Positions 1-64,000 of a stretch of DNA of 64,000 bases are shown in pieces. A program made the translations under genes and the position numbers. Source of the stretch: Candidatus Zixiibacteriota bacterium (lineage in GTDB: Bacteria > Zixibacteria > MSB-5A5 > GN15 > FEB-12); the NCBI GenBank assembly GCA_034003725.1, contig JAVEYB010000001.1, positions 228,416-292,415 of the forward strand, in the 5' to 3' direction. Numbering within the stretch: position 1 is the first letter of the stretch; each line of letters opens with the position of its first letter. The notes beneath the pieces were generated by a model. It did no database searches and was not told where the DNA came from. It worked only from the letters and a program-made list of their open reading frames with translations.

Positions 1-95
1 GGGGTGGGGTCGACTCCCCCCAACACCCCTACAAGATTATCACTATCGTCCTCGCACGATTGCACATGGTACGTGCAGTCCCCTCCCAAAAATTA

Positions 96-125
96 AACCG
101 GCCCCGAGGTGCAGTGGGGCCGGTT
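96..125 (-). terminator. Rho-independent terminator
   Basis: A 10-bp perfect stem (AACCGGCCCC paired with GGGGCCGGTT) closes a 10-base loop. On the minus strand it is followed by a T-rich run. It lies 29 bases past the stop of the LiaF-like gene and ends the operon that runs leftward from holA. Confidence 0.8.
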
Positions 126-153
126 CGTCCTAACGCTACTGGAGGAAGAAACG

Positions 154-1050
154 TTAGTAGGTGTCTATGGAAAGTGACCGAAGGCGGTCATCGAGATCGA
201 CCGATATCTTCGGCTGCAGCGTATCGAATCCTTCCGAAATGAACACATCTCCCTCGCGGATCAACCCGACCTTCTCGAGGAACGTCTCATAATCCTGCCC
301 GAACACTTTCAAACCGGCCGTGCGCGGCACGCGAAGCTTGACGTCGGCGTCCGTACCGAACAGCGAGATCGACACCTCCGGCTCGAGCTCGCCGACCTTC
401 ACGTAGACGATAGTCGACGGTGCGTCGAGCTCGAGTCTGCGAAGCGGTGTGGTGGCCATATTCAAATGCATGTCCGACCCGTCGCCCCGGCAGGTCAACT
501 CCAGCGGCGTCTTGTCCGAAAACTTCACGATCCAGTCTGAAAACTCGTCGGTCTTCACCGATATGGGACTGCGCACAATACCCTTGTCTTCGACAAACTC
601 CACCACCGCCCGGCCCTCTTTGACCTCGTAGCTGACTTTCGGCTTCCTCGTGAATTCCGCAAACCGCGCATAGACGATATCCCCGGTCGCGTCGCGAATC
701 GTCAGATCGCCGTCGCCGACATCGAGAACGGCGCTTATCTGCTGCACCTCGGGATCGAACTCCTCAACAAAACTAGTCCTCGAAAAGAAGTTGGTGTCCG
801 AACCGTTGCCCGATGCATCGAATGCGATCCAGACGGCCGCGACGACAAGCGCAACAGTCGTCAGGTAGGAAATGAACTCCAGCCGCGAACGCGTGAAGAT
901 CTTTTCGATACCAATCGCGATCAATACGATCGGAAACCAGATCATCAGGTCCCACAGAAAATTGTAATTAATGACGCCGATATTGGTCAGCAGGATGAGC
1001 GTGCCTAGCAATACCAACAGCATCCCCCAGCGAAACCGTGCGGGAGTCAT
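154..1050 (-). CDS. LiaF-like membrane protein with cell-wall-sensing style C-terminal domain
   Basis: A 298-aa protein. The first ~85 residues form three to four hydrophobic segments of the LiaI/LiaF-TM type (starting MTPARFRWGMLLVLLGTL). The rest is a soluble, beta-rich domain with many short alternating strands, like the C-terminal domain of LiaF and related toastrack/adhesin-like domains. The ATG overlaps the stop of the upstream PspC gene by 4 bases, so the two are translationally coupled. In Firmicutes, LiaF restrains an envelope-stress two-component system; here the partner is more likely the ECF sigma pair upstream in the same operon. The exact role is inferred. Confidence 0.7.
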   Translation of the reverse strand: MTPARFRWGMLLVLLGTLILLTNIGVINYNFLWDLMIWFPIVLIAIGIEKIFTRSRLEFISYLTTVALVVAAVWIAFDASGNGSDTNFFSRTSFVEEFDPEVQQISAVLDVGDGDLTIRDATGDIVYARFAEFTRKPKVSYEVKEGRAVVEFVEDKGIVRSPISVKTDEFSDWIVKFSDKTPLELTCRGDGSDMHLNMATTPLRRLELDAPSTIVYVKVGELEPEVSISLFGTDADVKLRVPRTAGLKVFGQDYETFLEKVGLIREGDVFISEGFDTLQPKISVDLDDRLRSLSIDTY

Positions 1051-1502
1051 GCGCCCGGCCCTCCGTTTGAGCCATTCATATGGTTACCGTTTAACTCTGT
1101 CTTCACATGTTCGTTCTTGCCCGCGTATCTCGTCAGGATCAGCGACAATCCAACAAGGATAAGCAGCACCGAAAAGATCTCCGTCCACGAAATCCAGTAC
1201 CAGAAATTCCGCATGAGCAGAATCGCGCCGAGTCCGATCAGCGCGATTCCCGGAATATACTTGTGCCAGTTGGCGAAGCGATACTCCCCGTTCGCCGGCT
1301 TCGGAGTCTCGATGTCAAGCGGGCGACGAGGGATGATTATCCACGCCACGATATACGCCAGCAACCCGATACCCTTGGCGAAAAACAACAGAACCGCCAG
1401 TATCCGGATAAACGCGGGATCAACCTCGAAATACTCCCCAAGCCCCCCGCATACGCCGCCGATTATCGTGCTGCTGTTGGACCGGTAGAGTCGCTTTTCC
1501 AT
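1047..1502 (-). CDS. PspC domain membrane protein
   Basis: A 151-aa protein. Residues ~3-60 form a clear PspC domain: an N-terminal RLYRS, then GGVCGGLGEYF, then a hydrophobic helix ending in a conserved IIPRRP. A second pair of hydrophobic helices (residues ~75-125, LiaI/LiaF-TM-like) and a charged C-terminal tail with NGNHMNGSNGG follow. PspC proteins sit in the inner membrane and take part in phage-shock or envelope-stress responses. The gene lies 100 bases after the anti-sigma gene and overlaps the LiaF-like gene, which fits a stress operon. Confidence 0.85.
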   Translation of the reverse strand: MEKRLYRSNSSTIIGGVCGGLGEYFEVDPAFIRILAVLLFFAKGIGLLAYIVAWIIIPRRPLDIETPKPANGEYRFANWHKYIPGIALIGLGAILLMRNFWYWISWTEIFSVLLILVGLSLILTRYAGKNEHVKTELNGNHMNGSNGGPGA

Positions 1503-1601
1503 GATCCTCTCCTAACCCGTGAGCCTCCCCGATTCTGGATTGGTATACGAGCCCGGCAGCGAAAAGTTGTCCGGGCGTATGAGATTTCCCGGGCGAGAGG
1601 G

Positions 1602-2783
1602 CTATTTGCGGGTAAGTTCGTCGAAATAGCGGCGGGCCTTGGAACGGACCGTCGAAGTCGAATCGTTGGCCATCGCCTCGATTTGACCGATCATGGCAGT
1701 CCGCTCAGCCTCGTCAGGCGTGAGACGCGCGATCTGGTAGCAGGCCTCGAGCAATCGATCGGGGCGATCGTCCACCGAAGGCGTGATCGTCGCCGGGGCA
1801 GACGAGCGGTTCGTCAGTGACCTGGTCGCCGGGGAATGGTCACGGTCGAGACCGGGAAGCCGAGAGCTGTCCTTTTTCATCTCAGCCATCAACCGCTCCC
1901 GCTCTGAACGATAGCGTACCAGTAAGCCGGTATCCGCCGGAGCCTGGTCGTAAAACTCCATCGGCTCCACGGCCTCCGCAGTCTCTTCGGACATCGTCAC
2001 CGGAGCGCTCTGCGCCCGGGTGGCGCCCGACGACGGTCGCTGGACTACCGGCGCCGGTGCTTCCGACTGTGTCGACAACTCGCGCGTCACCGACTCCTCG
2101 CTGGCCCGCGGCTCGGTTTTCGGCGAAGGCTCAATCGTCTGTGGTGACATCACGGTTGGCGGCGCCGACGGAGTCTCGTCGCGCGTGGCCTCGATTTCCT
2201 TCCTGACGATACGATCGGCCTCACTACCCGAAGCCACACGTCCGGCCTCCCCAATCGCGTCACCGGTCGCCGCCTCGTGGTCGGCCGTCCTCTCTTCAGT
2301 CTCGGATGGGCCACCCACGGACTTCTGCAGGACATCGCGGCCCTCACTCATGACGGAATCCGTCGCCCGCTCCCCCCGAATCTCCCGTGCGGCATCCGAG
2401 GGTGGGATGATGTCGGCGGGACCAAAAATGTCCCGTTGATGGTATCCGATAAAGGCAAGGACGGCTATCGATGCTGCCACGCCGACCCATCTCCACGCCG
2501 GGCCGCCCCACCTCCTCACCGGCGCCTTCTCGACATTGACCGGAGTGGCCGACTCAAAACCGAGCCGCGCTTCGATTCGCTGCGCCTGGCGCTCGAAAAA
2601 TGCGTCATCAACCGACAACTCGCCGTGCATGCGCACGAACTCATCCAGCCGACCGATCCGCTCCAGCAGCGCTCGGCCTTCGGCCGATGTCTTCAGGTAA
2701 TCGTCGACCAGCTGGTATTCATCCGGCGGCAGGCTTTTATCGAAATAGCCCGAGATTCGATCTTTGAAATACGACTCATCCAT
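1602..2783 (-). CDS. Anti-sigma factor, membrane-anchored, long Pro/Ser/Glu-rich periplasmic region
   Basis: A 393-aa protein directly downstream of an ECF sigma gene. Residues ~1-75 are helical and acidic (MDESYFKDRISGYFDKSL), the size and place of an anti-sigma domain, though no zinc HxxxCxxC motif is seen. One transmembrane helix (around WRWVGVAASIAVLAFIGY, ~95-112) follows. After it come ~200 residues of low-complexity Glu/Ser/Thr/Pro sequence and a short helical C-terminal domain with TPDEAERTAMIGQIEAM. The topology (cytoplasmic N-terminus, single TM, long periplasmic arm) is that of a regulated anti-sigma factor. The assignment rests on position and topology, not on a recognised domain. 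Confidence 0.7.
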   Translation of the reverse strand: MDESYFKDRISGYFDKSLPPDEYQLVDDYLKTSAEGRALLERIGRLDEFVRMHGELSVDDAFFERQAQRIEARLGFESATPVNVEKAPVRRWGGPAWRWVGVAASIAVLAFIGYHQRDIFGPADIIPPSDAAREIRGERATDSVMSEGRDVLQKSVGGPSETEERTADHEAATGDAIGEAGRVASGSEADRIVRKEIEATRDETPSAPPTVMSPQTIEPSPKTEPRASEESVTRELSTQSEAPAPVVQRPSSGATRAQSAPVTMSEETAEAVEPMEFYDQAPADTGLLVRYRSERERLMAEMKKDSSRLPGLDRDHSPATRSLTNRSSAPATITPSVDDRPDRLLEACYQIARLTPDEAERTAMIGQIEAMANDSTSTVRSKARRYFDELTRK

Positions 2784-2813
2784 TGCGCTTCTCTTGTTCT
2801 TCCGAAACGCTCT

Positions 2814-3422
2814 CTACAGCAAATCCTTCAGCTCGTCCATCAGGTACCGTCGCGCCCGATACAGGCGCGAGTCCACCGTGCCGGGCGGTATCTTCAGATA
2901 ACTGCCGATTTGGGCGTAATCCATATTCTCGAAATGGCGCAACACGAACACCGAGCGGTACAAGACCGGCATCGCCCACAACGCCTTGTAGAATCGCTCC
3001 TGCATCTCGCCGTTCATCATCTTCTCCAGCGGGCCGAGGTCTGTATCGACCGGGTTGAAGCCGCCCTCTTTCATCTGATCCAGCGACTGCGTCTTCTCCT
3101 GCCGCCGAAGTTCATTGTAGGCAAGGTTCCGGGCGATCGTCGAAAGCCAGGGGTAAAAGTCGTACTCGGTGCGAAAGGATTTCAGATTCTGCCATGCCCG
3201 CACGAACGCCTCCTGAACGATGTCGTCCGCCTGGTCCACTGAACCGACCAGCGACGCGATAAACCGCAAGAGCTTTTTCTGGTGAAGCCGAATCAACTGG
3301 CCGAACGCCCGCTGATCGCCGTTCTGGGCAGCCTCTACCAGCTTCCGCTCGACCCCGCTGCTCATCGTTGGTACCGGCCCGGCGGCGGTTTCTTCCTGCT
3401 TTTTTTGAGGATCTGCGCTCAC
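2814..3422 (-). CDS. ECF-type RNA polymerase sigma factor
   Basis: A 202-aa sigma-70-family factor of the ECF class. Region 2 is clear (QADDIVQEAFVRAWQNL, then a WLSTIARNLAYNELRR helix). Region 4 (LPVLYR-like, AQIGSYLKIPPGTVDSRLYRAR) carries the -35-binding helix-turn-helix. The listed GTG start overlaps the holA stop by 4 bases. An internal ATG at 3365 (MSSGVERKL) would give a 183-aa protein of more usual length and is an alternative. The next gene is the membrane anti-sigma factor, so this pair probably controls the PspC/LiaF-type genes of the same operon. Confidence 0.93.
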   Translation of the reverse strand: MSADPQKKQEETAAGPVPTMSSGVERKLVEAAQNGDQRAFGQLIRLHQKKLLRFIASLVGSVDQADDIVQEAFVRAWQNLKSFRTEYDFYPWLSTIARNLAYNELRRQEKTQSLDQMKEGGFNPVDTDLGPLEKMMNGEMQERFYKALWAMPVLYRSVFVLRHFENMDYAQIGSYLKIPPGTVDSRLYRARRYLMDELKDLL

Positions 3423-4426
3423 CGACCCGGGTTCTCCAGAAGCGAAAGCACCAACATCTCCATGGCCGCCTCGGCCTTAACCCGTCCGCGACGCATATCC
3501 GACTGGGTCTCTGCGGTTCTTATGATGTACCGCTCAAGCTGCTCCTCGCTGAACCGCCGCGCCTGCGGACCTATATTCCGGGCCAGCCAGCGATACTTCG
3601 ATGGAAGCTGCCCGCCGGTCCGAAGCAGATACAGGTTAATGAAGTGCTGTCCGAGACTGAAAAGAATCGTGCCGGACACGTCGCCGCCCGCCATCAGCCT
3701 ATGCAGCATTTTCATGACTTGTCGCCGATCCCCGTCGACTACATAATCGGCCAGCTTGAAAACGTCGTAGACCTCAAACCCCGAACACACCATCCGAATG
3801 TCATCGATCGTCACGGTGCCGGTCCGCTCTTTGTATTCGATCAGTTTGTCGGCCTCCCGCTCGAGAGCCCCGCGGTTGCCTGCGATCATCTCGGTGAACA
3901 ACCGAAGCGCGTCGTCCTCAATCGACATCTGGTGCCCGGCCAGCAGCTTGCGAAACGTCCGGACCGCCTCGTCCGGCGTCAACCGATCGAACTTCACGAC
4001 CACGTCGACCAGCGACGATATCGTACGGAAAAACGCCGACTTGGCTTTGGGCATCTTGTCCGATGGGCTCGAGAAAATCACAATCCGGTTCGGATCGGGC
4101 GGCGTAAGCATCTTCGCCACCTTCCCGATATCGTCCGGCCGGTAGCTCTGGAAAGACATCACGACAATCACCTGCCGCTCGCCGAGCATCGGAAGCGCCT
4201 GCAGCTCCGCCAGCAGATCGGCGACCGGCGTCCTGCGCCCGTCGATTCGGCTATAGTTGGTGATCATCTGACGGTTCGGGAGGAAATGCCGGGCGACAAA
4301 CTTCTCCGCCTCCGCGATACGGTAGTCCTCCTCGCCGAAGAAATAATACGACGGCTTGAACTTCCCCGCCTGAATATCGCTGGCTAACTGATTGGGAGAG
4401 ACGACCGCCATGCGGTAGTATAGCAT
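3419..4426 (-). CDS. holA: DNA polymerase III subunit delta
   Basis: The clamp-loader delta subunit, which opens the beta clamp during loading at replication. The 335-aa length is normal. The N-terminal AAA+-like region shows the family pattern: YYFFGEEDYRIAEAEKF near residue 27, then IVVMSF and IVIFSSPSDK strands. The C-terminal collar domain includes GTILFSLGQHFINLYLL and a final helix ending NPGR. A second ATG at 4411 (MAVVSPNQL) is a possible start; neither has a strong Shine-Dalgarno sequence. The stop overlaps the start of the ECF sigma gene, so a replication gene heads the envelope-stress operon. Confidence 0.9.
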   Translation of the reverse strand: MLYYRMAVVSPNQLASDIQAGKFKPSYYFFGEEDYRIAEAEKFVARHFLPNRQMITNYSRIDGRRTPVADLLAELQALPMLGERQVIVVMSFQSYRPDDIGKVAKMLTPPDPNRIVIFSSPSDKMPKAKSAFFRTISSLVDVVVKFDRLTPDEAVRTFRKLLAGHQMSIEDDALRLFTEMIAGNRGALEREADKLIEYKERTGTVTIDDIRMVCSGFEVYDVFKLADYVVDGDRRQVMKMLHRLMAGGDVSGTILFSLGQHFINLYLLRTGGQLPSKYRWLARNIGPQARRFSEEQLERYIIRTAETQSDMRRGRVKAEAAMEMLVLSLLENPGR

Positions 4427-4442
4427 GGCCGGTCGATACGGG

Positions 4443-4823
4443 TCAATTCAAAAGGTCGTCGAAAGCGTCGTTTTGCGATGTCGGAACCCACTCCAACGAG
4501 AAGCGGTACTTGCGCTTATACTTGCGCGCCTTGGCCATCAGCGGCGCAAACGACAACGGCGCCTGCTCTTTCTCGTTGACCTGTTCGATCACCCGACGGT
4601 TGTTTCCGAATATCGAGTAGGTGTGGTTTTTGAAATACTTCTGGTTGGAATCGATAAACTCCAGCAGGGCCAGTAGCGACGCAAAATCACAGTGGTCGGG
4701 ATTGACACCGTTGAACGGCGCTTTGAACTTGATGCCGACATCAGGGATTGAGAAGGTAACGACGGCTTTGATATTGTCGTCGGGGTCGACACCGATTTCG
4801 TACGAGCCAAAAAAGCAGTCCAT
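4443..4823 (-). CDS. Hypothetical protein with degenerate RNase H-like fold
   Basis: A 126-aa protein of unknown function ending 17 bases before holA. The order of predicted elements (three N-terminal strands, a helix with DFASLLALLEFIDSN, a strand YSIFGNN, a basic helix AKARKYKRKY, a strand FSLEWVPTSQ and a last acidic helix NDAFDDLLN) follows the topology of RNase HI-like proteins. Of the four catalytic acids, only the last seems kept. The first is not seen, the helix-A Glu is replaced by Asp, and the third position reads Asn. It is probably a non-catalytic relative, perhaps nucleic-acid binding. The fold call is by eye. Confidence 0.5.
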   Translation of the reverse strand: MDCFFGSYEIGVDPDDNIKAVVTFSIPDVGIKFKAPFNGVNPDHCDFASLLALLEFIDSNQKYFKNHTYSIFGNNRRVIEQVNEKEQAPLSFAPLMAKARKYKRKYRFSLEWVPTSQNDAFDDLLN

Positions 4824-4998
4824 GCCGGGTATCCGTGCAACCCCCGTGCCCGTTTCTGACGAAGGGTTGTGGTGTTGTGGCGCAACGGGTTAGGGGTGTA
4901 TGGGGGATCGTCGATATGCAAGGGGCAGCACGGTTTGGGAGGATGATCAAGCAAGTTGAGAGAAGATGCTGCTGCACAGAAAACCGAACCGCGAGACA

Positions 4999-5223
4999 GC
5001 CGGGTGGCCAACCTTCCAGGTGGGTTCCCGTGAAACGATCCTGTTCCGGGCCCCGTGCCCGTGACCTTGGTCACGGTGAACCAACCTCCCAAACGAATAG
5101 CCCGTGCCCGTGACCTTGGTCACGGTGAACCAACCTCCCAAACGAAAAGCGGACCAACCGCGACCAGGGTCGGCCGGGTGGCCCACCTTCCAGGTGGGTT
5201 CCCCTGAAACGATCCTGTTCCGG
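4999..5223. repeat. Palindromic repeat island with nested direct repeats
   Basis: No gene is seen between 4824 and 5640. A 51-base unit occurs at 4999-5049 and again at 5173-5223 with two mismatches. Each copy contains a hairpin built on CCACCTtccAGGTGG or a close variant. Between them a perfect 46-base unit is duplicated in tandem (5052-5097 and 5101-5146, 3-base spacer); it carries the short palindrome GTGACCttGGTCAC. The same hairpin style occurs in the 44.3-46.2 kb island. Confidence 0.85.
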
Positions 5224-5236
5224 CGGAGCCTCCCCC

Positions 5237-5494
5237 TCCCACTTTCCCTACCACTTCGATGGAAAAAATGCCCGGCTCCCCTTTAGTAAAGACTCCTCTC
5301 ACACAGGGTGCAAAAACGATGGTACTTTGGTATCGCGAGAGACTGAAAAAACCTGCTCAAACAGCAGTTATTCCTTTGCCGGACATCACGATAAGGGGAA
5401 GGGAAAGAAATGGGGTCCCCATAAAAATAACAAAACAAACCCATTTCCCCGTAAGTCTTAGAAAACCACGCTTGTACAGCGACTTTTTGTTTTC
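5237..5494. repeat. Composite dispersed intergenic repeat, copy A
   Basis: This block starts with TCCCACTTTCCCTACCACTTC (5237-5257), which recurs nearly unchanged at 45532-45552 and 45717-45736. It ends with an ~84-base segment (5411-5494) containing CAAAACAAA, CCATTT and GCGACTTTTT. That segment aligns over its length with 45853-45938 at roughly three quarters identity by eye. The order and orientation of the parts are the same in both islands. No open frame of convincing length or codon use covers it. Confidence 0.75.
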
Positions 5495-5595
5495 CCCCCT
5501 GAAGGTAGCTACACCGGAAACATGCTCGCATCCGGCGGGGGTCGCGGCGCAACAAGCAAACTCATCGGGTCACTACCCCCCACACCCCAACAAGA

Positions 5596-5621
5596 AAGGC
5601 TGCCTCCTGCGAGGCAGCCTT
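5596..5621 (-). terminator. Rho-independent terminator
   Basis: The stem AAGGCTGCCTC/GAGGCAGCCTT has 11 perfect pairs and a 4-base loop. It is followed on the minus strand by TTCTTG and sits 19 bases after the stop of the Cys-rich secreted protein gene. Confidence 0.75.
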
Positions 5622-5640
5622 GTCGTCAAAACAAGCCGCG

Positions 5641-6042
5641 CTACTTCTTCGGGGCCGGATCGGCCGGTTTCATCGGGCAGCTCTTCGGCGGATTCGCCTT
5701 GTGCGCGCACGACGCCGGCTTGTCTTTGCTCTCCGTGTGCTTCGGGCAAGCGGCTTTGTCCGCACACTTCACCGTGCAGGTCGTCTTGCAGGAGTCGGTG
5801 CACTGGCCCGTACACGTGCCGCCCTTCGGGCACGCCTGGTTGCAGGCAGCCTTCTCTTTCGCCGTCGGCGAAACGTCCACGCACGGCTTGGCACAGGTCG
5901 CCGCGCACGACAACTCGGCTTTCTTCTCGCTGTCCTTTTTGTCCTTATCGGCTGCGGTCTGGTCGGCCAGAACGGTATTGCCGAATGCAAATACCGCCAG
6001 CAGCGCCAGCGTGCCTATCACGAACAAGGAATGTCTTTTCAA
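5641..6042 (-). CDS. Small secreted Cys-rich protein
   Basis: A 133-aa protein of unknown function with a Sec-type signal peptide (residues ~1-26, cleavage probably after VLA). The mature part has 13 cysteines within about 80 residues, many spaced C-x3-C or C-x2-4-C, in a Lys/Ala/Thr-rich background with a Pro-rich tail. This could bind metal or form a disulfide-knotted exported protein; no known domain is recognised. The start is a TTG preceded by GGAGG at suitable spacing. It has its own terminator and lies 78 bases after another Cys-containing exported protein gene. Confidence 0.65.
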   Translation of the reverse strand: MKRHSLFVIGTLALLAVFAFGNTVLADQTAADKDKKDSEKKAELSCAATCAKPCVDVSPTAKEKAACNQACPKGGTCTGQCTDSCKTTCTVKCADKAACPKHTESKDKPASCAHKANPPKSCPMKPADPAPKK

Positions 6043-6120
6043 AGGAGTACCCTCCGATAATGGTTCAACGTCTAATCAGTTTGCATCAGTGCCATGCGAA
6101 TCCATGGCTGGTGCAACTGA

Positions 6121-6585
6121 TCAAATGCGTAGAACCGTCGTCGCGATGCCTTCGTGCACCGCGCGAGGAGGCGGTGTATCGGGAGCTTGAGTGACCGCAC
6201 TCGCCACCGCGTCGAACCTCACCGTAATGGTGCTGAAAACGTGAGTATCGGGACCAGGCGTTGTTGTCCGGCTCGGCCCATCGGCGACCAGCGGCGGCGC
6301 AACTATTCGATGACACTCGCGTTCGCAGTCCGGCTTCGGTTCGCATGGTTGTCTGGTGGCGTTCTCCCGGGCGAAGAGACAACCCGAGTCAGTATTACAT
6401 CCTGAAGGGGTTGCCTCGTGACAAGGTGAGTCGTCCGAAAAGTCAGATTCGTGGCACGATGCAGCGGCGTCCTCCGATTCCCGGGCACACGCCCCGGAAA
6501 GGTATAGCCCGCACTCCGCGTAACTCATCATCGAGGCTGCAAACAAGAAAACGACTGCAAGGACGGCCAGAATAGCTTTCACCAC
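6121..6585 (-). CDS. Small exported Cys-containing hypothetical protein
   Basis: A 154-aa protein of unknown function. The first ~23 residues (MVKAILAVLAVVFLFAASMM) look like a signal peptide. The next ~70 residues hold about ten cysteines and several acidic and His residues (CHESDFSDDSPCHE, CEPKPDCERECH). The C-terminal 60 residues are Pro/Thr/Ala-rich. GTG start. It lies just upstream of the 13-Cys protein on the same strand, so the two may be co-expressed. Resemblance to small copper/heavy-metal-associated periplasmic proteins is only general. Confidence 0.5.
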   Translation of the reverse strand: MVKAILAVLAVVFLFAASMMSYAECGLYLSGACARESEDAAASCHESDFSDDSPCHEATPSGCNTDSGCLFARENATRQPCEPKPDCERECHRIVAPPLVADGPSRTTTPGPDTHVFSTITVRFDAVASAVTQAPDTPPPRAVHEGIATTVLRI

Positions 6586-6723
6586 TGTACCCGACTGCGC
6601 ACGAAAGCAATTGTTATCGGAAGGAGCCTGATGCCCCTCCGATAATCAAAGATACCGGATATGGAGTAATCACGCCACAATTCTTTTTGGCGCAGGGGAT
6701 AGTGACCGGGTTCAGAAGCCCGG

Positions 6724-7752
6724 CTAAGGAGTCGGCAATGACAGGCCCGCCCGAGCAGGCAAGTTGGCGTCGCCGCCGTTGACAAGCGGGGCAATCTTCG
6801 CCGCCAGCTGTTTCGTAAACTCGATGCCCCCGTCGGCGTTCAAATGCGAATGATCGCGGAAGTACTTGTTATCGAGAACCGTGAACTCCGGCTGGAGCAT
6901 CACCACGTTCGGACTTTCGATACTGTCGATAAACGCATAGTAGTCGGCGATGAACCCATCGGCCTGCCGGGCGTCGTATACCGACTGCGGAAGCGGCATC
7001 GTCACCCAGAGAATCGTGATGCCGTTGGTCTCGGCCAGATCAAGAAACTTTTCGAAATACTTCCGGTTAAGTGAGGAGATCGTGAATGGGTCGACATACC
7101 GGTCCGGAAGTTCCACCGAGAAGTCCTGACGTCTCACATTCGCAAGCTCGTGTTCGTACAACCGGTCGCCGAAATAAATCTCTCGTGCCTCGGTGAAAAA
7201 CGTCATGTCGCCGCGACTCGCTTTGTCGAACTGGTCGCGATAGCGAAGCGTGTACGAGAAGCGGTTCAACACGCCGTACAGAACTTCGTACGGTTCCTCC
7301 CCCGTCAACATCAGCTCGATCGTCTCCGGCCACGTGGCAAATGTCCCCACCAACACCGGGAATCGGACGCCGGAATAGGTGTGCGGCGAATGGGCATAGA
7401 TGACATACTTCGGCGCGGTACCGGCTTCCACCTGGTCGCGCAGGAGAAAATAACTGAACACCGGCCCCGATCCCTGCAGCGAGTAATTCTCGACTGTCGC
7501 CCCGCCGCCGAGTTCTTCCTCGAGCATACCGGCCCAGATACCGGTGCGAGAGACGGAGTCGCCGAGCACTTCAATCACGACATTCTTCTTCTGCTTGACC
7601 AGCTCGCGCACGAGATCGAAATACATCACCATCTCGCTCTCGGGGCCGGCAACGCCGAGCAGCACTTCCACGCACAGCACACCGGCGAGGGCCACCACGA
7701 CGGCAGTGAATTTCCAGCCGTTAGAATTGGAAGTAAATAAACGACGTACCAT
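6724..7752 (-). CDS. SGNH-fold acetyltransferase/hydrolase partner of MBOAT protein
   Basis: A 342-aa membrane-anchored protein: one N-terminal TM helix (~13-33), then an SGNH/GDSL-like domain. Block I reads EVLGDSVSRTG with the catalytic Ser. The C-terminal block reads RDHSHLNADGG, matching the Asp-x-x-His dyad. Such proteins act beside AlgI-type MBOATs (as AlgX/AlgJ or DltD do), moving acetyl or acyl groups onto exported polysaccharide. The ATG at 7752 has GGAG 8 bases upstream and is preferred over an upstream TTG. The start overlaps the end of the MBOAT gene by 32 bases. Confidence 0.8.
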   Translation of the reverse strand: MVRRLFTSNSNGWKFTAVVVALAGVLCVEVLLGVAGPESEMVMYFDLVRELVKQKKNVVIEVLGDSVSRTGIWAGMLEEELGGGATVENYSLQGSGPVFSYFLLRDQVEAGTAPKYVIYAHSPHTYSGVRFPVLVGTFATWPETIELMLTGEEPYEVLYGVLNRFSYTLRYRDQFDKASRGDMTFFTEAREIYFGDRLYEHELANVRRQDFSVELPDRYVDPFTISSLNRKYFEKFLDLAETNGITILWVTMPLPQSVYDARQADGFIADYYAFIDSIESPNVVMLQPEFTVLDNKYFRDHSHLNADGGIEFTKQLAAKIAPLVNGGDANLPARAGLSLPTP

Positions 7753-9142
7753 TAAAGGCTCCAAAGACTACCAGCAAATAGAAGCAGGCCAGGTAGAAGG
7801 CCGATTGCAATGCAACCGGACGTTCTACGATAAACTCGAGGTTCTTCGTGTAGATCTGGCCGATCTGCACCAGCACCAGCACGGATACGTAGACCACCAG
7901 TTTGGCCAGCGCGTTGAAAAAGGGCGGATCAAACCCCAGGGGCACGAAATTGACCGTCATCTCCCAGATCTGCGCAAACGTGTGCGCCCGGAACAGCAGC
8001 CAGCCGTACAGCGTAAAGACAAACATAACGGTCACGGAAATGGCGATCCCGTACCAGGTGGCTTTCTTCTTAACCGGCCCGAAAAACTTCTCGCGAATTT
8101 CCGTGTATTTGCGGTGCCCGGCTAGGATCAATCCGTGGAAAAGTCCCCACACCACGAAATTCCAGGCCGCGCCGTGCCACAGCCCTCCAAGCAGCATAGT
8201 GAGAATCAGATTGCGATAGGTCATGAGGTTGCCGTGACGGTTGCCGCCGAGCGGGATATACAGATAGTCGCGCAACCACGATGACAGCGAGATATGCCAG
8301 CGCAGCCAGAAATCGCTCGGGTTGCGGGCGATATAGGGCAAATTGAAGTTCACCATCAGCTCGAACCCAAGCGTCTTCGCAACACCACGGGCAATATCGG
8401 AGTAGCCGGAAAAGTCACAGTAGATCTGGAAGGCGAAATAAAGGACGCCTACTAGCACTTCGCCTGAATAGAATCCTTCTGACTTCGCGAATATCTGGTC
8501 GACTGTGACAGCCAGATTGTCGGCAATCACCACTTTCTTGAACAACCCCCACAAGATCAGGTAACAGCCCCCGCCGAACTGGTCAAGGTCAAACCTGCGC
8601 TTCGCATACACCTGCGGAAGGAGGTTGATTGCACGTTCGATCGGACCGGCGACCAGCTGGGGAAAGAAAGCCACAAACAGCGCAAAATCGAAGAAATCGC
8701 GGGACGGTTCGAGCTTGCCCTTGTAGATATCGATCGTGTAGCTCATCGTCTGGAAGGTGTAAAACGAGATGCCGACCGGAAGCACAATCGTGAGACTGAA
8801 CGTGCTCAACTCGAATCCAAACAGACCCACCAGGTCCTGCAGGCTCCCGGCGAAAAAGTTGAAGTACTTGAAGAACCCGAGGATAACGAGATTGACCACG
8901 ACACTGACCGCCAGCAGCTGCTTCCGCTTCGAACTCGCTTCGGCGGCGTAGACTTTGTTTCCGATGTAGTAGTCGACGAATGTTGACAGCAGGATCAGCG
9001 AGAGGAATCGATAATCCCAGGCGCCATAAAAGACATAGCTCGCCACCAGCAGAAACCAGTTCTGCGCCTTCCGGGACATAATCCAGTAAGCGCCGAGCAC
9101 GATTACGAAGAAAACCAGAAACTCAATGCTGTTGAAAATCAT
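7721..9142 (-). CDS. MBOAT family O-acyltransferase (AlgI-like)
   Basis: A 473-aa polytopic membrane protein of the membrane-bound O-acyltransferase family. Family marks are all present: FNSIEFLVFF at the N-terminus, PVGISFYTFQTMSYTID, FFPQLVAGPIERA, DFWLRWHISLSSWLRDYLYIPLGGN, and LGGLWHGAAWNF with the likely catalytic His. AlgI-like MBOATs carry acyl groups across the inner membrane for O-acetylation of extracellular polysaccharide such as alginate. The downstream SGNH gene overlaps it, giving a standard two-gene O-acetylation module. The polymer acted on is unknown; two PEP-CTERM genes, often linked to exopolysaccharide, lie next door. Confidence 0.93.
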   Translation of the reverse strand: MIFNSIEFLVFFVIVLGAYWIMSRKAQNWFLLVASYVFYGAWDYRFLSLILLSTFVDYYIGNKVYAAEASSKRKQLLAVSVVVNLVILGFFKYFNFFAGSLQDLVGLFGFELSTFSLTIVLPVGISFYTFQTMSYTIDIYKGKLEPSRDFFDFALFVAFFPQLVAGPIERAINLLPQVYAKRRFDLDQFGGGCYLILWGLFKKVVIADNLAVTVDQIFAKSEGFYSGEVLVGVLYFAFQIYCDFSGYSDIARGVAKTLGFELMVNFNLPYIARNPSDFWLRWHISLSSWLRDYLYIPLGGNRHGNLMTYRNLILTMLLGGLWHGAAWNFVVWGLFHGLILAGHRKYTEIREKFFGPVKKKATWYGIAISVTVMFVFTLYGWLLFRAHTFAQIWEMTVNFVPLGFDPPFFNALAKLVVYVSVLVLVQIGQIYTKNLEFIVERPVALQSAFYLACFYLLVVFGAFNGTSFIYFQF

Positions 9143-9246
9143 ATTGCCATTGTATTGGAAAAGCCACGTCGAAAACGGACCATGATACTCTATCTTAATC
9201 GTTCCGTCAAGACGATACTCGGCAAATCTTGAAAATTAAATACGAC

Positions 9247-9288
9247 AAAAAAATCGCCGGCGGGGGACTGCCAGATAACCCGCCGGCG
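9247..9288 (-). terminator. Rho-independent terminator
   Basis: A perfect 10-bp stem (CGCCGGCGGG with CCCGCCGGCG, 9255-9288) is followed on the minus strand by ATTTTTTTT. It lies 33 bases after the stop of the first PEP-CTERM gene. Confidence 0.88.
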
Positions 9289-9321
9289 TACAGAAACGGA
9301 GGTGTGTGCGATGGATCGCCG

Positions 9322-9963
9322 CTACCTCAAGCGACGATACAGGCCCAGACCTGCGAGGCCCAGGCCGAAGAGACTCAACGTGAGCGGTTCCGGAACCGCC
9401 GCATGTGTCGGATTGCCTGCACTGTAATTGAGCGCGAGAGTGGAACTGTTCACGCGGATACCGCGCTCCAACCAGCCGGTCGATGCTATCGACATGTCAA
9501 GGGTCCCGCCCGACCAAATGTCCGCCGGAAGCGGCGTCAGGTCGTAGACCGTGTTGCTCTCGTGCGTCCAGGTGAACCGGTTCCAGTCAAACGACCAGCT
9601 GGACTGGTTCAGCCGACCGGAGAAGCGCCCCTCAAGGGTCACGATATTTCCATACGTGTCGACATAGTCGGCGTTGATCCACAACCAGGCGCGATTGACG
9701 CCCTGGGTAAGATTTACCGGGAGATTGTGCGCGTACGAAAACGAGGACTGGTCGAATCCACGCGATGCCGCCCCGATCCAGTACCCGCTCTGGTCGCCGC
9801 CCATCTCATAGAAATTCAACTGCTCGACGTAATTCCAGCGCTCACCCGCCCAACTGGCATTGGACCAGCTCGACTGGTTCATGCCCAGCGGCAGGGCCAG
9901 CGCCGACCCGGCGGTGAAAGCGATTGCTGTGAAAAGCAGCGCTGCTGCGACAAGCTTTCTCAT
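9322..9963 (-). CDS. PEP-CTERM sorted surface protein, paralogue 1
   Basis: A 213-aa secreted protein with a signal peptide (residues ~1-23, ending SALA). Its C-terminus is a classic PEP-CTERM signal: VPEPLT, a hydrophobic helix (LSLFGLGLAGLGLY) and a basic RRLR tail. Such proteins are exported, cut by an exosortase, and end up at the cell surface or in the exopolysaccharide matrix. The body is paralogous to the protein at 10399-11004; shared blocks include GYWIG, LWIN and YDLT. No exosortase gene is in the window. A sigma-54-type promoter precedes it. Confidence 0.88.
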   Translation of the reverse strand: MRKLVAAALLFTAIAFTAGSALALPLGMNQSSWSNASWAGERWNYVEQLNFYEMGGDQSGYWIGAASRGFDQSSFSYAHNLPVNLTQGVNRAWLWINADYVDTYGNIVTLEGRFSGRLNQSSWSFDWNRFTWTHESNTVYDLTPLPADIWSGGTLDMSIASTGWLERGIRVNSSTLALNYSAGNPTHAAVPEPLTLSLFGLGLAGLGLYRRLR

Positions 9964-10334
9964 GTATTACCCATGCCCTTGAAACTAAGGTTTCCCGCAC
10001 TGTATGACGGCGCCCGTTGGAGGAACCCCGATGCACGATCGAGTCTATATATGCCCCTCTGAGACCGCCTGACATATGTTGTCCGCCGTGAATTTTAGCA
10101 AATTTAATGCCGTGATGACAAAGCGTTGTCATTCAACATATTGCGACTTCCGGCCACTTGCGCACCGACCCGAGTTGTTCAATATTCCTACACATTCCTG
10201 CAGAATCATGCAAACTTAGAGACAAATCAGGTCACGATTCATCTGTGCGCTGAATTGCCTCAACGTTGGCCAAATCTGGCTGACCGTGATCTCAAAGTCG
10301 CTGCATCGGCCCGCTTTCGAGACAATCGCCCAAA
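9964..10334. other. Intergenic region between the two PEP-CTERM genes
   Basis: No gene is seen. The stretch holds the leader and putative sigma-54 promoter of the left PEP-CTERM gene. The right gene's terminator follows at 10335-10367. The rest is AT-richer than its surroundings and shows no further repeat or open frame with convincing coding character. Confidence 0.6.
10097..10112 (-). promoter_or_regulatory. Putative sigma-54 promoter of PEP-CTERM gene 1
   Basis: On the minus strand the bases read CGGCATTAAATTTGCT. The invariant GG (-24) and GC (-12) are separated by exactly 10 bases, and the -12 element TTGCT is perfect. The -24 element is weaker (CGGCATT against TGGCACG). The predicted start site gives a leader of roughly 120 bases before the ATG at 9963. 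Confidence 0.5.
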
Positions 10335-10367
10335 ACAAAACCGGCGGCTCAAAACGAGCCGCCGGTT
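10335..10367 (-). terminator. Rho-independent terminator
   Basis: The perfect 12-bp stem AACCGGCGGCTC/GAGCCGCCGGTT has a 5-base loop. It is followed on the minus strand by a TTTTG run and sits 31 bases beyond the stop of the second PEP-CTERM gene. Confidence 0.88.
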
Positions 10368-10398
10368 GCAGTCTATTGTCCGACTTGTCGTATGGAGT

Positions 10399-11004
10399 CT
10401 ACTTGTTGAGACGGCGCACGAGGCCGAATCCGAGCAACCCGAGCCCGAACAGGCCAAAGGTCAACGGCTCGGGGACCGAGGTGTAGTCAATCGCCAGAGC
10501 CGCCTTGTTGATGCGGAACGCAGTCTCGCCCGCAAAAATGCTCACATCCAGCGCACCGTTGTTCCAGAAGCCCGGAACGTCAACATCCGTCAAATCATAC
10601 AGCGTGTTGTCATCAAACGCGTTGTTCAGCGGATTCCACGTAAACGTCCCGTTAATCTCAATCAGGTTTCCGTCGCCGTCGATCGCACTGCCGTTGATCC
10701 ACAGGGTAGCCCGACGGATGATATCCGGCGGAACCTGCAGATCGCTGGGGAGCGTATGACTCCAGGTCAACTGCGACAGCAAATCATCGTGCGTGCCGAT
10801 CCAGTATCCCATGGTCTGGGAACCGTCATCCTGCTGCGTGTAGAACCGAATGTCAGAGAAAAAATCGTACGTACGGCTATCGTAGCCGACAAACCGATCT
10901 GTCTCGACTGTCTCCGTCATGACCAGGGTCGGAAACGCAAAGCTGCTGCCAGCTGCCAAAATCAGGCAGGCAGCCAGAAGCACAAGTCGGGAGATTTTGA
11001 GCAT
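10399..11004 (-). CDS. PEP-CTERM sorted surface protein, paralogue 2
   Basis: A 201-aa protein with a signal peptide (~1-23, ending SSFA) and the C-terminal sorting tripartite signal VPEPLT, a Gly/Leu/Phe-rich helix (FGLFGLGLLGFGLV), and RRLNK. The central region aligns with the neighbouring paralogue (GYWIG, TLWINGSAIDGDGN, LYDLT, ALDVSI), so the pair arose by duplication. It is probably a matrix or surface protein handled by an exosortase encoded elsewhere. A strong sigma-54 promoter match lies about 55 bases upstream of the ATG. Confidence 0.88.
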   Translation of the reverse strand: MLKISRLVLLAACLILAAGSSFAFPTLVMTETVETDRFVGYDSRTYDFFSDIRFYTQQDDGSQTMGYWIGTHDDLLSQLTWSHTLPSDLQVPPDIIRRATLWINGSAIDGDGNLIEINGTFTWNPLNNAFDDNTLYDLTDVDVPGFWNNGALDVSIFAGETAFRINKAALAIDYTSVPEPLTFGLFGLGLLGFGLVRRLNK

Positions 11005-11056
11005 AAACTACGTATCCTTACGAGTTTGATAGATATATTTCACTGCCTTACATATA

Positions 11057-11073
11057 ATCAAATTACGTGCCAC
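11057..11073 (-). promoter_or_regulatory. Sigma-54 promoter of PEP-CTERM gene 2
   Basis: On the minus strand the sequence is TGGCACG-TAAT-TTGAT. The -24 element matches the consensus exactly, the spacer is the required 4 bases, and the -12 element differs at one position (TTGAT for TTGCA/T). Predicted transcription would start near 11045, about 40 bases ahead of the ATG at 11004. Confidence 0.72.
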
Positions 11074-11281
11074 TTCCTGGTATCATTGTCAATTTCTTAC
11101 AGCACATGAACTTGATTGACAAGTCCGGACTCGCCTTGTTCAGCCAGGCTACACTATTATGCACCCGCATGCAGGAAATTGGCCCACGTCATGCACCAAA
11201 ATCCGCACGCTAAATGGTGTAGCATGGACCCAATTAGTCCGCTTAAATGGGTCTGAAAGACAGCCGTCGCCGGTGGAAAGA

Positions 11282-12445
11282 TCAGTCACACCGTTCCGGC
11301 CGTTGTGAGACCAGCCGCTGGGCGAAGCGATCCGTCATCCCGGCCACATAATCAGCAATGACCGTCTGGAGCGGATGCTGTTCCAGCATCTCCTGAAACC
11401 GGGCAGGCATGAGCGACGGGTCCTCGAGAAAACGCGCGAAGAGCGTCTGAATTATCTCGCGCGCGTTTGCGGTCATCACCATCAGCCGCGGATGCCGGTA
11501 CACGCGCTGCATGAGAAACGCCTTCAACTGGCGAACCTGCTCATCGACTTCGGCGGAGAATCCGGCGATTTTGCCCGATGCACGACGCACGTCGCTGAGC
11601 GTCTTGATCCGGTGAGCGGCAATTCGCCGCTGCGTTTCATCAAGCACATCAGTGGCCATACGATTGACCAGAATCCGGGCCACCGCGTAGCGCCGCTGGT
11701 CGAGCGTCATCGCGGCAAGCTCCCGTCGCGGATCCCAGTCAGCGAGGATACTGAGCGACACCACGTCGTCGAACGAGATCAACCCCGCGTTGATGCCGTC
11801 GTCGACATCCGCCGCATTGTAAGCGATCTCGTCGGCCAAATCGACCAGCGTTGCTTCCAGTGTCGGGTGCTCGTCGGGATGGAACTCGGCGGTGGCGATC
11901 ACCGCTTTGGTTTCATGTTTCGCGATCCCCTCGCGGACCTCATACGACAGGTTCAGCCCCGCAAATCCCGGGTACCGCTGCTCCAGCCAGTCGATCACGC
12001 GAAGTGACTGGCGGTTGTGATTGAAACCGCCGCAGTCAGCAAGCAGCTCGTCCAGCACGTCCTCACCGGCGTGACCGAACGGCGTATGCCCCAGATCGTG
12101 CGCAAGAGCCACCGCCTCAGTCAGATCTTCATTCAACCCCAGGCAGCGGGACAGGGTGCGCGCGACCTGCGCCACTTCGATCGTGTGCGTCAGGCGCGTC
12201 CGATAGTGGTCGCCCTCATGCGGCAGGAAGACCTGGGTCTTGTACTCCATGCGGCGGAATGCCGCCGAATGGATAATCCGGTCGCGGTCCCGCTGAAATG
12301 CAGTCCGCAGCGGGTGCTCGTCTTGCGGATACACCCGCCCCCGGGACTCCGCCGCTCGTGCCGCATACCCGGCGAGGAACTCGCGCTCCCGCCGTTCTAT
12401 CTCGTGTCGATCAATCAAATCTCTCTTCCGTCGGTTGCGATCCAC
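11282..12445 (-). CDS. dgt: Deoxyguanosinetriphosphate triphosphohydrolase-like HD protein
   Basis: A 387-aa HD-domain dNTP triphosphohydrolase, which splits dNTPs to nucleoside and tripolyphosphate. The family opening (RTAFQRDRDRIIHSAAFRRMEYKTQVF) is followed by the metal-binding HD residues: RLTHTIEVAQVAR, then LAHDLGHTPFGHAGE. Further on come FNHNRQSLR and DLADEIAYNAADVDDGI, typical of Dgt. The length fits the short bacterial dGTPase-like group. The GTG at 12445 overlaps the upstream gene by 35 bases. A TTG at 12418 preceded by GGAAGAG is an alternative start. It is the last gene of the co-directional run starting at rnr. Confidence 0.92.
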   Translation of the reverse strand: MDRNRRKRDLIDRHEIERREREFLAGYAARAAESRGRVYPQDEHPLRTAFQRDRDRIIHSAAFRRMEYKTQVFLPHEGDHYRTRLTHTIEVAQVARTLSRCLGLNEDLTEAVALAHDLGHTPFGHAGEDVLDELLADCGGFNHNRQSLRVIDWLEQRYPGFAGLNLSYEVREGIAKHETKAVIATAEFHPDEHPTLEATLVDLADEIAYNAADVDDGINAGLISFDDVVSLSILADWDPRRELAAMTLDQRRYAVARILVNRMATDVLDETQRRIAAHRIKTLSDVRRASGKIAGFSAEVDEQVRQLKAFLMQRVYRHPRLMVMTANAREIIQTLFARFLEDPSLMPARFQEMLEQHPLQTVIADYVAGMTDRFAQRLVSQRPERCD

Positions 12446-13247
12446 CGCCGCCGGTCGCCAGCGTCACGGTAAACGACAAACCCAGCGTCGGATGATACGA
12501 CGCCGCGTAGGTGAACAGGTGCCGACCCATGCGCAGTTCCACCCCCGCTCCATACTCGACCGGCCGCGTCTCCAACCCCCAGAAAAAGGTGCTGTACGAT
12601 CCCAGCTTGATGCGTTGCCCCAGCCCGAGCTGCACCTCTTTCGTTTCTTCAAACGACACCCGGCCGGTGAACGAGAACGTCCGATGGCCGATCACTTCCA
12701 CATAGCCGGCATACACGGGATTGTCCGGCACGGCGCCTTTGTATAGGACGGGCTTGTTGAGGTTGTCGAGCGACGTTCCCACCATGACGTAACGGTGCCG
12801 ATACGAAAGTCCCAGGCCGATTGCCGATGCGCGGAGCTGGTCATAGCCTCCGGTGATGTCGACCTGCTTGCCGGACACGATCAACCCTCCCGAAAATGCC
12901 CCGTGGTGGCCCGCCGCGAGCACTCGGATAACTTGCTCCCGGTACAGGTCTGCGTCGCCCATTTGTGCCAGTCCTATCGCCACGGAAATCGGTCCGCGAC
13001 GGCAGGCTCCAGCCACAAAAAACTGGTCGAACTCGCTGAGTTCATAGCGTCGGTCAAATCCCGCTTCGATCCCCCATTGCCGGTCGACCAATGCGCCTGT
13101 CGGAACGATCAGCAGTTCGGTCGGGCATGACTCCCGAAACGAAACAGTCGCCCCCTGCCCCGGTCCGCGCGACGACGCAAGGTCGAGTGCGGCCGTTGCG
13201 GTGCACAGCATCAACAGGCAAGCGGACACGCCCATCATCCGTATCAT
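12411..13247 (-). CDS. Exported hypothetical protein, probable outer-membrane beta-barrel
   Basis: A 278-aa protein of unknown function. The ATG at 13247 starts a signal peptide (MIRMMGVSACLLMLCTATAA) and overlaps the upstream stop by 4 bases. An in-frame upstream extension lacks a signal sequence and is not used. The rest alternates polar and hydrophobic residues in short runs (VSIAIGL-like, YVMVGTSL, FSFTGRVSF, LFTYAASYHPTLGLSFTVTL) and has many Gly and aromatic residues, as in outer-membrane barrels. It lies downstream of a lamin-tail/FlgD secreted protein and another barrel-like protein, which suggests one exported complex. Confidence 0.6.
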   Translation of the reverse strand: MIRMMGVSACLLMLCTATAALDLASSRGPGQGATVSFRESCPTELLIVPTGALVDRQWGIEAGFDRRYELSEFDQFFVAGACRRGPISVAIGLAQMGDADLYREQVIRVLAAGHHGAFSGGLIVSGKQVDITGGYDQLRASAIGLGLSYRHRYVMVGTSLDNLNKPVLYKGAVPDNPVYAGYVEVIGHRTFSFTGRVSFEETKEVQLGLGQRIKLGSYSTFFWGLETRPVEYGAGVELRMGRHLFTYAASYHPTLGLSFTVTLATGGGGSQPTEERFD

Positions 13248-14872
13248 CGCGCCACCACCACCGTCTTCTTGACGGATTCCACACCCTCCGCTTCGACGTA
13301 CAAAATATAGATCCCGATAGGAAGACGAGCGCCGCCGCCCGAACGGCCGTCCCACTCGTATTCAGGACGAAGGTCCCGGGCGCCGTCTTCAAACGTGCGC
13401 ACTTCTCGTCCCTGGCGATCGTACAGACGGATTGTGTACACGACGTCGGCGGGACCGGCAACGCGGATCACGGCGGTTTCATCGATACCGTCACCATCAG
13501 GAGAGATGACCTGTGGGTCAATCGACACGCGCAGTCCCGGTGCGTTCGGTGTTATCCTGATATCGTTGCTGTCGCCGGGGGAGCCGCCCGCGACGGATGA
13601 GCGGCCCCACAGAAGCTGCCCGTCCTGTCCGTAGCCGCGCGCCCATGTGTGGTTGTCGGCATACGTCGATCCGTAGGTCACTGAGTCGGCCACGAATCCG
13701 AATGGGTCGACCAGCCGGACGACGTCGTCGGAATTGTTCAGCGTGGCCCAGCCGTCCGGCATCACCACCGTCCCATCGAAATCCGGGTAATCCAGCAGAA
13801 ACGCCGCGCTGTTATCGGTCAGCACCGGATACTGCCCCGGCGTGATGATGAACTCGTCAGCGCTGATCACGTGAACACTGAGCGCGTCGCCGATAGACCA
13901 GCCGGCGATATCATGCAGGGCGTCCATGCGGGTGGTTAGTTCGATCCACTCGGCGGTCTGCCCGGCGGCTGGGTTCGCCAGGAACTCCGACAACATGACG
14001 GGTGGAAACGCCGGCCCCACGACCATGACGTCACGACGGTTATTGTTCACCCGGCTGTCGAGGGGAAGCCGAAGTCCGATTGTATCGTACATCGCCGCAG
14101 GGGCAAGATCAAATGTGATCGGCGTTGAGAACCCGGTATCCAGCGACGGTATCGCGATCAGCTCGATTAGATCGCTGATATCCGATGTGTCGGCGGCATT
14201 CACGTAGAACACGCGCAGGCTGTCGTTTTCTGAGCTTTGCTGTCCGCGATTGGTAACGACCGCGATGACTCTGCTGCCTGTTTCGGTGGGGAAGACTGCC
14301 ACCGTATCTATCGAGAGATCGACCGGTACCGGCATCCGTGAGTTAATGTAGCCCGGCGTGGAACCCGATGGATCAAGCGACTGCCTCGGCGTCGGCGAAA
14401 CATAGTTTTCCCGTTCCCACGATATGCCGTCACCGCCGCTTAAAGTCCAACTGAGCGAGTCGGCCGCAAAGGGCGTGATGCGCACGGCCGAAACAGACCC
14501 TGCACTGTTCGAGAGGCTGAACGATCCGGAAGGCTGGACGAGCCTGCCGTGCTCCGATGAATCGTCACCCCAGATGCCCGATGCGTCGCCGAATGTCTCC
14601 TCAAATGAGAAGAAGTCGCGGCAGACAATAATGTACTCGCCGGAATCGATCGTCAGCGGCACCGAAAAAGCGATCGGGACACCATCGACCCGAATCTCAT
14701 AGAATGAAAGTGAAACGGCAGCTGATCCGTCATTGTGCAACTCGATCCACTCCAGCGATGTCGCCGAGCCCGGCTCATTTGCCATAACTTCGCTGACCCG
14801 CACCGCGGCCATGACATCCGCTGCCTGAGCGGACCAAAGGAGCACGAGCAGTATGAATATGAGTCTTCGCAT
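13244..14872 (-). CDS. Secreted protein with two lamin-tail-like domains and FlgD-like C-terminal domain
   Basis: A 542-aa exported protein with a signal peptide (MRRLIFILLVLLWSAQA). Residues ~22-140 form a lamin-tail domain (VRVSEVMANEPGS, EWIELHNDGSAAV). A second copy follows near the middle (VMLSEFLANPAAGQTAEWIEL). The last ~90 residues match the FlgD Ig-like domain common at the C-termini of secreted FCB-group proteins: ISPDGDGIDETAVI, YTIRLYDRQGREVR, then YEWDGRSGGG with PIGIYILYVE. The start at 14872 is one base past the upstream stop. It is probably cell-surface; in relatives such C-terminal domains can serve as sorting or docking modules. Confidence 0.8.
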   Translation of the reverse strand: MRRLIFILLVLLWSAQAADVMAAVRVSEVMANEPGSATSLEWIELHNDGSAAVSLSFYEIRVDGVPIAFSVPLTIDSGEYIIVCRDFFSFEETFGDASGIWGDDSSEHGRLVQPSGSFSLSNSAGSVSAVRITPFAADSLSWTLSGGDGISWERENYVSPTPRQSLDPSGSTPGYINSRMPVPVDLSIDTVAVFPTETGSRVIAVVTNRGQQSSENDSLRVFYVNAADTSDISDLIELIAIPSLDTGFSTPITFDLAPAAMYDTIGLRLPLDSRVNNNRRDVMVVGPAFPPVMLSEFLANPAAGQTAEWIELTTRMDALHDIAGWSIGDALSVHVISADEFIITPGQYPVLTDNSAAFLLDYPDFDGTVVMPDGWATLNNSDDVVRLVDPFGFVADSVTYGSTYADNHTWARGYGQDGQLLWGRSSVAGGSPGDSNDIRITPNAPGLRVSIDPQVISPDGDGIDETAVIRVAGPADVVYTIRLYDRQGREVRTFEDGARDLRPEYEWDGRSGGGARLPIGIYILYVEAEGVESVKKTVVVAR

Positions 14873-14873
14873 A

Positions 14874-16517
14874 CTACAGAGCCGCCGTGACCTGTATCGC
14901 AAACTGCGTATACCCCGGCGGATTCATGTTCCGCCGATAGGCGCGCGACAATTTCAGCACCACCAGGATCGATTCAAACAACGGCTGCTCGTGTTGCACG
15001 TACCCGTACCAGTAATCGAGCGAACCATTTTCTATTCGCGAGACATTTGTCCAGAGATCCAGCCTGCCCATGTCGTGCAAATCCAGCGAAACCCGCGCGA
15101 ACCATGACCAATACTCCTCCGACCGCTCGCGTTTCCTGTCGGTACTTCGCGTGAACGCAATATATGTCCTCAAGCGAACGTTAGCACCGCTAAAACGGGG
15201 TTCGAACCGGACCTGCTGTTCCGTACAGTCTTTTGGCGGCAGAGTCCGTTGATGGTCGATCAGCCAATCGAATCGAATTGTCCAGTCCGGAGAAACCCGG
15301 TGCGTCAACCCGCACAACAACTCGACCCCCGCGCTATCGCCGTCGATCCCGCCCGCCTGCGCCGTTGCCAGAAAATCAGTTCGGGGCGCTATCCGCGTTA
15401 CGGTCCGCACGAAAAGCCCCGACTGTCCGCTCATCCGATCCCGATACTCGTACGAAACATCCTCCCACACTTTCGCTCGCGACAAACCGCCGCTTTTCGC
15501 TCCTGAGACGAGCCCGTCAAAGCGCTCGCCATAGTGCCACGCGGCAATACCGAAGTGCGCGCGTTCGAGCCGATGGCGCCACTCCAGCAGCGCGGCCAGG
15601 GCGCCCCTGCCCGACCACTGCTGCGCTACTTCAACCGCGGCTCTGCCTTTGCTGTACTGCCACCCCAGTGACAGGGCCGTCTTGGTATCGGCTCGAAAGC
15701 GCCGCGTCGAACGATTGATCAGGCGGGTCGCGCCCCCGATCAGCGAGATGTCCGTGCGTCCAAAAGTGCGGGTCATGGCTGCACCTGTTGTCTCCAATCG
15801 ATGTGTCCGGTCCCGCGCCGCCGAGACAAGGGCCCGCAACCCCCATGTGCCGGAGCGCACGTCCGATGACACACCGTTGTACCCGCCAAAGTCCGGATAG
15901 AGTAGTGACTCGCCCGTAAGCTTGTCGGCAAACGACAGCCGACGCCCGGAATAGCCGCACGCCGCGCCAAGCCCGTATCGCTCGGTAAACGAACCGATTT
16001 TCAGTGACCGCAAAGCCCCGTGCGGGTTGCGGTATTCGAGCAACCGCGACCCCATCCGTTCGCGTCCCGTATACTCGCGATTCACTCTCGCCGTCAGACG
16101 CCAGTGCCGGTGCAGTTCGAGTCGGAGCGCAGTGCGATACCGGCTTCGGCCCTGCTCGCGCAGTTCTTTCCCGGTCTGGTAGCGCACGTAACCGCGCGAC
16201 ACCGTGCCGGTCGTGTCGAGAAACCCGCTTTCCTGCTCGCATTCGAGATCGGTCCGAAGGACACCCTCGCCCCACAGAAAACCGGCAAGATTGGGAATTT
16301 CATCGAACAGGTAGGAATCGGACGTATCTATCCCCGTCTGGGAGAGTTCGAGAAGCCGGAGATAATGCGAGATCTCAATCTCCCCCATCTCGAGCGCCTG
16401 GCGGATTTCGTCTTCCGACGGAAACACCAGCGTCGATACGCGTTGCCCGGACACCGATGATGCAGTGAACACAGCTGTCAGCCAGAAAGCGGCCAGGCTG
16501 ACCGAAACGTGCTTCAA
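14874..16517 (-). CDS. Exported hypothetical protein, probable outer-membrane barrel
   Basis: A 547-aa protein with a signal peptide (~1-24, ending SVSG). A short helical region (PSEDEIRQALEMGEIEISHYLRLLEL) somewhat like helix-hairpin-helix repeats follows. The remaining ~400 residues are rich in Arg, aromatic residues and short amphipathic strands (TALRLELHRHWRLTARVNRE, LVSAARDRTHRLETTGA, VSPDWTIRFDWLID), as expected of a large beta-barrel. The TTG start overlaps the stop of the sigma-54 activator by 4 bases. Function is unknown; neighbours suggest surface structure or export. Confidence 0.6.
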   Translation of the reverse strand: MKHVSVSLAAFWLTAVFTASSVSGQRVSTLVFPSEDEIRQALEMGEIEISHYLRLLELSQTGIDTSDSYLFDEIPNLAGFLWGEGVLRTDLECEQESGFLDTTGTVSRGYVRYQTGKELREQGRSRYRTALRLELHRHWRLTARVNREYTGRERMGSRLLEYRNPHGALRSLKIGSFTERYGLGAACGYSGRRLSFADKLTGESLLYPDFGGYNGVSSDVRSGTWGLRALVSAARDRTHRLETTGAAMTRTFGRTDISLIGGATRLINRSTRRFRADTKTALSLGWQYSKGRAAVEVAQQWSGRGALAALLEWRHRLERAHFGIAAWHYGERFDGLVSGAKSGGLSRAKVWEDVSYEYRDRMSGQSGLFVRTVTRIAPRTDFLATAQAGGIDGDSAGVELLCGLTHRVSPDWTIRFDWLIDHQRTLPPKDCTEQQVRFEPRFSGANVRLRTYIAFTRSTDRKRERSEEYWSWFARVSLDLHDMGRLDLWTNVSRIENGSLDYWYGYVQHEQPLFESILVVLKLSRAYRRNMNPPGYTQFAIQVTAAL

Positions 16518-17935
16518 TTAAGACGGTACTTGCTGATTTTCCTGTATAAGGTCCTTTCGCCGATACCAAGCCGCCGGGCGGTCTCTTTGCGGTTGCCGCC
16601 CGTGGCGGCCAATGTCTGTTCTATCAACATTCGTTCCATGTCATCCATCGTTGCGTTTCCCGGCGGAACGGCCCGGTCGCCCTCGCTGCGCGTCGCCGAT
16701 GACTCATCGGGCAGATGTGCCGTTATCAGATCGCGCAGCAGACGAACCTCGTTGCCGAGCTGCACGATAGCGCGATAAATCAGCTCCTGCCCGGCTTCCT
16801 CCACCGTTCGTCCAGTCGAAACCGGCAGGTTGGTACCGCCGGCGTGCTGCTCGGCGATAAATCGTTCCACATCGACCGCCTCCACCAGCCCGGTCGGCTT
16901 TAACGCCGTCATGCGCGTGACAAAATTGCGCAACTGCCGCACATTGCCCGGCCAGTCGTAGCGCGTCAACAGGCTGAGCGCCGAGTCGCTGTAGTTCGGC
17001 TCACGCCCGCCTTCCCAGAAGTGATGAAGCAGCGGTTGAATGTCCTGCGGCCGCTCCAGCAGCGGCGGCAGGATTATCTTCACGACCCCGATTCGAAAGT
17101 AGAGATCCTCCCGGAAATGCCGCTCGGCGATCGCCTCCGTGAGATCGCGATTCGTGGCCGCAACCACCCGCACGTCCACGCGGCGCGGCGATGACGAGCC
17201 GACCGGATAGTACGTGCCGTCCTCGAGAACGCGAAGAAGCTTCACCTGCATGTTCTGCGTCGTCTCGCCGATTTCGTCGAGGAAAATCGTGCCTCCGTCG
17301 GCCTTGTGAAACAGCCCTTCGCGCTTTGCCACCGACCCGGTAAACGCGCCCCGTTCGTGGCCGAACAACTCCGATTCCAGAACTCCTTCAGCAAGCGCAC
17401 CACAGTTGATCGCTACAAACGGGTGATCCGACCGCTTCGAATCCTTGTGCAGCGCCCGTGCCGTCAGCTCCTTACCGGATCCCGATGGGCCGACTATCAA
17501 CACCGATGCGTCCGTCGGCGCAATCCGCTGGATCGTGTGCGCGATCTGCCGAAGCTGCGGCGACCGGCCCACAAAGCCGTACCGCTCCAGCAACCGCTTG
17601 TCGTCAAGTATCTGCCGTATCTTGTCCCGAACGCCGGCCTGCCCGTACTCGGTCGACACATGACCGTCGATATACTTCTCGTGATCGTCCGGATCGCGCT
17701 GCTGATTCGAAAACCGCCAGATATCCACCAGCGGATTGTAGCGGCGAATCCGGGTCGCCACCGCCGGCGTGATGTCGATCCGGTCCTCGTCGACCAGCAC
17801 GATATCGATTCTCGTTTCTTTCACGAGCTGGTACAACTCGGCCAGCTCGGTAAGGACCGTGCCGAGTTTTTCCCACGCTATCGCGCCCGGCCCATAACCG
17901 CCGGGCGTAACCAGTATGACTATCGGTGAAACCAT
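16514..17935 (-). CDS. Sigma-54-dependent transcriptional activator with degenerate receiver-like N-terminus
   Basis: A 473-aa NtrC-family activator. The AAA+ domain has Walker A (GPSGSGKE), the GAFTG loop, Walker B (GGTIFLDEIGE), and R-fingers in the HFREDLYFR region. The C-terminal Fis-type helix-turn-helix is GNRKETARRLGIGERTLYRK. Residues 1-~125 are receiver-like: a candidate phosphosite (IDIVLVDEDR, Asp49) is present, but the acidic pair after strand 1 is missing (VILVTPGGYG). The sigma-54-contacting loop reads GAFTGS instead of GAFTGA. It probably drives the exported-protein operon and/or the sigma-54 promoters of the PEP-CTERM genes 5-7 kb away. Confidence 0.92.
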   Translation of the reverse strand: MVSPIVILVTPGGYGPGAIAWEKLGTVLTELAELYQLVKETRIDIVLVDEDRIDITPAVATRIRRYNPLVDIWRFSNQQRDPDDHEKYIDGHVSTEYGQAGVRDKIRQILDDKRLLERYGFVGRSPQLRQIAHTIQRIAPTDASVLIVGPSGSGKELTARALHKDSKRSDHPFVAINCGALAEGVLESELFGHERGAFTGSVAKREGLFHKADGGTIFLDEIGETTQNMQVKLLRVLEDGTYYPVGSSSPRRVDVRVVAATNRDLTEAIAERHFREDLYFRIGVVKIILPPLLERPQDIQPLLHHFWEGGREPNYSDSALSLLTRYDWPGNVRQLRNFVTRMTALKPTGLVEAVDVERFIAEQHAGGTNLPVSTGRTVEEAGQELIYRAIVQLGNEVRLLRDLITAHLPDESSATRSEGDRAVPPGNATMDDMERMLIEQTLAATGGNRKETARRLGIGERTLYRKISKYRLN

Positions 17936-17945
17936 GACAATACGT

Positions 17946-20168
17946 TTATCTGCGTCTGTTTTTCTTTTTCTTCCTCGGCCGGTCGGCCTTCTGCTTCTTC
18001 TTGCTCACCGTGGCAAGCACCTTCCCCTTCTTACCGAGAGGCTTGAACGGTCGCACCGCGCGGTCGCGCCGTTCCTCCGATACGAACAGGTCTACCTGCC
18101 CGGCGACCGTGTCGACCGACATCACCCCGACCTTGATCGCGTCGCCGAGTCGGAACGTCCGCCCGTGCCGCGTACCGATCATACGGTAGTTGCTCTCCTC
18201 GTAGCGATAATAGTCGTCTTCTATCGACGACATTTTCACCAGTCCCTCGACCCCGAGATTGTCCAGACGCACGAAAAACCCGTACGAGGTCACCCCGGAA
18301 ATCACGCCGCTGTACTCCTCGCCGAGATGATTGGCCATGTACGCGACCTGCTTGATCTTCACCGCCTGCCGCTCTGCGGCTTCGGCCCGGCGTTCCGTCT
18401 CCGAGCAATGTTCGCCGACATGATCGATCACACCCGTGACCCGCTTCGTGAATGCGGCGTTGAAGGCTTTCTGCCGAAGTTTGCGAAGCAGGCGGTGCAC
18501 CAGCAGGTCCGGGTAGCGACGAATCGGCGAGGTGAAGTGCGTGTAGTGCGTGAAGGCCAGGCCGAAATGCCCGATGTTCTCGCGTTGGTAGACGGCCTTT
18601 TTCATGGAGCGAAGCATCAACTCATTGATAAAATCCGCCTCCGGCGCCTCCTTGACCTCCTCGAGAAAGCGGGAGAAATCACCCGGCCTCATGTTCTTCG
18701 AAACTGCGAAGTGGTAACCCAACCGCTTCATCATGTACGAGAAGGCCTCCAGCTTCTCCAGATCGGGCTTGTCGTGCACCCGGTAGATAAACGGCCGGCC
18801 CTGTCGGAACACCTCGATCGCCACCGCCTTGTTGGCCGCCAGCATGAACTCCTCGACCAGCCGGTGCGACTCGAGTCGCACACGGTTGCCGAGTTCAAGA
18901 ACCTCGCCCTTTTGGTTCAGGATGATTTTCGCTTCCGGCAAATCAAAATCCAGCGATCCGTCGGCCATCCTCCGCTTCGTCAGTAACTGCGCCAGTTCGC
19001 GCGCTACCCGAAGGTTGTCCGCCACCCGCTCCAGCTTCTTGGGCGCCGGCTTGCCGTCAAAAAAGTCCTGCACTTCTTCATAGGCAAGCTTGGCGGAAGA
19101 CTTGATAACCGTATCCGCGAACGTCCAGCCGGTCATCTTGCCCTTGTGGTCGAACTCCATGATCGCGGAATGCGCGAGGCGCTTGCGATTCGGCTTGAGC
19201 GAACAGACATCGTTCGAAAGATTCTCGGGGAGCATCGGGATAACCGTCCCCGGCAAATACACCGAATTGCCGCGCTCGAACGCCTCGTCGTCAAGCGGCG
19301 TTCCCGGCTCCACGAAAAACGAAACGTCCGCAATATGAACCCCCAGCCGGTACCCCGTTGCCGTCTTTTCGACCGACACCGCATCGTCATGGTCTTTCGC
19401 GTCCGATGGATCAATCGTGTAGATGCATTCTTTGGTCAGGTCTAGCCGACCTTCCATGGATTCCGCTGTAAGTTTGGCGGCGGCGCGCTCCGCGGAATCG
19501 AGCACGTCGGGCGGAAACTCCTCGGGCAAATCGAAGCTCTTGATCACCGTACGCATGTCGACACCCGGCTGGCCGGGAAATCCCAGGCGTTCCGTGATCC
19601 TGCCCTCGGGATTCAGCCAGGGGCTCTCCCACACCTCCAGTACGGCGACAACCTTCTCGCCCTCCTTGGCGCCGGCGGTTTCCGTAGCCGGAATGTAGAT
19701 GTCACGGTGAAAACGGGGGTTGTCGGGAACGACGTGAGCAAAGCTCCGGCTCGTGTGAAAGGTCCCGACAATATTCCGTCTGGCTCGCTCCAACACGCGA
19801 ATGACCGTTCCCGCCTCACGACCGAAATGCTTACCCGTCATTCGCACCATCACCCGGTCGCCGTCCATCGCGGTGTTGAGGCCGTTCTCCGGAATCATGA
19901 TATCCTCGGCCTCTCCATCGCGGGGGACAAAGCCGATTCCTTTGCGGTTGATGGAAATTGCCCCGATCAGGACATTGAGGTCCCGCGCAAGCCCCAGCCT
20001 TCCCCCCTTGATTTTAACCAGCTCGCCGGACTCAATGAGCGATTTGACATCTTTGCGAAAAGAGCTGTACGCGCCTTCATCGATTCCAAGCGCCTTTGCT
20101 AACTCTTTCACACGCAACGGCCTGTCAGCGTCGACCCGGAAGAATTCAAGAATCTTCTCTTTGTACAT
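17946..20168 (-). CDS. rnr: Ribonuclease R
   Basis: A 740-aa processive 3'-5' exoribonuclease that degrades structured RNA. Domains in order: an N-terminal winged helix (VKELAKALGIDEG), two cold-shock domains (residues ~65-190), and the RNB catalytic domain with the Asp cluster (TIDPSDAKDHDDAVSVE), HIADVSFFV and HYTHFTSPIRRYPDLLVHR. An S1 domain (YSGVISGVTSYGFFVRLD) and a Lys/Arg-rich tail follow, as in RNase R. Length is typical. It heads a co-directional run; the sigma-54 activator starts only 10 bases after its stop. Confidence 0.96.
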   Translation of the reverse strand: MYKEKILEFFRVDADRPLRVKELAKALGIDEGAYSSFRKDVKSLIESGELVKIKGGRLGLARDLNVLIGAISINRKGIGFVPRDGEAEDIMIPENGLNTAMDGDRVMVRMTGKHFGREAGTVIRVLERARRNIVGTFHTSRSFAHVVPDNPRFHRDIYIPATETAGAKEGEKVVAVLEVWESPWLNPEGRITERLGFPGQPGVDMRTVIKSFDLPEEFPPDVLDSAERAAAKLTAESMEGRLDLTKECIYTIDPSDAKDHDDAVSVEKTATGYRLGVHIADVSFFVEPGTPLDDEAFERGNSVYLPGTVIPMLPENLSNDVCSLKPNRKRLAHSAIMEFDHKGKMTGWTFADTVIKSSAKLAYEEVQDFFDGKPAPKKLERVADNLRVARELAQLLTKRRMADGSLDFDLPEAKIILNQKGEVLELGNRVRLESHRLVEEFMLAANKAVAIEVFRQGRPFIYRVHDKPDLEKLEAFSYMMKRLGYHFAVSKNMRPGDFSRFLEEVKEAPEADFINELMLRSMKKAVYQRENIGHFGLAFTHYTHFTSPIRRYPDLLVHRLLRKLRQKAFNAAFTKRVTGVIDHVGEHCSETERRAEAAERQAVKIKQVAYMANHLGEEYSGVISGVTSYGFFVRLDNLGVEGLVKMSSIEDDYYRYEESNYRMIGTRHGRTFRLGDAIKVGVMSVDTVAGQVDLFVSEERRDRAVRPFKPLGKKGKVLATVSKKKQKADRPRKKKKNRRR

Positions 20169-20272
20169 ATGGCGAATTATACACCGTAGACATAGGGCAG
20201 GTCAATCACAATTGGCAGGGGTCAGCCAAAATGGCAGTAATCGATATACTGCCACCGTATCGACCAACACAC

Positions 20273-20301
20273 AAAAGGGCCCGCCGAGTCTCGGCGGGCC
20301 C
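20273..20301 (-). terminator. Rho-independent terminator
   Basis: The 11-bp stem GGGCCCGCCGA/TCGGCGGGCCC has a short GTC loop. It is followed on the minus strand by TTTTGTGTG and lies 35 bases past the stop of the Met/His-rich Spy-like gene. Confidence 0.85.
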
Positions 20302-20335
20302 GCTGGAGGAAGCGATTGAAACGAACCTATGGAGA

Positions 20336-20923
20336 TTAGTTGCCACCCTGCATTCCACGGCGCATACCCATCCCCATGCCGCGTTGGTCGTCCCTATCGT
20401 CCCATCTGTCTTTCCGACGCTCAGTGCGAAGTTGCTTGATCTTGTCCTGCTGCTCGGGCGTCAGCACACCGCGCATCGCTGTGTAGTGCGAATAGCGCAT
20501 CTTCTTCATCTCGCCTTCGAGCACGGCGACACGGTCGATTGCCCCCATCACGTCCGCCTGCGCGGCATCGTCCTTCATCATCAATGCGCGAAGAGCCACC
20601 CGGGCCTTCTTCAGTTCGGCTTCTTTGTCGATCCGCTCGGTCTGGAAGCGCGTTGACATATCCTCAATCTTCGTCTTCTGCTCGTCGGTCAGGCCGATCT
20701 CGTCGGCGTTCCGAAGCAGCATCATCATGCCGGACATCCCCTCGCCCATTCCCATGCCACGGCCAAACCCCGTGCCGGGCCCCATGTCGCAATGCATCCC
20801 GCGGCCGCCCATCATTCGCGGACCGTCGCAGTCACCACGGCCGCGGCCGTCCCATGGCTGCGCCAGTACCAGCGTGGCCGGTATCAGCAGCGCCACGAGC
20901 AGCAGAAGTATTGTCTTTCTCAT
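20336..20923 (-). CDS. Spy/CpxP-like periplasmic protein, Met/Gly/His-rich
   Basis: A 195-aa exported protein starting at the ATG at 20923 (AAGGAT spaced 8 bases). After a signal peptide (MRKTILLLLVALLIPATLVLA) comes a Gly/Met-rich stretch (RMMGGRGMHCDMGPG), then a helical region with LTDEQKTKIEDM and LTPEQQDKIKQL. These are two LTxxQ motifs of the Spy/CpxP/ZraP family. The C-terminus is Arg/Asp/Met/Gly-rich (GMGMGMRRGMQGGN). Family members are periplasmic chaperones or metal-binding sensors. It is the last gene of an ECF sigma operon, 35 bases after a related gene. Confidence 0.82.
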   Translation of the reverse strand: MRKTILLLLVALLIPATLVLAQPWDGRGRGDCDGPRMMGGRGMHCDMGPGTGFGRGMGMGEGMSGMMMLLRNADEIGLTDEQKTKIEDMSTRFQTERIDKEAELKKARVALRALMMKDDAAQADVMGAIDRVAVLEGEMKKMRYSHYTAMRGVLTPEQQDKIKQLRTERRKDRWDDRDDQRGMGMGMRRGMQGGN

Positions 20924-20958
20924 TGTTGTTATCCTTTTCTGATTGTGTATCCACACTA

Positions 20959-21615
20959 TTACGGTCGTTCCATAGGATTTCCAGCGCCGCCTTTTGCTCC
21001 GCGACGGTCCTGGAAACTGCGCACGCGCTCAAGCAGCTCGTATTCGAATCGGTCGTGGAAAATCACCAGTTTACCCAGCTGCGCGGGCGTGAGCAGCTCA
21101 CCGACATCGTCCACAAACGCTTCGAAGAGCGCAATTCGCTGCTTCATCTTGATGCGGACTGAATCAACTGCCGCCCGGATGGCTCCGTCATTCGGGTCTT
21201 CCGACGTTACCAGCTCGGAGAGCCTCTCCACATACACCTTGCGTTCCGCCTCGATCTGGTCTTCATCGGCCCGAAGGCTCTTGAAGCGTGTCAGAAACGC
21301 AATCTCCTGATCTTCGGCGAGGTCGAGAAATTCGAGCATCTTCAGCATGCGGAGTTGCTCGAGGTGTTTGCGCATTTCTCCCCCGCCCGGCCCCTTCGGG
21401 CCGTCGCGATGCAGCATCCGCGGCCGCGCATTGCTGTCCATCGGAGGCTCTCCCTGCGCCAACAGAATCGGCAGCGGATCGCACGGCGTCTCGCCGCCTG
21501 CCGCGAGCGCCTCGCCCGCCGGAAAGCATGCGTGCTCATCGGACGTCTCGGCGGCGCCGCCGGGCACTGTCAACATCGCCGCACAGGCGAATATCATCAA
21601 CACGCGTCGCATCAC
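20959..21615 (-). CDS. Periplasmic metal-resistance/CpxP-superfamily-like protein
   Basis: A 218-aa exported helical protein. It has a signal peptide (~1-21), a linker with three acidic/Cys-containing stretches (EHACFPAG, TPCDPLP), then a long helical hairpin (EMRKHLEQLRMLKMLEFLDLAEDQEIAFLTRF is the first half) ending in an LTPAQLGKLVIF motif. This matches the fold of the CnrX/CpxP/ZraP superfamily. GTG at 21615 overlaps the anti-sigma stop by 4 bases; an ATG at 21612 is equally possible. Coupling to the sigma/anti-sigma pair suggests a periplasmic sensor role, as CnrX has for CnrY/CnrH. Confidence 0.72.
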   Translation of the reverse strand: MMRRVLMIFACAAMLTVPGGAAETSDEHACFPAGEALAAGGETPCDPLPILLAQGEPPMDSNARPRMLHRDGPKGPGGGEMRKHLEQLRMLKMLEFLDLAEDQEIAFLTRFKSLRADEDQIEAERKVYVERLSELVTSEDPNDGAIRAAVDSVRIKMKQRIALFEAFVDDVGELLTPAQLGKLVIFHDRFEYELLERVRSFQDRRGAKGGAGNPMERP

Positions 21616-22127
21616 AGCAAATCTCCTACGTCAAAAGTCGCCTGGAGGTATTCGTACTCATCGTCGGTCAGGTCTCCCAGGAGTCGCTCCGCCGATACCG
21701 CGCCGTCGCCGGCTACCGCTTCCTGCAACAGTGTCTGCACGCCGCGGTCGGTCAGCGCATACAGCTCGGTTTCATAATCCGTTATCTCGGTCATCAACGA
21801 TGCCGTATCGAACGTTACCACCGCAGTCTCGCGTTCCCCGCCTCCGGGCACGAGCAGACCGGTTTGCATGCCGACATAGGCCGCCCCGACCACGAGGAGG
21901 ATCGCCGCCGCCGACGCCAACGCCTGCTTCCAGATCGGCGTCATGCGAATCGATACCGGCGCCGATACCGGTCCACCGAGCTCATCGATCCGCTCGTTGA
22001 CCCGGGCCAGCATCCGCTCGACTTCCACATCATCAGGGTAGAAATCGGCATCGGCTCCGAGATACTTCTCGAAACCGTCAAGGCGGTCGTCGCCGTCATC
22101 TCGGCCTTGAAAACGATCGTCACTCAT
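21612..22127 (-). CDS. Putative membrane anti-sigma factor
   Basis: A 171-aa protein. The ATG at 22127 overlaps the sigma gene stop by 4 bases and is preferred over an in-frame ATG 9 bases upstream. An acidic N-terminal half (~75 residues, with EVERMLARVNERIDELGG) precedes one TM helix (WKQALASAAAILLVVGAAYVG is its core) and a ~65-residue periplasmic tail with helical segments. There is no zinc-binding anti-sigma motif. Position and topology resemble the small anti-sigma proteins of CnrY type. Confidence 0.68.
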   Translation of the reverse strand: MSDDRFQGRDDGDDRLDGFEKYLGADADFYPDDVEVERMLARVNERIDELGGPVSAPVSIRMTPIWKQALASAAAILLVVGAAYVGMQTGLLVPGGGERETAVVTFDTASLMTEITDYETELYALTDRGVQTLLQEAVAGDGAVSAERLLGDLTDDEYEYLQATFDVGDLL

Positions 22128-22687
22128 GCGTGCCACCCCTGTTCGCGCGCGTACGTGCGGAGTTTCCCGACCGCTTCACGATAGTTGGTCTTAACCGTTC
22201 CCAATGCATTGCCGGTAACATCGGCAATCTCCGCAAACGACATCCCGCGATAAAACCGGAGGTTGAAAACAAGCCGCTGCCTCTCCGGCAGCGTCGCCAT
22301 AAAAGCAATCACGCCGACCCTGAGTTCCTGCGTCTGCATCTGCCGGTCGGGCCGGTCGGCGTCCGCCGTTGCCACCGACTCCTCCAGCGTTTCGGTCAGC
22401 TGGTACTCGCGACGGCCGTGCAGGTAATTGAGCGTTTTGTTGGAGGCTATCCGGAACACCCAGGTATCGAACCGGGAGTCGCCGCGGAAACCGGCCAGCT
22501 TCTCCCAGGCGGCGACAAGGCTGTCCTGCGCGAGATCTCTCGCCGCATCGGAATCTCCCGTCATTCGATATGTCAACGCCACGAGCGGTTTCATAACCTG
22601 TCGAGCCAGGATTCCAAAGGCCTGGCGGTCTCCCTTCTGGGCCAGTCGTACCAGTTCTGCCTGGTCAGCATCTGTTCCGGTTGCCAT
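22124..22687 (-). CDS. ECF-type RNA polymerase sigma factor
   Basis: A 187-aa sigma factor starting at MATGTDADQAEL (ATG at 22687); an upstream in-frame GTG/ATG would add 14 residues. Region 2 reads DSDAARDLAQDSLVAAWEKL then FDTWVFRIASNKTLNYLHGRR. Region 4 reads LPERQRLVFNLRFYRGMSFAEIADVTGNALGTVKTNYREA. Its stop overlaps the start of the anti-sigma gene. The four-gene operon (sigma, anti-sigma, two CpxP-superfamily proteins) suggests control by a signal in the periplasm. Confidence 0.93.
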   Translation of the reverse strand: MATGTDADQAELVRLAQKGDRQAFGILARQVMKPLVALTYRMTGDSDAARDLAQDSLVAAWEKLAGFRGDSRFDTWVFRIASNKTLNYLHGRREYQLTETLEESVATADADRPDRQMQTQELRVGVIAFMATLPERQRLVFNLRFYRGMSFAEIADVTGNALGTVKTNYREAVGKLRTYAREQGWHA

Positions 22688-22756
22688 CCTCGTCCAGTTT
22701 CCGAGAGATAAGACAGGTTGTATCCGCAAAAGATTAATACGGATGACAAAAACACC

Positions 22757-22784
22757 ACAAAAAAAGGCCGGAGAATCTCCGGCC
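22757..22784 (-). terminator. Rho-independent terminator of mreB
   Basis: GGCCGGAGAATCTCCGGCC (22766-22784) forms a tight stem, followed on the minus strand by an unbroken run of T. It lies 22 bases beyond the mreB stop and separates it from the ECF sigma operon. Confidence 0.92.
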
Positions 22785-22806
22785 TCGCTCGTAACCTGTT
22801 CTACCG

Positions 22807-23835
22807 TCAGTCCTTACGACTACGCTCCAATACCTTCGAGTACTGGGCGAGATTGTCCAGCACCCGCCCGGTCCCGCGAACCACGCAGGTCAGCGGATCA
22901 TCCGCCACGTTCACCGGCAGATTCGTCTCCGCCCGAAGCCGTTTATCGAGCCCGCGGAGCAACGCGCCGCCGCCGGTCAGGATAATGCCGCGTTCCAGAA
23001 TGTCAGAGGCCAGTTCCGGCGGGGTTTGTTCGAGCGCCTGACGGACTGCCTCGACTATGATGTCCAGCGTCTCCGATAGCGCTTCCCGAACCTGCGCCGA
23101 GGAAATCTTGAGATTTTTCGGCACACCGGCCACGAGGTCGCGGCCCTTGATCTCCATCGACAACTCTTTTTCCAGTTGATACGCGGAGCCGACTTTGATC
23201 TTGATATCTTCGGCGGTGAGCTCGCCGATCAGCAGATTGTAATTCTTCTTGAAGTAGTTGATAATCGCGTCATTGAATTCGTCACCGGCCACGCGAATCG
23301 ACGTGTCGTTTACGATCCCGTTGAGCGCGATGACCGCGATTTCAGAGGTGCCGCCGCCGATATCGATAATCATGATCCCGGTCGGCTGATCCACCGCCAG
23401 ACCGACACCGATCGCCGCAGCCATCGGCTCAGCCAGCAGATACACTTCGCGCGCACCCGCATTCTCCGCCGAGTCACGCACCGCGCGCTTCTCCACTTCG
23501 GTGATGCCCGATGGTACGGAGATAACGACCCGGGGCTTCATGAGGTATTTGTGCTTGACCACGCGCCGAATGAAATCGGCGATCAGACGCTCTGACATCT
23601 CGAAATCGGCGATCACCCCGTCCTTCAACGGACGGATCGCCTCGATTCCCCCCGGTGTGCGACCGGTCATCTCCTTGGCGGCCGAGCCGATAGCGAGGAT
23701 CTTGCCGGAGGATTTTTCGATAGCCACGACCGACGGTTCGTTAAGAACGATACCTTGATTGCGGACGTAGACAAGCGTATTGGCGGTGCCGAGGTCGATC
23801 CCAACATCGTTCGAAAGCATGTCAAAAAATCCCAA
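22807..23835 (-). CDS. mreB: Rod shape-determining protein MreB
   Basis: The 342-aa actin homologue that organises lateral cell-wall synthesis in rod-shaped cells. Actin-fold phosphate-binding motifs are intact: NDVGIDLGTANTLVYV near the N-terminus, IIDIGGGTSEIAVI in the middle, and GIILTGGGALLRGLD near the end. The TTG at 23835 gives MGFFDMLSNDVGIDLG, which fits MreB starts better than the internal ATG at 23820. It is apparently transcribed alone, without mreC/mreD alongside, and ends in a strong terminator. Confidence 0.96.
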   Translation of the reverse strand: MGFFDMLSNDVGIDLGTANTLVYVRNQGIVLNEPSVVAIEKSSGKILAIGSAAKEMTGRTPGGIEAIRPLKDGVIADFEMSERLIADFIRRVVKHKYLMKPRVVISVPSGITEVEKRAVRDSAENAGAREVYLLAEPMAAAIGVGLAVDQPTGIMIIDIGGGTSEIAVIALNGIVNDTSIRVAGDEFNDAIINYFKKNYNLLIGELTAEDIKIKVGSAYQLEKELSMEIKGRDLVAGVPKNLKISSAQVREALSETLDIIVEAVRQALEQTPPELASDILERGIILTGGGALLRGLDKRLRAETNLPVNVADDPLTCVVRGTGRVLDNLAQYSKVLERSRKD

Positions 23836-24018
23836 CGTACATCCCTTTACGTTCGAGTATCTACAGGCAGCCCTGTGTGACGGGCACTATGGCTAGTATC
23901 GATCCCGCCGCCGAATAGTTTAGCGCGAGCTAACCCATAGTGCAACAAAATTATGGCCGTTATTGGGGGATTTCCGGGCGGGCGGGCGGCACGGCCCGCG
24001 TTTGAGCCGCTCAGGAGG

Positions 24019-24864
24019 CTATTCCACGCCTTCCAGGCCCATCTCCTCCATTATCTCACGGGAGACTTCCTCGATCGCCCGGTGCGTCACATCTACTTTC
24101 CGCCACCCTGCCTTGGCATACAGCAGGCGGCAGAACCGAAGCTCCTCACGTATCCGGCGCACGTCGAAATACGCCTGCATATGATCGTACATCGTGGTTC
24201 CGACCAGATGCTGCGACCTCTCTTCCCGAATCCGCGCCAGCACGTCGGGCTGCATCAATAACCCGAAAACCTTTTGCGGGTCGACATCCGTAAGTCGTTT
24301 GAACAGGTTTTCTTCGAGCAGTATCTCCGCGACAACCGGTATGTTGGCCACGCGCAGCCCGTAGTTGCAGGACAGGTACATGCTGATCGGCGTCTTGCAG
24401 GTGCGGGACAACCCCACCAGCACGATATCCGCATCCTCCACCGTCCGCCCCCGCCCGTCATCGTGCTCGACCGTGTACCCGATCGCATCGATTTTCGAAT
24501 AGTAGCGATCATCGATCACGTGCAGGATGCCGGGCTCGTAGTCGGGATGCACGCCGAGAAACTTCGACATGGTCGACAGCATCGGCTCGAGCACGTTCAA
24601 ATGCAGAATATTGCGCCCGCGTAGTCGCTCGTGGAAATACTTGCTGCATCGCTTCGAGATAATGGAATAAATGACGAGGTAATCATCGCTGATGTCGCCC
24701 AGTACGCGATCGATCGCCGCCCGGTCGCGCACCTCGCGGTACACCTCGACGATATTGAACTCGACATCCTTCCGGGCATACTGGACCAGCACCGCATCCA
24801 TCAGCCGCTTGGCGGTCCGACCCGTCCCGTCCGAGACGATTACTATGTTCTTCGGACTGTCCAT
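24019..24864 (-). CDS. ppsR: Bifunctional regulatory kinase/pyrophosphorylase (PpsR/PDRP, DUF299 family)
   Basis: A 281-aa protein matching the family that switches PEP synthase or pyruvate phosphate dikinase off and on by ADP-dependent phosphorylation and Pi-dependent dephosphorylation. Seen: KNIVIVSDGTGRTAKRL at the N-terminus, a central ADP/P-loop-like motif GLSRTCKTPISMYL, then NIPVV, and a C-terminal REELRFCRLLYAKAGWRKVDVT block. The ATG at 24864 is chosen because the 13 residues before it are not family-like. No PEP synthase or PPDK gene lies nearby; the next gene upstream is malic enzyme, also a node of C3/C4 metabolism. Confidence 0.92.
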   Translation of the reverse strand: MDSPKNIVIVSDGTGRTAKRLMDAVLVQYARKDVEFNIVEVYREVRDRAAIDRVLGDISDDYLVIYSIISKRCSKYFHERLRGRNILHLNVLEPMLSTMSKFLGVHPDYEPGILHVIDDRYYSKIDAIGYTVEHDDGRGRTVEDADIVLVGLSRTCKTPISMYLSCNYGLRVANIPVVAEILLEENLFKRLTDVDPQKVFGLLMQPDVLARIREERSQHLVGTTMYDHMQAYFDVRRIREELRFCRLLYAKAGWRKVDVTHRAIEEVSREIMEEMGLEGVE

Positions 24865-24942
24865 CCCGTTTCGCACCGTTCGCATGCGCCCGTGCGCGCG
24901 CATCTCACCGGACCATACATCAATCCGGACGTTTTCGTCCAG

Positions 24943-24975
24943 AAAAAACCGGCGGCCGGTTTCCCGACCGCCGGT
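24943..24975 (-). terminator. Rho-independent terminator
   Basis: A ~12-bp GC-rich stem (CCGGCGGCCGG with CGACCGCCGG, one G-U pair) is followed on the minus strand by TTTTTTCT. It lies 37 bases after the malic enzyme stop. Confidence 0.82.
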
Positions 24976-25011
24976 GCAGATGCCGATACTTCTCAGTCGG
25001 TCAACGACCCA

Positions 25012-27267
25012 CTACCGAGCTTCGTTGAGCTGTGCGTCGACTACCGCAATCGCCGTCATGTCGACGATCTCGTTGACTTCCTGCGTCCGGATCAGGATAT
25101 GAACCGGCTTGCAAAAGCCTATCATGATCGGACCGACCGCCGTCATCTCGCCCAGCTCCTTGAGCAGCTTGTACGCGCAGTTGCTGGCGTCGAGCGACGG
25201 GAACACGAACACGTTGGCCGTGTCCTTCAGAGTCGAAAACGGGAACAGGAACTCACGGATTTCCGGGCGAACCGCCGTGTCACCCTGCATCTCGCCATCC
25301 ACCATCAGGTCGGGGGCGTTTTTCTTCACCAGCTCGGTCGCCCGGGCCACTTTCCTCGACGCCTCCGACGGCGCTGAACCGAAGTTGGAGAAGGACAACA
25401 TCGCGATGCGCGGTTCGATATTAAACGCCCGCGCCACGCGCGATGAGCCGATCGCAATCTCGGCCATCTCCTCCGCGGTCGGATCGATATTGACCGCCGT
25501 ATCCGCGAACATGTACAACCGATCTTTCTTGATCATCGCGATCAGCGCCGACACCCGGTGAACACCCGGGTTGAGATCGATGACCTCGAGCGCGGCCCGC
25601 ATAGCCGTAGGATAATCCGAACGCACGCCGCCCAGCAGCGCGTTGCAGTCGCCCGCCTCCAGCATCATCATGCCGAAATACAGCGGCTGCTGAACCATCC
25701 AGCGGGCCTTCTCCATGTCGACCCCGTGACGGCAACGCTTCTGATGGAACAACTGAGCGTACTCCTCGAACTTCGCCGACGTCAGCGGATTGACAACCTC
25801 AATTCCGGTCAGGTCAATCTCGAACCGCTTGGCGATCTGCCGGATTTCGTCGGGATCGCCAAGCACGATCGGCGCGGCCAACTGCTCGTGCCGCACGATC
25901 TGCGCCGCCCTGAGCACGCGGGTCGACGTGCCTTCCGTGTATACTACCCGTTTCGGCTTCTTCTTGGCCTTGTCGTAGATCACGTTCATGAACACGCGGC
26001 CCTTGCCGATGCGCTTGCCGAGTTCGACGCGGTACTCGTCGATATCGCGCGGACGCCGGGCGACCCCGCTGTCCATGGCGGCCTTGGCCACCGCCGTCGA
26101 TTCCCAGATCAAAACGCGCGGATCAAACGGCTTGGGAATGATGTACTCCCGGCCGAACTTGAAATGATCGACACCGTACGCACGCGCGACCTCCTCCGGC
26201 ACGTTCTGCTTCGCCAGCGTAGCCAGCGCCTTCACGGCGGCGATCTTCATCTCCTCGTTGATAGCCGTCGCGTGCACGTCCAGCGCACCGCGGAAAATGA
26301 ACGGAAATCCGAGCACGTTGTTGACCTGGTTGGGATAGTCGGAACGACCCGTCGCCATGATCACGTCCTTGCGGGCGGCAACCGCATCCGGGTACGTGAT
26401 CTCCGGGTCCGGATTCGCCATCGCAAAAATGACCGGATCCTTGGCCATCGACTGGACCATCTTCTTGGTCACCGTGTTCGCGACCGAGACCCCCACGAAC
26501 ACGTCGGCACCCTCCATCGCCTGCTCCAGCGTGTGACGGTCGGTCTTGCGGACGAATTGCTGCTTGTACTTGTTGTATTTGTCGCCGCGCCCCTCATACA
26601 GCACGCCCTTGGAATCGGTCATGAGGATGTTCTCCGGGTTCACGCCCAGCGAAATGTACAGCTTCGCACACGCGATACCGGCGGCGCCCGCGCCCGAATA
26701 GACCACCCGGACCTTCGAAATGTCCTTGTTCACCAGCTCCAGCGCGTTGACCAGCGCCGCAGCCGATATGATTGCCGTCCCGTGCTGATCGTCGTGGAAG
26801 ACCGGGATCTTCATCGTGGCCTTGAGCGTTTCTTCGATATAAAAGCACTCCGGCCCCTTGATGTCTTCGAGGTTGATACCGCCAAACGTCGGCTCCAGCA
26901 ACTGGCAGCATTTGATCACCTCGTCGGGATCCTCCGTGTTCAGCTCGATATCGAACACGTCGACGTCGGCAAACCGCTTGAACAGAACGCCCTTCCCTTC
27001 CATCACCGGCTTGCCCGCGGCGGCGCCGATATTGCCCAGACCGAGCACCGCCGTACCGTTGGACACCACCGCGACCAGGTTGCCCTTGGCCGTGTACTTG
27101 TAGACATCCGCCGGATTTTCTTTGATTTCGAGGCACGGCTGCGCGACGCCGGGCGTGTAGGCCATCGACAGGTCGCGCTGCGTCATGCACGGTTTGGTGG
27201 GATTGACCTCTATCTTGCCGGGTTTCCCCAGGCTGTGGTACTCGAGCGACTGCTGCTTGGTAATCAT
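25012..27267 (-). CDS. maeB: NADP-dependent malic enzyme with C-terminal phosphotransacetylase-like domain
   Basis: A 751-aa fusion enzyme converting malate to pyruvate, CO2 and NAD(P)H. The N-terminal malic domain carries [11 protein letters not shown] and the catalytic [21 protein letters not shown] stretch. The Rossmann motif is [16 protein letters not shown]. From about residue 430 a phosphotransacetylase-like domain follows ([15 protein letters not shown], and [16 protein letters not shown]), as in MaeB. In known MaeB the latter domain is regulatory (acetyl-CoA binding) and not catalytic. Single gene with its own terminator. Confidence 0.95.
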
Positions 27268-27451
27268 GACAGCGAACTCCTCACGTAGACGGGCAAAAAA
27301 CCAGCATGCACACTGGTGACATTTTTCACAAATCGGTGAAAAATACCTTTTCTACGGCCGGAGTCAAGGGGTTTCGAATTCACCCCGCCCGCCCACCCGT
27401 GATGCCCGACACTACCCGTTTGTTCGCGGAGTTCCCCCACCCCCCTGCCCA

Positions 27452-27491
27452 AAATCAAAGCGCGCCCGTGTGGCTGGCACGGACGCGCTTT
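27452..27491 (-). terminator. Rho-independent terminator
   Basis: A 14-bp stem with one mismatch (AAAGCGCG-C-CCGTG against CACGG-A-CGCGCTTT, 27457-27491) is followed on the minus strand by GATTTTGG. It lies 28 bases beyond the stop of the LRV-like gene. Confidence 0.75.
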
Positions 27492-27518
27492 GGTGGACTA
27501 AGCGGAAACAGAATCTTT

Positions 27519-27911
27519 TCAGAACTTGGCGCGAACGGTGACACGCTTTTTGTCGGCCGCCGAGCGGCCCGGGTGCCACTTCTGCAGATAAACCGACGCG
27601 CTGTCCCGGCACTCTCGGTCTCCATCGGTCAGCAAACGCTCCAGCGTCTCCGGACTCGTGTTCTTATGGAAACAGACCAGGCGGCGAAGCTCCGGCATTT
27701 CGTGCTGGGAGATACGGTCCAGCGTCACCGGACTCGTGTTCGGATTGAAACAGAGCGCCACCTTCGGCGCCCAGTCCGCAAGTCGTTCGCACCAGTCAAG
27801 CACCATCGGATCATCAAAGTCCGCGATATCGTCGCAGTCGAATTCGCCCTTCAGGTACCGCTCTTCGACATCCTCATAGGAGCGAAACACCCATTGTTTT
27901 TTTGCGGCCAT
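27519..27911 (-). CDS. Small leucine-rich-repeat-variant (LRV)-like protein
   Basis: A 130-aa protein. Two consecutive helical repeats resemble variant leucine-rich (LRV) repeats: NPNTSPVTLDRISQ-HEMPELRRLVCF and HKNTSPETLERLLT-DGDRECRDSAS. The spacing of ~24-26 residues and the N-x-N/K-T-S-P start fit LRV units. The acidic N-terminal ~50 residues have no recognised domain. The ATG at 27911 is preferred because AAGGAGG lies 6 bases upstream; an ATG two codons earlier abuts the Shine-Dalgarno sequence itself. Probably a cytoplasmic protein-binding module; role unknown. Confidence 0.7.
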   Translation of the reverse strand: MAAKKQWVFRSYEDVEERYLKGEFDCDDIADFDDPMVLDWCERLADWAPKVALCFNPNTSPVTLDRISQHEMPELRRLVCFHKNTSPETLERLLTDGDRECRDSASVYLQKWHPGRSAADKKRVTVRAKF

Positions 27912-28064
27912 CGCCATCCTCCTTAGGGGGTGTTCGAGACATACTTACACTTACATGATGTATCGGCCGGAATAAGCCGCTACTTTACCGGGCGAACCGC
28001 CCGGAGAACATCTTATTGCAGGATAGTCAGTTAGGAGGGAACTGCGCAGATTCTGAGCAGCCGC

Positions 28065-28772
28065 TTACCACTGCATGCGGTAGACTCGCTGGCCGCCGCG
28101 GGGACCGGACCCGCGACCGCTCAACTTCACCCACGCCCAGAGTATCACCCAGCCGAACACGAACCCGCCGACATGCGCCAGATAGGCTACGCCGGACTGA
28201 TCGCCGATCAACGTCATCACCAGCTGATACACCAGCCAGATTCCCAGGACTACCTTGGCGGGCAAAACGATAAACTGGATAAAGAAGAAAAAGAGCAGAC
28301 AGGTAACCTCGGCCCGGGGATGCAACACCAGGTACGCCCCCATAACGCCCGAAATAGCTCCCGATGCCCCCACCAGCGGCACGGTCGATCCGGCATTGGG
28401 CAGCGTATACAGACCCACTGCAGCGAGACCGGCCACGAGGTAAAACAACGTGAACTTCACCGGGCCGAAGAAATCCTCGATATTATTGCCGTAGATCCAC
28501 AAAAAAAGCATGTTGCCGATAAGGTGCATCCACCCCCCATGGAGAAACATCGATGTGAACGGCGTCAGATAGTACCAGCCCGGAATCGTCAGTTCGTGCG
28601 CGCTGCCGAAATAAATCCCCGGTGTGAAACCATAGGTTGCCAGAAATACCTGGAAACCGCGCGGTCCCATGGTCTGCGAATAGAGGAAAATGAGCGTATT
28701 GACAACGATCAACGCGACCGTCACGTATGGCGTCCGGACCGTCGGTTGATCATCGCGAATGGGAAATAACAC
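28065..28772 (-). CDS. Rhomboid family intramembrane serine protease
   Basis: A 235-aa protein with six predicted TM helices. The family motifs are intact: FTSMFLHGGWMHLIGNMLFLWIYG in helix 2 and loop, the catalytic serine in VGASGAISGVMGAY, and the catalytic histidine in AHVGGFVFG. Rhomboids cleave TM segments of membrane proteins. The GTG start is supported by an upstream GGAG. The M23 peptidase gene ends 31 bases upstream on the same strand, so the two are probably co-transcribed. Substrates are unknown. Confidence 0.93.
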   Translation of the reverse strand: MLFPIRDDQPTVRTPYVTVALIVVNTLIFLYSQTMGPRGFQVFLATYGFTPGIYFGSAHELTIPGWYYLTPFTSMFLHGGWMHLIGNMLFLWIYGNNIEDFFGPVKFTLFYLVAGLAAVGLYTLPNAGSTVPLVGASGAISGVMGAYLVLHPRAEVTCLLFFFFIQFIVLPAKVVLGIWLVYQLVMTLIGDQSGVAYLAHVGGFVFGWVILWAWVKLSGRGSGPRGGQRVYRMQW

Positions 28773-28803
28773 CTACCCGGCAGCTCCTCTGGTTCGTGAC
28801 GGC

Positions 28804-31104
28804 TCAGTTACGGCTCTTATCCTTAACATAGAAGCGGAAGTATTGTTCGGCCCGGTTACCGGCGCGGTCGACCACCGTAATTCCGACATGATGCTCTCCG
28901 TCTGGCAAAGGATCGACGGGTCGGGTCTTACAAATCTTTGATTCCGGATCGTATTCCGGGATGAGCCATTGCCCGTTCAGTCTGACATCGATCGCCCGGT
29001 CGTCGGCGATACCCGATAAATTGTCGGCGAGCGTGAAGCGGATCTCCGGGCGCGGATTGTAATACGTCATGCCGGGCTTGATATTGATCCGCGAGATAAC
29101 CGGCGGCTGAAGGTCGAACAGCGCCGCGTATCGTCCCCCGCCGGCCGCCGACGCGGTCACTGTCTTGCGCTCTGCATTCCAGCGGCTGTCGGTCAGCCAT
29201 ATCCACTCTTTTTTCTCCGGATTCCACCAGCATAACCCGGTTTTGTCGTTCACCTGGTTGATCGATCTGATCGCAAACGTCACTTCAAAGTCCTTGCGCG
29301 TCAAGAATACCGCTGGCGACAACTCATACAGGTCTGAGTTTAAGTCACCGGCCATGATAGTGTCGATCTTCGTCAGTTGCACGAATCGTGGCCGGTAGAA
29401 GTGCTCACGACCGAACTTGAACATGGCGACCGAATCGAGTGTCACCGTTTCCGAGCCCTCATCGCCAACTAAACGAATGTCCACCGAGGTCTGGCCCCCG
29501 GCCGGCATGCTTCGATCCTCGTTCAGCGACGCGTTCAGGCGGTCGATTCGGGCATATTTGACTTCCGGCGGCACAAAGAACAGGTACCGATACGGACTCG
29601 TAAAACCGGCCGGATACTCTACCCCAAGCAGCGAGTCTCGATAGTACAGCTCCAGGCGAGCCGCTCCGGCGCGAGGAGCCGCCGAGTGCATCGTGACAAA
29701 AAGACCGTCGTCAAGCACGCTCGGCACGAGCCCTATCTTGGTGTAGGCAAAAGAACTGAGCCCGTAAAACGGCTCGTCGAGCAGCCGGAAACCGTCGCTG
29801 GTGCGCACCGCAAAGCGAAGCACCGAGCGGGAGAGGCTGGCAGGACTGACGATTGAGTACCGCGAACGACCGTCGCTCAGATCGGCTCTGTGCACGCTGT
29901 CAACTCCCACCCACTGGTTCTCGAAAAACACCTGTATGTCGATACGATCAACGTCAACTGCCGACAGCGCGGCGTTGGGGGTCATCACGACATCGATCGA
30001 GCGCTCTCCCCTCTCGGATGTCGATTCGACATGACACCAGCCGTCCGGTGGCCCCCACACGAAATCAAACGCCAACTCGGCTTCGTTTCCAAAACAGTCC
30101 GTCCCGACAATGCGCGCGCGGTGCAGTCCATACGCAAGATTGTCGCCCGCCCCCACCATCCCCTGTGCACCCGTCAGGACGCGGCTTCCCCTGAATTCGT
30201 TGCCGGTCTCCTGATACAGTCGCCGAACCCGCTTCCTGTCGCCGGCCGCTTCGACATTGTCGAATTCCAAATCCGACATTGCGCCGGATTCGAAGTGAAG
30301 CGAATCAAGGATGATCTCATAGTACGGACGGTCATCGATATACAAACGAAGCGCATAGATGGCCTGCCGCATACCACCCTCCCGCATCTGATCATAACAG
30401 TCCGCGAGAATACCGAAGGGCCTGTTGAACTGCGGCTTCTCCGCTATGGTATAGTTCCCGGGACGACCCGACGGCACGGCGGGGAAGAAGATCTTCCGGC
30501 TGCCATCGGGAAAGAGCGACCGACGGTCGCCCATCACCATGCCCAGTCGCTCGAATGTCGGCCGAGTCCGGTCGTTGAGAGTGAAGCCGTTCAGAAGCGG
30601 ATTGAGCGGAACGTTGTCAAGCGTACGAACTTCGAGATGCAGATGCGGTGCCCCGGAGCCGGTTTGGCCGGATTTGCCCAGAAACTCGCCCTGCGCCACG
30701 CGAATCGAATCCGACGGCAAAGACAGGTCGATTGAATAACGATGAGATGCAAGCTGTGCCGCCATGACAGTCCGATCAATCCGGTCGTTGAAGCTGTCAA
30801 GGTGCGCAAACACATACACGCGGCTGTCATCCCCTCGAAGGTATATCACCTTGCCGTAACCGTCGTAGGAGGTCCTCACCCGCATTACGTAACCTGAAAC
30901 GGGGGCCACCACGGTCTCGCCGATACGGCCGCCGGTTCGAAGGTCGACCCCGGCATGGAACCGGCGATTCCGGTAGTCGCCAAAACCGGACGAGAGGTCA
31001 ACCGACGAGGTTAAGGGCCAGTCAATCGTTGCGGCATAAGCAGTTGCGGCAATGAAGCCGACAATCGCTAAGCATCCCCGGGTTATGGTCGATAACGTGG
31101 TCAT
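28804..31104 (-). CDS. Exported M23 (LytM) metallopeptidase with long C-terminal beta-domain region
   Basis: A 766-aa protein with a signal peptide (~1-24). The M23 domain (residues ~35-170) keeps the zinc ligands and catalytic residues: RFHAGVDL (His50, Asp54), YVFAHLDS (His100) and APHLHLEVR (His153/His155). M23 enzymes cut peptidoglycan cross-bridges or peptides. The remaining ~580 residues form several beta-rich domains, one near the C-terminus resembling Ig/fibronectin-like sheets (KPGMTYYNPRPEIRFTL, VDRAGNRAEQYFRFYV). This architecture is common in FCB-type bacteria. It sits just upstream of the rhomboid gene. Confidence 0.88.
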   Translation of the reverse strand: MTTLSTITRGCLAIVGFIAATAYAATIDWPLTSSVDLSSGFGDYRNRRFHAGVDLRTGGRIGETVVAPVSGYVMRVRTSYDGYGKVIYLRGDDSRVYVFAHLDSFNDRIDRTVMAAQLASHRYSIDLSLPSDSIRVAQGEFLGKSGQTGSGAPHLHLEVRTLDNVPLNPLLNGFTLNDRTRPTFERLGMVMGDRRSLFPDGSRKIFFPAVPSGRPGNYTIAEKPQFNRPFGILADCYDQMREGGMRQAIYALRLYIDDRPYYEIILDSLHFESGAMSDLEFDNVEAAGDRKRVRRLYQETGNEFRGSRVLTGAQGMVGAGDNLAYGLHRARIVGTDCFGNEAELAFDFVWGPPDGWCHVESTSERGERSIDVVMTPNAALSAVDVDRIDIQVFFENQWVGVDSVHRADLSDGRSRYSIVSPASLSRSVLRFAVRTSDGFRLLDEPFYGLSSFAYTKIGLVPSVLDDGLFVTMHSAAPRAGAARLELYYRDSLLGVEYPAGFTSPYRYLFFVPPEVKYARIDRLNASLNEDRSMPAGGQTSVDIRLVGDEGSETVTLDSVAMFKFGREHFYRPRFVQLTKIDTIMAGDLNSDLYELSPAVFLTRKDFEVTFAIRSINQVNDKTGLCWWNPEKKEWIWLTDSRWNAERKTVTASAAGGGRYAALFDLQPPVISRINIKPGMTYYNPRPEIRFTLADNLSGIADDRAIDVRLNGQWLIPEYDPESKICKTRPVDPLPDGEHHVGITVVDRAGNRAEQYFRFYVKDKSRN

Positions 31105-31194
31105 ATGCTCGTGTATCAGTCGATGGTTGTACCCTGTGGCTGTCGATTTGTGCCCAAATAACGACTTACACGTATAATTTGCAATAGCCGATTG

Positions 31195-31222
31195 TTGCCA
31201 AGTGGCGGGTTTTGGTTATATT
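31195..31222 (+). promoter_or_regulatory. Sigma-70-type promoter candidate for the SurA/PpiD-like gene
   Basis: TTGCCA and TATATT are separated by 16 bases. Transcription would start near 31229, leaving a ~70-base leader with a small GC-rich hairpin (CGGCCctttCGGCCG) before the ATG at 31302. Confidence 0.5.
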
Positions 31223-31301
31223 GGATGGCTCGTGTCGGCCCTTTCGGCCGCGTGCGCCACGCTGTCCGGATAGATGTGATTCAACGAAGGAGACGGTTCG
31301 A

Positions 31302-33167
31302 ATGTTTGAAGCGCTTCGCAAGATGATCTTCCCGATCATCATTATCACCCTGCTCTTTTTCGTCGCGATGATTGTGCTCGAGTGGGGTCTCAGTTTCAGC
31401 AGCTCCGCCCAGTACGGCAACCCCAACGTGGTCGCCGTCGTCAACGGCGAAGAGATTCCCTGGGAGAATTACTACGCGGTTTACAACAACCTGTACCGCC
31501 AGGAGTCGCAGCAGACCGACGGCGAAGTGTCCGAGGAGCGCTCGCGGGAGATTGAAGATATCGCTTTCAACCAACTGCTCCACGACCACCTGCTTATGCA
31601 ACAGGTCAAGGAAAAGGAACTGACTGTCTCCGATACCGAACTGTTCTACTACCTGCAGATGTCACCGCCCGAGTACGTAAGAAGCATCCCGGATTTTCAG
31701 ACGAACGGCGTGTTTGATCCGCAGAAGTACTTCCGACTCATGCTCGATCCCCAGGCCGCGCCGTTCTGGGTGCAGGTCGAACAACTGGCCCGATTGGACA
31801 TCCTGAAACTCAAGATCCAGGAAATGGTAATTTCCGCTGCAATGGTGACCGAAGATGAGGTCAGACAGAACTTCGTCGCCGGCAACGAAACCGTGACGGT
31901 CGGCGTCGCCAACGCCGCATACAACGATTTCATCAAGCCGACTCCGACCATCACCGAAGAGCAGATACGCGCCTATTACGATGCAAATATCGAGGACTAC
32001 ACGGTCGGCGAACGCCGTACGCTCAAGGTTGCGATGATCGAAAAGGCGCCGTCCGATGAGGACATCGAAACGACCCGGCTCGAAATTCAGGCCATCTACG
32101 ACTCGGTCAAGGCCGGCGGCGACTTCGCCGCGTTGGCCGAAGCTAGCTCCGATGACAGAGCCTCCGCCGTCAACGGCGGCGACCTCGGCTGGTTCCCCGA
32201 AAACCAGATGGTTCCGGAATTCAACGAACGGTCGTTCTCGATGAAGGAAGGCGAGTTGTCCGAACCGTTCCAGACCCAGTTCGGATGGCATATCATCCAG
32301 CACCACGGCTACCGGACCGATCTCGAAGTTCCGCGCGGCAAGCAGGAAAAGGAAAAGATCCGCAAGGCGAATGTCTCTCATATCCTCCTGCGGATCGAGG
32401 CGTCGCCCGCGACGCTCGATCGCGCCTACAATTCCCTGTCGAACTTCCGCACTATCGCGCTCGAACAGGGATTCGACGCCGCAGCCGAGCAGACCGGTCT
32501 CGAGGTCAAGGAAACCAAGCCGTTCACCAAGGGCAGCGGCGCCGATTTCCTCGGCCCCGATGCCGACGCAAACTCCTTCGCCTTCAGCAACGAGCCCGGC
32601 GGCCTGACCGGCGTGCGCGAAAGCTCGTCGATGTACTTCGTTGCCCAGGTGGGACAGGTTCTCCCCGCGGGACCCACGGACTTCGCCGATGTGCGCCAGC
32701 GGATCGAATCGGAACTCGTGCGTGACTCCGTCCGCGCGCGCTGTGCCGACAAAGCCAGAGAAGTGCGGGAGCTGGTTGTCAACGGTGGTGTTACCCTGAA
32801 AGAAGCGGCCGAAAAGGTCGGCCTCACCTACAAAATGCAGGGACCCATCACCCGCCAGGGATTCATCGAGGGCATCGGGCGGCAGCCCGAAATCATCGGC
32901 GCGGCTTTCAGCATGTCGACACCCGGTCAGATCTCCGAAGCGGTGGCATGGACTGCGGGCGGCACGGTGATGGAACTGATCAACCGCGAAGCTCCCGACC
33001 TTAGCCTGTTTACCCAGAAGCGCGATTCGATTTACATGGCCGTCAAGTCGGCCAAACAGCAGGAACTGTACGCGCGCTGGTACCAGAAGCTCGTTGAGGA
33101 TTCGGATATTGTCAACTATCTCGAACGCAACCGCGAGCTGCAGGATCAGCAACAGGCCTCGCTGTAA
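31302..33167 (+). CDS. SurA/PpiD-like periplasmic peptidyl-prolyl isomerase and chaperone
   Basis: A 621-aa protein. The ATG at 31302 follows GAAGGAGA; a longer in-frame extension upstream is non-coding in character. One N-terminal TM helix (~8-28) anchors it. A SurA-N-like helical domain (VAVVNGEEIPWENYYAVYNN, then DHLLMQQVKEKEL) follows. A parvulin (PPIC) domain sits around residues 250-350, with FAALAEASSDDRASAVNGG, DLGWFPENQMVPEF and FQTQFGWHIIQ. A second, weaker repeat of the fold follows. Such proteins help fold outer-membrane and periplasmic proteins. Single gene with its own promoter and terminator. Confidence 0.9.
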   Translation: MFEALRKMIFPIIIITLLFFVAMIVLEWGLSFSSSAQYGNPNVVAVVNGEEIPWENYYAVYNNLYRQESQQTDGEVSEERSREIEDIAFNQLLHDHLLMQQVKEKELTVSDTELFYYLQMSPPEYVRSIPDFQTNGVFDPQKYFRLMLDPQAAPFWVQVEQLARLDILKLKIQEMVISAAMVTEDEVRQNFVAGNETVTVGVANAAYNDFIKPTPTITEEQIRAYYDANIEDYTVGERRTLKVAMIEKAPSDEDIETTRLEIQAIYDSVKAGGDFAALAEASSDDRASAVNGGDLGWFPENQMVPEFNERSFSMKEGELSEPFQTQFGWHIIQHHGYRTDLEVPRGKQEKEKIRKANVSHILLRIEASPATLDRAYNSLSNFRTIALEQGFDAAAEQTGLEVKETKPFTKGSGADFLGPDADANSFAFSNEPGGLTGVRESSSMYFVAQVGQVLPAGPTDFADVRQRIESELVRDSVRARCADKAREVRELVVNGGVTLKEAAEKVGLTYKMQGPITRQGFIEGIGRQPEIIGAAFSMSTPGQISEAVAWTAGGTVMELINREAPDLSLFTQKRDSIYMAVKSAKQQELYARWYQKLVEDSDIVNYLERNRELQDQQQASL

Positions 33168-33205
33168 GCCGGCGCTTCGGCGTTGATTTCGCAATCATAT
33201 TCGGA

Positions 33206-33463
33206 CTACCGCGCCCCCGTCTCCACGGGGGCGCTTCTTTTTACCATCACCAGCTGAACCAGCGCCGCCAGGCACCACACGCCTTCCAATATCACGAACG
33301 GCAGTGTGCCGCCGATCCACGCATACCAGCAGGCCATCCCGGCCCCGATAGCGTTCAACAACAGATACGCCGGGTGTCGTTCGCTCAATCGTCGAAACAG
33401 ATTCAACAGGAAGGCGAACAGGATAAGTCCCACACCGACCGCCCCAATCACTTCATTAGCCAT
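33206..33463 (-). CDS. Small membrane protein, CBU_0592-like
   Basis: An 85-aa protein starting at the ATG at 33463 (GGAGAG just upstream). It has three hydrophobic helices, with ANEVIGAVGVGLILFAFLLN, an N-A-I-G-AGMACWYAW helix, and FVILEGVWCLAALVQLV. The pattern (LILFAFLLN, LN..GA, FVILEGVW) matches small inner-membrane proteins annotated as CBU_0592 family; function is unknown. Its last nine codons overlap the transcription terminator of the convergent SurA/PpiD-like gene. Confidence 0.7.
   Translation of the reverse strand: MANEVIGAVGVGLILFAFLLNLFRRLSERHPAYLLLNAIGAGMACWYAWIGGTLPFVILEGVWCLAALVQLVMVKRSAPVETGAR
33211..33242 (+). terminator. Rho-independent terminator overlapping the end of a convergent gene
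   Basis: The 10-bp perfect stem GCGCCCCCGT/ACGGGGGCGC is followed by TTCTTTTT on the plus strand, 43 bases after the stop of the SurA/PpiD-like gene. It lies inside the 3' coding end of the minus-strand membrane protein gene. Confidence 0.85.
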
Positions 33464-33554
33464 GTACTCTCTCCTCGGAACGTCTCCAGACAGCAAAAAC
33501 CGCCGATGCATCAATATACACCGGCGGGTTCCTCACTGGTAGTGTGTGGATACG

Positions 33555-34343
33555 TCACGACACCGGACTGCGCGCCGTCAGCGCCGACCGAATGAGCTGC
33601 TTGCGCCGAAATTCCCGGACTTCCTCGATATCGATCGTCACCGTGAGTATGCGCCGACGCTGCTCGGCCTCGATCTCCGTTTGCTCCAGAACCCCCCACG
33701 GCGCTGCAATCAGCGAACGTCCCTGCAGGGGCTTGCCGAATATCTCACCGACCCCGCACACCTTCACTACATACGCGCCCGTCTCGCGCGCGCCCGAGAC
33801 ATAATACTGCTCGTCGCGAATTCGCTTTTGCCCCACCGTGTCGCTCTGACGCAACGGCGATATGGTCGGCGCGAAAATGATATCGGCCCCCCGTGCCGCC
33901 AAAGACCCATACGATCCCGGTTCCAGGACATCGGCGCACAACAACAATCCGACAATCGTCCCCTCGATATTGAACGCCACCGAACCGTCCCCGGGACTGA
34001 TCCCCTGTCGGATCTCGCTCTCGACCGGATATCGTTTCCGATACTTGCCCAGCACGTTGCCGCGATTTATCAGATACGACGTGTTATACAGGCGATCGCC
34101 GTCCGGCTCCACCATCGAGCCCGCTATGAGGCAGGTCGACAGATCCGACGAAAGTCGCGACAGCGTCTGAAGATGCTCGGGCGTGCGTAACTCCGCCCGA
34201 TGATAGTCTGTGTCCTCCGGACTTACCAGGCAGTACTCCGGAAGACACACAAAGTCAGGACGTTGCTTAAAAATGTAGATTTTCTCTTCCAGCGTCGGCA
34301 GCCGGCCTATCTCCGACTGGACCGCAACCACTTTGACCAGCAT
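33555..34343 (-). CDS. Carbon-nitrogen hydrolase (nitrilase superfamily)
   Basis: A 262-aa amidase-type enzyme. The Glu-Lys-Cys triad is visible: Glu in FVCLPEYCLV, Lys in LGKYRKRYPVE, Cys in VGLLLCADVLEPGSY. Start at the ATG at 34343 (a GTG one codon earlier is not needed). Substrate class cannot be told from the motifs; many relatives hydrolyse omega-amides or carbamoyl compounds. It is an isolated gene between a small membrane protein and ETF-quinone oxidoreductase, with no obvious partner. Confidence 0.87.
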   Translation of the reverse strand: MLVKVVAVQSEIGRLPTLEEKIYIFKQRPDFVCLPEYCLVSPEDTDYHRAELRTPEHLQTLSRLSSDLSTCLIAGSMVEPDGDRLYNTSYLINRGNVLGKYRKRYPVESEIRQGISPGDGSVAFNIEGTIVGLLLCADVLEPGSYGSLAARGADIIFAPTISPLRQSDTVGQKRIRDEQYYVSGARETGAYVVKVCGVGEIFGKPLQGRSLIAAPWGVLEQTEIEAEQRRRILTVTIDIEEVREFRRKQLIRSALTARSPVS

Positions 34344-34422
34344 CACGCGTTCCTTCTGACGGATTGTCTACCTCTAATACGCTCGAGGTCCCTCCTTGTT
34401 CGCAACAACCGGACGCCGAAAC

Positions 34423-34454
34423 AAAAAAGGTCGGCCGGATCGCTCCGGCCGACC
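34423..34454 (-). terminator. Rho-independent terminator
   Basis: The 11-bp stem GGTCGGCCGGA/TCCGGCCGACC with a TCGC loop is followed on the minus strand by TTTTTT. It lies 22 bases past the ETF-quinone oxidoreductase stop. Confidence 0.9.
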
Positions 34455-34475
34455 GCAGACTCTGCGCCCGCCCAC

Positions 34476-36152
34476 TTACATGTTCGTATAGTTCGGCCCT
34501 TCGCCCCCCTGCGGCGTGACCCACCGAATGATGTTGTACGGATCGGCGATATCGCACGTCTTGCAATGCACGCAGTTGGACGGCGTTAGTTCCAGCTTCT
34601 TTCTGCCGGGACGGTTTTCGTCATCAACCATATTGTAAACCGACGCCGGACAAAAGTGCTGACAGGGATTGCCGTATTCCTCGGTACAGCGATTGTTGCA
34701 AATGTCATAGTCTTCCACCAGCAAATGCGGCGGCTGGTGCTCCTCATGCATCGTCCCCGACTTGTAAACGTCCGTCACCTTGTCATACAGGTACTTGTTG
34801 TCGAACTTGACCGTCTTTTTCTCCGGTCCATGACCGAACCGGGCCGCGTATTCGTTCGTCTTGAGCACATACTGATGATCCGGCTTGTGCGGCCGCCGAT
34901 TGAACAATCCTGCGCCGCCGGTCACCATCTGCACCGCGCCGTGAAACATCCCCGCAAACAACCCGCCGTCGAACCCGGCGTGGAAATTGCGGTTTTTGTA
35001 CAGCTCTTCCCGAGCCCAGCTGCCGTCAAAACGCGTCTGATAAGCCGCCAGCCGCTCCGCCGAAAAGTCGCCGGCACGCACACAGTCCACCAGCGTCTCG
35101 GCCGCCATGATCCCCCCCTTGATAGCAAGATGTATACCCTTCAGCCGCGCCGGGTTCAGCATACCCGCGCTGTCGCCGCACAACATCAAACCCGCATGGT
35201 ACAGCTTCGGTACGGAAAAGTACCCGTTATCGGGGATGGCTTTCGCGCCGTAGTGAAGCATCGTCCCGCCGTCGAGAATGCGCCTGACGACCGCATGTGT
35301 CTTGTAGCGCTGGAACTTCATGTGTGGATCATTGGTCGGATCCGGTGAGTTCAGACCCACCGCATAACCGAGCGACACCATCGAATCACTCATCCCGTAA
35401 ATCCACCCGCCACCGTACTCGTGCGACGGTTGCGGCCAGCCGATCGTGTGGATGACCTCCCCCGCCTTGATCCGACCCGCGGGAACTTCCCAGACTTCTT
35501 TAACGCCCGTCAAATATGCCTGCGGAATTCGCCCTGCGGTGAGTTCAGGGATCTTTTCGAATGCGTGACGGGTCAGCGAACCGCGTACCCCCTCACACAA
35601 TACCGTTACTTTCGCCTTGATGATCGACCCGGGTTCAAAATTGGCGCGGGGCGTCCCGTCTTTGTCGCGACCCATATCGACCGTCTGCACGCCGGTGACC
35701 ACACCGTCCTCGACGATCAGATCGTAACCCGCCAGCCCGGCGAAAATATCGACTCCCGCCGCCTCTACCTGCTCCGCCAGCCAGCCGCACAGCTTGTTTA
35801 GTGAGACTACCTGGTTGCCGTGATTCTGCACCGGCGGCGGCATGAAAGGAAACTTAAACGATCCGTTTTCTTTCAGATAATAGAAGGAGTCTCCGGACAC
35901 CTCCGCCTCGATTGGCGCGCCCTTCTCTCGATAGTCCGGGATCAGTTCCACCAGCCCCCGTGGGTCCATGACCGCCCCGGATAGCGCATGCCCGCCCACG
36001 TACGAGGCCTTCTCCATGACAATCACTTCCGGCATCGAAAGTGATTCATCCGAGGCTATCGTCGTCGCAAGCTTGTACGCGATCGCCAGGCCGGCCGGTC
36101 CGGCGCCGACAATGAGTATGTCTGTCTCGAGGATTTCGCGTTCTATATCCAT
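34476..36152 (-). CDS. Electron transfer flavoprotein-ubiquinone oxidoreductase
   Basis: A 558-aa FAD/4Fe-4S enzyme that passes electrons from reduced ETF to the membrane quinone pool. The FAD-binding Rossmann motif is at the N-terminus (LIVGAGPAGLAIAYKLA), followed by VMEKASYVGGHALSGAVMD. The body follows ETF-QO closely (GWPQPSHEYGGGWIYG, GDSAGMLNPARLKGIHLAI). The C-terminal ferredoxin domain has the cluster ligands CQHFCPASVY and NCVHCKTCDI. Length matches the mitochondrial and bacterial enzymes. No ETF alpha/beta genes are in the window, so its partner is encoded elsewhere. It implies fatty-acid or amino-acid oxidation. Confidence 0.95.
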   Translation of the reverse strand: MDIEREILETDILIVGAGPAGLAIAYKLATTIASDESLSMPEVIVMEKASYVGGHALSGAVMDPRGLVELIPDYREKGAPIEAEVSGDSFYYLKENGSFKFPFMPPPVQNHGNQVVSLNKLCGWLAEQVEAAGVDIFAGLAGYDLIVEDGVVTGVQTVDMGRDKDGTPRANFEPGSIIKAKVTVLCEGVRGSLTRHAFEKIPELTAGRIPQAYLTGVKEVWEVPAGRIKAGEVIHTIGWPQPSHEYGGGWIYGMSDSMVSLGYAVGLNSPDPTNDPHMKFQRYKTHAVVRRILDGGTMLHYGAKAIPDNGYFSVPKLYHAGLMLCGDSAGMLNPARLKGIHLAIKGGIMAAETLVDCVRAGDFSAERLAAYQTRFDGSWAREELYKNRNFHAGFDGGLFAGMFHGAVQMVTGGAGLFNRRPHKPDHQYVLKTNEYAARFGHGPEKKTVKFDNKYLYDKVTDVYKSGTMHEEHQPPHLLVEDYDICNNRCTEEYGNPCQHFCPASVYNMVDDENRPGRKKLELTPSNCVHCKTCDIADPYNIIRWVTPQGGEGPNYTNM

Positions 36153-36244
36153 GCACCCGCCTTTCGCCGCTCTCGGCTTCTGGAAGTTCTACGGAATATA
36201 GAGCGCCGTACGCAGTGAGAAAAGGAAATTGCGAAGCAGCCCGG

Positions 36245-36700
36245 TCAGCGCGCGGCTGTAGGCTGCTTGGCGTTCTGCCCGCGATTCGCCCGCCGATTGT
36301 GGCGGTCGCTCTCGCGCTCGTCGTCGTCCTTGTTACCGTTCATCCCGATCTGCAACATCAACGCGATATTCTTCTTGTCGCAGCCGACCGTTACCAGCCG
36401 GGATGATTGGATAATCGGGCGACGAAGCAGCGTCGGGTCTTCGACTATCAAGCCGATCAGCGTCGGCCGGTCGGGCATCTTCTCGTCCAGACCGTGCTTT
36501 TCGTACGACGGCGACATGTAGTTGAGAAAATGGCTCGGATCCATATGCTTGATCAGCCGGTCGACTTCGTCGTATGAAAGCGGCTGCTGCACGATATCTC
36601 GGATCTCCAGCATCACACCGGCGTCCTCGATGAACTTCTTCGCTTCCGCACACGTCGCGTCTTCGCCGTATGTCAGAAACTTTGCGCGTTTGGGTGGCAT
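36245..36700 (-). CDS. ArsC/Spx-like thioredoxin-fold protein
   Basis: A 151-aa protein. The first ~115 residues follow the ArsC/Spx family: AKFLTYGEDATCAEAKKFIEDAG with the active-site Cys17, VQQPLSYDEVDRLI, then the late family block around DRPTLIGLIVEDPTLLRRPII. The C-terminal 30 residues are highly charged (KDDDERESDRHNRR) and unusual for the family. Typical arsenate-reductase Arg residues are not all evident, so it may act as a redox regulator or a glutathione-type reductase. Strong GGAGG Shine-Dalgarno. No arsenic genes are nearby. Confidence 0.75.
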   Translation of the reverse strand: MPPKRAKFLTYGEDATCAEAKKFIEDAGVMLEIRDIVQQPLSYDEVDRLIKHMDPSHFLNYMSPSYEKHGLDEKMPDRPTLIGLIVEDPTLLRRPIIQSSRLVTVGCDKKNIALMLQIGMNGNKDDDERESDRHNRRANRGQNAKQPTAAR

Positions 36701-36923
36701 GACACCAACACCTCCTTACAACGTGGGCACTTGCTGTGACAAAACCCCGTAGCGTAACCAGCCCGAAAACTATGTGAGAACCCTGGGACACGCCCGGTTC
36801 CGGGACCGTCTGTGATCGCCGGCGAGAACACTCCACCCCAGCACGGGAGGGTATTTGAGTCACCATAGAAACGCGCCGGCGACTGTTTTGTCAACTATTA
36901 TAATTCTCTCTCAGGCTCGCTCG

Positions 36924-37388
36924 TCAGTCGCTCCATCGCGCCGGCACCGCGACACCGTTTAATCGAAGGTAGGTGATCAACTGTCCGCGATGATGAACCT
37001 GGTGCTCGATCATCGCCCGTAACACCAACTCGACTGGCACCGTCTTGTCTGTACCGGGGAAACCGATCAGCGTATCGAGATCGCCGTCCGTCAGCGATCC
37101 AATTACTGTATCGGTGAATTGAAAAACGAGCTTAAGCGCCTTTCTATTGTTTGTAACACTTCTATCCAAAATAAGTTTCGGAATCTCGACCGGCCCCGCC
37201 CCGCCCCGCACCAGATCGTTGTCCATTTCCAGTTCGCATTCCACCAGATGAGCCACCAGTTCAGCGCACGTAAACTGCGTCGGCGCCCCCCGGTACTCCG
37301 ATAACTCCTCGGGAACGGCTCCCGCGAGCCGCAGCGCATAATCGTCCATGCGCCGCTTCCAGTCCCGTATCATCGCCAGCCGTGACAT
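36924..37388 (-). CDS. DinB-family four-helix protein
   Basis: A 154-aa protein of the DinB/YfiT metal-dependent superfamily. The three metal-binding histidines can be placed in LVAHLVECE (helix 2) and in RAMIEHQVHHRGQLITYL (helix 4), the latter highly typical. Known members are thiol-dependent (bacillithiol or mycothiol) transferases or hydrolases; the thiol used here is unknown. It ends 8 bases past the start region of the O-methyltransferase gene's stop on the same strand, forming a short run with the methyltransferase and the Rieske protein. Confidence 0.88.
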   Translation of the reverse strand: MSRLAMIRDWKRRMDDYALRLAGAVPEELSEYRGAPTQFTCAELVAHLVECELEMDNDLVRGGAGPVEIPKLILDRSVTNNRKALKLVFQFTDTVIGSLTDGDLDTLIGFPGTDKTVPVELVLRAMIEHQVHHRGQLITYLRLNGVAVPARWSD

Positions 37389-37396
37389 CGAGCCTC

Positions 37397-38032
37397 CTAT
37401 ACGCGAAGCGCGACCGCAACCCCGTCGCGAATCGGCAGGATCGTGGTGAAAAACCGGCTGTCCTGATACAGATTCTGCGTGAACTCCACGATCGCCCGCG
37501 TCGCCTCGTCCTGCTTCCGCTCGGCAACCTTCCCGTTCCAGATCACATTGTCCGTAATGAACAATCCGCCTTTGCGGAGCTTCGGGGCAACCAGGTCGAT
37601 AGTCGCCGGGTACCCTTGCTTGTCGATATCGTTCAGAATGATGTCGAACGGGCCGTCCAGCGTCGAGATGACCTTGCGCGAATCACCGATCCGAAAATCG
37701 AACTGGTTCTGCAGGCCGGCGCGCTGAAAATAATCGAACGCCCGCCGTTTGTTCGCCTTGTCAACATCCGTCATGACAATATGCCCCTTGCTCTTCATGG
37801 CCAGCGAAAACCAATAAGCGCTGTATCCGAATCCCGACCCCAGTTCCAGTACCCGCCGGGCCTTGGTGAGCGCCGCCATCTGGTACAAAAAGCGACCGAC
37901 CAGCGGACCGATTATCGGAAAGTCGCTCTCCTCTGCAAAGGCTTCCATTTCGCGAAGCACCGCCTCGCGTTCGGGCGTCACCTGGTGCAGGTATTTCTCG
38001 ATCTTGGAAGTCATCGAATGTTCGTTTATCAC
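37397..38032 (-). CDS. Class I SAM-dependent O-methyltransferase
   Basis: A 211-aa methyltransferase like caffeoyl-CoA/catechol O-methyltransferases. The SAM-binding motif I is RRVLELGSGFGYSAYWF, followed by GHIVMTDVD and later FDIILNDIDKQGYP and LFITDNVIWNGKV. The metal ligand Asp/Asn positions of this family (DND and TDN) are visible. The GTG at 38032 overlaps the Rieske stop by 4 bases, suggesting coupling; an ATG at 38014 (MTSKIEKYL) is the alternative. Substrate unknown. Confidence 0.9.
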   Translation of the reverse strand: MINEHSMTSKIEKYLHQVTPEREAVLREMEAFAEESDFPIIGPLVGRFLYQMAALTKARRVLELGSGFGYSAYWFSLAMKSKGHIVMTDVDKANKRRAFDYFQRAGLQNQFDFRIGDSRKVISTLDGPFDIILNDIDKQGYPATIDLVAPKLRKGGLFITDNVIWNGKVAERKQDEATRAIVEFTQNLYQDSRFFTTILPIRDGVAVALRV

Positions 38033-38316
38033 AACAGCAGGTACACGTCACCGCCGTCGATCTCAACCTCGTACTGTTTCAGACGAAAGCCCGGGTTATT
38101 GATGCATTCACCGGTGCGGAGATCATACTGCCATCCGTGCCACGAACACGTCAGGATACCGTCCTTGATACCGCCCTTGGCAAGCGAGGCGCGCATATGC
38201 GCGCATTCCGACTGGATGCCCAAAATGGTCCCGTTATCGTTGACCACCGCCACGCGACGCGCCAGGATTTGCTTTTCGACCATTGCGCCCGGCGGTAAAT
38301 CGACCAGCCGCGCCAT
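38029..38316 (-). CDS. Rieske-type [2Fe-2S] ferredoxin
   Basis: A ~95-aa small Rieske protein. The two cluster boxes are CAHMRASL (Cys-x-His) and CSWHGWQYD (Cys-x2-His), with a typical spacing of about 18 residues. The fold ends in ...VEIDGGDVYLLL. The ATG at 38316 (MARLVDLPPGAM) is used; a GTG at 38331 would add five residues. Such free-standing Rieske proteins deliver electrons to oxygenases or reductases. Its partner is not evident; the O-methyltransferase overlaps its stop. Confidence 0.88.
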   Translation of the reverse strand: MARLVDLPPGAMVEKQILARRVAVVNDNGTILGIQSECAHMRASLAKGGIKDGILTCSWHGWQYDLRTGECINNPGFRLKQYEVEIDGGDVYLLL

Positions 38317-38595
38317 CTTGATCCGTGGCACGCACAACCCTCCGTTTGCCCCATACCTCGGCCCCCCTGCCTGCCCCGCGGCGCACAAAGTGCGCCGTGC
38401 TGCCGGCGGCTATGCCGCCCGCTAACGCACTAACGATGTCGTGATGACAGATACCTCGAAACTGTGTCCACCGACACATTGAGTCGTTCGAAGGTTACGT
38501 GGTCAAACGCCCCTGACCACGCTCTAAAGAAGTACGTTTCTCGAATAAATGCAATAAAATTCTGAGCGCCACAATCGCTTTTTGGCCCGCCCGCG

Positions 38596-40848
38596 CTACG
38601 CGACATCGCGCGTCGCGATAACCGCGCGCTCGGTGTCGGCCGTCTCAACGATCTCCGTTCCGCGGTTCTTGCGGCGGCGACGCTGTACCATGCTCATACC
38701 GCCGCCGGCAAACGCAAGGAAGGTCCCGAGCCAGAACAGCACGATCCACGGCTTCTCCGAAATATCGATCGTCAGCGTCGCGGCCACCATCGAGTCGCCC
38801 GTCGGGACGAAATCGCCGTGGAACTGTAGCATGACGCCCCCGTTGTCCGGGTCCACGCCGGTAATATGGACGGAGCCCCGACCACCGTCGAACGACGCCA
38901 CAATCGGCGTAATCTCCCGATTGGACACCGAAAGCGACGGAGCGATTTCTTCGCTGTTTCCGTCACGGATGATCGTAAGACGCGCCGCCGCCGTCATGTC
39001 CGACATCGACTCGCCGCCGTGCGCGCCCTTCACGTCGAACTCGTGAAACGTCACCGCGTATTCACCGATCTGTCCCGACTCCCCCTTCGTCAACGTCATC
39101 GCACCCGGATCGGGAACAGCCGGACGTTCGATTGAAACCGGCGACAAATACAGGTCCCGGTTAAGGTAGTTTTGCACGAACGGCTTCTTCATGACACCTT
39201 CGGAGTTGCGGGGAAACTCATGCGGAAGCGTCGCGATAAAGACTCCGCGACCGTCGTCTACCTCGACGTGGCAATCGAACCCCTTGGGCGTATCCTGCAT
39301 ATGCGTGAAGCGCAAACGATAGTCGTCCACCTGAACCCATTCGTTCTGTTTCAGGGTGACGATCGCCGACGTCGCAAAGCCCGCCGACGTCGCCGCGCCG
39401 ATCAGCGCCAGCGCCAGCCCCACATGTGACAGGTATCCCGGCTGCGAAATCGGATTACGCAACGACAGCAGGTACACCCACCCGTTACTCACGATCGCCC
39501 ACGCCGCAAACCCGAACAGCAGCAGATACAGCAGGTTGTTGGTGTACCCGGTGAGCAGCAGTATCGCGATCACAACTGCAGCTGCCGATGCGCCGACTAT
39601 GATCAGCCGCGGCCGGTCCAGCCCTTTGTTCCATCTGAAGGCCGGAAACAACGAAACCAGAATGAGAATCGCCACCGCGATTGGAGTCATGGTATTGAAG
39701 TAATATGTCAGCCCGACATTGGATGGGTTCTCGGCAAGGCGCGTTATGAGCGGCGACGACGTTCCTGCGAGTACCAGCGCACCCCCCAGCGACAATAACA
39801 ACACGCCGAGAGTCACCAGGTACGCGCGGGAATTGACCGTTGCGAACGATTTCTCCGGATCGATATCTCGCCACCGCCAGAGCACCAGCGACAGCCCGAG
39901 CAGGATGAAAAACAGCAACCCGCCGATCAGAAACTGGTTGATCCCCAGATCGACGAACGAGTGTACGGAAAAATCGGCCAGCACGCCCGACCGCGTCAGA
40001 AATGTCCCGTACAGCACCGACCACAGCGACAGACAGACGGCGATGAGTGAGAAACGAAGCAGCCCGCGGCGCTGTCGCTTGATGAACAGCGCGTGCACCT
40101 GTGCGGTTAAAAACAGCCACGGTATCAACGATGAATTTTCCACCGGGTCCCACGCCCAGAATCCGCCCCAGCCGAGCGTTTCATACGCCCAGTATCCCCC
40201 CAGGACCAGCGCCACACCCAGCCCGGACCAGGCAAACAGCGTCCAGCGACGCGCGGCTTCGGACCACGTCTGGTAATTGCGCTCCACCAGCGCCGTCATC
40301 GCGAAGGCGAACGGAAACACCGCGCCGGCAAAACCCAGAAACATGATCGGCGGGTGAATAGTCATCCAGTAGTTCTGCAGGAGCGGGTTCAGCCCCGATC
40401 CCTCCTCCCGCCACACGGGCATCAACTCGAACGGAGACTTCTTCAGCAGGATGAGCAGTATCGACAGAATGAAGAGATTGACGAACACCATATTGCCGCG
40501 CTCGAACGGCCCGGCCGTCCGCATCATCACCAGGCCCATCACGCCGACGAAAAACACCCACAGAAGAAACGTTCCTTCCTGCCCTCCCCACAGCGACGAC
40601 CACAGGTAGTACACGGGCATATCGGTGGAGGAATAGGAAAAGACATACTTCACCGTGAAGTCGTGGGTCAGAATCAGGTACAGCAGCGTTATCATCGCCA
40701 GCGCCGCCGACCCCGTTGAAATCTGGAAAAAACGCCGCGCGAGACCGACCAAATCCTCGCGGCCACGCCACGCCAGCAGATAGGCTATCAATGAAAAGAC
40801 GGCGAAGCCGAACGATGCGACTATGAAGAAATCACCCAGATACGGCAT
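38596..40848 (-). CDS. ccmF: Cytochrome c maturation protein CcmF (heme lyase subunit)
   Basis: A 750-aa polytopic membrane protein of system I cytochrome c maturation. The signature WWD-type region is WGGFWAWDPVENSSLIPWL. Conserved heme-contacting His regions include NYWMTIHPPIMFLGFAG and HALFI. About 13-14 hydrophobic helices are visible, and a ~200-residue periplasmic domain precedes the last TM helix (IVLFWLGTFLAFAGGGMSM). CcmF attaches heme to apocytochrome c. Other ccm genes are not in the window. The length is somewhat above the common 630-680 aa because of the large C-terminal periplasmic domain. Confidence 0.94.
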   Translation of the reverse strand: MPYLGDFFIVASFGFAVFSLIAYLLAWRGREDLVGLARRFFQISTGSAALAMITLLYLILTHDFTVKYVFSYSSTDMPVYYLWSSLWGGQEGTFLLWVFFVGVMGLVMMRTAGPFERGNMVFVNLFILSILLILLKKSPFELMPVWREEGSGLNPLLQNYWMTIHPPIMFLGFAGAVFPFAFAMTALVERNYQTWSEAARRWTLFAWSGLGVALVLGGYWAYETLGWGGFWAWDPVENSSLIPWLFLTAQVHALFIKRQRRGLLRFSLIAVCLSLWSVLYGTFLTRSGVLADFSVHSFVDLGINQFLIGGLLFFILLGLSLVLWRWRDIDPEKSFATVNSRAYLVTLGVLLLSLGGALVLAGTSSPLITRLAENPSNVGLTYYFNTMTPIAVAILILVSLFPAFRWNKGLDRPRLIIVGASAAAVVIAILLLTGYTNNLLYLLLFGFAAWAIVSNGWVYLLSLRNPISQPGYLSHVGLALALIGAATSAGFATSAIVTLKQNEWVQVDDYRLRFTHMQDTPKGFDCHVEVDDGRGVFIATLPHEFPRNSEGVMKKPFVQNYLNRDLYLSPVSIERPAVPDPGAMTLTKGESGQIGEYAVTFHEFDVKGAHGGESMSDMTAAARLTIIRDGNSEEIAPSLSVSNREITPIVASFDGGRGSVHITGVDPDNGGVMLQFHGDFVPTGDSMVAATLTIDISEKPWIVLFWLGTFLAFAGGGMSMVQRRRRKNRGTEIVETADTERAVIATRDVA

Positions 40849-40918
40849 GGTACCTCACCTGCTTGTCGTGGTCACGATATTCACCCGCCCGGATGATGCT
40901 CTCGGAGTCCCGGCGTCG

Positions 40919-41845
40919 TCAGCGGGCCGTGCCCGCTACATTGCGGATTCGCTGCTTCTTTTCAGGTAGTACCACGTGCGCCGTACCGCCCGATATATCG
41001 ACCAGCTTCTGCACGACCGCCTCGACCAGAAAATCGGGGGTCGATGCGCCTGCGGATATACCGACTTTCTCGATCTCCGGCTGGTCGATAAACCAGCGCT
41101 CGTCGATATCGTCGGCTGAATTGATCAGGTACCCCCGACCGCACAACTCATGCGAAATCTTCGCCAGCCGGGTGGAATTGGCGGAGCTCTTGGATCCGAC
41201 CACCAGCATCATGTCCATGTGCGGCGCCAGCGCCAATATCGCCGATTGCCGCTTGTTGGTGGCGTTACAGATGGTGTCGAATATCTCGATATGCGGCCAC
41301 TTCTCCTGGGCCGCCTTCTTGAACTCTTCGGTTTTGGACATCTCCGATGTCGTCTGGACCGTCAACCCCAGCTTGCGATCCGTCCACGACGGCAAACCCG
41401 CAAGCTCCTCGATTGACGATACCACCGTGATTCGGTCCGGCGCGTAGCCGACCACTCCCTCGGTCTCGTCGTGGTTGCGGTCGCCGTAATGGATCACGTA
41501 GTACCCCTGCGGGACGACCTTCTTGATGATATCGTATATCACGGTCACCAGCGGACAGGTCGCATCAACCACGTTCAAACCCTTGGCCCCGGCCCGCCGA
41601 ATCACGTCCGGGGCGATACCGTGCGCCGATATGATCAGCGTCCCTTCGTCGACATCATCGACCGAAAACGCCTGCCCCACCCCCTGGCTGCGAAACCGCT
41701 CCACCACCGCTTCGTTGTGCACGATTTCGTTGAGAATCGTCACTTTCCCGGACGATTTCTCCGCCGTCTCCTCGGCGATATTTATCGCACGCTTGACACC
41801 CATGCAAAAACCGTGGTGCCGGGCGATATGGATCTCCTTGATCAT
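40919..41845 (-). CDS. ispH: 4-hydroxy-3-methylbut-2-enyl diphosphate reductase
   Basis: A 308-aa [4Fe-4S] enzyme, the last step of the MEP pathway giving IPP and DMAPP. The three cluster cysteines are in HGFCMGVKRAI, VDATCPLVT and DTICNATNKRQ. Other family marks are AHGIAPDV, the HGDRNHDET-like GDRNHDETEGVVGY, and a late SAGASTPDFLVEAVV. The ATG overlaps the lipA stop by 4 bases, so lipA and ispH are coupled; pdxT overlaps lipA similarly. MEP-pathway use fits the polyprenyl synthase at 57.7 kb. Confidence 0.96.
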   Translation of the reverse strand: MIKEIHIARHHGFCMGVKRAINIAEETAEKSSGKVTILNEIVHNEAVVERFRSQGVGQAFSVDDVDEGTLIISAHGIAPDVIRRAGAKGLNVVDATCPLVTVIYDIIKKVVPQGYYVIHYGDRNHDETEGVVGYAPDRITVVSSIEELAGLPSWTDRKLGLTVQTTSEMSKTEEFKKAAQEKWPHIEIFDTICNATNKRQSAILALAPHMDMMLVVGSKSSANSTRLAKISHELCGRGYLINSADDIDERWFIDQPEIEKVGISAGASTPDFLVEAVVQKLVDISGGTAHVVLPEKKQRIRNVAGTAR

Positions 41846-42804
41846 GAAACCTCCAGGAGGTGCTTCGACTGATGAAACGCCTTGTACGAACTGCGCACCA
41901 GCGGCCCGGCTTCCACGTGCCCCAGCCCGACCTGCTCCATCCCGATCCGCGCCAGCTCGGCGAACTCCTCAGGATGATAAAACCGCTCAACCGGTAGATG
42001 CGCCAGCGACGGCCTCAGGTACTGTCCGATCGTGACAATATCCACGCCCGCCGCATGACACTGGTACATCAGCTCCATCAGCTCATCCTTCGTCTCCCCC
42101 AAGCCCACCATGAATCCGGTCTTGATCACGGGGCGTGGAGAATACTGCGATGCTATTCTGAGGACTTCCAGCGATCGGTCGAGCTTCGCCGCACCGCGCA
42201 CCCGCTTGTGCAGCCGCCCCACCGTCTCGACATTGTGCGCAAAAACGTCGATTCCGGCGTCGAGTACCGTATAGATATCCTGCCTCCGGCCGGTGAAATC
42301 CGGCGTGAGGACTTCCACCTTGACTTCTTTATCCTGCCTTCGGAGGAGCTCTACAGTCCGGGCAAATGTAGAGGCTCCCCCATCCGGCAGGTCATCTCTG
42401 GTGACCGAGGTGATCACCACTTGCTTGAGCTTGAGCTGGGCCACCGCATCGGCCAGCCGCTGCGGCTCCTCCAGGTCATGTCCGATCGGCTGGGCCTTGA
42501 GCACGTCGCAGAAATTGCAGCCGCGCGTGCAGTGCTTGCCCAGAATCATGAAAGTCGCGGTGCCTTCATCCCAGCACTCGCGGATATTCGGACAGGCTGC
42601 CTCCTGACAGACCGAGTGCAACCCGGTGGTCTTCAGGATATCTCTGACCCGCTCGAAGTTCGGCCCGTTTTTCGGGCGTATTCTGATCCACTCCGGCAGA
42701 CGCTGGTGTGGCGTATTCATTCGCCTGGATACCGGTGGCGCTTTGGGATTCGGCGACTCGGCCGAATAGCGTTCCATCGGTTGGGTAAAAAAGACTTTAT
42801 TCAT
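41842..42804 (-). CDS. lipA: Lipoyl synthase
   Basis: A 320-aa radical-SAM enzyme that inserts two sulfurs into protein-bound octanoyl groups. Both Fe-S clusters are evident: the auxiliary cluster C-x4-C-x5-C (CQEAACPNIRECW) and the radical SAM motif C-x3-C-x2-C (CTRGCNFCDV). The conserved RSSYKA of the C-terminus (VRSSYKAF) is present. The N-terminal ~25 residues are an extension ahead of the usual family start. It is coupled at both ends to pdxT and ispH by 4-base overlaps. Confidence 0.97.
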   Translation of the reverse strand: MNKVFFTQPMERYSAESPNPKAPPVSRRMNTPHQRLPEWIRIRPKNGPNFERVRDILKTTGLHSVCQEAACPNIRECWDEGTATFMILGKHCTRGCNFCDVLKAQPIGHDLEEPQRLADAVAQLKLKQVVITSVTRDDLPDGGASTFARTVELLRRQDKEVKVEVLTPDFTGRRQDIYTVLDAGIDVFAHNVETVGRLHKRVRGAAKLDRSLEVLRIASQYSPRPVIKTGFMVGLGETKDELMELMYQCHAAGVDIVTIGQYLRPSLAHLPVERFYHPEEFAELARIGMEQVGLGHVEAGPLVRSSYKAFHQSKHLLEVS

Positions 42805-43424
42805 CCATCTAATATACGTTTATGATCGGCGCTGTCGAGCAAAAAATGTTCGAAAAAATACGCCAGCAGTGTCGTGTCCGTTTCCAGTTCACTGTGAAAC
42901 GATGCCGCCAGAATATTGTTCTGCTCCACCAGCACCGGCCAGTCCTGAAACCGCGCCAGCACCGTCACGGCCGCCCCCGCTCGCGTCACCCGGGGAGCCC
43001 GGATAAACCCGCCCAGAAAGCGCTTTTTCGTCCCGTGAAAGTCGGCCTCGATCTCTTCCTCAAACGAAAAAACCTGCCGCCCGTAATCGTTCCGGGCAAC
43101 ATCGATATCAATCAATCCAAACGTCTTTACGCCGGCCTGGTTCCGCTCGATTTCCTTCGCCAGCAAAATCATCCCCGCGCACGTGCCGTAAATCGGACGC
43201 GCCGCGCCAAACTCGGCGATCGGCTGCCGAAGGCCGAACCGATCGATCAGGATGTCCATCGTCGTCGACTCCCCCCCCGGCACGATCAGCGCGTCGAGCC
43301 CCTCCATATCGCGCGGCAGCCGCACTTCGCGGTACCGCGCCCCCAGCGACTCGATCTGCCGCTTGTGCAGCCCGTAGTCGCCCTGCAGCGCCAATACTCC
43401 GATTGTTTTGTCACTGGCGTTCAT
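42801..43424 (-). CDS. pdxT: Pyridoxal 5'-phosphate synthase glutaminase subunit PdxT
   Basis: A 207-aa glutaminase of the PdxS/PdxT PLP synthase. The start at 43424 (MNASDKTIGVLALQGDYGLHK is the opening, first 20 residues given) fits family length; the in-frame upstream extension is not conserved-looking. Seen: VPGGESTTM, the nucleophile elbow YGTCAGMILLA, and the catalytic His in ASFHSEL. It supplies ammonia to PdxS, which is encoded 2.8 kb away (46225-47112), separated by a repeat island and two other genes. Its stop overlaps lipA. Confidence 0.95.
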   Translation of the reverse strand: MNASDKTIGVLALQGDYGLHKRQIESLGARYREVRLPRDMEGLDALIVPGGESTTMDILIDRFGLRQPIAEFGAARPIYGTCAGMILLAKEIERNQAGVKTFGLIDIDVARNDYGRQVFSFEEEIEADFHGTKKRFLGGFIRAPRVTRAGAAVTVLARFQDWPVLVEQNNILAASFHSELETDTTLLAYFFEHFLLDSADHKRILDG

Positions 43425-43611
43425 GATCTCTACATAACACACGCGAGAAGGAAAAAGGTGCCGAAATATATCGGCTCGCGCCTGAATGTAAAGACCTCTG
43501 ATCGACCGGTTATGACGGTTAGATATGAAACCCCCGACGCCGGTCCGCATATAATGGAGCAAATAATTCCACGAATCTCTTACACTGCGGATCTCGAAAA
43601 AGGACTAACCT

Positions 43612-44274
43612 ATGAACGCACGACTCGTATGGCCGGCGGCAGCGCTGGCCACAGCGATGCTTATGGTGAGTTGCACCGGCGATGCCCCGGTCGAAATCGC
43701 CGAGAACCGGCCGGTCGCCTACGTAACGGCCGAGGGCGCCCCGACTGACACGAGCGCCAGCCCCATGCCGTACATGCTGATGGCCGACAGTCAGGTCACC
43801 GTAAACGACCGCTGCCCCGTCCGCAAAGTCCGGCTGAGCCTTCGCCTTCCTGCGCTGTACGTCAACGGGCGGCCGGTCGGGTTCTGCTGAACTCCCTGCC
43901 AGAAGGTCTTCGTGCAAGACCCCGGATTTTATCTGAACCAGCTCGGCGTCAGCGTCCCGTCGTTATTCGATTCGGCGACACCGGCGGTCCTTGATAGCAG
44001 GTTCGCAAGCTTTGTCGACTTCGAAGCGTTCTATTTTGCTTCAGCAGGCGAGAAACAGCGGTTCGACCGGGACATCGTGAAGCACTGCGGCATCGTTACC
44101 GACCCGGTGAGCAAAGAACGCTTCCGACCGACCGAGCAGTCACCGCGCATGGTGTACAACGACCGCACGTACCTGTTTGCTTCGGACTCGACCCACGCAA
44201 CGTTCGCGATGATGCCCGATATGTACTGGCTTCCGAACTACTCGATGTATCCGAAAAGCGACTCAGCGCTGTAG
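43612..44274 (+). CDS. Candidate selenoprotein: lipoprotein with YHS/TRASH-like domains and in-frame TGA (Sec93)
   Basis: Two open segments, 43612-43887 and 43891-44274, share one frame and are split only by TGA at 43888-43890. Read through, they give a 220-aa protein. Residues 1-20 plus Cys21 (MLMVSC) form a lipoprotein signal. Residues ~66-110 follow a metal-binding YHS/TRASH-type pattern: DRCPVRKV, LYVNGRPVGFC, then the TGA, then TPCQKVF and DPGFYL. The TGA falls where homologues of this domain type commonly have the second Cys of a C-C-x-x-C motif. A second, Cys-free YHS-like unit lies at ~162-206 (TDPVSKERF, MVYNDRTYLFAS, MMPDMY). A SECIS-like hairpin follows the TGA. Good Shine-Dalgarno (AAGGA, 8 bases). 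A pseudogene is the main alternative. Confidence 0.72.
43888..43921 (+). promoter_or_regulatory. Candidate bacterial SECIS element downstream of in-frame TGA
   Basis: The stem GGTCTT (43905-43910) pairs perfectly with AAGACC (43916-43921) around a 5-base loop CGTGC. The loop begins 20 bases after the TGA and has G as its second base. These values agree with published bacterial SECIS rules (apical loop roughly 16-37 bases after UGA, G among the first two loop bases). The hairpin is inside the coding sequence, as bacterial SECIS elements are. Confidence 0.65.
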
Positions 44275-44275
44275 G

Positions 44276-44367
44276 TCCGCGTCGCCCACAGCACCGACTG
44301 TCCGCGTCGCCCACAGCACCGACTGTCCGCGTCGCCCATAGCACCGACTGTCCGCGTCGCCCATAGC
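44276..44367. repeat. 25-base tandem repeat, about 3.7 copies
   Basis: The unit TCCGCGTCGCCCACAGCACC-GACTG repeats at 44276, 44301 and 44326, with a partial copy at 44351. The copies differ at one position (CCCACAG or CCCATAG). It begins two bases after the stop codon of the candidate selenoprotein gene. No gene is seen from 44275 to 44686. Confidence 0.92.
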
Positions 44368-44394
44368 TTGGGGCTTGTTGAATAAAGCCTATGT

Positions 44395-44428
44395 GAGTGC
44401 GGTCAGGCGACCCCGCCTGACCGCACTC
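44395..44428. repeat. Perfect 15-bp inverted repeat with 4-base loop
   Basis: GAGTGCGGTCAGGCG (44395-44409) pairs without mismatch with CGCCTGACCGCACTC (44414-44428). There is no T-run on the plus side, so it is either a weak terminator for the candidate selenoprotein gene or another palindromic island element. Confidence 0.85.
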
Positions 44429-44470
44429 GCTAAAACCGCCATTTGTACTCAATGACTTCCGTCGAATGTC

Positions 44471-44620
44471 GCCCCGCCTCGGGCGGGGACGGCAGGGGAA
44501 GATGTTACAGGACTTGTGGCCCACCTAAAGTCCCCGCCTCGGGCGGGGATGGCAGATGGGAATGTTACAGAACTTGTGGCCCACCTAAAGTCCCCGCCTC
44601 GGGCGGGGACGGCAGGTGGG
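44471..44620. repeat. 60-base tandem repeat with GC-rich palindrome
   Basis: The block CCCCGCCTCGGGCGGGGA occurs at 44472, 44532 and 44592, an exact 60-base period. It is followed each time by a related GGCAGG/ATGG and then, in the first two units, by TGTTACAG-ACTTGTGG-CCCACC. The GC block is a hairpin (CCCGCC-TCG-GGCGGG). One more copy of the GC block with its GACGGCAGGTGGG tail stands alone at 45608-45635. Confidence 0.9.
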
Positions 44621-44650
44621 ATTGCAGATGTTCCGTCAGATGCTTGGCCG

Positions 44651-44681
44651 CTCGCCATGGCGAGCGGGCTACATCTGACGG
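44651..44681. repeat. 31-base direct repeat, copy 1 (contains 14-bp palindrome)
   Basis: Starts with the perfect palindrome CTCGCCATGGCGAG followed by CGGGCTACATCTGACGG. The identical 31 bases recur at 46121-46151, on the far side of the DUF5131 gene. Confidence 0.93.
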
Positions 44682-44686
44682 CCAGA

Positions 44687-45430
44687 CTACAACAACCGCC
44701 CCTGCGCCTCCCCCCGCACATACAACTCCGGCATCGCCTCGTACAACCGCCCATCGAGCCTCCGGCCCGCGCGCTTTTTGTTCACCCCGCCCCACTGCTT
44801 GAAAAAGAAATGCACCCCCTGAACCTCGCACTGGTCGCGGATATCCCGCACCCACTCCGGTCTGATCGGACGCGCCCCCGGGCCGGACTCCCCGCCCACA
44901 ATCGCCCAGTCAATCCCACTCAGGTCGAGATCAGACAGCGGCCCCAACAGCGGTTCGAGCGACAGAAACTTGACCGTCGCCCCGGTCGCGCAGAGGTCCT
45001 TGATTCGGTAGACATACTCTCGCCGCTCGACCGTTACCCCCATCCACACATTCGGCGGCCAGTCGATCTCACTGGCGATTCGTTTGAGGCGCTTCGAGCG
45101 CTTGGTGAGAATCTGGAACGTATGCAAATCGGCCCGGCGCATGACATCGAATATCCGCTGGATGTATTCTGTGGGCACCTGATCGTGAAAGAGGTCGGAC
45201 ATCGAATTGACAAACACCACTCGCGGCTTTTTCCACGACAGGGGCGCTTCAAGCAGGTCCGGGTGAAGCGTGACCGCGAACCCGTTTTTGTACTTGGCCA
45301 CTCCCATCGCCTGAAGCCGTTTCGCCATGCGGGCGGCATAGCAATGTTCGCACCCCGGCGACACCGCATCACACCCGGTGACCGGGTTCCAGGTCAGCCA
45401 CGTATACTCGATTCTGGCATGGTCGGACAT
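44687..45430 (-). CDS. Gp37/Gp68 family (DUF5131) protein
   Basis: A 247-aa protein. The start at 45430 ([20 protein letters not shown]) is chosen because the in-frame upstream stretch is repeat-like. Family marks: TWNPVTGC, then a Cys-x6-Cys-x2-Cys cluster ending [24 protein letters not shown], the QILTKRSKR block, [23 protein letters not shown], and [14 protein letters not shown] near the end. This is the Gp37/Gp68 family, first known from phages and also chromosomal. The cysteines suggest an Fe-S cluster of radical-SAM type. Biological role is not established. It is flanked on both sides by palindromic repeats, including an identical 31-base direct repeat. Confidence 0.88.
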
Positions 45431-45852
45431 CTGAGAAATGTAGTGGCAGCATTGAGACTCAAGAATCACATTCGACGCTCTCTTGAGAGGGCGGGGTCGC
45501 CCACAGCTTGCTGTGGGTTCCACTCGCCCGCTCCCACTTTCCCCACCACTTCACACCTGATCACGAAAACGCCGCCCTCCACAAAACAAAGGCGGTCGCG
45601 TCGCCCACCCGCCTCGGGCGGGGACGGCAGGTGGGTTCGTCATTCCACGCCCACCCGCCGCGGCGGGTAGAAGGGTGACGTCTTTCGAACGCCGACTGAG
45701 TCAAATTCGCATGCCCTCCACTTTCGCTACCAACTCGGAGGAAATAATGTGACCGCCCCCTCTTGTAGAACAAAGGAGGTACCATGCATCCGTTCACGCC
45801 CTTTCCGCAGGTATTTACTCCCCCCGGAAGCGTCGACCGAAGAGAAGAGAAC

Positions 45853-45938
45853 AATAGGGTACCCCTAAAAATGACAAAACAAAGCCATTTCGCTGTAACC
45901 GACTGTGACACAACCTCGTACAACGACTTTTTACGTTT
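45853..45938. repeat. Dispersed intergenic repeat, copy B
   Basis: Aligns along its whole length with 5411-5494: a GGGT-ACCCC-TAAAAAT start, a CAAAACAAA-G-CCATTTC middle, and a CGTACAACGACTTTTT end. Divergence between copies shows it is an old element, not a recent duplication. Confidence 0.78.
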
Positions 45939-46120
45939 TCGGTGGTGCTTTTCTGGATGAATTGAGGAAGGATTCCCCCGCCACGCCGGACGGGAATGAC
46001 ACATCTGGGATGTTTTCGTCGACATGACTCCAAGACAGACGAAGTCTGTCATTCCCTCGGACGAGGGAATCTATCTTGAAAGAGAAACAGGTCGCAGACC
46101 TGTCCGCCCGGGTCGCCCAC

Positions 46121-46151
46121 CTCGCCATGGCGAGCGGGCTACATCTGACGG
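46121..46151. repeat. 31-base direct repeat, copy 2
   Basis: Identical over 31 bases to 44651-44681, including the CTCGCCATGGCGAG palindrome. Together the two copies bracket the DUF5131 gene and its repeat-rich upstream region. Confidence 0.93.
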
Positions 46152-46161
46152 ACCCCCAAAC

Positions 46162-46191
46162 AAAAACCCGGCTCGCCCTCGCGAACCGGGT
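46162..46191 (-). terminator. Rho-independent terminator of pdxS
   Basis: A 10-bp stem with one G-U pair (ACCCGGCTCG/CGAACCGGGT, 46166-46191) is followed on the minus strand by TTTTG. It lies 33 bases after the pdxS stop. Confidence 0.78.
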
Positions 46192-46224
46192 CAAAGGATA
46201 ACTCTGATGAAAACCGCGCGCGCC

Positions 46225-47112
46225 TTACCGCACCTGCAACTGCTCTTCTTTCGGGATCGACTCCGCCTGGATCCCCTTCATCGCGCCGCCCAGCCCGTGC
46301 GAGTGCTCCGCGATCACCGCGAAATCCTGCCAGTGCGTGGTCGCGTTGACGATCGCCGTACCGTACTTCTCGGGGTTGCTCGACTTGAAAATGCCCGAGC
46401 CGACAAACACCGCCTCGGCGCCCAGGTGCATGCACAACGCCGCATCGGCCGGCGTCGCCACTCCGCCTGCGGCGAAATTCGGCACCGGAAGCTTGCCCGT
46501 CTCCGCAACCTTGCGAACCAGATCGATCGACACCCGGTGCTCTTTCGCCACCCCGTACAGCTCGGTCTCGGTCATGGCGGTGAGCGAGCGCATCACCGAT
46601 GTAATCTCTCTCAGGTGCTTCACGGCCTGCGAAACGTCGCCCGTTCCCGCCTCGCCCTTGGTGCGGATCATCGCCGCCCCTTCGGAGATACGCCGAAGGG
46701 CTTCGCCCAGGTTGCGACAGCCGCACACGAACGGTACCTTGAAGTCCCACTTGTTGACATGGAAAACGTTGTCCGCCGGCGTCAGCACCTCGGACTCATC
46801 GATGAAGTCGATCTCCATCGTCTCCAGCACGCGCGCTTCCACGAAATGCCCGATCCGGCACTTCGCCATGACCGGGATCGTCACCACCCGCTTGATGCCG
46901 TCGATAATGTCCAGATCGGCCATGCGGGCGACCCCGCCCTCGGCCCGGATGTCGGAAGGCACGCGCTCCAGCGCCATGACTGCGGCCGCACCGCACTGCT
47001 CGGCAATCTTGGCCTGCTCCGGGCTCGTAACGTCCATTATGACGCCGCCCTTGAGCATCTCGGCCAAACCGATTTTCACCTTGTGTTCCTTGCTGTCGAA
47101 CCGTGTCATCAT
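46225..47112 (-). CDS. pdxS: Pyridoxal 5'-phosphate synthase lyase subunit PdxS
   Basis: A 295-aa TIM-barrel enzyme making PLP from ribose 5-phosphate, glyceraldehyde 3-phosphate and ammonia from PdxT. The opening ([20 protein letters not shown]), the catalytic Lys in [13 protein letters not shown], the second Lys region [11 protein letters not shown], and [16 protein letters not shown] are all nearly invariant in PdxS. Start at the ATG pair at 47112/47109; an upstream in-frame extension is discarded. In many bacteria pdxS and pdxT are adjacent; here they are 2.8 kb apart in separate transcription units. Confidence 0.97.
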
Positions 47113-47246
47113 TGCTTCTATCCTCCGACGACTTACTGCCTCTTCTATACCTTCAACAGCAAGCCGAGTGTGTTCGTTCGTAGCCCCGCAGGGCTTTTTC
47201 AGCCACGCAATATAGCATCGTCCACCGGTCTCCCACAACCGGAAAT

Positions 47247-47266
47247 GGAAAAGGCCCGCGCGGGCC
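47247..47266 (-). terminator. Possible terminator of the Rrf2 regulator gene
   Basis: A short perfect palindrome GGCCCGCGCGGGCC (47253-47266) is followed on the minus strand by TTTTCCATTT. It lies 51 bases beyond the stop. Confidence 0.55.
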
Positions 47267-47317
47267 GACTGCCCGGGCAGACCTTCGATATCGAATCATT
47301 CCGGCGGAGGGCCGTCT

Positions 47318-47734
47318 CTACCGGCGCACTCCGCGGCGGGCGTACTTGCCGAAATGGTGCTTCGCGAGCGCCTTCTTCACGCTGGTCTCCTGGACTTCCC
47401 AGAACTCGCGGAACTGGCAGCCGCCGTACTGGTCGCAGCCGCAATTGGGGCCTTCGGTACACAGGTTCATGTGGATCGGCCCCTCGATCGCCTCGATCAC
47501 GTCGAGGAATGAAATCTCTTTGGGGAGGCGGGAGAGACGATAGCCGCCGGTCACGCCCTGGTAGGACACCAGGATGCCGCTTCGGGTCAAATCCTTGAGT
47601 ATCTTCGCGAGAAACTCGCGCGGAATCGACTCGGCCTCGGCAATCGAATTGATCGACCCCAGCTTCCCCTTCGGCAGAGTCGAAATGTGCCGCACCGCCC
47701 GAAGTGCATAGTCGGCCTTACGTGATAATTGCAT
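47318..47734 (-). CDS. Rrf2-family transcriptional regulator (IscR-like)
   Basis: A 138-aa winged-helix regulator. The N-terminal DNA-binding domain is typical (QLSRKADYALRAV, SIPREFLAKILKDLTRSGILVSYQGVTGGYRL). Cysteines at 92, 98, 100 and 106 in LCTEGPNCGCDQYGGCQF closely match the cluster-binding Cys positions of IscR (92, 98, 104), so Fe-S sensing is likely. The ATG at 47734 has AAGGA at good spacing; a GTG two codons earlier is less likely. It is divergently oriented to iscA-DUF2480-fdx, the natural target. Confidence 0.9.
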   Translation of the reverse strand: MQLSRKADYALRAVRHISTLPKGKLGSINSIAEAESIPREFLAKILKDLTRSGILVSYQGVTGGYRLSRLPKEISFLDVIEAIEGPIHMNLCTEGPNCGCDQYGGCQFREFWEVQETSVKKALAKHHFGKYARRGVRR

Positions 47735-48059
47735 CGTCACACATCCTTGCTGTCACTGGCTCTTGGAATATGTCAGAATCATTTACCCATGCTTCCACAT
47801 TTACCGGCCTAAAATAGTAAAAAGGCTCTGCTTAGTCTACAAAAAAATTGCATTTTGGACCATTTTTTCTCCGACACCGCCCCGCCGACCTGCTTGCGCC
47901 CCCGTCAGTTCCCCGCCAAATCCGGTTCATGGACCAAATTCGGCCATTTTTTACGAAATCTCGAAAAATCGTGAACCGCCGGCCACTGCCGCTGTTATAT
48001 TCGACGACCGGGCAGGGGGACATGGGTCTGTAATTCGAAAGCGATCGAAGGAGATAGCA
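47735..48059. other. Divergent regulatory region between the Rrf2 gene and the Fe-S carrier operon
   Basis: No gene is supported. It is AT-rich for the window, with runs of T and A. A TATATT (47996-48001) resembles the -10 used ahead of the SurA/PpiD-like gene. GAAGGAGA lies just before the iscA-like ATG. The sequence CGAAATCTCGAAAAATCG and two CCATTTTTT runs are candidate operator parts, but no clear IscR box could be defined by eye. Confidence 0.5.
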
Positions 48060-48434
48060 ATGGCTGACCAGATGACTTCCGGCGGCGTTCAACCGCAGGC
48101 CGATGAGCAGATCGTGCGCGTGACGCCACAGGCGGTAGCCGAACTCAAACGGCTGATTGGCCGGGAAAAAGAAGAAAACCTCTTTGTCCGTATCGGCGTT
48201 GCTTCGGGCGGCTGCTCCGGAATGTCCTACGCCATGGAATTCGACAACGAGCCCAAATACACCGACCACGAGTTCGATTTCGACGGCCTCAGGGTTCGCG
48301 TCGATTCCTCGGCCCTTGTCTACATCAAGGGCTCGATCGTGGACTACAAAGGTGGGTTGCTCGGCGGCGGCTTCAGTTTCGAAAACCCCAACGCCAAGCG
48401 CTCCTGCGGCTGCGGTACTTCGTTCACCTGCTGA
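48060..48434 (+). CDS. A-type iron-sulfur cluster carrier (IscA/ErpA family)
   Basis: A 124-aa Fe-S carrier protein. The ATG at 48060 has GAAGGAGA ahead of it; the longer in-frame upstream region is non-coding. The three ligand cysteines are Cys52 (ASGGCSGMSY), Cys116 and Cys118 (KRSCGCGTSF), with a spacing of 64, standard for the family. An extra Cys124 ends the protein. Such proteins pass clusters to apoproteins; LipA and IspH, both encoded in this window, are typical clients. First gene of a three-gene Fe-S operon. Confidence 0.95.
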   Translation: MADQMTSGGVQPQADEQIVRVTPQAVAELKRLIGREKEENLFVRIGVASGGCSGMSYAMEFDNEPKYTDHEFDFDGLRVRVDSSALVYIKGSIVDYKGGLLGGGFSFENPNAKRSCGCGTSFTC

Positions 48435-48448
48435 GGGTTACGCGTTCG

Positions 48449-48751
48449 ATGGCATTTGTGGTGGTGGACCCGGCCGAGTTCCTGACCGATGGTGCGTTCT
48501 TCGAAGATTCCTTCATTGACAAAGCCGGGGCTGTCGATTGGAATTCCTTCGCCGGCCGTCAGGTACTTGTGCGCGGCTGTAATTCTACCGTTATTCCCCC
48601 CTGGGCGTACATGTATATCACCGGAAAGCTCGCCGGAGTGGCCAGGTCCGTCCGCTTCGGCAATGAACACGACAATATCGTGGTGTACCGCGCTCCGGCC
48701 TCGCCGCCGGAAGATAACGCCCCACTGAAGTCCGGTCCGGGCACTCGATAA
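48449..48751 (+). CDS. DUF2480-like protein (short form)
   Basis: A 100-aa protein. The block VDWNSFAGRQVLVRGCNSTVIPPWAYMYITGKL resembles the C-terminal half of DUF2480 proteins (DW..y.g..v.v.gc...ivP.WAYM); only short segments should be compared by eye. Family members, mostly from Bacteroidetes, are around 165 aa and occur in Fe-S assembly (SUF) gene clusters. Here an N-terminal part seems missing or much shortened. It sits between the A-type carrier and the ferredoxin (gaps 14 and 20 bases), which supports a role in cluster assembly. Biochemical function is unknown. Confidence 0.65.
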   Translation: MAFVVVDPAEFLTDGAFFEDSFIDKAGAVDWNSFAGRQVLVRGCNSTVIPPWAYMYITGKLAGVARSVRFGNEHDNIVVYRAPASPPEDNAPLKSGPGTR

Positions 48752-48771
48752 GGAGGTTGAGTCTGGCTGCT

Positions 48772-49092
48772 ATGCCGAAAGTAACGTTTCTGCCATTGGA
48801 TATCGAGGTGGACGTCCCCGAGGGAACGATAATTCTCGATGCGGCGCTCGACAACAACATCAAAATCGATCATAACTGCGGCGGCAACTGCGCCTGCTCC
48901 ACATGCCACGTGATCGTCGAAAAGGGCTTTGAGACGCTGAACGAGAAGACCGAAGACGAAGAAGATATGCTCGACGAGGCGGAGAATCTCACCGATCATT
49001 CCCGGCTCGCCTGCCAGTGCAAGATTACGTCGGATCTGATCGTCAGAATTCCTGAGAAGTCGTCGGAGTGGGACGACGACGATACCTTCTAA
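48772..49092 (+). CDS. fdx: 2Fe-2S ferredoxin, ISC/adrenodoxin type
   Basis: A 106-aa ferredoxin. Cluster ligands are Cys36, Cys42 and Cys45 (HNCGGNCACSTCHV; C-x5-C-x2-C) and Cys81 (SRLACQC). The acidic interaction helix is strongly kept (KTEDEEDMLDEAENL) and the C-terminus is very acidic (EWDDDDTF). Two further cysteines (40, 83) lie next to ligands. A strong AGGAGG lies 15 bases before the ATG at 48772; a TTG/CTG closer to it in frame is possible. As in ISC operons it probably donates electrons for cluster assembly. Confidence 0.93.
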   Translation: MPKVTFLPLDIEVDVPEGTIILDAALDNNIKIDHNCGGNCACSTCHVIVEKGFETLNEKTEDEEDMLDEAENLTDHSRLACQCKITSDLIVRIPEKSSEWDDDDTF

Positions 49093-49328
49093 TCGATTTC
49101 AAGCCCCCGCCGGATCCCGGTCACCGATCGGGTTCCGCCCTTCCGACCTGCTTCCCGCGACCGACCGGGCCAATACGGTTTCGCCGGGAATTCCCGTCTC
49201 AACCCCTCTGACTCCGTATCGCAATACTACTCCTACCGCTATCTCCCCCAATCTCTTAGCGTAAACTCCCGCCTGAATCAGTCGATATACGGACTAAGCG
49301 GCTCGCCGAAGGTCGCCGGACTATTACT

Positions 49329-50084
49329 ATGCCATACCACCGTCTCAAGAGCCAGTGCGGCTATTCACTTATCGAACTGATCATTGTCGTGATGATCATC
49401 GGCCTGATTGCCGGAATCGCCGTGAGATCGCTGCGAAGCAGCAACGAAGTATCTCGTACCAATGCGACTCTTGCGAGGATGGACCTGTTGGCCTCCGCCA
49501 TCGCCGGCAACCCGGACCGGGTATCAGGAGGTGTTCGCTCCGACTACGGTTATGTCGGCGACATTGGCTCGTTGCCGCCGACACTCGACGCACTTGTCAC
49601 TGACCCGGGCGGACTGGCAACCTGGCGCGGCCCTTATGTCACTGACAAGTTCGGAAACGGTGGACCGGACTACACGTTCAGACAGGACGCGTGGGGCGTG
49701 CCGTTCCAATACTCCGGCGGGGCTTCCATAGTGTCCACTGGTTCCGGCACCACGCTGACGAGGCATATCGCAGCTTCGGTCGAAGACCTGCTCTACAACA
49801 GCGTCACGCTGGCGATCACCGATGTCGAGCGCGTGCCGCCCGGCTCCACTTATCGCGATTCCATCCGTGCGGTGCTGGTGTACCCGGATGGCGCCGGATC
49901 ATACCGGTGGCGTTCCGCAACCCCCGACGCCGGCGGACGGCTCGAGTTTGACTCGATACCTGCAGGGCTCCATCGCCTGCACATCATATACCTTCCCGAC
50001 TCGGACACGATCACACGATTGGTCAATGTCGACCCGGGCAGAACCTTTTACACCGATATCACGCTGACACGGGGGCTCCATTGA
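49329..50084 (+). CDS. GspG-like pseudopilin with C-terminal Ig-like extension, array member 1
   Basis: A 251-aa prepilin. The prepilin peptidase site is CG|YSLIELIIVVMIIGLIAGI (Gly -1, Glu +5), followed by a helical N-terminal domain. A GspG-like core follows: AIAGNP, GYVGDIGSLP, LATWRGPYV, DAWGVPFQYSGGASI, STGSG. From ~residue 165 there is an extra beta-domain (VLVYPDGAGS, FDSIPAGLHRLHIIYLPDSDTI) resembling carboxypeptidase-regulatory/Ig-like folds. It is the first of four tandem paralogues; the next gene starts with TTG overlapping its stop by 4 bases. No pilus assembly genes are in the window. Confidence 0.85.
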   Translation: MPYHRLKSQCGYSLIELIIVVMIIGLIAGIAVRSLRSSNEVSRTNATLARMDLLASAIAGNPDRVSGGVRSDYGYVGDIGSLPPTLDALVTDPGGLATWRGPYVTDKFGNGGPDYTFRQDAWGVPFQYSGGASIVSTGSGTTLTRHIAASVEDLLYNSVTLAITDVERVPPGSTYRDSIRAVLVYPDGAGSYRWRSATPDAGGRLEFDSIPAGLHRLHIIYLPDSDTITRLVNVDPGRTFYTDITLTRGLH

Positions 50085-51895
50085 TTCGCCGGCATCGCAC
50101 ATACTTGCCCGACTGCGGATTCAGTCTCATTGAGCTGCTGGTATTGATTGTAGTTGTTGGGATCCTCGCGGCAGTGGCGATGCAGTCGATGACCAGTCTG
50201 GTCATCGACACGAGACGTATCAAAACGGAACGCGAAATGGAGATGCTGGCAAAAGCGATTGCCGGTGATCCCTCTGTGTTACAGTCCGGCGTGCGGGCAG
50301 ACTTCGGATACTTCGGAGATGTGGGTGCCTTCCCCTCCGACCTCGACGCGTTACTGGTGAATCCGGGCCTCAGCACCTGGCGCGGACCATACCTTCCGCC
50401 CGGGATGGTAGAGGATACAACCGGCTTCCTCCGTGACGAATGGGGTCAGTCCTACCAGTACACCGGCGGAGTCGAAATCGTCTCCCAGGGCGGCGGCTCT
50501 TCACTCACTCACAGCCTCGCTGACGACCCGTCGGATTACCTTCTGAACTGGTATGCCGGGGTCGTCCTGGATGCATCCGGAGGCGTGCCCGGCCCGATTT
50601 ACCGGGACTCGGTAACAGTGACGTTGACCTATCCGGACGGTGCGGGGTCGATGACGAGTCAGTCCATTCACCCGGATTCATCAGGTGCGTTTGCACTGTC
50701 GAATGTACCGGCGGGGCGACACCGTATCGAGCTCGTCTTTCTCCCGAGTGTTGATACGCTGGTTCGGTACGCCACCGTGCTGCCTCGCCACAACGGCACG
50801 GCCACCTTCAGGTTTGCCGCCGACTACTTCGGAGGAAGCCCCTCGGGATTCGGCCGCCGCGCCGAACTCATCATAGTGGCGGCACGCGTGCCCGCAGATC
50901 TGGCCGACTTCCCATTGTTGCTTACCAGGTTGAATCTTCCTTCGGAAATGCTCGATGCCGACGGAGCCCATCCGGCGGACAACGGAGGCGGCGACATTCG
51001 CTTCACCCTGGATCGCAACGGCAACAACGTGCTCGCATGCGAGATTGTCGAGTTTACCCCAAACAACATTCCATCCAACGCCTCGGCCGAAATATGGGTC
51101 AAAGTGCCGTTTGTCTCGGGCAGCGTGAACACATCGATCTGGGTGTGGTATGATAAACCCGGCGCCACCCAGCCGCTTCCCGACGATCCCGGCGGAGCCT
51201 ATGAAGTGTGGGACTCCAATTACGTGCTCGTTCACCACCTCGATGACAACCCTGGCGGTATCGCACCCCAGGCAATTGACGCCACCGGCAACGGCAATAA
51301 CGGCACCTCGCTCGGAGGAATGAACAGCAGTGATCTCGTCGGCGGGCGGATCGGTCGGGCGATCGACTTCGACGGCAACAATGATTACATTCGCATACCG
51401 GCAGCCGGTGCGACCGTCACCGGCAAAGCTATTACGATGGAAGGGTGGATGTACCTTCGCCGTGCAACCGGTGATGCCAACCTCATGGAGCGGGGCTCCA
51501 ACTACGCCCTGTGGGAAATTCGCGACGGGGGCACGCCGTACAATGTTTTCTTCGACAACTCCTGGCGCAGATTCAATTTCGGACGGGCGGCAACCTGGTT
51601 CCTGGATGACTGGCACTATGTCGTATGTACGTACGATGGCGCGCAGGTTCGCTCCTACATCGATGGAGACCCGGACCGAACGTACAGCTACACGAGTGAT
51701 CTAAATCCCACCGCAAGCAACTACGATCTGGGCATTGCGCTCAACGCCGGCTGGAACGACTCCTACTATCGCGGACGCGTGGACGAAATTCGGGTATCCC
51801 GCGTGGTACGGTCCGCTGCCTACGTAAAAGCGCAGTTCAACAATCATGACAGCCCCGCCACCTTCGTTCTACCGCAGACACCGGAGACCCCATGA
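50081..51895 (+). CDS. Pseudopilin fused to DUF2341 and LamG-like domains, array member 2
   Basis: A 604-aa protein starting with TTG inside the previous stop (TTGA overlap). The N-terminal ~230 residues repeat the array architecture: cleavage site CG|FSLIELLVLIVVVG, AIAGDP, DFGYFGDVGAFP, WRGPYL, DEWGQSYQYTGG, then LTYPDGAGS and FALSNVPAGRHRI. Residues ~265-375 look like DUF2341 (RAELIIVAARVPADLADFPLLL, IRFTLDRNGNNVLACEI, WVKVPFVSGSVNTSIWVWYD). Residues ~385-595 are a LamG/concanavalin-like lectin domain (HHLDDNP, GIDFDGNNDYIRI-like AIDFDGNNDYIRI, MEGWMYLR, DWHYVVCTYDG, VDEIRVSRVVRS). A pilin carrying a probable glycan-binding head. Confidence 0.85.
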   Translation: MIRRHRTYLPDCGFSLIELLVLIVVVGILAAVAMQSMTSLVIDTRRIKTEREMEMLAKAIAGDPSVLQSGVRADFGYFGDVGAFPSDLDALLVNPGLSTWRGPYLPPGMVEDTTGFLRDEWGQSYQYTGGVEIVSQGGGSSLTHSLADDPSDYLLNWYAGVVLDASGGVPGPIYRDSVTVTLTYPDGAGSMTSQSIHPDSSGAFALSNVPAGRHRIELVFLPSVDTLVRYATVLPRHNGTATFRFAADYFGGSPSGFGRRAELIIVAARVPADLADFPLLLTRLNLPSEMLDADGAHPADNGGGDIRFTLDRNGNNVLACEIVEFTPNNIPSNASAEIWVKVPFVSGSVNTSIWVWYDKPGATQPLPDDPGGAYEVWDSNYVLVHHLDDNPGGIAPQAIDATGNGNNGTSLGGMNSSDLVGGRIGRAIDFDGNNDYIRIPAAGATVTGKAITMEGWMYLRRATGDANLMERGSNYALWEIRDGGTPYNVFFDNSWRRFNFGRAATWFLDDWHYVVCTYDGAQVRSYIDGDPDRTYSYTSDLNPTASNYDLGIALNAGWNDSYYRGRVDEIRVSRVVRSAAYVKAQFNNHDSPATFVLPQTPETP

Positions 51896-53055
51896 AGTCG
51901 ATCCGAGCCTCCACATGTGGTCGATCCGGCGGATTCACGCTCATCGAACTGGTGATCGTGATCGTGATTGCCGGGATTCTCGTGACCGTGGCCCTTCGGG
52001 GCGGTCGCTCGATCAGCGAGACGACAAAGCTCGAAGAGACACGCCGAGAGCTCGACGCGCTCGCTCACGCAATCGCGGGCAATCCCGCGCTGCACAACAA
52101 CGGTATTCGCTCGGACTTCGGGTATGTCGGCGACGTCGGGGCGGTGCCGCTGAGTCTCGATAATCTCCACACCAACCCCGGTGCGTTTGCGACGTGGCGG
52201 GGACCATATATCGAGAATCGATTTGTACAAACATCCGACGATTTCAAAGTGGATGCATGGGGCGTGCCGTACACGTATAGCGGTGGCGCGGTTATTACGT
52301 CTACCGGTTCAGGATCTCCGTTAACACGTCGAATCATTGAGTCGCTCGATCACTTGCTGTACAATTCTGTGAGCGGCAACGTCTACGATCTTGACGGCAC
52401 CCCTCCCGGCGATACCATGGCCGATTCGGTCATCGTCCGGCTGACCTATCCCGATGGCGCGGGCGGCATGACCACCGGCCAATTGACCCCGGACGGCGGC
52501 GGATTCTTCACCTTCGACTCCATCCCTGTCGGCAACCACGATCTTATGCTGGTGTATCAGCCAACGGCGGATACCTTGCATCGGTTCGTGTCCGTGCTTC
52601 CGGACAGCCGGTTGTATACCGAATACCACTTGCCATCAAACGTCTGGCCCCCCGGCGCCGGCGGAACCACCGGTTCAATTGCACTCGCGGGTGGTTCGGA
52701 CTCCCTGTATTCGGACTGCCACGGATTCTCCGTGTGGATCGAAAACAACGGCGGTACCGACATAGAAGTGGAGTGGGTAAGATTGAGCTGGCTCTCCCCG
52801 ACCGCCTACTATCGCTACGTCATCTGGGACGGCGCCACCGTCGTGAATCAGAACAACCCGCAGGTTGCATCGGGGCAGACCGCGACGTTCTCGACACCGC
52901 AGACGCTGCAGGCAGCCTCATCGATCCGAATCGACTTTGATTTCTTCAAGGCGTTTTCGAACGGTGGTCCCAACGTCGATATTGACCACACCAACTTCAC
53001 GTTGGCGTTTTCCGACGGCTCGACCTTCGACGTCACGACCGGGAGTTGTCCATGA
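51892..53055 (+). CDS. GspG-like pseudopilin with additional C-terminal domain, array member 3
   Basis: A 387-aa prepilin starting with an ATG that overlaps the previous stop by 4 bases. Cleavage site GG|FTLIELVIVIVIAG. The shared core is AIAGNP, DFGYVGDVGAVP, FATWRGPYI, DAWGVPYTYSGGAV, STGSGSPLTR, LTYPDGAGG, FDSIPVGNHDLML, DTLHRFVSVLP. After residue ~255 comes a separate beta-rich domain with two outer cysteines (GGSDSLYSDCHGF ... DVTTGSC), WIENNGGTDIEVEW and VIWDGATVVNQ, possibly an adhesive or structural cap. Function is unknown. Confidence 0.83.
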   Translation: MKSIRASTCGRSGGFTLIELVIVIVIAGILVTVALRGGRSISETTKLEETRRELDALAHAIAGNPALHNNGIRSDFGYVGDVGAVPLSLDNLHTNPGAFATWRGPYIENRFVQTSDDFKVDAWGVPYTYSGGAVITSTGSGSPLTRRIIESLDHLLYNSVSGNVYDLDGTPPGDTMADSVIVRLTYPDGAGGMTTGQLTPDGGGFFTFDSIPVGNHDLMLVYQPTADTLHRFVSVLPDSRLYTEYHLPSNVWPPGAGGTTGSIALAGGSDSLYSDCHGFSVWIENNGGTDIEVEWVRLSWLSPTAYYRYVIWDGATVVNQNNPQVASGQTATFSTPQTLQAASSIRIDFDFFKAFSNGGPNVDIDHTNFTLAFSDGSTFDVTTGSCP

Positions 53056-53789
53056 TACGGCGTGCAGAATTTCAGCGCGGCTTCACGGTGGTGGAGCTGG
53101 TGATCATCATCGTGACTATAGGTATTCTTGCCACTATCGCCACACGCCAGCTGCAGCCGTCGATAGAGACGGCCAGATTCGAACAGACCAAACTGGAGAT
53201 GGAACAACTGGCATGGGCGATCGCCGGAAACCCGGAGGTCCGCACCAGCGGCGCGCGGACAGATTTCGGTTATGTCGGCGATATTGGTGCGCTGCCCGCC
53301 ACCCTTGAGGTGCTGGTCTCAAACCCGGCAAGCTTCCCCAACTGGAAAGGTCCCTACATCGAGCCTGGCATCAATGGATGGGAATACAGGCGCGACGCGT
53401 GGGGCACCGATTACACCCTCTCGGGCACGGTGCTTCGATCGACCGGCTCGGGACAGACTATCGAGAAAGTCATTTGCGCCCAGGCGGCCGAGCTCACATC
53501 AAACGACGTGCGCGGGATGCTGCTGAACGCGGACGGATCCATGCCGGGACCGGTCTGGTCCGACTCCGTCATGCTTCGATTGATCCATCCCAACGGCGCG
53601 GGGGCGCTGGTCGCCAGTGTGACCGCTCCGGCTCCCGACGGTTCGTTTTCGTTCGCGGGTGTACCGGTCGGTAACCACTGTCTGCAAATGATCTATACGC
53701 CTTCCGGCGACACCCTGTCCTATTCCGTATGCGTTCAACCCGGACGTACGACCCGGGTTGAATTGATTTCGCCGATCGATCTCTGGTGA
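53052..53789 (+). CDS. GspG-like pseudopilin, array member 4
   Basis: A 245-aa prepilin. The ATG at 53052 overlaps the preceding stop by 4 bases (a TTG two codons earlier is possible). Cleavage site RG|FTVVELVIIIVTIG. Core blocks are AIAGNP, DFGYVGDIGALP, FPNWKGPYI, DAWGTDYTLSG, STGSGQ, LIHPNGAGA, FAGVPVGNHCLQMIYTPSGDTL, QPGRTTRVEL. Same architecture as member 1, with no extra C-terminal module. It ends the array; the next gene is convergent, 14 bases away. Confidence 0.85.
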   Translation: MIRRAEFQRGFTVVELVIIIVTIGILATIATRQLQPSIETARFEQTKLEMEQLAWAIAGNPEVRTSGARTDFGYVGDIGALPATLEVLVSNPASFPNWKGPYIEPGINGWEYRRDAWGTDYTLSGTVLRSTGSGQTIEKVICAQAAELTSNDVRGMLLNADGSMPGPVWSDSVMLRLIHPNGAGALVASVTAPAPDGSFSFAGVPVGNHCLQMIYTPSGDTLSYSVCVQPGRTTRVELISPIDLW

Positions 53790-53803
53790 TCGCGGCCGGG
53801 GAC

Positions 53804-54952
53804 CTACAGATCCTCCTCGCGAATGGACAGGTTGATCCCGCGCTTCTTCAACTGGGGGATAAACAGCTTTGGATTGATGGCGACTTCCTGCGGCTTGACC
53901 CCGCGAGCGCTGATCTGCCCGTCGGCAGCCATCCAGGCGACGATCGCGGCCGGAAACGCGGTTGTGCGCATCATCGCAGTCAATCCCGTGCGAGTATCCT
54001 GCCGGTCGACTATCTCATAGACTACGCGTCTGGTCACACCGCCTGCGATCCCATCGACCGTCACGCGTAACAGCACCAAATCCAGATCGCCAAATGACAG
54101 ATTTCGGTCGAGAACAGCCTTAAATACCGCCCGTGGCTCGACCGAGTGACCGTCGACCGTCAGTTTGTGGCGCGACGCCAGTCCGAGTTCAAGCATGGGA
54201 CGGAACAACTCGCAATGGCCCGGATAGCGGATAGTCTTGTAATCGAGAAAATCTACCTTCCCCTCGAACGTGTCGGGGAGAGTCGATGTCCCGCCCGATG
54301 TATAAAACGCCTCGAGCTTGCCAATACCGTCGAATTCCAGCGATTCGATCGAGGTCATCGGATTCACCGTCTTTTTCTTTCCCCCCTCGAGAATAAGGCA
54401 CGGCTCCCAGTACTCGTTGATCAGACCTTCGGAGGAAAACACCATCTGGTAATTAAGCGGAGGACGCGGCGACTGGGGCAGACCGCCAACCCGGATTTTT
54501 ACCGAAAGGGCCTTGTCGAACCGACTGATTCCATCCGCGGCGAGCACAGCCACCATGCCCGGAGCGAGCCCGCAGTCCGGAACAATGATGACCCCGGCTT
54601 TTTCCGCCTCGTCGGACATCGCCAGTTGATCGCGCACGGCGTCGTTATTGCCCCCCAGGTCGCACAGGTGACAGCCCGCTTTGATGGCGGCTCGGGTCAG
54701 GCCGGGATTGTACCGGTACGTCACGCAGGAAACCGCGGCATCGTACCGGGCAAAAATTCGTTCGACCGCGTCCTCGTCACCGGCGTCGAGCGTCCCGTGC
54801 TCTGCCTTTCCGCCACCGTAGGCGCCGGCGATCTCCTTCGCCAGCGCTCCATCGATATCAAATACACCAACCTGTTCAACGCCGTCAGCGCGGGAAAAGT
54901 CGTACAGGGCCGCCCGGCCCATCAGTCCCGCCCCCAATACTGCCAGTTTCAT
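53804..54952 (-). CDS. Saccharopine dehydrogenase-like oxidoreductase
   Basis: A 382-aa enzyme. The NAD(P)-binding motif is at the start (MKLAVLGAGLMGRAALYDF), followed by VFDIDGA and AAVSCVTYRYNPGLTRAAIKAGCHLCDLGG, typical of saccharopine dehydrogenase/reductase and lysine-6-dehydrogenase-like proteins. VPDCGLAPGMVAVLA and FDGIGKLEAFYTSGGTSTLP also fit. The ATG at 54952 is preferred to an upstream one. Probable role is in lysine or related amino-acid metabolism; the exact reaction cannot be fixed. Convergent with the pilin array. Confidence 0.85.
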   Translation of the reverse strand: MKLAVLGAGLMGRAALYDFSRADGVEQVGVFDIDGALAKEIAGAYGGGKAEHGTLDAGDEDAVERIFARYDAAVSCVTYRYNPGLTRAAIKAGCHLCDLGGNNDAVRDQLAMSDEAEKAGVIIVPDCGLAPGMVAVLAADGISRFDKALSVKIRVGGLPQSPRPPLNYQMVFSSEGLINEYWEPCLILEGGKKKTVNPMTSIESLEFDGIGKLEAFYTSGGTSTLPDTFEGKVDFLDYKTIRYPGHCELFRPMLELGLASRHKLTVDGHSVEPRAVFKAVLDRNLSFGDLDLVLLRVTVDGIAGGVTRRVVYEIVDRQDTRTGLTAMMRTTAFPAAIVAWMAADGQISARGVKPQEVAINPKLFIPQLKKRGINLSIREEDL

Positions 54953-55131
54953 AAAGTCCTCCAGATGGTTGTGGCGAATATAGGGGGAAGCAGCACGGTT
55001 CAAAAGAAATTATCGAGCGTTAATCGTCATCAGGGTTCATTTCGGTAGTTCTTGTTCCGATACATAGATGTATAGAAGATCCCGGGTATCTGGATTACTT
55101 TGGCGACACCTATGGGCGAGGGATTCAGTCC

Positions 55132-55455
55132 ATGCCGACCAACACGTTAAACGAACGCCAGCACCGCGACCTGATCGTCCTGCAACAGCTCAAACCGTAC
55201 CTGGCCGAGTGCCTGAGTCTCAATCACGAAATCAACAATCCACTCGCCGGGATAATCGGCTATGCCGAGTACATGCTCGATGACGACCAGCCGCTCACGG
55301 AAGACCAGCGCCACTACATCGGGCAAATCATGAGGTGCGCCGAGCGGATTCGCGCCCAGGTGGCAACACTCTCGCAGCAGAAAGCCGCATTAGCAGAGAA
55401 GATCGATCTTGAGGCGGTTCTAGATGAATTTCGCCGGACTGGGGCCTCAGACTAA
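55132..55455 (+). CDS. Stand-alone histidine kinase dimerisation/phosphoacceptor (HisKA) domain
   Basis: A 107-aa protein. Residues ~22-90 form a HisKA helical hairpin with the H-box LNHEINNPLAGIIGYAEYML (His32) and a second helix RHYIGQIMRCAERIRAQVATL. The ATP-binding HATPase domain is missing: the frame stops 25 residues past the hairpin. It overlaps the end of the convergent VWA gene by 9 bases. It may be a phosphotransfer or dimerisation partner for another kinase, or a remnant of a kinase. No response regulator gene is adjacent. Confidence 0.72.
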   Translation: MPTNTLNERQHRDLIVLQQLKPYLAECLSLNHEINNPLAGIIGYAEYMLDDDQPLTEDQRHYIGQIMRCAERIRAQVATLSQQKAALAEKIDLEAVLDEFRRTGASD

Positions 55456-57636
55456 GTGGTTGAGCTTGCGGAGCAACCACTCCATCGCAAGTAATCCAAT
55501 GAACAGCAGCAACAGCCAGAGCTTGTTGAAGAACGTGATTTTCCCCTCCACCGTCTCCACCGCAGGAGTTGTATCGATAGACGCCAGCGCCTGCTCGAAC
55601 TCTCTGAACGTGTGGTAGGAACCGCCGGACTGACCGGCAATCGCCCGCAGCACCTGCGGGTTTCCGCTCTGGTCGAACTCCTCCAGTGAAAACGACTCGA
55701 CCTGGATCGCCCCGGTCGTCCGCTTCAGTTCCCGTCCGCCGTTCTCGATGAAAGCCTCATAGGAATATTCTCCGGGCGGGAGCTGCTCAAAGTCGGCCCG
55801 ATAACGGCCCTCGCCGAGCTCAAGCAAATCGCGTTCGAACCGATCATCACCCCCGCGGCTCTGCAGGGAGACAGACCCGGTTGCGCCCTCAATCGGGCGG
55901 AATCCGAGATCTCCGGCAAAACCCGAAAATCGAACGGTTTCCCCGCGGGGGAAGACCTGCTTGTCAGGACCGATCCGGACTGGATCAAAGTCGTCCGCGA
56001 CCGTGAGCCACTCGGCGGCGCCGTTAACCAGCGCCTGATACGTCTCGGCCCCCTGCCCGAGCCCCAGCGTAACAAATCCCCACGGCCAGTAGGGACCGGC
56101 GGCGGAAGCCAGAACCTTTCCGGGACCGACACGCTTGTATCCGAGAATCGGCAACCGCGCCCACGGACTGCCCCCGCCGACAAAGGCAAGCATGACGGCG
56201 TCAGGATCAGCCGAATCGCACGGAACCAGCGTCCCGAACGGCGGCATGTTCAACCAGACGTCGCGGATAGCAGCCCGACTCTCTGCCAGTCGGACGGCCG
56301 GATGGAAAAGCTGCCCTTCCGCCGGTTCCCCGTCGAACTGCGCGTACTGGATCTCGCGCCGCACACTCTGGAAAAAGGGCAGCATGCCATTAAACCAGGC
56401 GACCGGGCCGCGAGCGGCAAAGCGTTCACCCATCATGACCCACAGGCCGCCTCCCTTGTCGGCAAGGTATGATTCCAGCAGCGGGCGGCTCGATTCCAAC
56501 TGTTGTGGATCGGGATCGTGAAGCACAACCAGATCGTACCGATTCAGTTCCGTCTGGCGCTCCGGGAGACGCCCGCCAAGGTTACCCGACACCGGCGCGG
56601 TTACCACCAAGTCGACATCGTACTTATCCGATTGGTCCAAATACCGTTTGAAAAAGCCGACTTCGTAGTCGGGTCGGGAGGTTGCCAGCAATACCAGAAG
56701 TCGGCTCTTGAGAACCTTAACGGAAATCGTCCGGGAGTTATTGTCGGTCGTTTCTTCACCGTCCAGCGGCACGATGGCAATCTCAAGCAGGTGCTGTCCG
56801 GGATCGGTCGGCGTGTACGTGAGCGCCACGTCACCGAATCCCCCCTCCTGACCTATAGTGTACCTTGTTTGTGTGAGCGCTCGGTTGCCCTGCCGAAGCT
56901 CTATGAGCGCTTCCTTTCCGGAGGCGTTATGCCAGGAAAGGCGAGCCGTGATCTGAGTCGACTGGCCGACAAATTGCACGAGATCATAGTCGAGGTCGGC
57001 CAGGCGGATATCGAAAGCGCCCACGTCGATCGCCATATCGACTGCTATCACGGCAGTACGCAGCCGGGACGCAACATCGACAGGGTCGCGGCCCGCATTG
57101 GACCGCCCGTCGCTTATCACCAGCCAGTAGTCGGCCGGCGCGGTCAACTGCTGCTGGTCTGCTTCAAACAGAATGTCTCCGAGCGCGGTGCTGGACCGGT
57201 CGACCTGTACCGGTGAGGCGGAAAGATCGGCGCCGAAATACCGCGTCGTCAATTCCACAGCACTTTCAAGATCGCGGAAGGTCTCGATCTGTTGAAGAGA
57301 ATCGACTCGCGCGGCCCGGGTCGCGCCAAGCTCCTGTCGGTCCATGCTGGCCGAATGATCGATCAGCGCAAGGACGCGGCGGGTGCGTTCGTATTCTCGG
57401 CTGTAGCTGACCACGGGCTCCAGAAGCGCAAGCATCAGCAGCGCCACCGCCCCGACCCGGAGCGTGCCGAGCAAAAGGCGGAGCCACGCGGGCAGCGGCG
57501 GGTTGGTCCGGCGATACAACCAGACAGCCAGCCCTATGAGCACCGCCAGCGATATCCAGGCCAGCAGCGGCGTTCCGGTCCGGAACCCTATCGAAATGTC
57601 CGTGAAAGAAAACACTTGCCCCTTTATACTGACCAT
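55447..57636 (-). CDS. Membrane protein with VWA domain and C-terminal glutamine-amidotransferase-like region
   Basis: A 729-aa protein. Two N-terminal TM helices (~24-40 and 60-75) come first. A VWA domain follows, with the MIDAS D-x-S-x-S in LIDHSASMD (Asp93, Ser95, Ser97). Ig-like and class I glutamine-amidotransferase-like segments follow (LLVLLATSRPDYEVGFFKRYL, YDLVVLHDPDPQQL, LADKGGGLWVMMGE). The C-terminus has one TM helix (KLWLLLLFIGLLAMEWLLRK). This layout is common in large BatA-linked membrane proteins near MoxR/Bat operons, but no MoxR or Bat genes are here. Function unknown. Confidence 0.82.
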   Translation of the reverse strand: MVSIKGQVFSFTDISIGFRTGTPLLAWISLAVLIGLAVWLYRRTNPPLPAWLRLLLGTLRVGAVALLMLALLEPVVSYSREYERTRRVLALIDHSASMDRQELGATRAARVDSLQQIETFRDLESAVELTTRYFGADLSASPVQVDRSSTALGDILFEADQQQLTAPADYWLVISDGRSNAGRDPVDVASRLRTAVIAVDMAIDVGAFDIRLADLDYDLVQFVGQSTQITARLSWHNASGKEALIELRQGNRALTQTRYTIGQEGGFGDVALTYTPTDPGQHLLEIAIVPLDGEETTDNNSRTISVKVLKSRLLVLLATSRPDYEVGFFKRYLDQSDKYDVDLVVTAPVSGNLGGRLPERQTELNRYDLVVLHDPDPQQLESSRPLLESYLADKGGGLWVMMGERFAARGPVAWFNGMLPFFQSVRREIQYAQFDGEPAEGQLFHPAVRLAESRAAIRDVWLNMPPFGTLVPCDSADPDAVMLAFVGGGSPWARLPILGYKRVGPGKVLASAAGPYWPWGFVTLGLGQGAETYQALVNGAAEWLTVADDFDPVRIGPDKQVFPRGETVRFSGFAGDLGFRPIEGATGSVSLQSRGGDDRFERDLLELGEGRYRADFEQLPPGEYSYEAFIENGGRELKRTTGAIQVESFSLEEFDQSGNPQVLRAIAGQSGGSYHTFREFEQALASIDTTPAVETVEGKITFFNKLWLLLLFIGLLAMEWLLRKLNHLV

Positions 57637-57712
57637 CGGGAGGCGGGGTTGACTGTTTTCAGGAAAACAAGTGTGAAAACGCGACCGGCGGCCGACTCAG
57701 TCATGGCGGCAG

Positions 57713-58705
57713 TTACGACGCCCTGGCAACCGTATAATGCACCATCGCGGCCAGCGACTGGTAATACACGGAACTCTCCTTCTGTGGGAGCGCGTCGAGT
57801 CCCTGCCGACACAGTTCATCCGCCCGACGATACGCATAGTCTACGCCGCCGTTCTCGTGCACGAAACGATATACCTTCTCAAACGCCTCTTCCCCGCCCC
57901 GTTTGTCGCTGTCACTCAAGTACGAAATGATCTCCCGCCCACTGGCTTCGTTTACCTGTTTGAGTGCGAAAATCAGCGGCAACGTCACTTTGCCGGTGAG
58001 GACGTCGTTGCCCAGTTCCTTGCCTGTGACTTCCGGATCCCCCACAAAGTCCAGCAGGTCGTCCGCGATCTGAAACGCGGTCCCGACTTTCTCCCCGAAC
58101 GTGGCGAATCGTTCGCGTTCCGTCCGATGCCGATTGTTCAGTATGGGGCCGGTTTCGCAGGAGACGTTAAACAGCGACGCCGTCTTGTCGGATATGATCT
58201 CGAGATATTCCTCTTCGGACAACGAATAATTGGCGGTTTCCTCGATCTGCCGCAGTTCGCCGACCGAAACTCGCTCGGTGGCTCGGGAGATTGCCGCTAT
58301 CAGATCCATCGAATTGGCCGCCACCATGATACGGAACGCTTTGGCAAACAGATAATCACCCATGAGCACGGAGATGAGGTTGGTCCACTGCGCGTTGACC
58401 GTTTTCAGCCCCCGACGCACCTCGGCGGCATCAACAACATCATCGTGCAACAGCGTCGCAGTATGGATCAACTCGATCGCAAGCGAAGCGTCTACCGAGT
58501 GTTCGGTAAAATTGTCCGATGCCCGCGAAGAAAGAAAGACGAAAGCGGGCCGTATGCGCTTGCCGCGTGATTTCAGCAGGTGCCGGGCGATGGAACTGAT
58601 CAACGGCGAGTCGCCTTTGAGATAGTCCGCAAGCCGCCGATCGAACAACTCCAGATCGGGTTGCACCGGACTGGCATATTCCTGCATCTTCTTAACGTCA
58701 AGCAT
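57713..58705 (-). CDS. Trans-polyprenyl diphosphate synthase
   Basis: A 330-aa all-alpha prenyltransferase. The first Asp-rich motif is LLHDDVVDAAEVRRG and the second is QIADDLLDFVGD. GKRIRPAFVFLSS, the KTASLF motif and NDVLTGKVTLPLIFAL are also typical. The ATG at 58705 is used; the upstream extension does not look coding. It probably makes the side-chain of the respiratory quinone (hepta- to octaprenyl diphosphate class); chain length cannot be read with certainty. IPP would come from the MEP pathway (ispH at 41 kb). Confidence 0.93.
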   Translation of the reverse strand: MLDVKKMQEYASPVQPDLELFDRRLADYLKGDSPLISSIARHLLKSRGKRIRPAFVFLSSRASDNFTEHSVDASLAIELIHTATLLHDDVVDAAEVRRGLKTVNAQWTNLISVLMGDYLFAKAFRIMVAANSMDLIAAISRATERVSVGELRQIEETANYSLSEEEYLEIISDKTASLFNVSCETGPILNNRHRTERERFATFGEKVGTAFQIADDLLDFVGDPEVTGKELGNDVLTGKVTLPLIFALKQVNEASGREIISYLSDSDKRGGEEAFEKVYRFVHENGGVDYAYRRADELCRQGLDALPQKESSVYYQSLAAMVHYTVARAS

Positions 58706-58839
58706 CCTGCATCCATTCCCGGTTGTGTGAAGCGGAAAAATACGGCCGATCACCGGCCATGTCAATCGGTTTGGATCAACGTCGATCCGCCTCGATTGAT
58801 AGAAACGACCGATTTGAGGCTCCTGTTCCGAAAACCGGC

Positions 58840-59697
58840 TCAACGAGCGATGAAATCGGCGTCGGCAGTACCGCGAATCAGGCTTTGAAGGGCCGCCCGA
58901 TAGGCGGGAATGTCGAAATAGCCGCGGTCGTTGTGTCCGCCGACTAGCTCGACAAAGCGCTTCGGCGCGGGAGCGGCATCGTACAGCATTTGGCCCATGT
59001 CAAACGGGACTATCTCGTCGTGTGGTGAATGGGTCACCAGAACAGGGCACGACACGCGACCGATTTTCGACAGCGAGTCGAATCTGTACTTTATCAGCAA
59101 ACCGATCGGCAGAAACGGGTACATCCGGCGGCCCATATCGGCGGCCGAGGTGAATGAGGACTCCACAACCAGCCCCGCACACCTAGCCCGCGTCGCCGCC
59201 TCAATCGCCACTGCACCACCCAGCGAACGACCGAACAGGATCACCCGGTCCGGTGGTGTGTTCTTCTGATCCCGCAGCCATGCCAGGACAGCCGACACGT
59301 CTTCATAACATTCATTCTCTCCCGGGGATCCCTCGGACTTCCCATAGCCGCGATAATCGAACAACAGCACGTTCGCCCCCAGCGATACCCAGAAGGCGGC
59401 CGACTCGATGCGATGCGAGATATTTCCGGCGTTCCCATGACAGAGGACGATGGTCCGGGCGGTATCGCTGACCGGGAAGTACCAGCCGTGCAGTCGCTGA
59501 TCCGGCGCGACTTCAACTCGCACGTCCTCGTATCCCATGCCCCAGTCAGCCGGAGACTGAGCAATATCGCGGGACGGGAAGAAAATCAGCTTGTGTTGCT
59601 GGAAATACAGGAAGGCGGAGAATATGAGAAACACGCCGACGGCGATGCCGGTTATCCACAGCAACATACGTAACAATTTCCCGGCGAGATATCCCAT
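58840..59697 (-). CDS. Membrane-anchored alpha/beta hydrolase (BEM46/ABHD-like)
   Basis: A 285-aa protein. An N-terminal TM helix (~9-30) anchors a serine-hydrolase domain. The oxyanion region is VLCHGNAGNISHR, then LLFDYRGYGKSEGSPGE, the nucleophile elbow FGRSLGGAVAIEA, the acid in VLVTHSPHDEIVPF, and the late His in LVGGHNDRGYF. This pattern matches the BEM46/ABHD13/17-like esterases. Substrate unknown. Its stop is 134 bases from the polyprenyl synthase start on the same strand. Confidence 0.9.
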   Translation of the reverse strand: MGYLAGKLLRMLLWITGIAVGVFLIFSAFLYFQQHKLIFFPSRDIAQSPADWGMGYEDVRVEVAPDQRLHGWYFPVSDTARTIVLCHGNAGNISHRIESAAFWVSLGANVLLFDYRGYGKSEGSPGENECYEDVSAVLAWLRDQKNTPPDRVILFGRSLGGAVAIEAATRARCAGLVVESSFTSAADMGRRMYPFLPIGLLIKYRFDSLSKIGRVSCPVLVTHSPHDEIVPFDMGQMLYDAAPAPKRFVELVGGHNDRGYFDIPAYRAALQSLIRGTADADFIAR

Positions 59698-59943
59698 CCC
59701 ACCACTAAACTCCCGTTCACGTTACAGTGTGTGAAGCACCCTATGCTTTCTATCACGCATTCGGACGTTGCCTGACTCACCATCTTTCATCGCCATCGCG
59801 CGGTTGCCGCACCGTGACGATTCAGTCAACTCGCAAGCTTGCGCGCCGCTGTCTCCACAGTACCAGAACAAACTCACTGACAATCTGCGGTTTCCCTCTG
59901 TGCCCCGATTACAATCTGAGTCAGAATCCAAGGCAACCGGAAC

Positions 59944-61485
59944 TCATTCCCACTCAATCGTCGCCGGCGGCTTCGACGAGATATCGTAGGTCACACGGTT
60001 CACACCCGTCACGTTCCGGATTATCTTATTCGAGATCTCCGCAAGAATATCGGGGTCGATCCGCGCCCAGTCGGCAGTCATGCCGTCAACCGAGGTCACG
60101 GCACGCAGCGCAACCACGTTCTCATACGTTCTCGCATCGCCCATGACTCCGACCGCCTTCACCGGCAGCAACACGGCGAATGCCTGCCAGATGTCGTCGT
60201 AGATCCCGTGCCGGCGAAGACCGTCGATGAAAATCGCATCGACCTCGCGCAATAGGTCACATCGTGCCTGCGTGACATCGCCCAGAATCCGGACGGCCAG
60301 ACCGGGCCCGGGAAACGGGTGGCGACCGAGAAACTCCTGTGGCAGACCCAGCGCGCGCCCCATCACGCGCACTTCGTCTTTGAACAGCTCGCGGAGCGGC
60401 TCGACCAGCTTCAGAGTCATTCGTTCCTTCAATCCCCCCACGTTGTGATGGCTCTTGATGGTCGCGGCCGGTCCCTTGAACGAGACCGACTCGATAACGT
60501 CAGGGTACAGGGTCCCCTGCGCCAGAAATTCGATATCGCCGATCTTGTCCGCTTGTTCCTCGAAGATGTCAATGAACGTCGCTCCGATTATCTTGCGCTT
60601 TCGCTCCGGATCCTCTACCCCGGCAAGGCGCGACAGAAACACCTGAGAGGCGTCGACCGGGTGGAGATTGATTCCGAGCGTACCCAGCATCGATGAAACA
60701 CTCTCGAACTCGTTCTTTCGCAGCAGCCCGTTGTTGACGAACACGGCGTGCAGTTTGTCGCCGATCGCCCGTGTCAACAACATCGCGGCCACCGAGGAAT
60801 CGACCCCGCCCGATATCCCGAGCAGCACTTTCTTCTCGCCGACTCTTTCGCGTATCGCCGCGATCGTCTCGTCGATCACCGACTCGGTCGTCCAGTCACC
60901 GCGCAGACCGCATATGTCGAACAGAAAGTTGTGCAGAATCGTCCGCCCCGCTTCGGTGTGATGTACCTCGGGGTGGAACTGCAGTCCGTAAAGGCGCCGC
61001 CCGCGATCGGCGATCGCAGCAACCGGCAGATCGTCGGTCGACCCTATCACCTCGAACCCCTCGGCGAGTTCGACAACCGAGTCGCCGTGTGACATCCAGA
61101 CCTGACTCTTCGGCGGCATGCCCTTGAACAATCCGTCGGATCGTAACGACACAAACCGCGAGCGTCCGTATTCCCTGCTGGCGCTGGCCTGCAGGCGGCC
61201 GCCCAACCGATCTATCATCAACTGCATGCCGTAACAAACACCCAGAATCGGCTTGTCCGTGTCGAAAAACGACCGGTCCAGACGGGGAGCGTCGGTTTCC
61301 GCCAGCGATGCCGGGCCGCCCGAGAGTATATAGCCGGCAATTCGCCGCTCGGCATACTGCGAGAGGTCGACATTGAATGGGGCGATCTCGCAGTATACAT
61401 GCGCCTCGCGGATACGACGGGCGATCAACTGCGTATACTGGGATCCGAAATCGAGTATCAGAATCATGTCGTGGCTGGTAATCAC
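59944..61485 (-). CDS. guaA: GMP synthase (glutamine-hydrolysing)
   Basis: A 513-aa enzyme converting XMP to GMP. The N-terminal glutaminase domain has [25 protein letters not shown], the nucleophile in GVCYGMQLM, and [12 protein letters not shown]. The ATP pyrophosphatase domain has the P-loop [17 protein letters not shown]. The dimerisation domain ends in [18 protein letters not shown], as always in GuaA. GTG at 61485 overlaps the nadB stop by 4 bases; an ATG at 61467 ([10 protein letters not shown]) is the alternative start. Confidence 0.97.
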
Positions 61486-63095
61486 GCTTCCTCCGTCGCC
61501 TCCTCAGGTAAACGGTCGATTATCGTATCTTTCAAAAAGGCATCGTCCGTTTCGGTGTTGTCTTCGAGATACTGCAGGCCGCGCGACTCCTTCCGGGAGA
61601 TCGCCGACAGGATGACCAGCTGCGCCGTTTGTACCATATTCCGCAGCTCCACCAGCGCGTGCGTGGCCGGAGTGGTGTGAAAGATGTCCTCGACCTCGTA
61701 CGCAATCCGCCGCACCAGTCCGAGCGCTATGCTCAGGCGTTCCTGCGTGCGAACGATGCCGACCAGATCGGACATGACTCGCTGCAGCTCCCGCTTGAAA
61801 TGCGAAAACAAAATCTTCTCTTCCGGATATGAACCGAATCGCTCAGGCCTGTCGAGCTTCGGCAGTGAGTGCGGAATGTCGACCGAGGCCCGATAAGCCA
61901 GCGATCGCTGTGCGGCAAACTCGGCCATGACCACCGCTTCGAGCAGTGAGTTCGACGCCAGTCGGTTGGCGCCGTGCATGCCGGTCATGGCCACCTCGCC
62001 GGCCACCAGGAGACCGGGCAGGGCGGTCTGTCCGCTGATGTCGGAAACAACACCACCGCAGGCGTAGTGCGCGGCAGGTACGACGGGGATCGCCCGCTCC
62101 GTAATATCAAACCCGTACCGCAAACACTGACGATAAATATTCGGGAATCGCTTCTTGATGAACTCCGGATCGCGGTGGCTGACGTCAAGCAGCACGTACT
62201 CCTCGCCCGATCGCTTGAGCTCCTTGTCGATCGCCCGTGCAACGATATCACGCGGGGCCAAATCCTTGAGTTCGTGCGCGTGCTCCATAAAATACTCGCC
62301 CGATACCGAGCGAAGGCGGGCTCCCTCGCCCCGCACCGCCTCCGATATCAAAAACGGCCAGCGGCCGGGACTGTAGAGCGTGGTCGGATGAAACTGAACG
62401 AACTCGAGATTGCCGACCGGAACCCCGGCTCGGAACGCAAGCGCCACGCCGTCCCCGGTGGCGATCTTCGGATTCGACGTGTGATAGTAAATCTGGCCCA
62501 TCCCCCCCGTCGCCAGCAGTGTCACCGGAGCGAGGAAGTTGGTCAGCGATTCGTTTTCCTCGCTCTGCACCGTTGCGCCGATACAACGACGACCTTCGTC
62601 GTTGTCGGCAACGATCAGGTCCATAGCCATGTGATTCCGATAGATCGTAACCCGGTCGCTCAACGCCCGACAGGCGCTCAGCAGGGCACGTTCGATCTCC
62701 CGTCCGGTAAGATCGGACGCGTGAACGACACGGTTGGCCGAGTGCCCGCCCTCTCTGCCGAGATCCAATGCGCCGTCCCGACGGGTAAACCGAACACCGT
62801 AATCCATGAGCTCGGAGATAACCGCCGGTCCCGCTCTCACCACATGCTCGACGACGTCGCGATGGCACAATCCGCAGCCCGCCACGAGGGTATCGCTCAC
62901 GTGCGCTTCGAACGAGTCCGTCCCCGCAAGAACTGCGGCGATACCGCCCTGCGCCCGATTGGTGCTCGAGTCCGTCTCCTGCTTCTTGGTAACAATCGTC
63001 ACGCGCGCCCGTGGATCTCCCTGCGCAACCTTGAGGGCGTAAAACAGTCCGGCGATGCCGCTGCCGATAACGAGATAATCGCAGCGTTGCTCCAT
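61482..63095 (-). CDS. nadB: L-aspartate oxidase
   Basis: A 537-aa FAD enzyme oxidising L-aspartate to iminoaspartate, the first step of de novo NAD synthesis. The FAD-binding motif is at the N-terminus ([18 protein letters not shown]). Conserved: [55 protein letters not shown], and [23 protein letters not shown]. The length is typical. nadA and nadC are not in the window. It sits between lpxK (2-base gap) and guaA (4-base overlap), one transcription unit. Confidence 0.96.
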
Positions 63096-63097
63096 AG

Positions 63098-64000
63098 TCA
63101 GTCCTTCGTCACCAGATTGAGGCGTTCTATGATGGTCCGCACGAATTTCTCCTCCCCGGGGTCCAAATCGATCGCCAGGTCGATATATGCCAGCTCCCGG
63201 CCGAAATCAAAATCACCCAGCTTTACAAAATCCTTGGCGGTCGTCAGTAGCAGATCGGAGTCATGCGTGTCCGCTTCGGATTTGATGCGCTCCAGCAGAC
63301 GCCTGTCGTAGTGCTGGTGGTCGGCCAGCTCCAGGTAGTGATCGACATCACCCGCCAGCGCCGTCACCTGCCGCAGCAGCGATCGGAAATTGCCCACCCC
63401 GGCAAATAGAAACACGGACTTGTCGCGAAGATACTTCACGGCCAGCTGCTGGCCGCCGAGCGTGAGCTGCGTCGCGTAAAAGTTGGCGTGGTAGAATACC
63501 GCGCTCGGATGGATCTTCTCGAGTCGCTGGCGGAGTCGCTGAATGTCGCGGGCGAAATTCGCCCGCGTGATTACGACGATATCCGCACGCCGAATCGCCG
63601 GCACCGGTTCGCGCAGCACGCCGTTCGGGAATATTCGAAGCCAACGCCGCTTCACCCCCGCATCATACGTGACCAGATTGAGCGTCGGCTTCAAGGCCCA
63701 ATGCTGGAAACCGTCGTCTACCACAATCACATCCACATCGCCGGACTCGGCCAGACGCCGAGCGGCCTCAAGCTTCACCGGATCCACCGAGAACAAGGCA
63801 TTCGGAAGGTCGCCGGCCAGCAGCAGGACTTCGTCACCCGTCTCTTCCACCGGCCGTTTTGAAACCCGGTAGCCCGGCTCGGTGAACGAGACGACCGTGC
63901 GGCGGCCGTACGCCGACGACGCGATGCCGACCCGGAGTCCCTCGGCAAGCAACGAACGGGCGATAAATCCGGTCATGGGAGTCTTTCCCGAGCCTCCCAC
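63098..64000 (-). CDS. lpxK: Tetraacyldisaccharide 4'-kinase, 5' end cut by window edge
   Basis: 301 codons are present; the gene runs off the right edge. LpxK phosphorylates the 4' position of the lipid A disaccharide. The Walker A motif is at the visible start (GGSGKTPMTGFIARSL). Family landmarks follow: VIVVDDGFQHWAL (the DDGFQH signature), NGVLREP and RADIVVITRAN, and the late HHYDRRLL-type stretch seen here as DHQHYDRRLLERIK, plus LLTTAKDFVKL. About 30 N-terminal residues are missing. It is evidence for lipid A and thus an LPS-bearing outer membrane. Confidence 0.93.
   Translation of the reverse strand: MGGSGKTPMTGFIARSLLAEGLRVGIASSAYGRRTVVSFTEPGYRVSKRPVEETGDEVLLLAGDLPNALFSVDPVKLEAARRLAESGDVDVIVVDDGFQHWALKPTLNLVTYDAGVKRRWLRIFPNGVLREPVPAIRRADIVVITRANFARDIQRLRQRLEKIHPSAVFYHANFYATQLTLGGQQLAVKYLRDKSVFLFAGVGNFRSLLRQVTALAGDVDHYLELADHQHYDRRLLERIKSEADTHDSDLLLTTAKDFVKLGDFDFGRELAYIDLAIDLDPGEEKFVRTIIERLNLVTKD

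Follow-up and report, generated by a model that had tools for sequence, protein, structure and literature searches.

A UGA-interrupted gene for a predicted lipoprotein

The window analysed here, a stretch of 64,000 nucleotides from a Candidatus Zixiibacteriota genome, carries on its forward strand a frame (43612-44274, +) with a single in-frame TGA, located within GFC-TGA-TPC at residue 93 (43888-43890, +). Under translation table 11 the frame begins as an ORF of 92 aa ending at 43890, and past the TGA it remains open for 127 more codons, to a TAG at 44272-44274, within which a GTG-started ORF of 120 aa is called. Based on the sequence and on 29 family members, all of which have TGA at this codon (Cys: 0/29), the gene very likely encodes one selenoprotein of 220 aa with the UGA read through as selenocysteine (Sec93; probability approximately 0.95), although this is inferred from sequence alone and there is no protein-level evidence. 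The claim rests on a UGA shared by all members, a covarying SECIS hairpin, the Sec genes of the host, and purifying selection past the UGA. Selection on the post-UGA sequence is shown by dN/dS values of about 0.10-0.32 in the eight pairs compared (approximately 0.16, 0.17, 0.15, 0.10, 0.24, 0.32, 0.23, and 0.29). A sequence-only reading of the locus had placed a lone TGA in this motif, frame, and residue, and had proposed that coding character continues for 127 codons beyond it; the first claim held exactly, and the second was also upheld.

The N-terminus (43612-43674, +) is a predicted signal peptide with a lipobox-like MVSC and Cys21, indicating a predicted lipoprotein based on sequence, the AF2 model (in which confidence is low for residues 1-30), and similar N-termini in many homologues. 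By inspection, MVSC departs from the canonical lipobox at -3; better versions (LAAC or LGAC) occur in several homologues, whereas a few homologues have none. The N-terminal lipobox claimed by the sequence-only reading was thus supported only in part.

Family members and their distribution

With the window protein as query, searches of 61 relatives and subsequently of 54 returned orthologues in other genera, at 41%-51% identity and with one TGA each. Used alone as the query in a scan of genome contigs, the window protein gave no match, and an alignment query (A1) against 84,980 species genomes recovered 25 named loci, with TGA at the identical codon in 25/25. The 29 members comprise these loci, the window gene, L014, and two further Planctomycetota members, both also with TGA. 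Hosts include Zixibacteria (Zixiibacteriota), Eisenbacteria, Krumholzibacteriota, Planctomycetota, and Acidobacteria, as well as one Proteobacteria and two Deltaproteobacteria MAGs, and unclassified MAGs. One locus labelled Gemmatimonadetes is nearly identical in sequence to an Eisenbacteria one, and was possibly mislabelled or misbinned. Sequencing error at the TGA was rejected: neither TGC/TGT nor a frameshift was seen at the site, and the 29 separate genomes, all with TGA, here stand in for raw reads.

Among the relatives and 84,980 species genomes searched, there was no full-length homologue carrying Cys at position 93. The search pattern [YF]VN[GH][RKQ]P[LVI]GF likewise returned no Cys forms, and it stops short of the Sec codon and could therefore have picked these up too. 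The homologue alignment by which the sequence-only reading proposed to check the site accordingly yielded in-frame TGA in 29/29 and no full-length form with Cys93, so that the Cys/Sec pair test is satisfied by distant domain paralogues only.

A covarying hairpin downstream of the UGA

Covariation and per-sequence folds identified a hairpin (43905-43921, +) with the core GGUCUU-CGUGC-AAGACC (6 bp, 5-nt loop), which begins 14 nt past the UGA and has its loop 20 nt from it. In alignment A3 (27 members, gap-free downstream of the UGA; hairpin columns 24-29/35-40), 161/162 core cells are paired, and the loop sequence CGUGC is present in nearly all members. Pair types are GC 18/CG 9, GC 21/AU 5 (one AC), and UA 22/CG 5 for the first three pairs, and CG 26/UA 1, UA 19/UG 8, and UA 27 for the last three. 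The covariation score was 0.39, compared with 0.21 ± 0.019 for shuffles (reached in 0/500) and 0.03-0.12 for slid controls. Over the 8 pairs counted, 6 had double changes, with 27 cells changed at both positions, against 11.2 for shuffles (0/500) and 1-4 for slid controls. RNAalifold recovered the same hairpin.

The pairing is also reflected in the protein, where residues 99 and 103 are coupled (V/I with D in 22, T with G in 4, and A with S in 1 of the 27 members), which fits a requirement for pairing of GUC-GAC, AUC-GAU, ACC-GGU, and GCU-AGC; one I-D member, L014, has a single A-C mismatch in the hairpin. Shuffles were not corrected for the relatedness of the sequences. On the tree, T/G pairs fall in two separate groups (L034/L046, near the A/S-bearing L035, and L050/L051), and at least two double changes therefore look independent. 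The minimum free energy of the window's downstream RNA, folded as a single sequence, was not exceptional (z +0.51) and is uninformative, so the SECIS case rests on covariation. Compared with the published description of bacterial SECIS elements (PMC1088965), we infer that the hairpin is very likely such an element, at the distance usual for bacteria.

These results bear on the alternative that the UGA is a true stop, ending a 92-residue lipoprotein, with the downstream frame belonging to another gene or to a pseudogene in decay. The two ORFs called under table 11, the second GTG-started and in frame, would fit this explanation. Nonetheless, it is all but excluded: the interruption is always UGA, never UAA/UAG or any other, and falls on a single codon across the 29 members, which span several phyla; dN/dS past the UGA is low; termination would cut the TRASH site ahead of C96, which is invariant in all aligned members; and the UGA is followed by a covarying hairpin.

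Selenocysteine machinery in the host and other carriers

The host genome (3.73 Mb, 99.5% complete) encodes SelA, SelB, SelD, and tRNA-Sec, the genes for which the sequence-only reading had proposed a search. SelA is a full-length match on contig C12, SelB adjoins it (C12:40331-42193; 301 bits against a cut-off of 242), and tRNA-Sec lies ~11 kb away (69 bits; gathering score 47). The host SelD (L072, G000:C13:102559-103482) carries an in-frame TGA where its catalytic residue is encoded (VACAG-U-ASK), and is inferred to be a selenoprotein itself, of a known type and in the same genome. That reading had named as refuting outcomes a lack of Sec machinery, homologues all ending at the TGA, and TGC/TGT or a frameshift at that site, none of which occurred.

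Among the 19 carriers outside Zixibacteria, SelA was found in 17 (16 over the cut-off) and tRNA-Sec in 17. Sixteen had both SelA over the cut-off and tRNA-Sec, and one had tRNA-Sec only; of the remaining two, one had only part of a SelA gene, at the end of a contig, and the other (G139) had neither. Because the carriers are MAGs, absent machinery is weak evidence. All Zixibacteria carriers of the family have SelA (7/7), as do 116/132 Zixibacteria genomes overall (over the cut-off), and Sec use is thus likely to be near universal in this group, meaning that co-occurrence of SelA and the family there carries little weight. As a side observation, one SelA gene in a Zixibacteria MAG (G077:C64:9741-11075) itself contains one in-frame TGA.

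A further alternative is that the UGA is recoded as a residue other than Sec, either as Trp by reassignment or by near-cognate readthrough. UGA reassignment exists in some bacteria. This explanation is also all but excluded, given the SECIS-like hairpin directly after the UGA, the full Sec machinery, Cys as the aligned residue in relatives, and the use of TGA as the true terminal stop in several homologues of the same gene.

Domain architecture and the Cys/Sec site

Modelling of the Cys-for-Sec sequence by AF2 with a 27-row alignment (pLDDT 90.7, pTM 0.82) predicted three tandem beta-beta-alpha-alpha units, each a beta-hairpin followed by two helices. Unit 1 (residues 82-111; 43855-43944, +), supported by AF2 and hhalign, is a YHS/TRASH unit and the sole one with conserved Cys/Sec. 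Unit 2 (residues 132-158; 44005-44085, +), delineated by AF2 and the alignment, is YHS-like without conserved Cys, and unit 3 (residues 179-205; 44146-44226, +) is YHS-like and lies within the Pfam YHS match on the window protein (residues 162-205, E 1.6e-7). PF04945 was matched in 24/27 members. The sequence-only reading had described a second YHS-like unit downstream, which held in part, as two such units follow the Sec unit rather than one.

C68, C92, U93, and C96 are invariant in 27/27 aligned members. In the alignment, C68 (of CPV; 43813-43815, +), C92 (43885-43887, +), and C96 (43897-43899, +), the UxxC partner of Sec93, occupy TRASH ligand positions, and the first ligand position, D/C in other YHS/TRASH domains (PMC4626032), is here a nearly invariant N65 (43804-43806, +). 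The resulting spacing, N65-x2-C68-x23-C92-x3-C96, can be compared with the published ligand pattern D/C-x2-C-x22-C-x3-C (PMC4626032), and the C-x19-23-C-x3-C pattern of the YHS/TRASH fold, with its beta-hairpin and helices, is present in the window protein. A similar ligand pattern is found in the YHS domain of the Mycobacterium phlei adenylyl cyclase (D178, C181, C204, C208), for which a response to Cu is reported, and in ribosomal protein L24e, in which four Cys hold Cd (PMC4626032); unlike the window protein, which is a predicted lipoprotein, both are cytosolic and have no Sec. As the canonical ligand positions correspond to N65, C68, C92, and C96, Sec93 is an extra residue beside the site, and in the AF2 model it is located at the start of helix 94-102.

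Profile comparison by hhalign showed that unit 1 is homologous to Cys-type YHS/TRASH proteins of Zixibacteria (L015-L026), which have a CPV...FCCxxC...DPxxYL unit; the aligned stretches span 51-56 residues, with E 5.2e-10 and 4.7e-9. In these distant paralogues the residue opposite U93 is the second Cys of FCCxxC, in line with the proposal that Sec replaces one Cys of GFCCxxC. The Cys-type proteins differ from the selenoprotein family in having Cys for Sec and other domain plans, including fusion to DUF2231 in some. Six of them (L015, L016, L018, L020, L024, and L025) combine the Cys-type TRASH unit with a DUF2231-like membrane domain, detected by Pfam in L016 and by similarity in the others. 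Sequence and fold searches of the PDB gave no convincing match; Foldseek gave only weak hits, to small ribosomal proteins of the zinc-finger type and to regions of MMO hydroxylase, without any reaching E <= 0.001.

Relationship to described selenoprotein families

The catalogue of 119 prokaryotic selenoprotein families published in 2026 (PMC13188914) has entries for a YHS protein (NF041384, GxU) and for a dual-CXXC small protein (NF041197), and contains no family with this motif and domain plan. NF041384 (YHS domain-containing (seleno)protein) shares a YHS-type domain with the window family, and some of its members have Sec. That the two are the same family is suggested by weak NF041384 matches in 21/27 members (best E 1.2e-5). 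However, this identity is all but excluded, as scores were far below the 70-bit cut-off (14.2 bits for the window protein, 24.6 for L037), with the match made via the C-terminal unit where inspected, and the position of Sec differs. NF041384 has a single domain, with its Sec motif taken to be GGY-U after the YHS unit, whereas the window family has GFCU within unit 1. The Sec of NF041384 (GxU, PMC13188914), which we take to correspond to the Cys that its members have in YGGYCA, does not align with U93; the YGGYC Cys is conserved and is the sole GxC in the sequences examined. In a sample from one phylum, 26/28 NF041384 matches had no in-frame TGA. Two NF041384-family matches with an internal TGA (L090 and L093) were observed in the phylum of the L050 host.

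The NF041197 profile (dual CXXC small (seleno)protein; OS_HP3 / hypothetical protein DW) hits the Cys-type paralogues in their TRASH unit (best E 2.3e-6), which makes a distant relationship to the domain probable. NF041197 differs in representing a small protein of 53 positions with RxU/GxU motifs (PMC13188914), and its profile matched none of five unit-1 fragments (E up to 10) and no full-length member (E up to 0.1). No NCBIfam model reached its cut-off on the family. The claim that no described selenoprotein has this domain plan therefore held within NCBIfam and the 119-family catalogue, and the family is likely new and undescribed in the sources searched, although a description elsewhere is not excluded, since the NCBI protein database and subscription papers were outside the scope. 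The authors of deep-Sep noted that their method may discard selenoproteins lacking Cys homologues (PMC12013277), which would explain why the family was missed.

Proposed mechanism and function

We propose that the gene encodes a predicted envelope lipoprotein of three tandem YHS/TRASH-like units, in which SelB with Sec-tRNA-Sec would decode the codon-93 UGA as selenocysteine, directed by the downstream hairpin. Unit 1 is inferred to be the sole active unit. C68, C92, and C96, with N65 as a fourth, match the known YHS/TRASH metal-ligand pattern, from which alone metal binding is inferred, and Sec93, beside C92 at the helix start, would add a strong soft-metal ligand or a selenol nucleophile next to the site. 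Gene-neighbour clustering found no neighbours conserved beyond close relatives, leaving domain type as the only basis for inferring function. The leading candidate role is to bind a soft metal, Cu(I) or Hg(II) for example, on the outside of the cell or to deliver it there, but in the absence of binding data we consider this inference as apt to fail as to hold, and U93 is not among the four canonical ligand positions.

The main functional alternative, held less likely, is that of a selenoprotein whose Sec serves redox catalysis, through U93-x-x-C96 or a C92-U93 selenosulfide, instead of binding metal. With its UxxC at a helix start, the site is similar to thiol-redox active sites, U93 lies outside the canonical ligand positions, and most selenoproteins are thought to have redox functions (PMC13188914). 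Against this, the protein has a YHS/TRASH-like rather than a thioredoxin-like fold, and C68 is invariant too, completing the TRASH Cys pattern. A function other than metal handling or redox appears unlikely.

Returning to the metal-binding role, a bolder interpretation, against which we lean slightly, is that of a multi-phylum, Sec-only family with Sec beside a TRASH metal site, used for soft-metal or metalloid capture at the envelope; if so, pipelines demanding Cys homologues would miss the family. The family adds a multi-phylum group to the bacterial selenoproteome and a new Sec context beside a TRASH/YHS metal site, and since there is apparently no Cys version, Sec seems essential at that position. 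Annotation under table 11 would present each such gene as a pair of broken fragments. The family also makes it testable whether Sec can be a metal ligand in an extracytoplasmic protein.

Repeats downstream of the gene

Two repeats were observed downstream of the selenoprotein gene in the window. A 25-bp tandem repeat (44275-44367; 3.7 copies, 98% matches) begins at the base directly following the stop codon, and a 60-bp repeat (44472-44621; 2.5 copies) with CCCCGCCTCGGGCGGGG palindromes may represent an intergenic repeat element.
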